Shown: positions 1-31,289 of the stretch, one piece after another | Position numbering within the stretch: the first letter of the stretch is position 1 | Layout: every line of letters begins with the position of its first letter | Translations under genes and position numbers: made by a program | Notes under the pieces: generated by a model | What the model saw: only the letters and a program-made list of their open reading frames with translations | Database searches by the model: none | What the model was told of the DNA's origin: nothing | DNA from: a virus | IMG/VR virus record: IMGVR_UViG_3300032083_001708 | Coordinates: 1 to 31,289 of that record | Length of the DNA: 31,289 bases | Strand: one strand, 5' to 3'

Positions 1-91
1 CTCTAGCTCTTACCAATTCATCATTTGAATTTAGCCTCTCGCCAGTTATAAACTCCACCATATCATTTATTACTTCTATGAATTTATTCAT
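1..91 (-). CDS. Unknown protein, N-terminal fragment (cut by window edge)
   Basis: An ATG at 91 opens a frame that runs off the left end of the window; 30 residues are visible, beginning MNKFIEVINDMVEFITGERL. The start overlaps the 3' end of the ASCH-domain gene by 8 nt (ATGAATAA on the minus strand), the same kind of overlap seen at two other junctions in this operon, which supports it as a real co-translated gene. The visible part is amphipathic and helical-looking. I do not recognise the family and the missing C-terminal part prevents a functional call. Confidence 0.6.
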   Translation of the reverse strand, partial: MNKFIEVINDMVEFITGERLNSNDELVRAR

Positions 92-356
92 AATTATTCA
101 CCTCTATTATCTTTCCCAAATCAAATGCGTATGATTTGACACCTTTGTAATCAACTGTATTTCTATCCAATACTTCTACCAACATTGTTGGTGGATTTTT
201 TGAATAAGCTAATTGAAACTTTATGTGTGTGTAATGTTTTTCATCTATTCTTTTTTTCCAATATTCTGTAAAGTCTCTATATTCAGTAGTTTTAGTTCCT
301 TCATATATTCTTTCAAAATATTTTCTCTTCAATACCAAATGTAATACTTTATTCAT
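84..356 (-). CDS. ASCH-domain-like small protein
   Basis: 90 aa. The opening LHLVLKRKYFERIYEGTKT followed by EYRD and a YW pair is the N-terminal signature of small phage ASCH proteins (PUA-like beta barrel, proposed RNA or modified-nucleotide binding). The K-x-x-Y-F-x-x-I-x-x-G-x-K-T-x-E-x-R pattern (about residues 11-27) is the conserved core. The start overlaps the helicase stop by 8 nt, so it is probably translated by coupling as a late member of the replication operon. The molecular target is unknown. A role in binding mRNA or nucleotides during takeover is inference from the family only. Family call fairly good, function poor. Confidence 0.65.
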   Translation of the reverse strand: MNKVLHLVLKRKYFERIYEGTKTTEYRDFTEYWKKRIDEKHYTHIKFQLAYSKNPPTMLVEVLDRNTVDYKGVKSYAFDLGKIIEVNNYE

Positions 357-1704
357 CTGCCATCAAATCCTCATATCTATTGGATAACATTTTTTTCATC
401 AAGTTATCCCTATTATCTATTTTACCTTGTTGTTCTTTACCACCCACAGAATTACCCTCAAAGATTTCCATCTTACCAGTGTTGGTGTTTACCTTTGCTG
501 GGAATGTTATACCATCAGGACCAAATCTGTTTTTGATAACGTGGAATCTACCTGTATTACCAATCTTATCTTCTACTTTTCTACTTAATGACATCACAAA
601 ATCTGCTGTCATAATCTTTTGATATGATTCTGAAACCTTAGTAGCCTCAATCACATCTTCATCCAAAGCACTTCTATTAGCCTGTGAAGCAGTCCATATT
701 GGAATCTGAAACTCACCAGCCAATCCTCTTAAATCTTCATATATGTTTCCAAGTGCGTGTCTTACTTCTCTTGCACCACCTGTATCTTTTAAGATGTCAG
801 CATAATCAACTACAACCATATCTACTTTTGTTCCTAATGTAGTCAATCTTTTTAAATGAGCCGATAAGGTATTTACACTAGCTGATTTAGTTGGATAATA
901 CTTAATAACCAAATCACCTTTTAATTTATCCATTTCACTTTGAACATCATCTTTATGATATTTAAGATTTTGATTTGCAATACCTGTAAAGATACTATCA
1001 TATCTCAAACCCACATAAGCCTCATTTAACTCTAATGAATAGTGAACTATATGTCTTCCTTTTTTCATTGAGTTAGCACCAATTGCAGCCAACACCCAAG
1101 TCTTACCAACACCAGCAGGAGCAACAATCACACCAAGTTCTCCACCACCTAAACCACCTTGAGTTAAATCATCTATGACATCCCAACCCGTTGGAACTGT
1201 TGTTCTGGCAGTTTCTGAATATCTATCTTCTATATGTTCAATGTATTCGTGTCCGATGTTTCGTTCAGTTCCTGCATTTAATGCGTCATCAACTAATCTT
1301 TTAATTTGTTCAAAGTCACCTTTGGATTCCATTATTTCAACCGATTCAACAATAGCATTTTTTAATGTTTGATTCTTAAAAAAGTCTAATGCCTTATCTT
1401 CAATGAAATCTAAATCAGGTGATTCCAAGTGTCTAAACACTTCTTTTAAATTTTCAACAATGGATAACTTCAATACATCATTTTCTACTTCACTCGTTTT
1501 TACTTTAAATACATCAAGTGTAATACACTTTCTATATTCATCATAATATTTTTTACATTCCTTTACAACCCATTTCAAACTATCACTATCGTAATGTTTC
1601 TCATCCAATATATCGTGTATCTGTTCAAGAAATGATTGATTCTTCATCAAACTAGCAACCGATTTAATTTGAAATGTATGTCCAAAATCTGTTAATTTAT
1701 CCAT
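349..1704 (-). CDS. 41: Replicative DNA helicase, DnaB/T4 gp41 family
   Basis: 451 aa, close to T4 gp41 in length. The C-terminal RecA-fold ATPase is clear: the linker PTGWDVIDDLTQGGLGGGEL (171-190) precedes Walker A APAGVGKT at 195-202 (K201, T202); Walker B is VVVD at 297-300, followed by Y-A-D; SQANR at 340-344 is the DnaB-type sensor region, and KNRFGPDG (391-398) carries the likely arginine finger. Residues 1-165 are the helical N-terminal hexamerisation/primase-contact domain. The protein should form a hexameric ring that unwinds DNA 5'-3' at the phage fork. The start overlaps the end of the upstream flap nuclease gene by 8 nt (ATGGATAA), so expression is probably coupled. No primase gene is in the window. 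Confidence 0.93.
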   Translation of the reverse strand: MDKLTDFGHTFQIKSVASLMKNQSFLEQIHDILDEKHYDSDSLKWVVKECKKYYDEYRKCITLDVFKVKTSEVENDVLKLSIVENLKEVFRHLESPDLDFIEDKALDFFKNQTLKNAIVESVEIMESKGDFEQIKRLVDDALNAGTERNIGHEYIEHIEDRYSETARTTVPTGWDVIDDLTQGGLGGGELGVIVAPAGVGKTWVLAAIGANSMKKGRHIVHYSLELNEAYVGLRYDSIFTGIANQNLKYHKDDVQSEMDKLKGDLVIKYYPTKSASVNTLSAHLKRLTTLGTKVDMVVVDYADILKDTGGAREVRHALGNIYEDLRGLAGEFQIPIWTASQANRSALDEDVIEATKVSESYQKIMTADFVMSLSRKVEDKIGNTGRFHVIKNRFGPDGITFPAKVNTNTGKMEIFEGNSVGGKEQQGKIDNRDNLMKKMLSNRYEDLMADE

Positions 1705-2761
1705 TCAATCCCCTAAACCTATCTAACCTTACAAACTCCATAATCCAATTATCAAAATTCTTTATGTTTGATTGTAATTTATCCTTTATAAACATTGTTT
1801 GAAATTTATACTTAATCAATTGTGGAACATCACCATTAACAGCACCTTGTATTTTCATCTTCGTATGGTTTGGTATGTCTACATTGTTTAATTGCATTAG
1901 TAAATAATTTCGTTTTAACAAGTTACTACTTTTTTTTATATTTTCCAAGACTTTTATTTTTTTATCTGAATTATTTACAAAATTTATTAAATCCATCGCT
2001 GTAAAATCTTCATCTTCTGTAATTTGTGGAATGTATTTTATTATGGTTTTTAATCCAGCTCCCATAACTCCATTGATATTATCTGATTTATCTCCATCTA
2101 CAATTCTATATGTTAACATATTTCTTGATGGTAAACCAAACTCTTCCAATACTGCTTGTTTATTATATAATTTTTTCTTCGTAGGACTCCACACTTTCAC
2201 TCTATCATCTACTAATTGAATAAAGTCTTTATCCGTTGACATCAATATACAATCACTCTTTGGAAGTAATTGTTGTGAGATATAAGCCATTGTATCATCA
2301 GCTTCAATCCCATCAACTGAAACAAGGGTTAAAGGTAATTGTTCTAAATATTCAACCAACCTACCCATTTGTTGTTTCATTGATTGTTGTTCATCAGCTG
2401 GTGCTGTTCCCCAATCAACATTTCTATTTAATCTTCGTTTAACTTTACGAGTACCTTTGTATTCTGGATAGATTTTTTGTCTTCTTTTACTTCCACCTTT
2501 TCCGTCAAATACAATAATACATCTTGATGGTTTCAATATATCACAACTATATCGAACTGATTTCATAAACCCAACCATACCACCAATATGTAATCCGTCT
2601 TCGTTTAACGCAGGATTAACTGCAAACGACCTGATAAATGTGTTCAGGCCGTCTACAATCAATACTCTGTCGTTCAGATGATTTACAGCTTTGTGTGTAT
2701 CATCTTTTGTTTGGTCTAAAAAAGATAAATATTTTTCATTTAAGTCTTTTTTAGAGTTCAT
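1697..2761 (-). CDS. rnh: 5'-3' exonuclease / flap endonuclease (T4 RNase H-like)
   Basis: 354 aa. FEN/PIN-type nuclease that removes RNA primers and 5' flaps during lagging-strand maturation. Metal-binding acidic residues sit in the expected order: VDGLN (D37), VFDG (D86), GIEADD (E153, D155, D156), STDKDF (D177, D179), and VDGDKSDNI (D222, D224, D227) leading into a helix-hairpin-helix-like segment GVMGAGLKTI at 231-240. The basic stretch around 93-112 (KRRQKIYPEYKGTRKVKRR) matches the DNA-gripping arch of T4 RNase H. The ATG at 2761 has GAGGAG seven nt upstream and lies inside the end of the recombinase gene (11-nt overlap); its own stop overlaps the helicase start. Family confident. The T4 RNase H name rests on context and length. 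Confidence 0.9.
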   Translation of the reverse strand: MNSKKDLNEKYLSFLDQTKDDTHKAVNHLNDRVLIVDGLNTFIRSFAVNPALNEDGLHIGGMVGFMKSVRYSCDILKPSRCIIVFDGKGGSKRRQKIYPEYKGTRKVKRRLNRNVDWGTAPADEQQSMKQQMGRLVEYLEQLPLTLVSVDGIEADDTMAYISQQLLPKSDCILMSTDKDFIQLVDDRVKVWSPTKKKLYNKQAVLEEFGLPSRNMLTYRIVDGDKSDNINGVMGAGLKTIIKYIPQITEDEDFTAMDLINFVNNSDKKIKVLENIKKSSNLLKRNYLLMQLNNVDIPNHTKMKIQGAVNGDVPQLIKYKFQTMFIKDKLQSNIKNFDNWIMEFVRLDRFRGLNG

Positions 2762-3869
2762 CCACAGACTCCTCAGTTTCTACTACATCATCGATACCAA
2801 GTTCTTTAGAATCATATTTTAAAATACAAGCATTACAGATTAATCCGTAACAATAATCTTTTAATTCTGAATTTTCTAACATAAGTTTTTCAAAATCTTT
2901 AGATAAGAACTTGTATTCTTTAATTAATTCACCAGTTTCAAGGTCACAATGTTGTAATGTATACCAAGCACCACCAACTTTTAAAAGTTTGTGTTCTTTC
3001 ATTACTGTTAACCAACTACCAAAGTCATCAATACCTTTATCAAAGTAAAGTGGAAACTCTACAGTCCTCATTGGAGGTCCGAGACGATTCTTAATCACTT
3101 GTCCTTTGATTTTAATACCAATGGTGGTTTTGTTACCATCTTTGATTTGTCCAGCATTCTTGAATCTAACACGAGTTGATGAATGGAATGGAAGAGCCTT
3201 ACCACCACTTGTAGTCCAGGGGTCTCCAAACATTACACCAAGTTTTTGTCGTAATTGATTTGTGAAAACCAATGCAACTTTTTGTCGTGCTATCATCTGT
3301 GTTACTTTTCTCATAGCTTTTGATATGATGATTGCTTTGGCTGTTGCCCAACCATCTTTATCAAAGTCAGCATCCATTTCTTGTTTAGTAGAAGCAGCTG
3401 CTAATGAATCAACCAAGATTGTAACTAACTTATCCTTGTTTGATTCTCTGATTTTAGTAACAATTGTTTCAATAGTATCAAATATTTCTTCACAAGTTTC
3501 AAGATGTACATATAACATTTTAGTAGTATCCACACCAATAGCTCTCAAGTATTCTTGAGATACTGCTGATTCTGTATCAATGTAAACTGCTATACCATCT
3601 TGTTTTTGTGTTGAAGCCAATAGATGAGAACCTATTAGAGATTTACCACTACCCTCTAAACCATTTAATTCAGTAATCTTACCTACGGCAACACCACCAT
3701 TTGGTCTATTAGCAATTGCTAAATCTAACATAGTTGAACCAGTTGAAATCCAACCCGTTACATCTGTAGGATTACCACCTTCTTCAAGAAAGTAAGCAAC
3801 CTTTTGATGTTTGAATTGTTTATTTAGTTCATCGGCAATTATCCCAGCCAATTCGTCTTTTTCTGACAT
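2751..3869 (-). CDS. uvsX: RecA/UvsX-family recombinase
   Basis: 372 aa. ATP-dependent strand-exchange protein acting in recombination-dependent replication and repair. Walker A GLEGSGKS at 70-77, catalytic-type Glu in YIDTE (E100), Walker B ILVD at 151-154. The DNA-binding L2 region, NQLRQKLGVMFGDPWTTSGG (204-223), is very close to bacterial RecA (NQ-R-K-GVMFG-P-TT-GG) and unlike my recollection of T4 UvsX, so this protein sits on the RecA side of the family. The C-terminal tail (about 355-372) is acidic, as in RecA. It has its own leader with AGGAG before the ATG at 3869, after a 112-nt structured gap behind ssb, and is followed by overlapping nuclease and helicase genes. Functionally it would work with the ssDNA-binding protein encoded just upstream. 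Confidence 0.92.
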   Translation of the reverse strand: MSEKDELAGIIADELNKQFKHQKVAYFLEEGGNPTDVTGWISTGSTMLDLAIANRPNGGVAVGKITELNGLEGSGKSLIGSHLLASTQKQDGIAVYIDTESAVSQEYLRAIGVDTTKMLYVHLETCEEIFDTIETIVTKIRESNKDKLVTILVDSLAAASTKQEMDADFDKDGWATAKAIIISKAMRKVTQMIARQKVALVFTNQLRQKLGVMFGDPWTTSGGKALPFHSSTRVRFKNAGQIKDGNKTTIGIKIKGQVIKNRLGPPMRTVEFPLYFDKGIDDFGSWLTVMKEHKLLKVGGAWYTLQHCDLETGELIKEYKFLSKDFEKLMLENSELKDYCYGLICNACILKYDSKELGIDDVVETEESVDEL

Positions 3870-3897
3870 ATTGTTCTCCTATTATGTAAGAGTGAGA

Positions 3898-3960
3898 GAG
3901 TGATGCTATGAATACTTGTATTCATGTGAGAAGTTTCATATGTGAAATGTCATCCCACTC
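3898..3960 (-). other. Branched RNA structure between ssb and recA
   Basis: The 112-nt gap holds nested inverted repeats. An outer pair, GAGTGATG (3898-3905) with CATCCCACTC (3951-3960), pairs with a two-base bulge. It encloses two perfect hairpins: ATGAATACTTGTATTCAT (3908-3925) and TTTCATATGTGAAA (3934-3947). The whole can fold as a three-way junction. No T-run follows on the minus strand, so it is not an intrinsic terminator. It could be an attenuator, RNA-processing site, or a protein-binding leader (for example autogenous control by the ssDNA-binding protein). The structure is read by eye; the function is inference. Confidence 0.55.
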
Positions 3961-3981
3961 ATTACAATTTGTTGTTATTGA

Positions 3982-4746
3982 TTAATTATTGAATAAATTA
4001 TCAAATGCGTCTGAAACATCTGCTGTTGATTTAGTAGCTGTTTGTTGAGCTACTTTCTCAGTAGTGTTCGTTGGAACACTTGCTTCTGTCTCATCAGATG
4101 GATTTAAAAAGTTCTGTAAAACTTCTTTCAACTCATCATAAGTTGGTTCATTGTAAAGTTCAGTTAAATTAGACTGATTTTCAAAGATACCTTTTAACTG
4201 CTCAGCATCTTCGGTAATCGCTGTCTGATTAGGTTTAACCCTTACAGTAGTTTTACCATATTGGTTACCAGCTTCAGCAGGTGTTTGTCTATCTATACCA
4301 ATATCTCTACCATTAGTAGCATCTGTGATGTCACCATAATCAGGGTCAGCAATTACACCAAGAAGTTCTTGATATACAGTTTTACCGAATCCCCAAAATT
4401 TAACACCTTCTGATTCTTTACCACGAACTACTACAGGAGCAAAAGTTCTCATTTTAGGTTCAAGTCTTTTACCTTGAATCCATTCGTCTTTATTACCTGT
4501 TGATTTTAGTTTGTCAGCAAATTCAGCTACTGGGTCTGGTCTTCCAAATGAAAGAGGTGATAGGTAAGTTTTATTATTACCTAAGTTATAATGAAAGAAT
4601 AACTCAATGAATGGGTTATCTTTATTATGTTTGTAAGGAACAACACGAACAACTTGTTGACCTGGTTCAGGTTTCCAAAAGTTATCTTTTGTATTTGAAG
4701 TTGATTGTAATGTTGCTAGTTTGGATTTTATTGCGTCTATATCCAT
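3982..4746 (-). CDS. 32: Single-stranded DNA-binding protein (T4 gp32-like)
   Basis: 254 aa. Coats ssDNA at the fork and partners with the recombinase and helicase encoded downstream. The region NFWKPEPGQQVVRVVPY (about 22-38) followed by F-I-E-L-F-F-H-Y is typical of gp32 cores in marine T4-like phages, and K-F-W-G-F-G-K-T follows at about 116-123. The C-terminal 60 residues are low complexity and end in an acidic DVSDAFDNLFNN tail, the protein-interaction tail expected of SSBs. Oddity: the protein contains no cysteine, so the zinc site of T4 gp32 (301 aa) cannot be formed in the same way. The ATG at 4746 is preceded by AGGAG, and a sigma70-like promoter lies about 90 nt upstream. Confidence 0.88.
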   Translation of the reverse strand: MDIDAIKSKLATLQSTSNTKDNFWKPEPGQQVVRVVPYKHNKDNPFIELFFHYNLGNNKTYLSPLSFGRPDPVAEFADKLKSTGNKDEWIQGKRLEPKMRTFAPVVVRGKESEGVKFWGFGKTVYQELLGVIADPDYGDITDATNGRDIGIDRQTPAEAGNQYGKTTVRVKPNQTAITEDAEQLKGIFENQSNLTELYNEPTYDELKEVLQNFLNPSDETEASVPTNTTEKVAQQTATKSTADVSDAFDNLFNN

Positions 4747-4832
4747 TTTGTATTTCTCCTATGTGTTTTATCATTTATCGTTTATTAGTTATGGTTTTAT
4801 GAACCATATAACCTATTTTATTTCTTACCTAT

Positions 4833-4862
4833 AATATATATCAAAAATGCAATATAAGTCAA
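4833..4862 (-). promoter_or_regulatory. Candidate sigma70-type promoter for ssb
   Basis: Minus strand TTGACT (4862-4857), 18-nt spacer, TATATT (4838-4833), placing a start near 4826 and a leader of about 80 nt before the ssb ATG. It lies in the 124-nt gap between the zinc-ribbon gene and ssb and is the best host-type promoter in the replication block. Recognised by eye only. Confidence 0.5.
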
Positions 4863-4870
4863 GCTTTTTT

Positions 4871-5257
4871 TTATTTTTTTTCAAATTTTTTCCATTTTCC
4901 TATTGGACACTCTGCTGTAGCATAGTGAGTTTTAACATTCATAAAGCATCCACACTCTATACATCGTCCATCTTTCTTATCTGTATCGGGATTAATTTCA
5001 TCATATAATAACCTATCACACCTAATACATTCATCCCATCTTTCTTGTGCAATTTCTTGGGGGACTATAACATGCTTTCCTCTCATAAAGGCTTTCAAAC
5101 TTCTCCAATGAGTAACAGCTAAATCACGAACCATTTGAGACGTTGGTGGAAGTTTCTTTTCCATTTTCAACATATTCTCTGATTTTTTAATGTTTTTTAA
5201 CTCTTGTTCTGTAGCTTCTCTATCAATCGTTGGTATTGGTTTGAATTTAAAACTCAT
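4871..5257 (-). CDS. Small zinc-ribbon protein, function unknown
   Basis: 128 aa. The C-terminal half carries cysteines in a two-knuckle pattern: C77-x2-C80 (DECIRCDRL) and C99-x2-C102-x-C104 (GRCIECGCFMNVKTHYA), with C117 in AECPIGKW. This is the pattern of a conserved zinc-ribbon family common in T4-like marine phages. The N-terminal 60 residues are helical and charged (RDLAVTHWRSLKAFMRG). The ATG overlaps the stop of the glutaredoxin-like gene (ATGA), so the two are translated together, which may hint at a shared pathway. Zinc binding is well supported by the motif. Nucleic acid or protein binding is a guess. Confidence 0.75.
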   Translation of the reverse strand: MSFKFKPIPTIDREATEQELKNIKKSENMLKMEKKLPPTSQMVRDLAVTHWRSLKAFMRGKHVIVPQEIAQERWDECIRCDRLLYDEINPDTDKKDGRCIECGCFMNVKTHYATAECPIGKWKKFEKK

Positions 5258-5808
5258 TTTACTCCAAGATGATTCATTAGTTTTTGTAGATTATTTTCTA
5301 TGGTTTTTAATCTACCATCTAATGATTGTTTCTGTGCCTCTCTTTGTTTTTGAGCTGTTTTAAATTTATCAATTATTTGTTCTGATGTTTGTAATTCTTT
5401 TAAATGGGAATTTTCTTTTAACCATTTATTATATTTTTTCTTAAAGGATTTAATTTGTTTTTCATCAAAAAAATCAGTTGGTAGTTTTGGTGGTTTAGAT
5501 TTTGGTTTAGGTGGTTTTGGTATTTTTTCACCATCAGCCCATTTTTTTATTGTTTCTTCATCTCTATAACCACATATTGAATTTCCTGTGTCGGAATTAA
5601 CTAAAAGTGGTGTACCACATTTAATTTTAAATTTTTCTTCTATTTCTTTTTTGAATAATTCATTAGCCTTATGTGTTGTATCTAACTTAACAATATCATA
5701 ACCATTTGAATTAAGTTTATCTACAATTGGTTCTACTTTAGTGCAAAAAACACATCCAACTGAGTAAAAATAATATAAAGTGGATTCTTTTTTGGATTTT
5801 TTTGTCAT
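5254..5808 (-). CDS. Glutaredoxin/thioredoxin-fold protein with long C-terminal tail
   Basis: 184 aa. Residues 10-92 form a thioredoxin fold: beta strand LYYFYSVGC with active-site C19-V-F-C22, and the cis-proline in CGTPLLV (P67), then GYRDEETIKKW. It should reduce disulfides, for example in ribonucleotide reductase, whose genes are not in the window. After residue 95 comes a Pro/Lys-rich linker (KPPKPKSKPPKLP) and then a 70-residue helical, Lys/Gln-rich segment with coiled-coil character ending LQKLMNHLGVK. The tail roughly doubles the usual glutaredoxin length and may tether the enzyme to a partner. The downstream zinc-ribbon gene overlaps it by 4 nt. Confidence 0.8.
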   Translation of the reverse strand: MTKKSKKESTLYYFYSVGCVFCTKVEPIVDKLNSNGYDIVKLDTTHKANELFKKEIEEKFKIKCGTPLLVNSDTGNSICGYRDEETIKKWADGEKIPKPPKPKSKPPKLPTDFFDEKQIKSFKKKYNKWLKENSHLKELQTSEQIIDKFKTAQKQREAQKQSLDGRLKTIENNLQKLMNHLGVK

Positions 5809-5825
5809 AACCTTTTTCCTCTATT

Positions 5826-6221
5826 TTAAACTTTTTCTATTTTAAATATTCTTGTATTGATTCTATTCAATCCTTCTGAATTTGTTATCAATAACATATT
5901 CTTAAAGTTTTCCCAGGGTATCATAAACTTGTTGTCTAAAACACCGTTGTTTAAATTCTTTATACATTCATTCAATGCATTGATGGTATATAATGTATTG
6001 GAATGTTTTTTTCTATGTAATGAAATCGTTCCCTCTACTTTATTATAATCTATACCACCTTGTGTATCTACATTGTATGTACAGATTAATTCATTCACAT
6101 TGTTTTCATTTTGTAATACATATACTTTACTGAATATGATTGTATATGCATCAACGATTTTCTCAATTGTTTCATCAAGATTATCTTTTGTTGTGAATGT
6201 TGCTAGTAGTTGAGATTTCAT
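5826..6221 (-). CDS. Conserved hypothetical protein
   Basis: 131 aa, unknown. It begins MKSQLLATFTTKDNLDETIE and reads as a small alpha/beta protein: a helix after an N-terminal strand, then alternating strands (KVYVLQNEN, ELICTYNV, EGTISLHRKKHS) and a C-terminal IPWENFKNMLLITNSEG segment. A purine-rich GAGAAGG lies ahead of the ATG at 6221, which is only 4 nt after the stop of the 676-aa gene, and the glutaredoxin-like gene follows 17 nt later. The regular spacing and ribosome-binding sites make it a real gene. No family could be assigned. Confidence 0.6.
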   Translation of the reverse strand: MKSQLLATFTTKDNLDETIEKIVDAYTIIFSKVYVLQNENNVNELICTYNVDTQGGIDYNKVEGTISLHRKKHSNTLYTINALNECIKNLNNGVLDNKFMIPWENFKNMLLITNSEGLNRINTRIFKIEKV

Positions 6222-6225
6222 TATT

Positions 6226-8256
6226 TTACCTTCTCAAGTCCGCTGCTGGAGTATTTGGAAACTTTATTGGTTCTTGGTCACCATAAATATCTCGTGATAC
6301 TGATTCAACATTTTTACCAAAGTTAGGAGCAACTTTCATTTCAAATTTATGTAAACCACCATACCCCTCACCATCTTCTCTAATACCAACCTCAGTAATT
6401 GGAATAACTTTATCTTGTCCTGCAACCTTAGCTCTATATTCTACCATTGGTGGGTTTGCGTCAGGATTAACCTCCAAAGATTCAACTACTTGATTCCAAT
6501 CTGAAGTTCCAAATATACCTTCCATTACTTTTTTACTTATAACAAATTCACCTAATATTATATTTTCATCACCATCTGATACTGATTTTAAAGGGAAGTT
6601 GTCTCTAACAACATTCATCACAACTTCTTTAGCCTTATCATCATTTTGTATAAATGTTGCAACTTCTTTAGCGTGTTCTTTAGCTATTAGTTTTTGTTGT
6701 TCTACAAACTCTTCACCTAATGGGTCACCTGCTTCTGTCATTAATCTACCCAAAGTTATGGATACTTTATCAATAGCTCTTTTATCTTTTTTCTTAGACC
6801 ATTTCCTTAGATTTTCTTTAATATAATCCCTACTTAAAACCAAATCAGAATTTTCGGCTAAATCTTTTTTATACTGAGATATAAAACCTTCAAATGATTC
6901 TATTGTTTTATCTTTAGTTGCTGAATCCATATCCACAGCTACTTTTAAAAGTACTTTATCAAAATTTTCAATACCATCAATATTATTCAAGTACTCACTA
7001 ATGTTCATTCTATTATTTTGATAAAAATTATCAATATTTTTTATTTGATTGTCTTTGAATGCACTAACACCTTTTTGTTGTAAATGTTGTGGTAAAATTC
7101 CTGTATCTTCAAAAACAGAGCCAATTGTTTTATTTAACAACCTTTGCCCTTTTAAACTTTGTTTTAATGATATTTCATCTTTAACTATTTTATCACCGAC
7201 TTTTACCGTGAACATAATATCTGTACTATATCCTTTTTCACCATAGTCTTGTCCTAATGCTTCAAATTCTTCTTGAATATCCCAAGCCGAACCAACTATT
7301 TCATAATCAGGTCCATGAGTGTCATACATCATTCTTAAAATAGCTGAACTATTTGCTTTAGCCGCTTTAGACCAAGTAGATGTTACAGGAATTTTTTCTC
7401 CTCTAGCTTTTGCTTTTTGTATTTGTTCATCTATGGCTCTAAAAAATTCAGCTCTTTCTTCTCTTTTCATTGTTGTAGCCATCATTGATAAAAGTTCTCC
7501 TGCATTAGCGCCTGCATTACCCGCTCCAACTTTTCCCATACCATAATAACCTGATTTAGAAGTATCACCATCTGCAGTAAAACCTTTGTCCTTATCAGTT
7601 AATCGTGTATTCATTAATCTTTCAATGAATTGTGTATATTTTTTTGGTATCTTTGGATTGTTTTTTACACTATCGGGCATTGTGAAAGTATCTGTGGTTT
7701 TATTGTTACTATTTTTCTTGATAAAGTCTTCATCACTTGTTTCCAATGGTTCACTATATACTTTACCACCAATTTTTTCTCTTTGACTATCAGCTTTTGA
7801 TTTTGGTTTATCTTCAGTATCTTTTTTATCTTTACTACTTTTACCAGTGACAGCTTTCTCTGTATCAAAATCATCTCCTGATAATTTTCCAGTATCGGTT
7901 TCTGTGTCTTGTTTAGTATCACCCTTATCATCAAGATTGGCTGCTTTTACCGCAGCTTCTTTTTCATCAGTTCCTTTTCCTTGTTCAATGTCTGAAGCAT
8001 ATTGTCTAGCTGTTTTCATTGTAATGGTTCTTGTTTTACCATCGTGTTTAAATGTTACTTTCTCATCTTCATCATCTTGTTCATTGATTAAATTTTGAAT
8101 AACTTGATAAATAACATTATTTGGTAAATTCAATTCTTCCATTGATTCACGAAGATTGTGAATATGTTCTGCGTTTTTTGGATTAGGCATTCCATCGTGA
8201 ACACGATATGCCCATTCTACTAATATGTCTTCAATGATTTCTGAAATATGTGTCAT
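6226..8256 (-). CDS. Large protein with acidic linker and possible nuclease-like core
   Basis: 676 aa. Three visible parts. (1) N-terminal helical segment, about 1-58 (EIIEDILVEWAYRVHDGMPN), predicted globular. (2) Low-complexity Asp/Lys/Thr-rich linker, about 58-195, unusual in this genome. (3) A large C-terminal part with a conserved-looking stretch at 318-372: YEIVGSAWDIQEEF, then S-T-D346-I-M-F, then K-D-E361-I-S-L-K365-Q-S. The spacing of D346 and the E/S-x-K strand resembles PD-(D/E)XK nuclease cores of the 'SLK' type. This is a tentative reading. The ATG directly follows the polymerase stop (TAAATG), so it is co-translated with the polymerase. It might be a replication-linked nuclease or an injected virion protein. 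Confidence 0.6.
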   Translation of the reverse strand: MTHISEIIEDILVEWAYRVHDGMPNPKNAEHIHNLRESMEELNLPNNVIYQVIQNLINEQDDEDEKVTFKHDGKTRTITMKTARQYASDIEQGKGTDEKEAAVKAANLDDKGDTKQDTETDTGKLSGDDFDTEKAVTGKSSKDKKDTEDKPKSKADSQREKIGGKVYSEPLETSDEDFIKKNSNNKTTDTFTMPDSVKNNPKIPKKYTQFIERLMNTRLTDKDKGFTADGDTSKSGYYGMGKVGAGNAGANAGELLSMMATTMKREERAEFFRAIDEQIQKAKARGEKIPVTSTWSKAAKANSSAILRMMYDTHGPDYEIVGSAWDIQEEFEALGQDYGEKGYSTDIMFTVKVGDKIVKDEISLKQSLKGQRLLNKTIGSVFEDTGILPQHLQQKGVSAFKDNQIKNIDNFYQNNRMNISEYLNNIDGIENFDKVLLKVAVDMDSATKDKTIESFEGFISQYKKDLAENSDLVLSRDYIKENLRKWSKKKDKRAIDKVSITLGRLMTEAGDPLGEEFVEQQKLIAKEHAKEVATFIQNDDKAKEVVMNVVRDNFPLKSVSDGDENIILGEFVISKKVMEGIFGTSDWNQVVESLEVNPDANPPMVEYRAKVAGQDKVIPITEVGIREDGEGYGGLHKFEMKVAPNFGKNVESVSRDIYGDQEPIKFPNTPAADLRR

Positions 8257-9531
8257 TTATAACCTTTCCGTAATGTTTTGCATTTCACCATAGTTTAAAC
8301 CCATTTTTGATTTGGTGTAAAAATAAGGTTCTGTATCACCTGGTACATCGGTTTTAACTTCTAATATTCTTTTGATTTCTTTCAAAGTTTCAACTCCATC
8401 TTGTTTTGAAAAATCGAATAGGAAACTATCATATCCGTATAAAACCAATTTAGTCTTCTTATCTAATAAATAGTCTTGAATTAATAAAATCTTCTTAACA
8501 TTCAATTCTGTTTCCAATGCTTGAATTAAATAATTAAACAATTTACTCTTATTCAAATCATTGTAATTTTCTAATACTATTCTCCGTCTATAAATATCAG
8601 TTAAAATGTATTTATTCTTATTTATTTCATCCCATTTGTTATTTATAAATTTGTATGTTAAATCAAAAAATGGAACTTTTTCTCTGGTTTGTTTATCAAT
8701 TCCACCATATAATAATTGAAAACTTCTTTGTTTTGATTCCTCATATGAACATTCATAGTGTTTAGCCAAATGTTCGTGAACTGAATCTTTACCAAAATCA
8801 TACTTAACCAATTGTGAAATTATTCTTAAATGATATGCATCATAATCCATTTCAACCAAATAATCGTTTTCAGCCACTATAGCTTTTCTCTTTTCAGGTG
8901 GTAGAGCTGCAAAGTTAACTGAACCGAATGAATTACTTGGACGACCTGTTGTTGTCCATAGATTGTAATTACTATATAACTTACTATCTGATATGTGTTT
9001 TCTTACTCGTTCATCAAATATATCACATACATCATTTGATACCTTTACACCTTTTTTTTCAATTGAACCAAAGGCTTCTATGAAATCATTCATATAATAA
9101 TCATCAGTTCCACCAACATATGGTCTAACCATCTTCTCATAAACATCACTACAATACTCATTATGTTTCGATAATGGTATGATTTCGTTAAGTTTTTTTA
9201 CATTGTAGAACTTATTACTCAAGAAATCTATTGCATTATTACGAACATTGTTTTCAAATGGTTTACCTGTATCTATCCAATGTAAGAAATTCATATCCAC
9301 AACAGTGTCGAATTTATAAAAATGATTCAATAATTTTTTATCACGAGTTAAAATCGTATAATCATTTAACCATTTGTAATCCTCCATCATTTTATCTGAA
9401 TCAGGATGTTGTTCAATGATAAACATTGGTTCTTTTTTGGATATTTCTTTACACCATAGTGCTGATAATCCATTATCTTTATGTAATGGATGTAAGAATG
9501 GTTCTTTAAATATAGGTATAATACAATACAT
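8257..9531 (-). CDS. Short, divergent family A DNA polymerase
   Basis: 424 aa. PolA-type motifs are present in order: TTTGRPSN (193-200, the T-x-T-G-R-x-S motif), motif A EMDYDAYHLR (227-236; D229 = catalytic Asp), motif B KQRSFQLLYGG (267-277; K267, F271, Y275, G276 at the usual spacing), the N-x3-Q helix (N333, Q337), and motif C LYGYDSF (364-370; D368 = second catalytic Asp). Oddities: the usual motif A Glu is H234, the motif B Arg is Y263, and motif C HDE reads YDS. The polymerase domain (about 140-424) is shorter than Klenow, and the first 140 residues show no clear 3'-5' exonuclease D-x-E. T4-like phages normally use a family B polymerase (gp43), not seen in this window. It may be the replicase, an accessory or a translesion enzyme. 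Confidence 0.85.
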   Translation of the reverse strand: MYCIIPIFKEPFLHPLHKDNGLSALWCKEISKKEPMFIIEQHPDSDKMMEDYKWLNDYTILTRDKKLLNHFYKFDTVVDMNFLHWIDTGKPFENNVRNNAIDFLSNKFYNVKKLNEIIPLSKHNEYCSDVYEKMVRPYVGGTDDYYMNDFIEAFGSIEKKGVKVSNDVCDIFDERVRKHISDSKLYSNYNLWTTTGRPSNSFGSVNFAALPPEKRKAIVAENDYLVEMDYDAYHLRIISQLVKYDFGKDSVHEHLAKHYECSYEESKQRSFQLLYGGIDKQTREKVPFFDLTYKFINNKWDEINKNKYILTDIYRRRIVLENYNDLNKSKLFNYLIQALETELNVKKILLIQDYLLDKKTKLVLYGYDSFLFDFSKQDGVETLKEIKRILEVKTDVPGDTEPYFYTKSKMGLNYGEMQNITERL

Positions 9532-9539
9532 TGTACTTC

Positions 9540-9568
9540 AATATACAACATTTATTTTAATAAAACAA
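9540..9568 (-). promoter_or_regulatory. Weak sigma70-like promoter candidate ahead of the polymerase gene
   Basis: Minus strand TTGTTT (9568-9563), 17-nt spacer, TATATT (9545-9540). The -10 box ends only 8 nt before the ATG at 9531, which would leave almost no leader, and the region before this ATG has only a weak GAAG as ribosome-binding site. It may therefore be a leaderless start or a chance match. An AAAAAAAGCTTG block upstream is shared with the ssb promoter region. Confidence 0.3.
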
Positions 9569-9575
9569 GCTTTTT

Positions 9576-12500
9576 TTATGCAGAATATCCTTTACCTGGA
9601 GTTGAACGTCTTGGAGCTTTATCAAAAGCCGTAATGACAGTTTCGCTGTCGGTTATAAATTGGAATCCTTTTTGAATTACTAAAAAATATTCTTTATTAT
9701 TTTCCATTTCGATAATTGGTGGTATTATACCTTGTACACCATTATTAGGTAAAGTTTTTCGAGCATCATCAATATACTTTTCACCTAATATATTATTAAT
9801 ACCTTTTACTTTACCATTAAAATCAATATATCTGGCAGTGCCAACATCTACATTATTACTAGATGATATACCATAACCATCAACCACACCCCCAAAATCA
9901 AGCTTAAATGTTTTTTTAGTTGAAGCTTTAAATGTAAAAACTAAATCAATGTTATTTCTATTATTATCTTGTATTTTTAAATTTGTCATAAAAGGTAATA
10001 ATGTTTCCATTTTTACCTTTTCCCCATTTAGTGCAAAACCTTTCAAATTTAAGTTGTTCAATACTTTTGGTGATAAAAATACTTTTTCTCTATCAATGTC
10101 TTTTATTATTGTTTCAGTGTTATTTTTTATGGGTCTATATTTAGTTTCTAATATAGTAAACCACCCATCGGAATTTACATTATGTGCTACTTTCATTGTC
10201 TGTAAATAAGAGTTTTTAAAATGTTGTTTTGGTAAATAATCCACTCTAAATGTATCACCAGGTTGAATTGAACCAATTCCATAAGTGGTTAATGATAAAG
10301 TATATGGAAGTAAAATAGACTTGTTTTTTAAATTAATTTCTTGTATTTCTATTAATCTAAAATAATCTTTAAAACTAACCGCAACTTTATTTCCTCTTCG
10401 TATTAATAAATCATTATTTTGCTCTATCAATTTATTTTGTTGTTCTTTTGTTATTTTAGTCGGTCTAGGTATTGATATAGGTGCTTCTTTTAAACCACCT
10501 TCTGGATTTCTTTTTTCACCACCTGCAACTATAATATCTTGTGTATTTCTAATAGCAGATGTTTTATAAATATTTGAATCTATTAAAGATTTAGCTCCTG
10601 CATAAATATCAATATTGTTAGCATTTTTATTTTCTTTTGCATCAATTTGACTACTTCTATATCCACCATTGTCAGGTTCATAAAGGATTGATAAAGATTG
10701 TTTATCTAAATCAGCGGTTTGAACCACTCTATGAATATCTTCATTTAATGGGAATATATTGTTTTCGTGACTCATACCTTGAATGGCGTACATATTTCCA
10801 ATATCACCTGTTGGTAAATTAAGTTCTAAATTATAATCTTTTACTATTGAATTTGGTGACATAATGTTAAATTTAAATAAATTTGCAAATTCATCAGGCT
10901 CTTCAGTTTCTGAATTTGATATACCAGAATCTAATATTCTTTGAGTAATGTCAGGTCTATTGGAGTCAATTATTATCAATTCTGAATCCAATCCACCAGT
11001 TATAAATTTCCAATCAAAAACCCCATCACTATCTTCATTTATTGCTTTAAGAATATCATTTAACGATTTTTTTACAGTTTCATTAGTTTTAAATGCATTT
11101 ATTATAGTCTCTACATTAATAAAAACCTCACGAATTGGTATTCTTCTTTTACCTTGAGACTCCTCACTACCAATACCCGCATCGAATTTTGTATGGTCTT
11201 CACCATCTGGATAAACAAATGGATACTTTTTATTAAAGTAACTATATGAACCTTTACCCCCATCTTCAGGGTCTGAATTTCCCCACCAATCAGGATAAAG
11301 AAATACAGGTGGTTCTTCAGGTACTTTTGATAATGTTTTTTGTCTATTTGTAAACACATTGTCCCAAGTTGTAAATGAATTTGATGAATCCATTCTAACT
11401 TGAAGATTTTTTCCTTCATTTATATCATCACCACCATTACCAAAACCAAAGTTTTGATTAAAAATAATATCCTCAATGAAACCCCAACTCACATAAATAT
11501 CATCAGCCTCTCTACTATTGACAAATACACCAGTTCTAATGGAATCATCTGTTGGAGTTAAATCTGCACCACCAAAATTAAGAAAAGCTAGTTGAGCTAA
11601 GTTCTTTTCATATTGTTCAATGGTTTCAGCACTCGAATCAAAATTTGGCGTTAAAAGTATATCCTTAGCATCAGAGGTAAGTTGTGTTACTACCTCTTCA
11701 GTAGGTTCTTGGATTTGATTATTTAATGTAGCCTCAAGTCCTAAAAGTAAAGTAGCACGAGTTAAAATATCTTTGATGTGCATTGTTGTAGACTTATCTG
11801 TTTTAAAATCTAAAAGTGCAGAATTGGTAGAAATTAATGTAACTGAACATTCCACACTACCATTTGGTAATATTTTTGCATTATAATCAGATACAATACC
11901 TTGAATAACTTCTAAATCACCTTGATATTTTGTTACTTGACCTAAAGCTTCGTTTCTGTCCTCAACATAATATCCATCTACATCATCATAACCTGGAACA
12001 ATATTGCTAGGGTCTCCATAAAGATATTCACTAATCGGTACAGAGCTTGTAATTAATTCTTGTGGATTATATAAATTCTTAACACTACTATGTCCAAAAT
12101 CTACAAATATTGTAGCACCTGGTTTTAAAAAGTATCTATTGTAAATTTTATCAAAATCATAAAAATTATGAACTACGAAATTAACTATTGTTTTTTTTCT
12201 AACACCCAATGTTCCGTCAGTTTCTGAAGTAAGACCTGTAATACCAGCTTGTGGTTTCATTAATGGATTTTTTTCTAATTCAGTTGGTATTATTCCATAA
12301 ATTCCACTATCTTCAGTAAAAGTATATCCATCAGTACCCACTATTTCATTAGGTGTAAGTTCACCATAACTTGTTTGATAATTATAATCACCAATGATAT
12401 ATGTTCTTCTTGCGTGGTCAACCTGAGGTCTTTCTTGTGTTGTAATATAGTACTTACCATCTATTTTAGTAATTAGTGCATTGGGATATGTTTCTTGTAT

Positions 12501-12809
12501 TTCTTTTAATTTTTTTTGGTTTTTTTCATTTCTAAACTTTTTTGAGGTTTTATTATCAACTTCATCTGGATTGTCAATTTCTTCTAATACTTCAGCCACT
12601 TTAGCAGGTTCAACTATTTTAACACTTGTCCACATTCTGATAAAGGGTGTTCTTGATGATAAGTCTGCTTGATTGTTTCCATTTTTATCAGGAAAAACTG
12701 CTTCAATGGATTCACCAGGAGCCACTTCACCTGCAACTCTTTGTCTATCTTCAAGTTTTTTCTTAACTTTACCTGATATTGGACTACCAAATAATCTTTT
12801 ATTTATCAT
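9576..12809 (-). CDS. Very large baseplate hub-like structural protein
   Basis: 1077 aa. The key segment is in the last third: YGIGSIQPGDTFRVDYLPK followed by an S-Y-L-Q-T-M-K-V-A-H-N-V-N-S-D-G-W-F-T-I-L-E-T pattern. That is the C-terminal barrel signature of hub proteins (T4 gp27 / P2 gpD / Mu gp44 type), where the chain closes the tail tube. A long middle region (about 200-700) is Asn/Asp-rich and looks like surface insertions. The end (FGGVVDGYGISSSNN and after) may be a beta domain. Its place right after a LysM gene and a tube-initiator-like gene fits a hub. It is two to three times longer than simple hubs, so extra wedge or spike functions may be fused in. No lysozyme motif seen. Starts ATG at 12809, 2 nt behind the LysM gene. 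Confidence 0.65.
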   Translation of the reverse strand: MINKRLFGSPISGKVKKKLEDRQRVAGEVAPGESIEAVFPDKNGNNQADLSSRTPFIRMWTSVKIVEPAKVAEVLEEIDNPDEVDNKTSKKFRNEKNQKKLKEIQETYPNALITKIDGKYYITTQERPQVDHARRTYIIGDYNYQTSYGELTPNEIVGTDGYTFTEDSGIYGIIPTELEKNPLMKPQAGITGLTSETDGTLGVRKKTIVNFVVHNFYDFDKIYNRYFLKPGATIFVDFGHSSVKNLYNPQELITSSVPISEYLYGDPSNIVPGYDDVDGYYVEDRNEALGQVTKYQGDLEVIQGIVSDYNAKILPNGSVECSVTLISTNSALLDFKTDKSTTMHIKDILTRATLLLGLEATLNNQIQEPTEEVVTQLTSDAKDILLTPNFDSSAETIEQYEKNLAQLAFLNFGGADLTPTDDSIRTGVFVNSREADDIYVSWGFIEDIIFNQNFGFGNGGDDINEGKNLQVRMDSSNSFTTWDNVFTNRQKTLSKVPEEPPVFLYPDWWGNSDPEDGGKGSYSYFNKKYPFVYPDGEDHTKFDAGIGSEESQGKRRIPIREVFINVETIINAFKTNETVKKSLNDILKAINEDSDGVFDWKFITGGLDSELIIIDSNRPDITQRILDSGISNSETEEPDEFANLFKFNIMSPNSIVKDYNLELNLPTGDIGNMYAIQGMSHENNIFPLNEDIHRVVQTADLDKQSLSILYEPDNGGYRSSQIDAKENKNANNIDIYAGAKSLIDSNIYKTSAIRNTQDIIVAGGEKRNPEGGLKEAPISIPRPTKITKEQQNKLIEQNNDLLIRRGNKVAVSFKDYFRLIEIQEINLKNKSILLPYTLSLTTYGIGSIQPGDTFRVDYLPKQHFKNSYLQTMKVAHNVNSDGWFTILETKYRPIKNNTETIIKDIDREKVFLSPKVLNNLNLKGFALNGEKVKMETLLPFMTNLKIQDNNRNNIDLVFTFKASTKKTFKLDFGGVVDGYGISSSNNVDVGTARYIDFNGKVKGINNILGEKYIDDARKTLPNNGVQGIIPPIIEMENNKEYFLVIQKGFQFITDSETVITAFDKAPRRSTPGKGYSA

Positions 12810-12811
12810 TT

Positions 12812-13081
12812 TTAAAACCCTTCAGCGTCTTGTGTATTTGCTGGTATTCTGATTGATGTTCCTGCTGGTATGTTGTTTGTAGTTAGATTATTAGTTCGTG
12901 CTATAAACCACCATAATGATGAATCACCATAGAATCTTTGTGCTAAATTATCACACCTATCACCTTCAGTAGCGATGAAATATCCATCACTATTTTTTTC
13001 ATTTACTTTTTTGTAAACAGTAGTGGAATAATAATCTTTATTATTCTTTCTTTGTTTTTTTGTATTTTCGTATCTAGCCAT
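12812..13081 (-). CDS. 53: LysM-domain baseplate protein (T4 gp53 / P2 gpX-like)
   Basis: 89 aa. After a basic N-terminal tail (KKQRKNNKDYYSTTVYKK) the protein is one LysM-like module: DGYFIATEGDRCDNLAQRFY, GDSSLWWFIARTNN, then IPAGTSIRIPAN. This is the form of small phage tail LysM proteins such as P2 gpX and of the LysM part of T4 gp53, which sit at the tube/baseplate junction between wedge and hub. The start codon shares one base with the stop of the gene upstream (TAATG). The order tube-initiator / LysM / hub matches P2-like tails. The LysM fold is well supported; the exact T4 counterpart is uncertain. Confidence 0.8.
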   Translation of the reverse strand: MARYENTKKQRKNNKDYYSTTVYKKVNEKNSDGYFIATEGDRCDNLAQRFYGDSSLWWFIARTNNLTTNNIPAGTSIRIPANTQDAEGF

Positions 13082-14664
13082 TATTGATTAATCCCATAAA
13101 ATTTTGTACCTAATCTTGGAGCTTTGTCGTGAATAACTTGGTATCCAATTGTTGCAAGTATATGTCTTGGTACTCTAGCACCAACTTCTGTTTCATAAGT
13201 TGATGATTGGTCTATCGAGTAAGATATTGATTTAATATATCCCATTAATTCTTTATTTTCTTTTCCATATAATTCACCATATCGGAGTTTAACCAATGGT
13301 GGTTTCATTCTATTTCCATAACCTACCGCACCTTCATTAATATATTCAGGATAACACATTGATGTTAACCTATCTAATTTTTTATATATATTTCCCAATT
13401 CTTCTTTTGTCTGTGCCATAAGTTTTAAAGTCATTGATATTTCTCTTTCAGCTCTCTCATAAGTCCAAACAGGTTCACTTCTTCCAAGATAATTATGTGG
13501 AGCGTAAGATGGTGAGATGTTTTCTGTCAATCCTTCAATAAATGCTCTAAAAAATATATAAGCATTAGTTCTCATATCTTTAAAATAGAATGGCATTCCA
13601 TTTTTTTCTTCTTCTAAAATATCTCTACCAGATTCACCATAAGCGTCTTTCAAAGTTTGTTGAGCCATTGGGTTTTCAGGAAGATTATCTCTGAAAGTTA
13701 CATTGGTAAATAAATCACCACCTTCTGATTTTTCTTTTATAGTTACTGATTCACCTGTTAAATTACTTTTTAATTTATTTCCAAATTCTTTTAAAGAATC
13801 ACCAAATCCTCCTCCTGGCACACCACCAGTTGCAGTGGCTATACTTAAACCATCTGTGAATGATTTATTAATATCATAAGGAACATTTCCACCAATTAAA
13901 TTAGTATTTCCGTATTGGTCTCCACCAAATAAAGTACTCAAACCAGGTTCTGTTTTATCAAATAAACTAACAGGAACTCCACCAGCTCTAAATCCAGCTT
14001 GTATTATAGTTGATAATGGATTGTATAACTCCTTAAACCTTTGACTTGATTGTCTAATTTCACCACCTATATCAAGATATTGAACACTTGAATTTCTTCC
14101 AAGAAAATTTTGTTTGAGTGCAAAAGCTACACCTGCAGGTGATGTTAAAAATTTACTTAATCTAATAGCATCAGTTAATAATCTATTTATTGGAAAATCT
14201 CTACCACCAAAATTATTTAATCTTCCATTTATTCCACTATCTGAACTTGAAGGTATTTTACTAACTATATATGGTTCTTTTCCTGCATCTTTTAAAAATT
14301 CTGTTGAATCAAAAGATTGTGTTGGACCATTACCTAAAAATTTACCAACCATACTAATTACTGATGTTCTTGATGAATTTGCAAGTCCAAATCTACCATC
14401 TTGAGGGTTTCTTATATTTAATTTATCTCTACTTGCATTTGGATAATTATAACCAACACCATCAATTGGTGTATGGTTTGGATTATATAATGTTGACCAA
14501 TTCAACCCATCAAGTGGTGATTCTCCTATTAATTCACTTAATGGAGGTCTAGTGAATTTTGTTAACTTTGTATCATTTACACCAGTTATTCTATTTGATG
14601 AAAATGATTCAATATTATTTTTTAATTCTTCTTGAAATACACTTTTTAGATTTGATAAACTCAC
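13081..14664 (-). CDS. Baseplate tail-tube initiator-like protein
   Basis: 527 aa. The N-terminal 330 residues are Gly/Asn/Pro/Ser-rich with little regular structure. The C-terminal 190 residues look globular: MPFYFKDMRTNAYIFFRAFI, SYAPHNYLGRSEPVWTYERA, then a helix M-A-Q-T-K-E-E-L-G-N-I-Y-K-K-L-D-R-L-T and strands ending RHILATIGYQVIH. This resembles proteins with a tail-tube-like fold that cap the hub and start tube growth (T4 gp48/gp54, gpU-like). It has a GTG start (14664) that overlaps the tape-measure TAG stop by one base, preceded by GGGGA. Its position between tape measure and LysM protein supports a tube/baseplate adaptor. The family name is inference from recalled patterns. Confidence 0.6.
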   Translation of the reverse strand: MSLSNLKSVFQEELKNNIESFSSNRITGVNDTKLTKFTRPPLSELIGESPLDGLNWSTLYNPNHTPIDGVGYNYPNASRDKLNIRNPQDGRFGLANSSRTSVISMVGKFLGNGPTQSFDSTEFLKDAGKEPYIVSKIPSSSDSGINGRLNNFGGRDFPINRLLTDAIRLSKFLTSPAGVAFALKQNFLGRNSSVQYLDIGGEIRQSSQRFKELYNPLSTIIQAGFRAGGVPVSLFDKTEPGLSTLFGGDQYGNTNLIGGNVPYDINKSFTDGLSIATATGGVPGGGFGDSLKEFGNKLKSNLTGESVTIKEKSEGGDLFTNVTFRDNLPENPMAQQTLKDAYGESGRDILEEEKNGMPFYFKDMRTNAYIFFRAFIEGLTENISPSYAPHNYLGRSEPVWTYERAEREISMTLKLMAQTKEELGNIYKKLDRLTSMCYPEYINEGAVGYGNRMKPPLVKLRYGELYGKENKELMGYIKSISYSIDQSSTYETEVGARVPRHILATIGYQVIHDKAPRLGTKFYGINQ

Positions 14665-16610
14665 TATAAATCCCCAAGACCTGCTACCATTCTATCAGGT
14701 CCTCTTTTTGTTTCATTTATTAAAGTTTCCATTTTTTCTTCAATATTTCTTAATAGTCCAACCGTTTCTTTATTATTAACACCATTAATAGATAAACTAG
14801 CTTCTGGTCCAGATGCAAAATCATTAACAGCTGTAGTTCCAAATACCGTATCTTTTGGATTTGTCTTTAACATTTTACCCGTTGGTGTAACGACTAAATG
14901 AGAGCCTCCTGAACTTTTGAAATCATTAACATTACCCGTACCATCATCAGGAGTAAGTGCGGCCGTAATTGTACCTGCTGCTGCAGCACCCAAAGGACCA
15001 CCCGCCATAAATCCTAAACCTGTCATTGCAGTTACAAGTAAGTTATTTAAAGAAAATAAATTAGCTAAACCTGTAAAAAATTTAAATATTTTACCAACAC
15101 CTTTTACTATCTTTGTTACAGTATCAGCAAAATTTTCTATAAATGTTTTTACTCTTGCAATATTTTCCTCTGTCATAAACTCTTCGCTAAATGCTTTAAC
15201 AGCATCTTCTAAAGGTTGTCCAAATTTTAATAAAAATTGTGCACCTAATTCTTTAACTTGATTCGTAATATTAGTTAATGCTGACATTCCATCCTTACCA
15301 GCTAAATCTGCAAATGATTTTTGTTGAACGACTGATTTATCTTGAGCAGATATTAATTTTTCCATTTGTTTAACTTCTAATCCAAGTGATTTAGCTAATG
15401 ATTTCCTTTGTAATACATTTAATTTATTAAATTCAGCTTGTCCTCCAAGTTGTTTTGTGACATTCTCCATCATACCATTTAAATCACCACTTAACGCTAA
15501 TTCTCTAGCTTTTTGGAAATTTAAATCTTTACCAATCATTACCGATGCTTCAATTTCACTTGTTAATGATGTTTGGAAGTCTAATAAACTGTCTGCTATA
15601 CTATCAACTGTTGATAAATTTAATCCAAGTTGTCTAGCTTTTATTGCGGCTTTTGTAATACTTTCAAGATTATCTGCTCCAAATTTAGCAATTGTTTCGG
15701 CACTTTCGGCTATATCTTTCATTACCGCATTTGGATTAACATTGTTTTGTCTAGCTAATTGATATGTGGATTCTGCTAAATGTTCGGCTTGGTCAGCAGT
15801 TAAATTACCAATAGTCATTAATGTACCGAATAATTTTGCACTCTCATCTGTTGATAACCCTAATGCCACAGCAGTATCTAAAATTTGGTCAGGAAGTCTT
15901 GAAGCTGAATCTAATGTAATACCAAAATCTTTTGATAAAGTATCTACCAATGTTACCACATCAGATGTTCCTTTTCCAAGTGAAATCACATCAATAGAGG
16001 CTTGCTGCATATTTTTTTGAAATTCACCACCTGAAGTTCCCATTACACCAAATTGTTTACCTAATGCATCAGTTATTGCAGATGCAAATTTTAAAGCTTT
16101 AACAAGTAAACCAGTTATTAAAAGAACACCACCCGCAACAGGTCCTACTTTTTTCATATGTTTTAAAAAACCACCAGCCTTTGATGCCATACCACCAGTT
16201 AACTTGTCACCAACCTCTGTAGCCAGATTTACTTTATTTTGAACTTTTTCTGCTGCATCTCTTGTTTTTAATAACTTAAGCTGGTTTTCAATTGAATTTC
16301 GTTCACCAACTGACTTAGCTTTAAGTAATTTTTTCTCCAACGATGCTTGCATTCTTTTAGATTTAGCCACATCTATGTTACCATCTAATATCTCTTTACC
16401 TAAATCAGCAACAGCACCCAATTGTTTACCATTCATTTTATTGGCTTTTCTACTATCGTGAAGACCTTGCAGTGTTTCTGCAACATTGTTTGTCATCTTT
16501 TTTGTAAAACCATCAGAATCTTTTAATCCTTGATTAAAACGGTCTATATTAAGATTCATCTCTTCAATAATATTACGAGCTTCTTTTAATGTCTCTGTAC
16601 CTTTGGCCAT
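14664..16610 (-). CDS. Tail tape measure protein
   Basis: 648 aa. Long helical protein with the usual tape-measure make-up: Lys/Glu-rich N-terminal helices (1-150), a hydrophobic segment at 155-179 (GPVAGGVLLITGLLVKALKF), a long alpha-helical middle, a second hydrophobic stretch at 518-552 (FMAGGPLGAAAAGTITAAL), and a C-terminal tail LVVTPTGKMLKTNPKDTVFG that recurs at tape-measure C-termini. It sets tail length and probably exits at injection. At about 0.15 nm per residue it predicts a tail near 95-100 nm, similar to T4 (gp29, 590 aa). It lies one small gene downstream of the frameshifting chaperone locus, the standard position. Confidence 0.85.
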   Translation of the reverse strand: MAKGTETLKEARNIIEEMNLNIDRFNQGLKDSDGFTKKMTNNVAETLQGLHDSRKANKMNGKQLGAVADLGKEILDGNIDVAKSKRMQASLEKKLLKAKSVGERNSIENQLKLLKTRDAAEKVQNKVNLATEVGDKLTGGMASKAGGFLKHMKKVGPVAGGVLLITGLLVKALKFASAITDALGKQFGVMGTSGGEFQKNMQQASIDVISLGKGTSDVVTLVDTLSKDFGITLDSASRLPDQILDTAVALGLSTDESAKLFGTLMTIGNLTADQAEHLAESTYQLARQNNVNPNAVMKDIAESAETIAKFGADNLESITKAAIKARQLGLNLSTVDSIADSLLDFQTSLTSEIEASVMIGKDLNFQKARELALSGDLNGMMENVTKQLGGQAEFNKLNVLQRKSLAKSLGLEVKQMEKLISAQDKSVVQQKSFADLAGKDGMSALTNITNQVKELGAQFLLKFGQPLEDAVKAFSEEFMTEENIARVKTFIENFADTVTKIVKGVGKIFKFFTGLANLFSLNNLLVTAMTGLGFMAGGPLGAAAAGTITAALTPDDGTGNVNDFKSSGGSHLVVTPTGKMLKTNPKDTVFGTTAVNDFASGPEASLSINGVNNKETVGLLRNIEEKMETLINETKRGPDRMVAGLGDL

Positions 16611-16611
16611 T

Positions 16612-16860
16612 TTATATAAAATCCTTTATTGTAAATTTAGATAATTTAATTGGTTTTTTACCTAAAGATTGTAAATCTTTATTGATTCTATCTTCTGTAT
16701 CTTGTGTGAGTTTATTTAAGTTACTTAAATCTTTGGTAAGAACTTTGTCTTTTTTTAATTTATTAACAATATTTTTATCTTTAATAAGTTTTAATAATTT
16801 TGAAAAAAATCCCTCTGCGATGAGATTTGATTGATTCATATATGATTTTTTCTTTGACAC
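16612..16860 (-). CDS. Small basic helical protein before the tape measure gene
   Basis: 82 aa, GTG start at 16860 with AGGAG about 8 nt upstream. Very rich in Lys and Leu: NLIAEGFFSKLLKLIKDKN, then KLKKDKVLTKDLSNLNKL, amphipathic and probably helical. It ends 1 nt before the tape-measure ATG, so the two are likely co-translated, and the repeated 16-bp upstream element lies 27 nt ahead of it. A tail-assembly or tape-measure-binding role is suggested by position only. I know no function for the family. Confidence 0.55.
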   Translation of the reverse strand: MSKKKSYMNQSNLIAEGFFSKLLKLIKDKNIVNKLKKDKVLTKDLSNLNKLTQDTEDRINKDLQSLGKKPIKLSKFTIKDFI

Positions 16861-16886
16861 AATACTCTCCTATTTAGGTGTATCTA

Positions 16887-16902
16887 TTCATATATAAATA
16901 TC
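16887..16902 (-). promoter_or_regulatory. Repeated 16-bp upstream element, copy 7 (before 82-aa gene and tape measure)
   Basis: Minus strand GATATTTATATATGAA, identical to the copies before the tube, gp13-like and 168-aa genes. It sits in the 56-nt gap between the chaperone-frame ORF and the 82-aa gene, with no clear terminator beside it. Likely late promoter in the minus direction; see the findings for the orientation problem. Confidence 0.6.
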
Positions 16903-16916
16903 AAATATGTAGAAAA

Positions 16917-17156
16917 TTACCTTTTAAATCTTGGATTCATTGGTGGTTTTGAAGATTTTGCTTTCTGATTAGCCTTTTCTATTTGTTTGTTTTCTTCTGT
17001 GCGAGTATCAACTAATTGTTTATAATAGAAGTTTCTTAAATATATAGGCATGTTGTATACATCGGAATGTACAAAACCTTTTCCGTAATACATTAATTGA
17101 AATATTTGTTCGTGAAGTTTGGGTTTGTCTTTAGGACTCAGGCCAAAAAAACCCAA
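16917..17156 (-). CDS. Downstream frame of the tail-chaperone/gp26-like gene (probable frameshift extension)
   Basis: An open frame of 79 codons (HEQIFQLMYYGKGFVHSDVY, NMPIYLRNFYYKQL, basic tail ending NPRFKR). The only start-like codon upstream of the conserved part is a TTG at 17156, inside the run GGGTTTTTTTGG and without any Shine-Dalgarno sequence; the first ATG is at the LMYYGK segment and also lacks one. The frame is +1 relative to the gene above and overlaps its last 26 nt. A +1 slip on the 7-T run would join 243 upstream residues to 75 residues from this frame (about 318 aa). This is the layout of tail assembly chaperones (G/GT type) ahead of tape measure genes. Alternatively it is a separate small gene. 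Confidence 0.7.
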   Translation of the reverse strand: MGFFGLSPKDKPKLHEQIFQLMYYGKGFVHSDVYNMPIYLRNFYYKQLVDTRTEENKQIEKANQKAKSSKPPMNPRFKR

Positions 17157-17874
17157 CCGTCATCGGTATATCTACCTTGACGGACTCACCTCCTATCTCT
17201 ATCTCTTGTGATAATTCAATGTCTGGTGCTACTTTTGAAATTTCTTTTCTTAAATGCATTGAATCTCTTGCGAGTAGATTTTGAACAAAGTTGTTTATGG
17301 TAGATTGAGATTCATCACCATCAACTGATGTAATGGTATGTCGTAATCTCGTGGTTAATTCAGGTGAAACATCTGAACCTGTTTTTTTAGAGGCTTGTAA
17401 TTCTTCATCTATTACTTTTTCTTCTGCTCCCGTTAACAATTTAAAAGTAACTTTTTTCTTTGATATTGGTAAGGTAACTTCAAAGTTATTTTCTGAGACA
17501 CCTTCTGGTAATTTTTTAAATGGACAATCAGCTAAATTGAATGTATGAGTTAAAACTTCACCTGATTTAGGATTAGTAACTTCACAAGGATACTCAGGCC
17601 CATATGCTAATATTCTAGCTGCAACCATTACAGCATTTTTGTCACCTAATATCATATCACCTTGTTTTACGCCAGGCGTTAATATTAAAGAATCTATTAA
17701 CCTATCAATCACAACACCCTTTTTAATAAGATTCTGTGAAGTAAGAATATCTTCTTCTTTAGCTGTCATATATTTAATTTCTACTTTTCCATCAGAACAA
17801 GGGTGTTCTTTTGGATATAACTTACCCTCACTAGGTAAATCAATTACTTCACTTGGGAACTTGTTTTCTGCCAT
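17131..17874 (-). CDS. 26: gp26-like baseplate hub / tail assembly chaperone protein
   Basis: 247 aa. Begins MAENKFPSEVIDLPSEGKLY, with KYMTAKEEDILTSQNLIKKG (about 34-53) and KNAVMVAARILAYG (about 79-92), a pattern I recognise from proteins annotated as gp26 in marine T4-like phages. The body is a beta-rich N-terminal part followed by a helical region after residue 165 (TGAEEKVIDEELQASKK). The last codons, MTVGFFWPES, cover a 7-T run where a +1 slip would extend it into the next frame. In long-tailed phages the gene in this position makes a short and a frameshifted chaperone that load the tape measure. Both the hub and the chaperone name are plausible. Starts ATG at 17874 with GGAGG upstream. 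Confidence 0.75.
   Translation of the reverse strand: MAENKFPSEVIDLPSEGKLYPKEHPCSDGKVEIKYMTAKEEDILTSQNLIKKGVVIDRLIDSLILTPGVKQGDMILGDKNAVMVAARILAYGPEYPCEVTNPKSGEVLTHTFNLADCPFKKLPEGVSENNFEVTLPISKKKVTFKLLTGAEEKVIDEELQASKKTGSDVSPELTTRLRHTITSVDGDESQSTINNFVQNLLARDSMHLRKEISKVAPDIELSQEIEIGGESVKVDIPMTVGFFWPES
17145..17151 (-). other. Candidate programmed +1 (or -2) frameshift site, T7 run
   Basis: On the minus strand the zero frame reads GTT GGG TTT TTT TGG CCT. A Phe-tRNA on the second TTT can slip one base forward to TTT with full pairing while the slow TGG codon waits, and the next codon becomes GGC of the downstream open frame. A -2 slip reaches the same frame with one extra Phe. A -1 slip stops at once (TTG GCC TGA). 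The upstream frame ends only five codons after the run. Confidence 0.6.
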
Positions 17875-17886
17875 TATAACCTCCGA

Positions 17887-18066
17887 TTATTTTGATTCAG
17901 AAACAGATGCTTGTCTGTAACTTGTAACTAATTTTTTTATTTCACCGATAGCTTTTCTTGCTCTACCACCAGCTGCTTTTGTACCCTTATCTGAAAATAC
18001 TGAATGATTTTCTTCAAATTGTTCAAATAATTCTTTTATATCATTGTATAATTTATCTGTTGACAT
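17887..18066 (-). CDS. Hc1-like histone H1-type DNA-binding protein (short)
   Basis: 59 aa, ATG at 18066 with AGGAG upstream, TAA ending at 17887. The sequence starts MSTDKLYNDIKELFEQFEEN and continues K-G-T-K-A-A-G-G-R-A-R-K-A-I-G-E-I-K-K-L-V-T-S-Y-R-Q-A-S. An acidic first helix followed by a K-A-A-x-R-x-R-K helix matches the N-terminal domain of chlamydial-type Hc1 histone-like proteins, without the long basic tail. It would bind and bend DNA or act as a small architectural protein. It sits between the muramidase and gp26-like genes, 12 nt ahead of the latter, so it is expressed with tail genes. The family match is by recalled pattern and needs a profile search. Confidence 0.7.
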   Translation of the reverse strand: MSTDKLYNDIKELFEQFEENHSVFSDKGTKAAGGRARKAIGEIKKLVTSYRQASVSESK

Positions 18067-18087
18067 TTTTGTCTCCTATAACTTTGG

Positions 18088-18567
18088 TTAAACTTCTATT
18101 GCTCGTCTAAACCAACCTAACCAGAATTTCTCTTGATTTGGTTTGTCTATAACTATGTTAGCAAATCGTAACACACGATATGCTCTTACTACATCTACAC
18201 CTATTTTTTGTACAGCATTTAATGTAGCTGGTCCTAAACCACCATCTACTTCAATTTTGTTTCTATTCTTAGAATTAGCAGCCTGTTGTAATACCTTAAC
18301 AGCTCCTCTTCTTCCAAAATTAACACACATATCAAAATAAATATGTCTTAATTGTGAGGGAATATCATCACACTTACCTCGTCTCCAATAATCTGTATGA
18401 TATATTTTTTTAGCTTGTTCTTTTGTGAGATTTTTAATGTCCACATCAGGATACCATCTTTTAGCGATTCCATATTTGGTTTCACCACCAGCATCATCAG
18501 GGTCGTTTACATATCCACCTTCGTGGTCTAAAACTATATCTATTATTTCTTCAAATGTTGTTTTCAT
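18088..18567 (-). CDS. GH108-family muramidase (phage lysozyme)
   Basis: 159 aa from the chosen start. The catalytic-site motif HEGGYVNDPDDAGGETKYGI lies near the N-terminus, with the catalytic Glu in EGG, followed by the Y-W-R-R-G-K-C-D-D and D-M-C-V-N-F-G-R-R-G segments and a C-terminal G-L-G-P-A-T-L-N-A-V peptidoglycan-binding-like part. The family cleaves the MurNAc-GlcNAc bond. No signal peptide or membrane anchor. Start: an upstream in-frame ATG at 18579 contains the GGAG used as ribosome-binding site, so ATG 18567 (GGAG plus 6 nt) is preferred. It stands among tail genes, just after the tube gene, so it may be either the endolysin or a tail-associated lysozyme; no holin is visible. Confidence 0.88.
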   Translation of the reverse strand: MKTTFEEIIDIVLDHEGGYVNDPDDAGGETKYGIAKRWYPDVDIKNLTKEQAKKIYHTDYWRRGKCDDIPSQLRHIYFDMCVNFGRRGAVKVLQQAANSKNRNKIEVDGGLGPATLNAVQKIGVDVVRAYRVLRFANIVIDKPNQEKFWLGWFRRAIEV

Positions 18568-18574
18568 TTTCATC

Positions 18575-18590
18575 TCCATATATAAATATA
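18575..18590 (-). promoter_or_regulatory. Repeated 16-bp upstream element, copy 6 (before muramidase)
   Basis: Minus strand TATATTTATATATGGA, differing at the last bases from the other copies. It directly follows the T-run of the terminator at 18601-18632 and ends 7 nt before the chosen ATG, overlapping the GGAG ribosome-binding site. If it is a -10 type element the leader would be only about 5-10 nt, which is unusual. Confidence 0.5.
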
Positions 18591-18600
18591 TATAAAATAA

Positions 18601-18632
18601 AAAAACCCTTGATTTTTATTTCAAGGGCTTTT
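18601..18632 (-). terminator. Intrinsic terminator after tube gene
   Basis: Minus strand CCCTTGA, 8-nt loop, TCAAGGG (18627-18621 with 18612-18606), followed by TTTTTTTATTTT. It lies 24 nt after the tail tube stop and insulates it from the muramidase unit. Confidence 0.85.
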
Positions 18633-18655
18633 CCATATATTAGTTTAAGTATTTA

Positions 18656-19144
18656 TTAGAATTTAAGTATTGCGTAATCATATCGTAATGTTAATGATAT
18701 TTCAACAGGGTCTGATGAGTCAAATGCTAAATCACCAAAATTAGCTGATTGGATATACGCACCTTTTAATTCCCATTCTTCAACCACAGCTCCAACTGGG
18801 TCTAAAAGGTTAAATGTAATATCTTTTTTGTAAAAATCAGCGTATCCATCTCTACCAGTAACTGATTCGTGGTGTAATCTAACCCACTCAATCACTTGCT
18901 GTGCAGCTGATGGAACAACCGGGTCGTATAACATAATTTCTAAAGGTTGCCATCTTGACTTACCTTTAACATATCTTGTTACATTCATATGTTCTAATAC
19001 AACTTCGTCTGATTCAATTGATGGCCTGTTCATTGACTTAATTAAATAAGCATTGATACCATCTATTTGCATTATAAATCTGTTTTTGAGCTTTGGCTCA
19101 AAGGGGGTAAACATTATATCTTGTGGTTCTAATAATTCAGCCAT
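18656..19144 (-). CDS. 19: Tail tube protein (gp19)
   Basis: 162 aa, the T4 gp19 length (163). The sequence has the usual tube-protein order: NRFIMQIDGINAYLIKSMNR, a K-G-K-S-R-W-Q-P-L-E-I-M-L-Y-D motif, W-V-R-L-H-H-E, then GAYIQSANFGDLAFDSSDP and the closing strand ISLTLRYDYAILKF. Hexameric rings of this protein stack to form the inner tube that the sheath drives through the envelope. AGGAG precedes the ATG at 19144. The gene stands alone between two terminators with the repeated 16-bp element upstream, consistent with its high copy number. Confidence 0.93.
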   Translation of the reverse strand: MAELLEPQDIMFTPFEPKLKNRFIMQIDGINAYLIKSMNRPSIESDEVVLEHMNVTRYVKGKSRWQPLEIMLYDPVVPSAAQQVIEWVRLHHESVTGRDGYADFYKKDITFNLLDPVGAVVEEWELKGAYIQSANFGDLAFDSSDPVEISLTLRYDYAILKF

Positions 19145-19177
19145 TTAAATTCTCCTATTAAGTACTTAAACCTTTAA

Positions 19178-19193
19178 TTCATATATAAATATC
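19178..19193 (-). promoter_or_regulatory. Repeated 16-bp upstream element, copy 5 (before tail tube)
   Basis: Minus strand GATATTTATATATGAA, 34 nt before the tube ATG and 13 nt after the sheath terminator. Placement between a terminator and a ribosome-binding site is what a promoter for a single-gene unit would show. Confidence 0.6.
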
Positions 19194-19206
19194 AGTAATT
19201 ATAAAA

Positions 19207-19238
19207 AAAAGGGACTTATATTTAAATAAATCCCTTTT
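19207..19238 (-). terminator. Intrinsic terminator after sheath gene
   Basis: Minus strand AAAAGGGA, 16-nt AT-rich loop, TCCCTTTT followed by more T residues. The stop codon of the sheath gene is 22 nt upstream. The A-tract and T-tract flank both sides, so it could act in both directions. Confidence 0.85.
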
Positions 19239-19260
19239 CTTTAAGTTATTTAACTAACTA

Positions 19261-21516
19261 TTACTCTGGAAAAGAAGCACCAGTTGGTTGTATTGTAAAG
19301 TCTAATACAATAAACTCAGCAGTTCTTGTAGGTTGTAAGAATAATTGTCCGACTAATTGATTTCTATCAATTGTATCAGGTGTATTATTCGTTTCATCCA
19401 TCACTACTCTGAATGCACTCAATCCACTTTGTGATTGAACTTGTTCTAAGAATGGATTAACAATTCCTAAGAATCTTCTTCGTGTTGCCGATGTATTTTG
19501 TTCAAATACAAGGAATCTTGAAGAAGAAGCTATGAACTTCTTAACTCTGATTAATAATCGTCTTACATTGATTCTATCCAACGCACTTGCTTTTTTCTGT
19601 AATGTTTTTTGTCCAAACACCGTTACCCCTTGTCCAGGGAATGTTGCGATTGGATTAATATTACTATCATATAAATCATCACGATTACCTTGAGTTAGTT
19701 TTCTCTCAGCTTGAATAGCAGTTGTAATTCCACCACGATTCAATCCAGCAGGAGCGAACCACGGGTGTGCAACTCTATCATTGAATGCGTAAACACCACC
19801 TAATACTACTGATGGTGGCACCCATCTTTGAGTTCCAGCAACTTGTGAATCAGGTACTTTAACCCATGGCCAATACATAGCTGCGAAGTTTGAATCTCTA
19901 GCTTCACCTCTTGTAGTAGCTGCTGTTAATGTTGAAGCATAAGGAACCGGGTCAATAATTGCAAAACAATCACCTCTTGATTCACATACATCAATAGCTT
20001 TAGCCGTAATAGAAGAATGTAAAGAGTCTATAATACCTGGCATTAAGATTAAATTAATATCAAATTCATCTTGGTTTGCAAGTAAGTCAAGAGCTTCTTC
20101 ATATGCATTTTTACCATCATCTGCTACAGTTGGGTCAAATCCTTGTGAATTTTGTGCTACGATGTTTTCATAAAATACTGCTCTAGGAGCCCGAGTAGAA
20201 TCACCATTAAAATGTCCTAAAGCGTTAAATCCACTATGTCCATCTGAAGCACCAGTGAATCCACCATTTAGTGAACCACTACCAACTTGAGGTAATGATT
20301 GAGATATATGACCACCATTTACAGGTATGTCACTTACATTCCCATTCTCATCTAAATAATCAATTGTAGGTGTACTAACACTTTTAACTCTTACAAATCT
20401 TGAAGCGTTTGCAAATGAACCAGTTAATTGTAAGTATTTTGTACTTCCCTCTGTTTTAACTTGTTGTTTTTGGTCTCCAATAACTTTTGAAATAAAGTTA
20501 GGTGAATTAGGGTCTAATGTTATATTATTAAATGATTCAAGTATTTGTTTTCTTTTAACATTATCATTACCAGCCCTAATTGTTAAATTAAAAGTACCTT
20601 TTTTATCATTTTTAGAAACAACTTCATATCTAACATTATGTTTTGAACCACTAACTAAAACATTATTTACTCTAGCAGTTGCATTACCATTATTCATTAT
20701 TGTACCATCAGCTAATGTTTCTAATGTGAAACAAGTTGTAGTAGTTCCAGCAGAAACAGTACCACCAGTAATGTTAAATGAACCACCTTTACCTGCTACA
20801 CCACCACCAACTCCAGAACCTGCCGGAGCAGTTGTAAATGAACTTGGAGCACCAGCAGAAGCTGTTAGGAATGTAGTATTATTTGCAGCTGTTCCTGCTA
20901 ATGAAGCCGTAAGTGCTAATTGCCCATTTGATTGTGAAACTGCTGTCACATTTAATCCTGAAACAGCGTTAATCTCAGTTACAAGATTGGTTATATGTGC
21001 TCCTCTCGTAGCACCATTGACAAAGAATCTGATTGAATCATCAGATGAATCTCCACCACCATCACCAGAAGCTATGAATTTAAATTCACTACTTCCTTGT
21101 GTTATTTTATAAACTTCTCCAATACCTGTTTTAAATGTAGTTGCAGATACAGAACCAGTAGCTTTATTGACACCAGATGTTACGCTTGAATTTGTAGTAA
21201 CAACATCAGCGGTAGCTGGTCCAAAACCTTGTGAACCATCTGCCATTATTCTAACAACAGTTAGTGTGTCTGAATTTTTTAAATATTCTTCAGCTGCATG
21301 TGAGGTTAAGAATTGGACTGAATCCGAACCCGTTCTAAACGTATCTCCAAATTTCGCTTGGAAATCAGAAAATGATGTTACAACGGTTGGGATTCCTGCA
21401 GGACCTTTAAGTGTTGGTCCAATGAGTGCAGCTCCAATATCAGCCACAGCGGAAGGTAAAAACGTCTGGTCTATTTCATTTGTAAATACACCAGGTGAAA
21501 TTATTTTTTCGGCCAT
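19261..21516 (-). CDS. 18: Contractile tail sheath protein (gp18)
   Basis: 751 aa (T4 gp18 is 659). Starts ISPGVFTNEIDQTF, then DIGAALIGPTLKGPAGIPTV and F-S-D-F-Q-A-K-F-G, the classic N-terminal sheath signature. The C-terminal half (AMYWPWVKVPDSQVAGTQRW, VPPS, FNDRVAHPWFAPAGLNRGG, LLIRVKKFIASSSRFLVFEQ) is the conserved sheath core used for interlocking subunits. Between about 105 and 260 there is a Gly/Ser/Thr/Ala-rich insertion (GAHITNLVTEINAVSGLNVT, NGQLALTASLAGTAANN) that looks like a surface domain and accounts for the extra length. AGGAG precedes the ATG. The unit is bounded upstream by the repeated element and downstream by a terminator. Confidence 0.95.
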   Translation of the reverse strand: MAEKIISPGVFTNEIDQTFLPSAVADIGAALIGPTLKGPAGIPTVVTSFSDFQAKFGDTFRTGSDSVQFLTSHAAEEYLKNSDTLTVVRIMADGSQGFGPATADVVTTNSSVTSGVNKATGSVSATTFKTGIGEVYKITQGSSEFKFIASGDGGGDSSDDSIRFFVNGATRGAHITNLVTEINAVSGLNVTAVSQSNGQLALTASLAGTAANNTTFLTASAGAPSSFTTAPAGSGVGGGVAGKGGSFNITGGTVSAGTTTTCFTLETLADGTIMNNGNATARVNNVLVSGSKHNVRYEVVSKNDKKGTFNLTIRAGNDNVKRKQILESFNNITLDPNSPNFISKVIGDQKQQVKTEGSTKYLQLTGSFANASRFVRVKSVSTPTIDYLDENGNVSDIPVNGGHISQSLPQVGSGSLNGGFTGASDGHSGFNALGHFNGDSTRAPRAVFYENIVAQNSQGFDPTVADDGKNAYEEALDLLANQDEFDINLILMPGIIDSLHSSITAKAIDVCESRGDCFAIIDPVPYASTLTAATTRGEARDSNFAAMYWPWVKVPDSQVAGTQRWVPPSVVLGGVYAFNDRVAHPWFAPAGLNRGGITTAIQAERKLTQGNRDDLYDSNINPIATFPGQGVTVFGQKTLQKKASALDRINVRRLLIRVKKFIASSSRFLVFEQNTSATRRRFLGIVNPFLEQVQSQSGLSAFRVVMDETNNTPDTIDRNQLVGQLFLQPTRTAEFIVLDFTIQPTGASFPE

Positions 21517-21580
21517 TGAATTTCTCCTAAGTTAACTTTTTAATTTTTGAGGTATATACTATTTTTGCGCATTAGTATTA

Positions 21581-21596
21581 TTCATATATAAATATA
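21581..21596 (-). promoter_or_regulatory. Repeated 16-bp upstream element, copy 4 (before sheath)
   Basis: Minus strand TATATTTATATATGAA, 65 nt before the sheath ATG, in the 113-nt gap after the 86-aa gene. No hairpin terminator could be seen in this gap, only T-runs. Confidence 0.6.
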
Positions 21597-21629
21597 TGAT
21601 TAAACTCTCAAACGATAATTTTTTTTTTA

Positions 21630-21890
21630 TTATTCAGATTTATTTGGTGTGAATACACCTGTTTCTGGATTTAAAGAACCTTGTCCATACTTATTAGTAA
21701 TTCCATCAAGAAATTTCTTTTCATCATCTTGAATTGATTTCAAAGATTCTTCTAATTCAACTTCTTGTTCGTCTAATCTGATTTGAGCTAATTTTAATTG
21801 TCCGAATTGATTTTGAACATTTGCATAACTTTGTTGTATATCTTGAACTTGTTTAAGTTCTTCTTCTGTGAATTTTACTTCTTCTGGCAT
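21630..21890 (-). CDS. Small coiled-coil protein
   Basis: 86 aa. Residues 6-62 are a continuous charged helix with heptad-like spacing (EEELKQVQDIQQSYANVQNQ, LKLAQIRLDEQEVELEESLK), followed by a short Gly/Asn/Pro-rich end (GQGSLNPETGVFTPNKSE). The tail resembles LNPETGxF endings common in small marine phage structural-region proteins. It sits between the gp15-like terminator and the sheath gene with its own repeated upstream element. Possible assembly factor or minor virion part; no function known to me. Confidence 0.65.
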   Translation of the reverse strand: MPEEVKFTEEELKQVQDIQQSYANVQNQFGQLKLAQIRLDEQEVELEESLKSIQDDEKKFLDGITNKYGQGSLNPETGVFTPNKSE

Positions 21891-21909
21891 TTATAACCTC
21901 CATTAATGT

Positions 21910-21925
21910 TTCATATATAAATATA
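21910..21925 (-). promoter_or_regulatory. Repeated 16-bp upstream element, copy 3 (before 86-aa gene)
   Basis: Minus strand TATATTTATATATGAA in the 58-nt gap after the gp15-like gene; the copy ends 20 nt before the ATG at 21890, with GGAGG between. Confidence 0.6.
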
Positions 21926-21948
21926 TATAAATTTTCAAAACAAGTGAT

Positions 21949-22812
21949 TTATTTTCCTACTTGTTCGTCTGTAGCATCACCCTCAAACCCAAACACAACT
22001 CTTGATGGTGTAAGTGCTTTTGAAGTTTCATTAGTTGTTCCAAATATATTACTTGTAAATTCAGGTATTACATATGCTTTTATTGATAAACCAAATTCAG
22101 TTTTTATTAATCGTTCACCATCTTGATTCATTTCAGATGCATCACTTATACTACCATCCAATGAAGATAAAAATTTATATTGTTCTGAATCACCAAAGTA
22201 TGTTCCAATATGTTCAAGAAATAAATCACTTAATATATTCATTTGTTCAATATAATTAGTCATCATTACTACTGAATAATTACAAACTACGTGGTCTGGC
22301 ATTCCAGTATAAATAACTTCTTGTACGGGTTTAAGTCCTCTTTGAACTGAAAATCTATCATATTGATTATCTTTTGACCAGGCATTACTTCTAGCTACTT
22401 TTATAAATTCACCTTTTACATCGTGGTCGAAAGACATAGGCATATTATCATCAAAAGAAACATCAGTTCTTCTAAACATAATTAATGGTAATATTAATGA
22501 GCCATTTTTATCTCTTAACACACCCCTTTTTCTAAAATTTTTCCATCTTTCCTCATTACCATAATAAACAGGAACTTTAATTATTTCGTTAGCTTCTTTT
22601 ATTTTTGGTTTCATTACATTTTTCATATGAGTCATTACAGATGTATCAATATCTTTTAATGTTACAGCAAAATTATTATTAAAATCTTTTCCTGGAGTTA
22701 ATGTCTGTTTTGCATTACCACGAACTCTATTAGTTTTTGTAGACACTTGTGTGGCTCTATTAACTGACTCCCTATTAAGTGTTTGTTTATTTGTTATTTT
22801 ATTAACGGCCAT
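21949..22812 (-). CDS. 15: Tail sheath stabiliser / tail terminator (gp15-like)
   Basis: 287 aa (T4 gp15 is 272). IIKVPVYYGNEERWKNFRKR resembles the gp15 region where a strand of the form K-x-I-x-V-P-I-x-Y-A is followed by a helix, and VVCNYSVVMMTNYIEQMNIL with F-L-E-H-I-G-T-Y-F matches the conserved 'Y-x-L-x-x-x-T-x-Y-x-x-D' plus helix near its C-terminus. Hexamers of gp15 cap the finished tail and form the interface with the neck. The position between gp14-like neck and sheath genes agrees. It overlaps the 127-aa gene by 11 nt, so the two are coupled. Good but not certain call. Confidence 0.75.
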   Translation of the reverse strand: MAVNKITNKQTLNRESVNRATQVSTKTNRVRGNAKQTLTPGKDFNNNFAVTLKDIDTSVMTHMKNVMKPKIKEANEIIKVPVYYGNEERWKNFRKRGVLRDKNGSLILPLIMFRRTDVSFDDNMPMSFDHDVKGEFIKVARSNAWSKDNQYDRFSVQRGLKPVQEVIYTGMPDHVVCNYSVVMMTNYIEQMNILSDLFLEHIGTYFGDSEQYKFLSSLDGSISDASEMNQDGERLIKTEFGLSIKAYVIPEFTSNIFGTTNETSKALTPSRVVFGFEGDATDEQVGK

Positions 22813-23185
22813 TTCGTCTTCTCAGTTTTTTAAGTTTATCTAATTTGTTATTAACTTTACCCTTTACTTCTTCTGATTTAATACTACTCATATCAGCTTT
22901 ACCAATTGCAATTTCTTTTTTAATATCTACTTCAATAGCTTTTACACCTGTTTGACTCGGTGAATCAAAGTTATCCAACTTATTCATCAACTTACCCATC
23001 ATTTGTTCCATTTGTAGATTACCATTTGGTTCGGGTATGTAAGTGTGTTTTCTTTCACCATACATATCTTCATCCTCTTGCACATTACCACTCACCTCTT
23101 GTTTTGGTTTAGGTTTTTCTACAAAGTTAGGATTTGAAGTATCATACTTAGTAATCTTTTTTCCTGTTATTTGTTGAACAGCCAT
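22802..23185 (-). CDS. Conserved hypothetical protein in the neck cluster
   Basis: 127 aa, highly charged. N-terminal half is Pro/Lys/Glu-rich and probably disordered (NPNFVEKPKPKQEVSG, EDEDMYGERKHTYIPEP); the C-terminal half forms likely helices (MEQMMGKLMNKLDNF, then K-G-K-V-N-N-K-L-D-K-L-K-K-L-R-R-R). AAGGA precedes the ATG at 23185. It lies 9 nt after the whisker-like gene and overlaps the gp15-like gene. A neck or tail-completion accessory role is suggested only by position. Confidence 0.6.
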   Translation of the reverse strand: MAVQQITGKKITKYDTSNPNFVEKPKPKQEVSGNVQEDEDMYGERKHTYIPEPNGNLQMEQMMGKLMNKLDNFDSPSQTGVKAIEVDIKKEIAIGKADMSSIKSEEVKGKVNNKLDKLKKLRRRNGR

Positions 23186-23194
23186 TGGTTATCC

Positions 23195-25033
23195 TTATAC
23201 ACTTATACTTGTTCTATTGATAAAATAGTCTTGTAATTTTCCAAGTTGCCCACCATCTAACGCTTTTTCATAAATAGCCATTTCATATATGTTTCCTTCG
23301 AATCCCGTACTACTATTTCCAAAACCAAGTTCATTAATGGTTTGTAAAATGTTTTCATCATAATCATCACTTGTTCCTAAAGATGTTTTGTTTATAAACC
23401 ACTCCACTTGTCCAAATCCATCATCACTATTGAATGGTTTTTTTCTACAAGTTAATAAAAGTTTTGTGCCTTGTAAAATTGTACCATCTGCAGGTGTAAC
23501 TGTTGTAGATACACTATTAGTCCCATCATTACCCTTTACTAAAAGGTTAGCTCTATTGGCATTAACATACAAAATCTCAATCAAATCATTTCCAGCAGTA
23601 TCTTTTAGTAACACTTGACGATTCTCACTACCAAAACTAAGTGCAAAAAACAATGTAAATTCAGATAAAGCTAAACCAGTTGTAAAATCCATATGGTCTA
23701 AATTATCACTATTTCTTTTAAATTGTAAACTATTTACTGATGCATTGTATTCAGGTTGTGCATTAGCAGTACCTTGTGTTAAATGATTATTGTTATCACT
23801 TAAATCATCCCATTGACTAACAGCAGCTCCACTTGAAAGACTAGATAGTGTTGAAAATGAATAATATCCTTTTAAATTACCAACTGTTAATGGTAATAAT
23901 GCAGTGGATGAGGCTTCTAGGTTCATTCGTGAGTGTCTGTCGTGTTTTCTTCTCTCATCTTCTAAATATAAATTATTATTTTCATTAAATATTTTTTTAG
24001 CTATTTTATGATTTAATTCATTTAAATATTTATTTTCTGGTATTTCTATCCATTGTTTCCAAGACAGTGGTTTTGGACCTTGTTTTTGTTTTGATACCTC
24101 TTTTAACATTGAAATTAAATTATCTGTATTAAATAATTTTGATTTCATTTGTGGAACTTGTTTATAATTACTTTTAGTATTTTTAACCACCTGCTGAAAT
24201 TGTTCTGCTTCTTGTAATCTTTTTTCCAAAACAGATTTGTCTTCAACTGTTTCAGATAATGAAATTACTTTATTTGAAAGTATATCCACTTCACTTTGTA
24301 ATTCTGAAATTGTATCTTCTTTACTATCAATTTCTTTTTGAAATTTACCATTTTCTACAATTAAGGAATTTTCACTTTGTTGTAATTTATCACTTAACTC
24401 ATTGATTACTTCGTTACTCTTATCATTTTTTGTTTTTAACTCTTTTATTATATCAGTAACTTGTTTTATTTTTTTATTTTTTTCTTTTAATATTTGTTTC
24501 TGTTCACTTATAAGTTGATTTTTATCTTTTATTTGGCTTTCAAAATTATTTATTTCAAATAAATATTCTTTATAAGTTTTTCTAATTTCTAACTTTAATT
24601 CTTTTTTAGAATTTTTTGAATTTTGTAATTTTGCAGCTAAACGATTTATTTTATTTTTTGCCTCTTTTAAAATATTGTTAGAGTTATTAATTATTTTATC
24701 TTTATATTCAAGTCTTTCATTTTTTTTGTTAATTTGTTCTTGTAAAGAATAATTTTCACTTTCAAGTTCTTCAATATCATATTTTCTTTCATTTATTTTA
24801 TTTTCAAACTCTTTTTGTTTTGTAGAAAATAATCCAGTTTCAAAATTTCTAGCTTTATTTAACTCTTGTAAAAGATTAGTTTTTTCATTTTCTAAATTTA
24901 CCACTTGATTTGATAAGTTGTTAGTTTCTTCCTCTAAATTTTTAATAGTCTTTTCTCTATAATCTATCTCTTGTTCATATTTGATAGTTGTTAGTTTTCC
25001 ATTAAATCTTTCTTTTAAAATATCTAAACTCAT
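23195..25033 (-). CDS. Coiled-coil plus LamG-lectin protein, whisker/fibritin candidate
   Basis: 612 aa in two very different parts. Residues 1 to about 320 are an almost unbroken Lys/Glu/Asn/Leu-rich coiled coil (for example EELESENYSLQEQINKKNER-type heptads). After a linker (about 320-382) residues 383-612 form a concanavalin/LamG-type jelly roll: LKGYYSFSTLSSLSSGAAVS, QWDDLSDNNNHL, E-F-T-L-F-F-A-L, G-F-E-G-N-I-Y-E-M-A-I-Y-E-K-A-L and a final helix LGKLQDYFINR. LamG domains in virions bind glycans. Located between gp14-like and gp15-like genes, where T4 keeps neck genes, it may be a neck whisker or adhesive fibre. Its ATG shares a base with the upstream stop (TAATG). The domain call is good; whisker role is inference. 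Confidence 0.75.
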   Translation of the reverse strand: MSLDILKERFNGKLTTIKYEQEIDYREKTIKNLEEETNNLSNQVVNLENEKTNLLQELNKARNFETGLFSTKQKEFENKINERKYDIEELESENYSLQEQINKKNERLEYKDKIINNSNNILKEAKNKINRLAAKLQNSKNSKKELKLEIRKTYKEYLFEINNFESQIKDKNQLISEQKQILKEKNKKIKQVTDIIKELKTKNDKSNEVINELSDKLQQSENSLIVENGKFQKEIDSKEDTISELQSEVDILSNKVISLSETVEDKSVLEKRLQEAEQFQQVVKNTKSNYKQVPQMKSKLFNTDNLISMLKEVSKQKQGPKPLSWKQWIEIPENKYLNELNHKIAKKIFNENNNLYLEDERRKHDRHSRMNLEASSTALLPLTVGNLKGYYSFSTLSSLSSGAAVSQWDDLSDNNNHLTQGTANAQPEYNASVNSLQFKRNSDNLDHMDFTTGLALSEFTLFFALSFGSENRQVLLKDTAGNDLIEILYVNANRANLLVKGNDGTNSVSTTVTPADGTILQGTKLLLTCRKKPFNSDDGFGQVEWFINKTSLGTSDDYDENILQTINELGFGNSSTGFEGNIYEMAIYEKALDGGQLGKLQDYFINRTSISV

Positions 25034-25506
25034 TATTTAGGCCTTTCCTCTATTTGTAACGATGATAATCTTGAACGATGTGCTGTCGCTACAATGTTAT
25101 GTTTAAAGTTCGGATGTCCTCCGAATAATTTTGGTTCTGTTGTTCCATTAATTTCCCAATAGTAATCATTCCAATCCACAATATCACCATTCTCAGGATA
25201 AAAATTCAATGAACCACTTGATAAATTTTCTCTTTGAAAGAACATTGTTATATTTGAATTTAAATCTGCTCCAAACTCGTCTTGTTCTATCGTAGGTTCA
25301 GCATATTCAATCAAACAATTGACTCTGAATCCTATATCATAGTATTTAGCGGTTGATTCACCATACATATTATCTTCAGTTTTATCAATATTCACTTTAT
25401 AAATATCAACTGATTGTCCAATAATTTCATCAATTAATTCTTCATTCATTTGATTTAATAAATCAAATTCTTTTTGTGGTATAAAAAATGGTTTTGTTTG
25501 AGACAT
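25033..25506 (-). CDS. 14: Neck protein (gp14-like)
   Basis: 157 aa. Contains the run NMYGESTAKYYDIGFRVNCL followed by an E-Q-D-E-F-G-A-D-L segment and NGDIVDWNDYYWEINGT, which I recognise from proteins annotated as neck gp14 in marine T4-like phages. The product is shorter than T4 gp14 (256 aa). It should join the portal-bound gp13-like ring to the tail terminator. The gene lies 4 nt after the gp13-like gene, as in T4, and its stop overlaps the whisker-like gene. Confidence 0.7.
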   Translation of the reverse strand: MSQTKPFFIPQKEFDLLNQMNEELIDEIIGQSVDIYKVNIDKTEDNMYGESTAKYYDIGFRVNCLIEYAEPTIEQDEFGADLNSNITMFFQRENLSSGSLNFYPENGDIVDWNDYYWEINGTTEPKLFGGHPNFKHNIVATAHRSRLSSLQIEERPK

Positions 25507-25510
25507 TTAA

Positions 25511-26695
25511 TTATCCTATGTATATTTTTAATGGAGCTTTATTTAATACTTCCTGTTGAGCATTTGCAACTTCTTGTTCTGTAATTGCTTGTTCTTTTTT
25601 ACTAACAGCTTCTAAGAAATTATTTAATTCTTCTAATAAATTTGCTTTCTCTTCTCTACCTTCTGCCTTTAAAGCTTCACCATCCATAGAGACTTCTCCA
25701 TTTGGTAATGGTAATGAAGCATATTTACTTCTAATAATTCCTAATAATTCTTTTGACAATGCTAAAGTATATTTTCTAATCCAATTTCTACCCATTGAAT
25801 TTATTTCATTATATACAATAAATTTATATGGTATGTTTGATGGGTCAGATACTTTACCACTTGTCTTAGTTTGAGTAACATCCGTCATATCTTCTCGTCT
25901 ATAATAATGAAAATATATTTTATCACCAGCATCTTTTGATGTAGGTTTTGGAAATATCCTCATTTTATTATTTACTAATTCAAATGAATATGCAGATTTT
26001 CTAATCAAGTCATTTGTTTCAATCGCATTAGCTCTAGCCAAATCATATGATATTGGTCTTAATATGTAAGACACTGCTGGTGATACACTACCAAATCCAA
26101 AAGAATCTAATAATTCAATGTTATCATAAGTTCCAGCAAAAGGGTCATAAAATTTAGATATTGCAGCGGGTGCTTGATTAAATACTCTTTGAACCACCAT
26201 TGGATTTGTAGTTGTAACACTTGACTCTAAATTAGCCTCACTTGGTAAATCATAAACTTGTTGAGATGATGTAATGGTTATTGAACCTGTAAACATTGTA
26301 GTGTTTCCTCCAACATTTACAGCTTGTCCGTATTGTTCTGCTAAGGTAAATAAAGACATTCCACCCACAGGAGTTTCAGCTTGATGTGAACCTGTTGAAC
26401 TCATTCCAGTGGTGGTATCAGTATTTCCGTAATGTTCCCACATCCAATTCTTTGTATTGTAATGATTGATTTGTTGTGAATATTCTGATACTGCTTCTTC
26501 TAAACAAGCATATATAGAACCACTATTAAATTCAAGTTGCATAACTGGATGTCCAAGTTTTGTTGCAACATATTTACAAACCGTTAAACTATCGGTTTGA
26601 AATTCTGAATCTGCATCGTAAATTCCGTGTGGTGTAGAACCAGTTACTTGTAAAGTTGCTGTTGGGTCTTCATATAAAAATTGAAATTTTGACAT
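25511..26695 (-). CDS. 13: Neck / head completion protein (gp13-like)
   Basis: 394 aa from ATG 26695, which has GGAG six nt upstream; an in-frame TTG 12 nt earlier overlaps that ribosome-binding site and is rejected. The C-terminal part GRNWIRKYTLALSKELLGII, RSKYASLPLPNGEVSMDGEA, L-K-A-E-G-R-E-E-K is the conserved helical region of gp13-type neck proteins, and Y-K-F-I-V-Y-N-E-I-N-S-M-G precedes it. The product would attach beneath the portal after DNA packaging and seal the head. It is followed at once by the gp14-like gene. A terminator and the repeated element lie just upstream, so this starts a new unit of neck genes. Confidence 0.75.
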   Translation of the reverse strand: MSKFQFLYEDPTATLQVTGSTPHGIYDADSEFQTDSLTVCKYVATKLGHPVMQLEFNSGSIYACLEEAVSEYSQQINHYNTKNWMWEHYGNTDTTTGMSSTGSHQAETPVGGMSLFTLAEQYGQAVNVGGNTTMFTGSITITSSQQVYDLPSEANLESSVTTTNPMVVQRVFNQAPAAISKFYDPFAGTYDNIELLDSFGFGSVSPAVSYILRPISYDLARANAIETNDLIRKSAYSFELVNNKMRIFPKPTSKDAGDKIYFHYYRREDMTDVTQTKTSGKVSDPSNIPYKFIVYNEINSMGRNWIRKYTLALSKELLGIIRSKYASLPLPNGEVSMDGEALKAEGREEKANLLEELNNFLEAVSKKEQAITEQEVANAQQEVLNKAPLKIYIG

Positions 26696-26721
26696 TAATT
26701 TCTCCAAAATGGGTATAATTG

Positions 26722-26737
26722 TTCATATATAAATATC
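26722..26737 (-). promoter_or_regulatory. Repeated 16-bp upstream element, copy 2 (before neck operon)
   Basis: Minus strand GATATTTATATATGAA, 27 nt before the gp13-like ATG and 12 nt after the terminator of the 168-aa gene. Confidence 0.6.
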
Positions 26738-26748
26738 AATTAAAACAA

Positions 26749-26778
26749 AAAAGGGTAAGAAATAAATCTTACCCTTTT
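26749..26778 (-). terminator. Intrinsic terminator after the 168-aa virion gene
   Basis: A perfect 12-bp stem, AAAAGGGTAAGA with TCTTACCCTTTT, around a 6-nt loop, followed on the minus strand by TTTTTTGTTTTA. It ends the transcript about 31 nt after the stop at 26809. Confidence 0.9.
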
Positions 26779-26808
26779 AAGTTGTTTAATAATATAAAAT
26801 ACTATTAA

Positions 26809-27315
26809 TTATGTAGCTGTTGGTGTATCGTTTAAATCACCTTTAATATACCACTCAGTACCATCAGTAACACATTCAAGTTGTTCTCCAAGAACACAGT
26901 TTGCAAGAGTAATAGCTTGTTTACTATCAAAACTTGTTCTAGCTAATGTTGTACCATTAGTATTATCCAAACCAGTATAATTCAATAATGAAGTTCCAGC
27001 TGAAGATGATATAACATGCGCGTGTGCTGTAGCGAATACCAGTTTGAAATTAAGTCCTGCTTCTACAACTGGTAATGTTATTACTCTAGCACCACCACCT
27101 ACAAATACTGTAGCACCTGATTGAGCCGCTGTTAGTGTTACACTAGCTCCAGTAGCACTACCAACGATTTGATTTTTAGCACCAGTTAGTGTTCCACCAC
27201 CTGACAACGTTGCATCACCTGTTATTGTAACAGCACCATCAATTTTCCCACCATCTCTTAACGATACTTCACTTTCTCTGTTGGTAATTTTATATTTACC
27301 TATTCTTTTTGCCAT
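26809..27315 (-). CDS. Beta-rich virion protein, possible capsid decoration
   Basis: 168 aa. Rich in Gly, Thr, Ala and Val and almost without long helices: DGAVTITGDATLSGGGTLTG, then ASVTLTAAQSGATVFVGGGA, R-V-I-T-L-P-V and a closing ECVTDGTEWYIKGDLN. The T-x-x-x-S-G-x-x-V ... x-I-T-L-P ... D-G-x-x-W-x-V-x-G pattern recurs in phage surface proteins. Directly after the major capsid gene, with its own promoter-like element, long structured leader and strong terminator, it is clearly meant to be made in quantity. A head decoration role (like Soc or Hoc in effect) is inference; a fibre-like role is the alternative. Confidence 0.65.
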   Translation of the reverse strand: MAKRIGKYKITNRESEVSLRDGGKIDGAVTITGDATLSGGGTLTGAKNQIVGSATGASVTLTAAQSGATVFVGGGARVITLPVVEAGLNFKLVFATAHAHVISSSAGTSLLNYTGLDNTNGTTLARTSFDSKQAITLANCVLGEQLECVTDGTEWYIKGDLNDTPTAT

Positions 27316-27335
27316 TTTTATTTCTCCTAATGTTG

Positions 27336-27389
27336 AGTCACTACTCTCAGGATTGTTAATTTTTTTTATACTAACCTTGTTTAGTGACT
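27336..27389 (-). other. Long hairpin in leader of the 168-aa virion gene
   Basis: Perfect 8-bp inverted repeat, AGTCACTA (27336-27343) with TAGTGACT (27382-27389), enclosing 38 nt that hold a weaker inner pair. The lower arm ends 20 nt before the ATG at 27315, with AGGAG between, so the structure stands just ahead of the ribosome-binding site. May stabilise the mRNA or tune initiation. Confidence 0.5.
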
Positions 27390-27417
27390 ACTTAGGCTAG
27401 TAAATTACATTTTATAA

Positions 27418-27433
27418 TTCATATATAAATATC
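27418..27433 (-). promoter_or_regulatory. Repeated 16-bp upstream element, copy 1 (before 168-aa virion gene)
   Basis: Minus strand GATATTTATATATGAA, 11 nt after the major capsid terminator and about 100 nt before the next ATG. Confidence 0.6.
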
Positions 27434-27443
27434 AAATATATAT

Positions 27444-27474
27444 GAAAAACCCCCACAAAAAGTAGGGGTTTTTC
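27444..27474 (-). terminator. Strong intrinsic terminator after major capsid gene
   Basis: GAAAAACCCC (27444-27453) pairs with GGGGTTTTTC (27465-27474) around an 11-nt loop; on the minus strand the stem ends in a T-run. It lies 50 nt after the capsid stop. Confidence 0.9.
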
Positions 27475-27482
27475 AACTAAGT

Positions 27483-27506
27483 TAACCTCCTTATATTAAG
27501 AGGTTA
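27483..27506 (-). other. Hairpin with buried Shine-Dalgarno-like sequence after capsid gene
   Basis: TAACCTC (27483-27489) pairs with GAGGTTA (27500-27506). The minus strand reads AAGGAGGTTAAC across the lower arm, a strong ribosome-binding sequence, and 9 nt later a TTG (27476) opens a 14-codon frame that runs through the terminator to a TGA at 27432. May be a 3' stabilising hairpin, or an unlikely micro-ORF. Confidence 0.4.
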
Positions 27507-27523
27507 GTAAAGAATTAATTAAC

Positions 27524-29254
27524 TTATACTAAGTTTAAGTCTTTACAATTAATTGTACCATAAAACTCTGGTCTAATCATTTTCTTAGCATATCGAGTCA
27601 TTACACCTTTTCTTGGTGTGAAATCCTCAGGGTCATATACTAATGGAGTCATAATTAGTGGTACATATGGTGAGTATACCGCACCAGTTTCTAAGAAATT
27701 ACTTCCTCTGAAACCAACAAGTATTTTGTTCTCAGTCATATATGGGTTTTTGTAAACAGTGAATCTATTATTCATAGTTCCTGCTACTTGAACACCAGCA
27801 GCAAACTGAGATTTATTCCCATCTGTACTTACCATGTATCCAGGTATTGATTCTAAGATTGTTGCAACAGTCGGAGAAACAACTACGAAGTTAGCACCAC
27901 CTCTAAGAGTTAATCTTTGGATTTCGTTAGAAACCTTTTGGATTTTACCCAATAGAGTTTGATACCATTCATATCTTGTTCCATAGAATGTTGTAATAGC
28001 CCATGCACTTTCATCAGTACCTGTTCCATTATAATCTTCACCAGGAGTTGCAGACCAAAACTCTTCTGTTACTGCATCACCAATTAACATATCAAGTATT
28101 TCTAAATCAATTTCCATTGAAATGTACTCACTTAACATTGAAGTTAATTCAGCTTCAGCGTCAACAGAATGATAAGCATTTAAGTCTTGAGCTAACTCAG
28201 GAGACCATACAGCTTTCAGTTTTCTTGTTTTCGCAACGATAGCTTGAGACTTCAATTGTAAGTCAACTTGAGGTATGTTAAGGTTACTATTATCATCAGC
28301 AACACCAACTGTATCTTCAAAATCACCTCTATCAGATTCAGTAGGTTGTAATGGTATGTTCACTTTAATTGATTCATTCAATGTAGCAGCTGATTGAGAT
28401 ACAATCATTGTTACATTACCAGTTGCAGAATCAAATGTTGTGAATTGTGGGAACTGTTTTTTAACATTAGCTGAACCAGAAACAATTTTAACTGCTCTAA
28501 ATGCTTTTGTATCAAATTTAGCATCTAATGCAACAGCATCAAAAGTAACTTTTAATAAGCTACCTTGTGCTAATGAAGCAGAATGTTCTTGACTGAAGTT
28601 AATATCTTTATAAGTTGCTGAAGCAGTTGAAGCTGCAGTTCCAGTTTCTGAAGCAACATCAACTAAACCAACAGTTACAGCATTATTCTCTTTAATATTA
28701 ATAGAATAATCATATCTACCTTCACCATACAAACCACCAACACCATACGGAGCAGATGAACCGATTGGAGAGTTAGGACCTGATTTACCAGCTAATGATT
28801 CAACTTCACCACCTGGAACAACAGACCTATTAACACCACCAGCAGTAGTTGCAGTATTAGCATTACCAAAGTTACTTAATGATGTTCCATATTTGAAATC
28901 AAGATAGAACACTAGACCGGATGGTAAGTTCATTGGTTGAACAGATACAAAGTCTTGAGCTGCAATCTCACCAAAGATTCTACGAACCAATGGTAATGCA
29001 ACACCAGACCATTCTTCTGAACCAGCCGTACCAGCAGTACCACTACCAGCACCTCCACCAGTTGCAGAGTTTTCTTGGATTAACTGTTTTGCTTGGTTTT
29101 CAAGCATTACAGCCATTCCATTTTTTTGAAAATCCTCATTCAAACCATCAAGAAGACCCGTTTTGTCCCATTTACTAACGAGACCTTTCGTTTCATCTTG
29201 TTGTTTTTTATAAGGAGAAGCGTCTAATAACGCTTCGTTAACATAATTTGACAT
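27524..29254 (-). CDS. 23: Major capsid protein (gp23)
   Basis: 576 aa (T4 gp23 is 521). Conserved HK97-fold region begins WSGVALPLVRRIFGEIAAQD, F-V-S-V-Q-P-M-N-L-P-S-G-L-V-F, very close to the T4 gp23 motif. Later conserved pieces include KSQAIVAKTRKLKAVWSPEL and LGKIQKVSNEIQRLTLRGGA, and the end YGTINCKDLNLV. The N-terminal 61 residues look like a removable propeptide: LIQE (58-61) fits the (L/I)-x-E prohead protease rule, just before a Gly/Ser/Thr-rich stretch. AGGAG precedes the ATG. The scaffold gene is 17 nt upstream, so both share a transcript that ends at the strong terminator at 27444-27474. Confidence 0.95.
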   Translation of the reverse strand: MSNYVNEALLDASPYKKQQDETKGLVSKWDKTGLLDGLNEDFQKNGMAVMLENQAKQLIQENSATGGGAGSGTAGTAGSEEWSGVALPLVRRIFGEIAAQDFVSVQPMNLPSGLVFYLDFKYGTSLSNFGNANTATTAGGVNRSVVPGGEVESLAGKSGPNSPIGSSAPYGVGGLYGEGRYDYSINIKENNAVTVGLVDVASETGTAASTASATYKDINFSQEHSASLAQGSLLKVTFDAVALDAKFDTKAFRAVKIVSGSANVKKQFPQFTTFDSATGNVTMIVSQSAATLNESIKVNIPLQPTESDRGDFEDTVGVADDNSNLNIPQVDLQLKSQAIVAKTRKLKAVWSPELAQDLNAYHSVDAEAELTSMLSEYISMEIDLEILDMLIGDAVTEEFWSATPGEDYNGTGTDESAWAITTFYGTRYEWYQTLLGKIQKVSNEIQRLTLRGGANFVVVSPTVATILESIPGYMVSTDGNKSQFAAGVQVAGTMNNRFTVYKNPYMTENKILVGFRGSNFLETGAVYSPYVPLIMTPLVYDPEDFTPRKGVMTRYAKKMIRPEFYGTINCKDLNLV

Positions 29255-29271
29255 TATATTTATCTCCTAAG

Positions 29272-30312
29272 TTATTTAACTAAACCAGCAAGTTTTTTGA
29301 ACCTGTTAGCAACTTGAACCTCTTCAGAAATCACTTTACGAGATTCTGTAGATGGTTTAGTTGATGCAACAGGAGCACTAGCTGATTCACTAATTGATTT
29401 TTTTGTTACGATTGAACTATTATCACCAAACTGTTCTGCAAGTGTAGAATAAACAAGTTTAATCTCTCTTGTAGTTTGAGCTCTGTCAAATGTTTCAACC
29501 ACTTTAAGTTTTTGATTGTTATCTAATGAATAAGATTTAAATAATTTATTAGTAAATAACAATTTAGCATTCAGAATGTTAACTTCGTGAAGTTTGTCTT
29601 TCAAGAAATGAACTGCTTCTTTGTACTCTTTTAATTCAGCTTCTAAAGAAGATTCTTTCATACCAGTTTTACCTTTACCGATACCTGATGATACATCAGT
29701 ATTATCTTCTTTATTGTCACCTTTACCAATTCCAGATGATTTGTCAAGTTCTTCATCGACTTCGTCTTTGTCGTCCTCGTCATCTTCTTCAGTAAGAGCA
29801 GCTTCATCGATTTCATACTCTTCTTCAACAGTTTCTTCAGATTCATGCATACCTTCTTCAGCTTCATCTTCATCATCGTCTTCAGTTAATTCAGACTCTA
29901 ACTCTTTAATGATAGCTTCTAAGTCAAGATTGCTTTCATCCATTTCTTCATCTTCGTCATGCATTCCTTCTTCAGCGTCGTCGTGCTCGCCTTCGTCATG
30001 CATACCTTCTTCACGTTCATCACCTTCTTCAGCTTCGTCATCGTGTTCACCTTCCATAGGTGCACGCATTTCTTCAGCTTCATCATCGTGTTCACCTTCT
30101 TCACGCTCTTCACCTTCTTCATGCTCACCTTCTTCTTTTTCATCATGACCAAATTCTTCAACTTCGTCATCTTCTTCTTCTTTAAGTTTAGCAGAAAGCA
30201 TAGATTTGATTTGGGGTGTGAATGCTTCTTCTAAAGCCATTTTAGCATTTTCTAACGCAGTTTCTCTAACTGCTTTAGCATCTGCTATAGCTTCTTTTAA
30301 AATATCTCCCAT
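29272..30312 (-). CDS. 22: Prohead core scaffold protein (gp22-like)
   Basis: 346 aa from ATG 30312, chosen because GAGGAG lies seven nt upstream; a longer in-frame GTG at 30387 is rejected. N-terminal helix MGDILKEAIADAKAVRETAL leads to an extremely acidic Glu/Asp/His/Gly low-complexity region (about 48-200, repeats of the EGEHDDEAEE and EEGMHDE kind). The C-terminal part, LKEYKEAVHFLKDKLHEVN then N-A-K-L-L-F-T-N-K-L-F and Q-K-L-K-V-V-E-T-F-D-R-A, is the conserved helical domain of gp22 scaffolds. It should form the internal core on which gp23 assembles and then be digested by the prohead protease, which is not in this window. It lies immediately upstream of gp23, as in T4. Confidence 0.88.
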   Translation of the reverse strand: MGDILKEAIADAKAVRETALENAKMALEEAFTPQIKSMLSAKLKEEEDDEVEEFGHDEKEEGEHEEGEEREEGEHDDEAEEMRAPMEGEHDDEAEEGDEREEGMHDEGEHDDAEEGMHDEDEEMDESNLDLEAIIKELESELTEDDDEDEAEEGMHESEETVEEEYEIDEAALTEEDDEDDKDEVDEELDKSSGIGKGDNKEDNTDVSSGIGKGKTGMKESSLEAELKEYKEAVHFLKDKLHEVNILNAKLLFTNKLFKSYSLDNNQKLKVVETFDRAQTTREIKLVYSTLAEQFGDNSSIVTKKSISESASAPVASTKPSTESRKVISEEVQVANRFKKLAGLVK

Positions 30313-30376
30313 GATATTTCTCCTCAATGTATTTTTTGGAATAAGTTTATTTGGAAACTTAATAAATGTTAAGTTA

Positions 30377-30407
30377 TATTTAGACACCGTAAAAGGGTAG
30401 ACGGTGT
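30377..30407 (-). promoter_or_regulatory. Leader of the scaffold/capsid unit: hairpin and CTAAATA box
   Basis: The 135-nt gap upstream of the scaffold gene has an inverted repeat ACACCGT (30384-30390) with ACGGTGT (30401-30407), loop 10 nt, followed on the minus strand by CTAAATA (30383-30377), which resembles a T4-type late box in the sense direction. There is no T-run after the hairpin, so it is not a terminator. None of the seven 16-bp elements lies here. Confidence 0.4.
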
Positions 30408-30447
30408 ATTGTGTCTTTCGGTAATAAATATTAAAAATTAATAAAAA

Positions 30448-30885
30448 TCACAACAATTTTTTATGTTTTTTTATGCCTAATCGTTTAAAGTCTTCTGTAA
30501 GAAAGTTATCGTACCATTTAGTCTTTTTCAATTTATTACTAGCTTCAAACAAATCTTTCTTTTTAGCTAAATTATACAATACACAAGGTGCTTTCTTTCT
30601 TGTTTTTAATCCTGCAACTTTAAAATCTTCAAATGGTGAAAACATCAATAACTTAATATCTTTCATATTATTTTCTTTTAATTGTTCATTTATGAATTTT
30701 TGATATGATTGTCTTTTTATTGTTTTCATATCATCACCAATATGTAGAATCAGTCCAGTCTTGAAATCAGATTCATTCCATTCTTGAATCATTTCAATAA
30801 GTGATTTGTCCATATTAGAATTATACACCATAAACTTTATATTGCCAGTTTGTAAATCTCCTTGTATGAAAGGACATATTGGCAT
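30448..30885 (-). CDS. Conserved hypothetical protein; true start probably upstream
   Basis: 145 aa from the first ATG, beginning MPICPFIQGDLQTGNIKFMV, with LILHIGDDM in the middle and a basic C-terminus (RLGIKKHKKLL). Function unknown. The ATG at 30885 has no ribosome-binding site, while the same frame stays open upstream to about 31003 and reads like protein (EIIDKLFEYLDFLQTPNPTF, then NN before the ATG). No ATG, GTG, TTG or CTG occurs in that stretch; an ATT at 30966 overlaps the S21 stop (ATTAA) and would give 172 aa. A single missing A in the run near 30951 would instead restore an ATG-initiated frame. The C-P-F-x-x-G motif near the current N-terminus is likely conserved. Confidence 0.65.
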   Translation of the reverse strand: MPICPFIQGDLQTGNIKFMVYNSNMDKSLIEMIQEWNESDFKTGLILHIGDDMKTIKRQSYQKFINEQLKENNMKDIKLLMFSPFEDFKVAGLKTRKKAPCVLYNLAKKKDLFEASNKLKKTKWYDNFLTEDFKRLGIKKHKKLL

Positions 30886-30961
30886 ATTGTTAAATGTGGG
30901 ATTTGGTGTCTGTAAAAAATCTAAATATTCAAATAATTTGTCTATTATTTCATTATGAGTA

Positions 30962-31210
30962 TTAATAGTCTTCTTTCTCTTTTTGAACTTGATATTGATT
31001 TCTTAGTTTGGCAAGATTTCTTTTTTCTCTTTTGACTCTTGAGGGTTTTTCAAAGTATTCTTTTTTTCTTAAATCAATGAATAAATTACTATCCTTTACT
31101 TTTCTTTTAAGTATTCTCATAGCTTTTTCTACTTCATTGTTATATACTTCTACTTGTAATCCTTGTAACTGTTTTTTAGGCTTTCTCCTAAAATTTTTTC
31201 TTTTTTTCAT
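30962..31210 (-). CDS. rpsU: Ribosomal protein bS21 homologue
   Basis: 82 aa (E. coli S21 is 71). After a basic N-terminal tail (KKRKNFRRKPKKQ) the sequence LQVEVYNNEVEKAMRILKRK, then L-F-I-D-L-R-K-K-E-Y-F-E-K-P-S and R-V-K-R-E-K-R follows the S21 pattern: V-x-V-x-x-N-E-x-x-x-x-A-L-R-x-x-K, R-x-R-x-x-F-E-K-P. Phage S21 proteins are known from aquatic phages and can enter host ribosomes, where S21 sits near the anti-Shine-Dalgarno region and affects initiation. The ATG follows the upstream gene's TAA by one base, with AGAGG before it. The 3' neighbour seems to lack a normal start codon and is probably coupled to this gene. Confidence 0.88.
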   Translation of the reverse strand: MKKRKNFRRKPKKQLQGLQVEVYNNEVEKAMRILKRKVKDSNLFIDLRKKEYFEKPSRVKREKRNLAKLRNQYQVQKEKEDY

Positions 31211-31211
31211 A

Positions 31212-31289
31212 TTAACCTCTTGGATTTAGTTTGTTTTTCATTAAAAATTCTACTGCTTTATTGTATTCCTTCTTAGGAACATTTAATTC
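31212..31289 (-). CDS. C-terminal fragment of an unknown gene (cut by window edge)
   Basis: The last 25 codons of a frame entering from the right edge: ELNVPKKEYNKAVEFLMKNK then LNPRG and TAA at 31212. The stop is one base from the S21 ATG and its AGAGG serves as the S21 ribosome-binding site, so the two genes are coupled. Too short to assign. Confidence 0.55.
   Translation of the reverse strand, partial: ELNVPKKEYNKAVEFLMKNKLNPRG

Follow-up and report, generated by a model that had tools for sequence, protein, structure and literature searches.

The window analysed here is a stretch of 31,289 nucleotides that covers a whole 31-kb virus record, which is itself a fragment. On its minus strand, positions 8257-9531 encode a small family A DNA polymerase of the divPolA1 type (424 aa), an assignment that combines the open reading frame, Pfam and PHROG matches, alignment, an AlphaFold2 model and a fold match. 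The reading frame proposed at this place by the first-pass annotation, which had worked from the sequence alone, is real: the plus strand is full of stops and the frame is open only on the minus strand. The gene evolves with dN/dS of 0.12-0.27 between relatives and is thus under purifying selection.

The polymerase heads a replication operon lying entirely on the minus strand. It is followed, in terms of gene order, by a variable 676-aa protein (6226-8256), which ranges from 533 to 676 aa among relatives and matched nothing in the phage records. Then come a 131-aa protein without assigned function, hereafter p131 (5826-6221), picked out by its strict co-occurrence with the polymerase, a gp32-like single-strand DNA binding protein (3982-4746, PHROG/Pfam), a UvsX-like recombinase (2751-3869, PHROG), an RNase H / 5'-3' exonuclease (1697-2761, PHROG/Pfam) and a gp41 / DnaB-like replicative helicase (349-1704, PHROG). 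The order polymerase-(variable)-p131-gp32-UvsX-RNase H-gp41 is fixed. These PHROG and Pfam matches, together with the homology of gp18, gp19 and gp23 to those of Flavobacterium phage immuto, bear out the earlier description of the genome as T4-like. The RNase H of the window shares its nuclease family (PF02739) with the N-terminal domain of Pol I, so that the phage may rely on something like a split Pol I. In the operon there is also a thioredoxin-like protein (5254-5808), extended by a long stretch at its C-terminus. A T7-style partnership between thioredoxin and the polymerase was considered and rejected as a general cofactor, since the thioredoxin gene was detected only in the closest relatives. 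Elsewhere in the window, upstream of the gp23-like capsid gene, a 371-aa protein (29272-30387) includes an extended, strongly acidic segment that resembles a repeat (HDDEAEEG).

Sequence matches of the window polymerase to known families are faint. The Pfam DNA_pol_A model (PF00476) gives 2.1e-5 and 24.1 bits, under the gathering cut-off of 34.3, and PHROG 17 ("DNA polymerase") gives 2.3e-8. A search of the PDB sequences with the single window protein returned no match, and a search with the family profile returned marginal PolA matches only. The AlphaFold2 model (pLDDT 84.4, pTM 0.86) has as its best PDB fold match the Bst Pol I large fragment, with a Z of 25.6 across 392 residues, which puts the PolA fold beyond chance, and all fold matches among those listed are family A DNA polymerases. 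Identity in structural alignments between this family and PolAs is about 14%, a level at which a tree of the family among all PolAs would not be reliable. Since the protein has the Pol I fold and its homolog in immuto passes PF00476 (43.9 bits, above the cut-off), we place it in family A.

The immuto homolog belongs to divPolA1, a family to which Yutin et al. 2024 (PMC11348598) gave its name on the basis of 14 phages, immuto and its relatives. It is described there as an extra polymerase found beside a regular PolA, PolB or PolC, with a truncated thumb, an inactivated exonuclease and a conserved replication neighbourhood (PMC11348598). By homology and architecture the window protein is a new member of this published family: it is 33.5% identical to the immuto divPolA1 over 89% of its length (E 3e-54), and it shares the catalytic residues of the palm, the truncated thumb and the downstream gp32-UvsX-RNase H-gp41 genes. 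The accompanying regular polymerase, a PolB, was seen in relatives whose copy is 84-90% identical, not in the window fragment. The window copy differs from the described ones in belonging to a separate, mostly marine lineage, in which its relatives have PolB.

The active-site residues named by the first-pass annotation are all correct (D229, H234, Y263, K267, F271, Y275 and Y367-D368-S369). In the family alignment, the TTGRPSN motif lies at 8932-8952 (residues 194-200), motif A at 8818-8853 (residues 227-238, with D229 and H234), motif B at 8704-8745 (residues 263-276, with Y263, K267, F271 and Y275) and motif C at 8410-8442 (residues 364-374, with Y367-D368-S369), all on the minus strand. Profile and family alignments show that much of the Pol I active site is kept: D229 corresponds to D705, K267 to K758, F271 to F762, Y275 to Y766, Q337 to Q849 and D368 to D882. 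The Arg of the TGR motif is also present (R197), and by eye H252 lies at the place of H734. Three elements are changed relative to Pol I, i.e. E710 is replaced by H234, R754 by Y263 and HDE by YDS. These changes recur throughout the family. Among distinct relatives, the two catalytic Asp are conserved in 153/153 (D229) and 150/150 (D368), and the residue at the Glu710 position is His in 153/153. Motif C reads YD(S/A) in all of about 150. Position 263, in a set of similar size, holds Tyr in 140 sequences; the remainder have V, E, Q or I there, and none has Arg. The Asp pair and the active-site Lys, Phe, Tyr and Gln do not vary, even in relatives with as little as 30% identity. Judged from the alignments, the unusual residues are a signature of the divPolA1 family. 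The suggestion of a specialised polymerase with an altered active site is supported as regards a PolA whose active site is altered yet conserved, and is plausible. In Klenow, Glu710 contributes to sugar discrimination, and its replacement by His leaves a relaxed choice of sugar possible. A text search of the literature for the Klenow residues returned nothing.

Of a standard Pol I large fragment, one part is missing and another appears decayed. In the divPolA1 family, 21-39 residues separate the Gly of the conserved IExxG motif from the TGR Arg, against 123-127 in cellular Pol I (E. coli and five others), so that the thumb, about 100 residues, is missing; the site of its absence, deduced from this spacing, maps to 8953-9051 on the minus strand (residues 161-193). 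The thumb's absence had been overlooked in the first-pass annotation. Upstream of it in the gene lies an apparently degenerate 3'-5' exonuclease domain (9142-9531, minus strand, residues 1-130), recognised from a fold match starting at residue 1, the profile alignment and residue counts. The family does not conserve the positions equivalent to D355 and D501. D64 aligns with D424 and is Asp in 46 of 57 sequences, and residue 10 is nearly always acidic; the two may be remnants of D424 and E357, respectively. The retention of D64 in the window contrasts with the representatives presented in the description of the family, where all three Asp are replaced (PMC11348598). The window polymerase has no evident proofreading site.

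The comparison with the large fragments of E. coli and Bst Pol I can be put as follows. The palm and fingers fold, TGR, the motif A Asp, Lys758, Phe762, Tyr766, Gln849 and the motif C Asp are shared, whereas the window protein has no thumb, no evident proofreading site, shorter fingers, His for Glu710, no Arg754 and YDS for HDE. The divPolA2 of barbaviruses, as described by the same authors, is likewise an extra, diverged and thumbless PolA in phages also having PolB, but it has an unrelated N-terminal domain, no exonuclease domain and variable neighbourhoods, unlike the fixed one found here (PMC11348598). African swine fever virus (ASFV) DNA polymerase X, presented as a viral gap-filling enzyme without a thumb, offers an analogy for how a thumbless polymerase can work; it belongs to family X and no homology is claimed (PMC5330486).

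The polymerase is consistently accompanied by p131. It lies 0-5 kb downstream of divPolA1, on the same strand, at every locus with room for it. Among such loci p131 is present at 96/96 divPolA1 loci and divPolA1 at 100/100 p131 loci, counts that are not independent, since many of these loci are related to one another and a subset of them went into both profiles. Still, no information on the polymerase entered the scan for p131 in the viral collection. Among 50,697 phage records, those matched by p131 are exactly those matched by divPolA1, 6 in number, of which four are near-identical immuto records, leaving three lineages; for comparison, the neighbouring gp32 and RNase H match 118 and 1656 of these records. 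The protein is 43-92% identical among relatives, carries a basic motif (TISLHRKK.TN.LYTINALN) and has a predicted structure with pLDDT 94.5. Comparison with Pfam and PHROGs gave nothing convincing, and the fold search gave no confident relative: the highest Z, 6.9, was to ACT-like domains, covers some 65 residues and falls in the noise range of the tool.

Does this polymerase replicate the phage? The first-pass annotation had raised the replacement of gp43, the T4 replicase, as one of two readings, and the position of the gene, which leads the gp32-UvsX-RNase H-gp41 operon, together with the lack of PolB in the window itself, would seem to favour it. Yet the window is only a fragment and the absence of gp43 from it is therefore uninformative. 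Two longer contigs with close copies of the polymerase, G001 (67 kb, 90% identical) and G002 (39 kb, 84% identical), have the same operon and, downstream, a PolB of 834 or 841 aa followed by gp45-like and gp44 genes. The 834-aa PolB shows the motifs DIE, KIVLNSLYG and DTDS; T4 gp43 matches the PolB of G001 at 9e-67 and the T4 gp44 match is at 4e-32. T4 gp45 used as a query found no match, and the gp45-like assignment comes from size and gene order. PolB is present in 10 of the 14 large carrier contigs, and a PolC match was found in two of the remaining four, one of them a short piece at a contig edge. PolB also occurs in Microcystis phage Mel-JY01, for which a literature search found no paper, and in the 484-kb LR756508. 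The complete genome of immuto has no PolB; its main enzyme is a second PolA of 778 aa, full-length, whose exonuclease residues look intact in alignment. With the thumb gone and no proofreading site evident as well, we consider it extremely improbable that divPolA1 took over from gp43 as this phage's replicase, a claim refuted in the 84-90% identical relatives by PolB, gp45-like and gp44 genes on the same contig. The first-pass annotation had named an ordinary gp43 combined with a loss of polymerase activity as one outcome that would speak against its reading: the former was found in close relatives, and of the latter there was no sign. A role of divPolA1 as a replacement for the primase was also considered and is unlikely, as immuto and LR756508 have Toprim primase-type matches and Mel-JY01 has one below the threshold.

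We favour another reading, which the sequence and the structural model make reasonably probable: this divPolA1, probably active, thumbless and made of palm, fingers and a degenerate exonuclease, would serve as an accessory enzyme of the T4-like replication and recombination module rather than as its replicase. Gap filling seems its likeliest task, since the absence of the thumb predicts a weak hold on duplex DNA and the addition of few nucleotides per binding, i.e. low processivity. Short gaps might be filled once RNase H has removed RNA primers or, alternatively, in UvsX-dependent repair. We infer this role from the architecture of the protein and from its neighbours, and the conserved replication operon could be equally compatible with a role at the fork, which is what Yutin et al. 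suggest (PMC11348598). In the accessory role, p131 would probably bind divPolA1 or its substrate and thereby compensate for the lost grip on DNA. One might speculate further that the two make up a two-protein polymerase, in which p131 replaces the thumb or clamps the substrate and the His alters the sugar or DNA end that is accepted. This is a tentative idea, more doubtful than probable, but if true it would be a new way to build a family A polymerase.

Two other readings were weighed. The protein might be a working enzyme with a changed choice of substrate (ribonucleotides, primer making or damaged template), brought about by His at the Glu710 sugar gate and YDS for HDE. The invariance of these changes among distinct relatives, His in all of them and motif C always YD(S/A), indicates that they were selected, and in single-subunit RNA polymerases such as that of T7 the motif C Asp is likewise followed by Ser. 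Still, the family resembles DNA polymerases in retaining the equivalents of F762, Y766 and K758, the top PDB matches among those listed are all DNA polymerases, and primase-type genes occur in complete carriers, so we regard this explanation as unlikely. Conversely, with the thumb, Glu710 and the motif B Arg all gone, the protein could have lost catalysis altogether and now play a structural or regulatory role within the replication complex; indeed, loss of this Arg and Glu710 could weaken DNA synthesis. But an inactive protein would not need invariant active-site residues, and here the two metal-binding Asp, like the active-site Lys, Phe, Tyr and Gln, are retained down to 30% identity, which makes a dead enzyme distinctly improbable.

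DivPolA1 was confirmed in at least 589 viral contigs, many from marine samples, and an extra polymerase is thus carried by at least several hundred. It is a natural test of a minimal family A polymerase, with the catalytic core kept, the thumb dropped, no proofreading site evident and the sugar-choice position of Pol I changed. Relative to the passages on divPolA1 in the description of the family, our additions are the signature residues, the measurement of the missing thumb and the strictly co-occurring p131 (PMC11348598). With p131, the diverged extra polymerase becomes a two-component system that can be tested and that persists with PolA, PolB or PolC as replicase.

Some side observations deserve mention. 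In Mel-JY01, the gene at 55792-56832 (20078-21118 of our locus L083) is annotated as "DNA polymerase I" and is actually an RNase H / 5' nuclease, while the PolA-like gene at 50397-51623 is annotated as hypothetical. A contig of a Rickettsiaceae MAG (L114) encodes a small PolA-like protein, also of 424 aa, whose motif A is ordinary (DYSSLEP) and whose thumb spacing is short; it apparently belongs to a different family. Finally, divPolA1 was found on contigs of bacterial MAGs (L104-L108; Rickettsiaceae, Flavobacteriales, Winogradskyella), and those with phage-like gene order (L104-L106) are probably phage contigs binned with their host.

Follow-up and report, generated by a model that had tools for sequence, protein, structure and literature searches.

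Frameshifting in tail assembly chaperone genes has been described as widespread among long-tailed phages, with T4 as the exception; depending on the phage, the known shifts are by -1, -2 or +1 (PMC5009743). The T4 proteins gp26 and gp51 are described as hub assembly chaperones in a review of the T4 tail (PMC3004832), and Sullivan et al. 2010 reported cyanophage gp51 without the first ~200 residues (PMC3037559). The PRFect paper (PMC10885494) credits Vladimirov et al. 2022 with the identification of the T4-like tail assembly chaperones (gp26/gp51), and its summary of that work states that some T4-like phages have a short gene plus a long, fused one instead of a frameshift; the Adele paper (PMC12846349) reports poly-T -1 signals in T4-like chaperone genes. 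Going by these papers, both the identity of the chaperones and the -1 signals were already known. In this literature no description was found of the +1 form in the gp26/gp51 family, of the missing T ahead of the run or of a change of direction at one junction; Vladimirov et al. 2022, known through citing papers, may mention +1 cases. What is new here is the +1 direction in the gp26/gp51 family and its contrast with the -1 relatives.

The locus lies in a 31,289-nucleotide stretch of DNA from a marine T4-like phage (the window; positions 1 to 31,289 of IMG/VR record IMGVR_UViG_3300032083_001708). A preliminary description had pointed to a frameshift on a T7 run in a gp26-like gene, and its coordinates, frames and run were all confirmed, on the minus strand. 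The features of the locus are as follows.

18656-19144, minus strand: tail tube (gp19) gene, upstream (phrog_4542, E 7.6e-30)
17131-17874, minus strand: ORF1, gp26-like, 247 aa, putative short chaperone form (G-like) (PF12322, phrog_150, AlphaFold2 model)
17143-17154 (17154-17143), minus strand: proposed shift site GGG_TTT_TTT_TGG, with the T7 run at 17151-17145, kept in relatives
17131-17133, minus strand: frame-0 TAA ending the short product (from the sequence)
16917-17159, minus strand: ORF2, open +1 frame, gp51-like C-terminal extension (T-like), 75 codons after the shift
16917-17874, minus strand: predicted long product, 318 aa, with one +1 shift (TTTT read as one Phe)
16612-16860, minus strand: 82-aa ORF beginning with GTG, located after ORF2 and ahead of the tape measure gene
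14664-16610, minus strand: downstream gene for the tape measure protein (match to phrog_28, tail length tape measure, at E 9.6e-5)

On the minus strand GGG stands directly before the T-run and GG CCT directly after it, and in frame 0 ORF1 ends TTT TTT TGG CCT GAG TCC TAA, with the stop at 17133-17131. The +1 frame opens past a TGA at 17162-17160, crosses the T-run and extends to 16917. Because the two frames overlap by only 29 nt, any shift must fall inside these 29 nt. The sole new-frame start codon near the junction is the TTG at 17156-17154, which has no Shine-Dalgarno sequence at start-codon spacing, and the product sizes proposed earlier also hold, with 247 aa for ORF1 and 318 residues by the +1 reading. 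A homopolymer sequencing error was ruled out, since a 99% identical IMG/VR contig (L008) and more distant contigs carry the same T-run. A strong Shine-Dalgarno-like sequence, ATAGGAGGTG (17187-17196, minus strand), lies within ORF1, where it codes for IGG, about 36 nt 5' of the slip site; its spacing fits neither a known stimulator nor a start codon.

Judged from the sequence comparisons below, the gp26-like gene is very probably a tail assembly chaperone gene that gives two proteins by a +1 slip; we infer the occurrence of slippage, its efficiency and the functions of the proteins. Most ribosomes would read ORF1 to its stop and produce the 247-aa short form. In a fraction of ribosomes, the tRNA-Phe on a TTT of GGG_TTT_TTT_TGG would slide forward by one base to a UUU that pairs just as well, before the next codon is decoded, and these ribosomes would go on in the +1 frame to make the 318-aa form with the gp51-like C-terminal domain. 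By analogy with the lambda G/GT system, the short form would be expected to cover the tape measure protein, and the long form, the rarer of the two, to bring in tail tube subunits by means of its extension.

The order tail tube, gp26-like gene, ORF2 and tape measure is common to the window and phages SP-15, LIS04, Mel-JY01 and immuto, and in all five, as at G/GT-type loci, two overlapping ORFs lie between the tail tube and tape measure genes. The site had been placed just ahead of the tape measure gene; the downstream gene is indeed the tape measure, but the 82-aa ORF (16860-16612) intervenes, and small ORFs are found at the same position in immuto, SP-15 and Mel-JY01. Between its tail tube and gp26-like genes the window also has a GH108-type lysozyme gene (18088-18579), which is absent at that place in immuto, SP-15, LIS04 and Mel-JY01. 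Elsewhere in the window, the ORF at 29272-30387 has a long acidic, histidine-containing repeat stretch (EEGEHDDEAEE...) with the look of a prohead core or scaffold protein, and it lies directly upstream of a large ORF (29254-27524) that is probably the major capsid gene.

ORF1 scores above the curated family threshold of PF12322, T4_baseplate (36.3 bits, cut-off 24.5), and matches the phrog_150 baseplate hub family with an E value of 2.2e-12. ORF2 alone has no family match in Pfam and PHROG searches, and its comparison with the single T4 gp51 sequence is not significant (E 0.33); its profile does align with the cyanophage gp51 profile (hhalign probability 92.5, E 4.8e-7), and phrog_150 and phrog_634 connect T4 gp51 with the cyanophage ORFs. 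In a 37-row alignment of ORF2, the Y, P and R of YxxPxxxR are invariant in every row. ORF1 and ORF2 were modelled as separate parts. The best matches of the ORF1 model (AlphaFold2, mean pLDDT 89) in a viral fold library include the SP-15 hub protein and other T4-like baseplate hub proteins. Among PDB entries only YqbN (3klu, Z 5.0) and the HK97 tail assembly chaperone (2ob9, Z 4.6) exceed Z 4; the next match is at 2.4 and all are below Z 8, so that the modelled likeness of ORF1 to tail assembly chaperone folds is suggestive only. The ORF2 model consists of three helices, with no significant relative in the viral fold library, and a profile search by sequence against solved structures found no match for ORF2. 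The proposed tie of the gp26-like family to the G/GT chaperones is supported by the homology of ORF2 to the gp51 part and by 3klu and 2ob9 being the only structures above background; the tie itself is not new, having already been made by Vladimirov et al. 2022 according to the citing papers.

A search of IMG/VR gave at least 599 confirmed relatives, the best 80 of which were kept, and GenBank added seven more phage records; a few loci were cut by contig ends, and the scored set consists of the window and 84 relatives (85 loci). In the window and in 84 of 84 scored relatives, ORF2 spans the end of ORF1 in the +1 frame; nearly all of these relatives also have the T-run, and within the clade the two ORFs are never apart; the relatives thus bear out what the preliminary description expected of them. 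The most remote scored relative with this layout is Bacillus phage SP-15 (28% protein identity), and the set as a whole takes in phages of Flavobacterium, Microcystis, Streptococcus, Listeria and Bacillus as well as a 484-kb metagenomic phage. Nine further loci have a +1 overlap (L215, L216, L218-L224). Differences in ORF2 fall mostly at third codon positions, with the same excess as in ORF1, and at the level of sequence ORF2 is shown to be under purifying selection. Both this bias and the retention of the new frame in all scored relatives argue that the +1 frame is not due to chance.

The junctions themselves narrow the point of entry. In 43 of the 85 loci the interval between the new-frame stop and the eighth codon after the slip has no ATG, GTG or TTG, so that only a shift at the Phe-Phe codons or immediately beside them could lead into the new frame. 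In sixteen loci just 2 nt separate a +1-frame stop from the first Phe codon (as in TAA AC TTTTTTTGG), which argues that the shift must happen at the run. The frame-0 stop ends 18-33 nt after the start of the first Phe codon in all loci. As in G/GT-type genes, ORF1 has a conserved slippery sequence close to its 3' end and is paired with a conserved ORF2 that in many loci has no usable start.

The T7 run alone does not discriminate between +1 and -2, and both had been allowed for. Several relatives have broken T-runs and keep the +1 frame, with TTC_TTT_TGG (L032, L072), TTC_TTT_TAC (L055), TTT_CTT_TGG (L001, L215, L216), TTT_CTA_TTC (L003), TTC_TTT_CGT (L004) or TTT_TTA_TGG (L082). Each of these has TTT followed by T or C, so that tRNA-Phe could move one base forward to UUU or UUC, and a two-base backward move breaks the pairing in several of them. 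The relatives therefore favour +1 over -2, as far as sequence comparison goes. The base before the run is also constrained, being G in 42, C in 26, A in 17 and T in none of the 85 +1 loci. When the codon before the run encodes Asn, it is always AAC (24% elsewhere in the gene); for Ser it is AGC in 10 of 12 cases (3% elsewhere in the gene), and for Gly it is GGG in 19 of 20 (6% elsewhere in the gene). Taking one representative per 70% identity cluster, T precedes the run in 0 of 41 representatives versus 15.1 expected from the same residues (log10 P -10.4, a guide rather than an exact probability since the clusters are still related). A T at this position would give T_TTT_TTT, a -1 heptamer, and it is as if -1 slippage were being avoided.

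Two candidate stimulators were considered for the +1 loci. Downstream RNA structure is not general among them (mean z -0.43; window z +0.4), with stems in only some members, such as L045, L052, L058 and L086. The Shine-Dalgarno signal stands only about 22-30 nt 5' of the slip, at no known spacing. Both candidates were rejected.

Three other routes to the new frame need to be weighed against the +1 slip. A -2 slip, known from phage Mu, would add one extra Phe, and on the T7 of the window it re-pairs as well as the +1 slip does; its poor re-pairing in the relatives that keep the frame with TTC_TTT_TGG, TTT_CTT_TGG, TTT_CTA or TTC_TTT_CGT makes it improbable. Slippage by RNA polymerase, dropping one U in some transcripts, might be imagined at a homopolymer of seven T's; since the frame relation survives in relatives whose runs are broken to about four T's or fewer, and since such slippage does not predict the constraint on the base before the run, we consider it extremely unlikely.

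The remaining alternative has ORF2 translated independently, as a protein of its own, by re-initiation or from the weak TTG start (17156) in the overlap. Stop/start overlaps (TGATG, TAAGTATG) do occur in some -1 relatives, and 12 of the 85 +1 loci have a new-frame ATG close to the junction. An ATG belonging to ORF2 had been named in advance as a result that would speak against frameshifting, and none is found near the junction in the other 73. In the 43 loci without any ATG, GTG or TTG, the conserved FFGL lies upstream of any possible start, and T4 gp51 holds both domains in one protein; independent translation of ORF2 is accordingly very unlikely, and a +1 slip remains the preferred reading of the window's junction.

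In P-SSM2, S-PM2, S-SSM7, HTVC008M, Cr30 and phiM12 the gp51 part is encoded by a small -1-frame ORF that either overlaps the end of gp26 or directly adjoins it. Among relatives of S-PM2 gp26, the 80 kept from IMG/VR have NNT_TTT_TTC in 80 of 80 cases, and NNT precedes the Phe pair in all 85 -1 loci (T_TTT_TTY). The region after the -1 site folds strongly, with a mean z of -2.6 and 62% below -2 (versus a mean of -0.43 in the +1 loci). In ten -1 loci a single base separates a -1-frame stop from the first Phe codon, and several -1 loci lack a nearby ATG. The Kyanoviridae-type junction has the anatomy of a canonical -1 site.

Throughout Kyanoviridae and relatives (L125-L204, L098-L103), the invariant NNT_TTT_TTC stands one codon before the gp26 stop, and gp51 is short and in the -1 frame; a hairpin usually follows, as in S-SSM7 (GTATGTCTCA...TGAGACATAC). 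Layouts of the -1 kind also occur in a huge-phage group (L007, L209-L214), in Atu_ph07 and in L207 and L217. The huge-phage group has GGT/AGT_TTT_TTC, a -1 overlap of ~60-70 nt that is longer than in other -1 members, and TAATG or TGATG at the frame-0 stop. The idea that L007 is an exception with an ATG of its own (TAATG) was rejected, because L007 and five relatives have GGT/AGT_TTT_TTC upstream and a -1 frame open to ORF2.

Profile comparison of the fused +1 products with the fused -1 products aligned 286 columns and brought the Phe-Phe junctions together (probability 99.2, E 1.8e-19). In a tree of 74 gp26 domains, 40 of the 43 +1 rows, including the window, form one clade (100/99), and the SP-15 group (+1) joins the huge-phage group (-1) with weak support. 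On this tree, which has long branches and a root that is not fixed, one or two reversals of direction would be needed. It is likely that a homologous chaperone gene reversed its frameshift direction at the same Phe-Phe pair, the window clade and the SP-15 group shifting by +1 and Kyanoviridae and the huge-phage group by -1; the base before the run would act as the direction switch (never T in +1 forms, always T in -1 forms), and hairpins would belong mainly to the -1 forms. With different solutions at one homologous junction, one-base changes offer a way to test how frameshift direction evolves. A practical consequence is that records of marine, Flavobacterium, Listeria and Bacillus phages lack or misannotate the predicted long chaperone form. 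Public annotation has no ORF2 for immuto, LIS04 and SP-15, and for Mel-JY01 it lists ORF2 as a CDS of its own (L001, L002, L005, L006).

Among described frameshifts, that of RF2 (prfB) has the +1 slip of the P-site tRNA proposed here, and some of the +1 relatives have CTT_T. RF2 combines a stop in the A site with a Shine-Dalgarno sequence 3 nt upstream, whereas 81 of the 85 +1 loci have TGG or TAC in the A site, and across the 85 there is neither an A-site stop nor an anti-SD signal next to the slip. The window also departs from the canonical -1 arrangement of a heptamer (X_XXY_YYZ) and a hairpin, with G before its T-run, ORF2 in +1 and a fold z of +0.4. The lambda gpG/gpGT genes and a wider set yield, as is predicted for the window, a short and a long product from a single gene lying just ahead of the tape measure gene, but lambda shifts by -1 and the window would shift by +1; sequence comparison gave no match between the window's family and lambda-type chaperones, which are linked by weak fold similarity to the HK97 chaperone. 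The gp26-gp51 pairs of Kyanoviridae (S-PM2, P-SSM2, HTVC008M) and those of Cr30, phiM12 and Atu_ph07 share the two domains and the Phe-Phe pair with the window. Kyanoviridae and relatives have the -1 frame, T_TTT_TTY and usually a strong hairpin, whereas the window has the +1 frame, with no T before the run and no hairpin. In T4 itself, gp26 and gp51 both belong to PF12322, as does ORF1, and the additional C-terminal part of gp51 has its counterpart in ORF2, by way of cyanophage gp51; T4 encodes the short (gp26) and long (gp51) forms in two genes, whereas the window has a single gene with a probable shift. The comparison suggests that T4-related phages have arrived at three solutions at one homologous junction, a +1 slip, a -1 slip and two genes.
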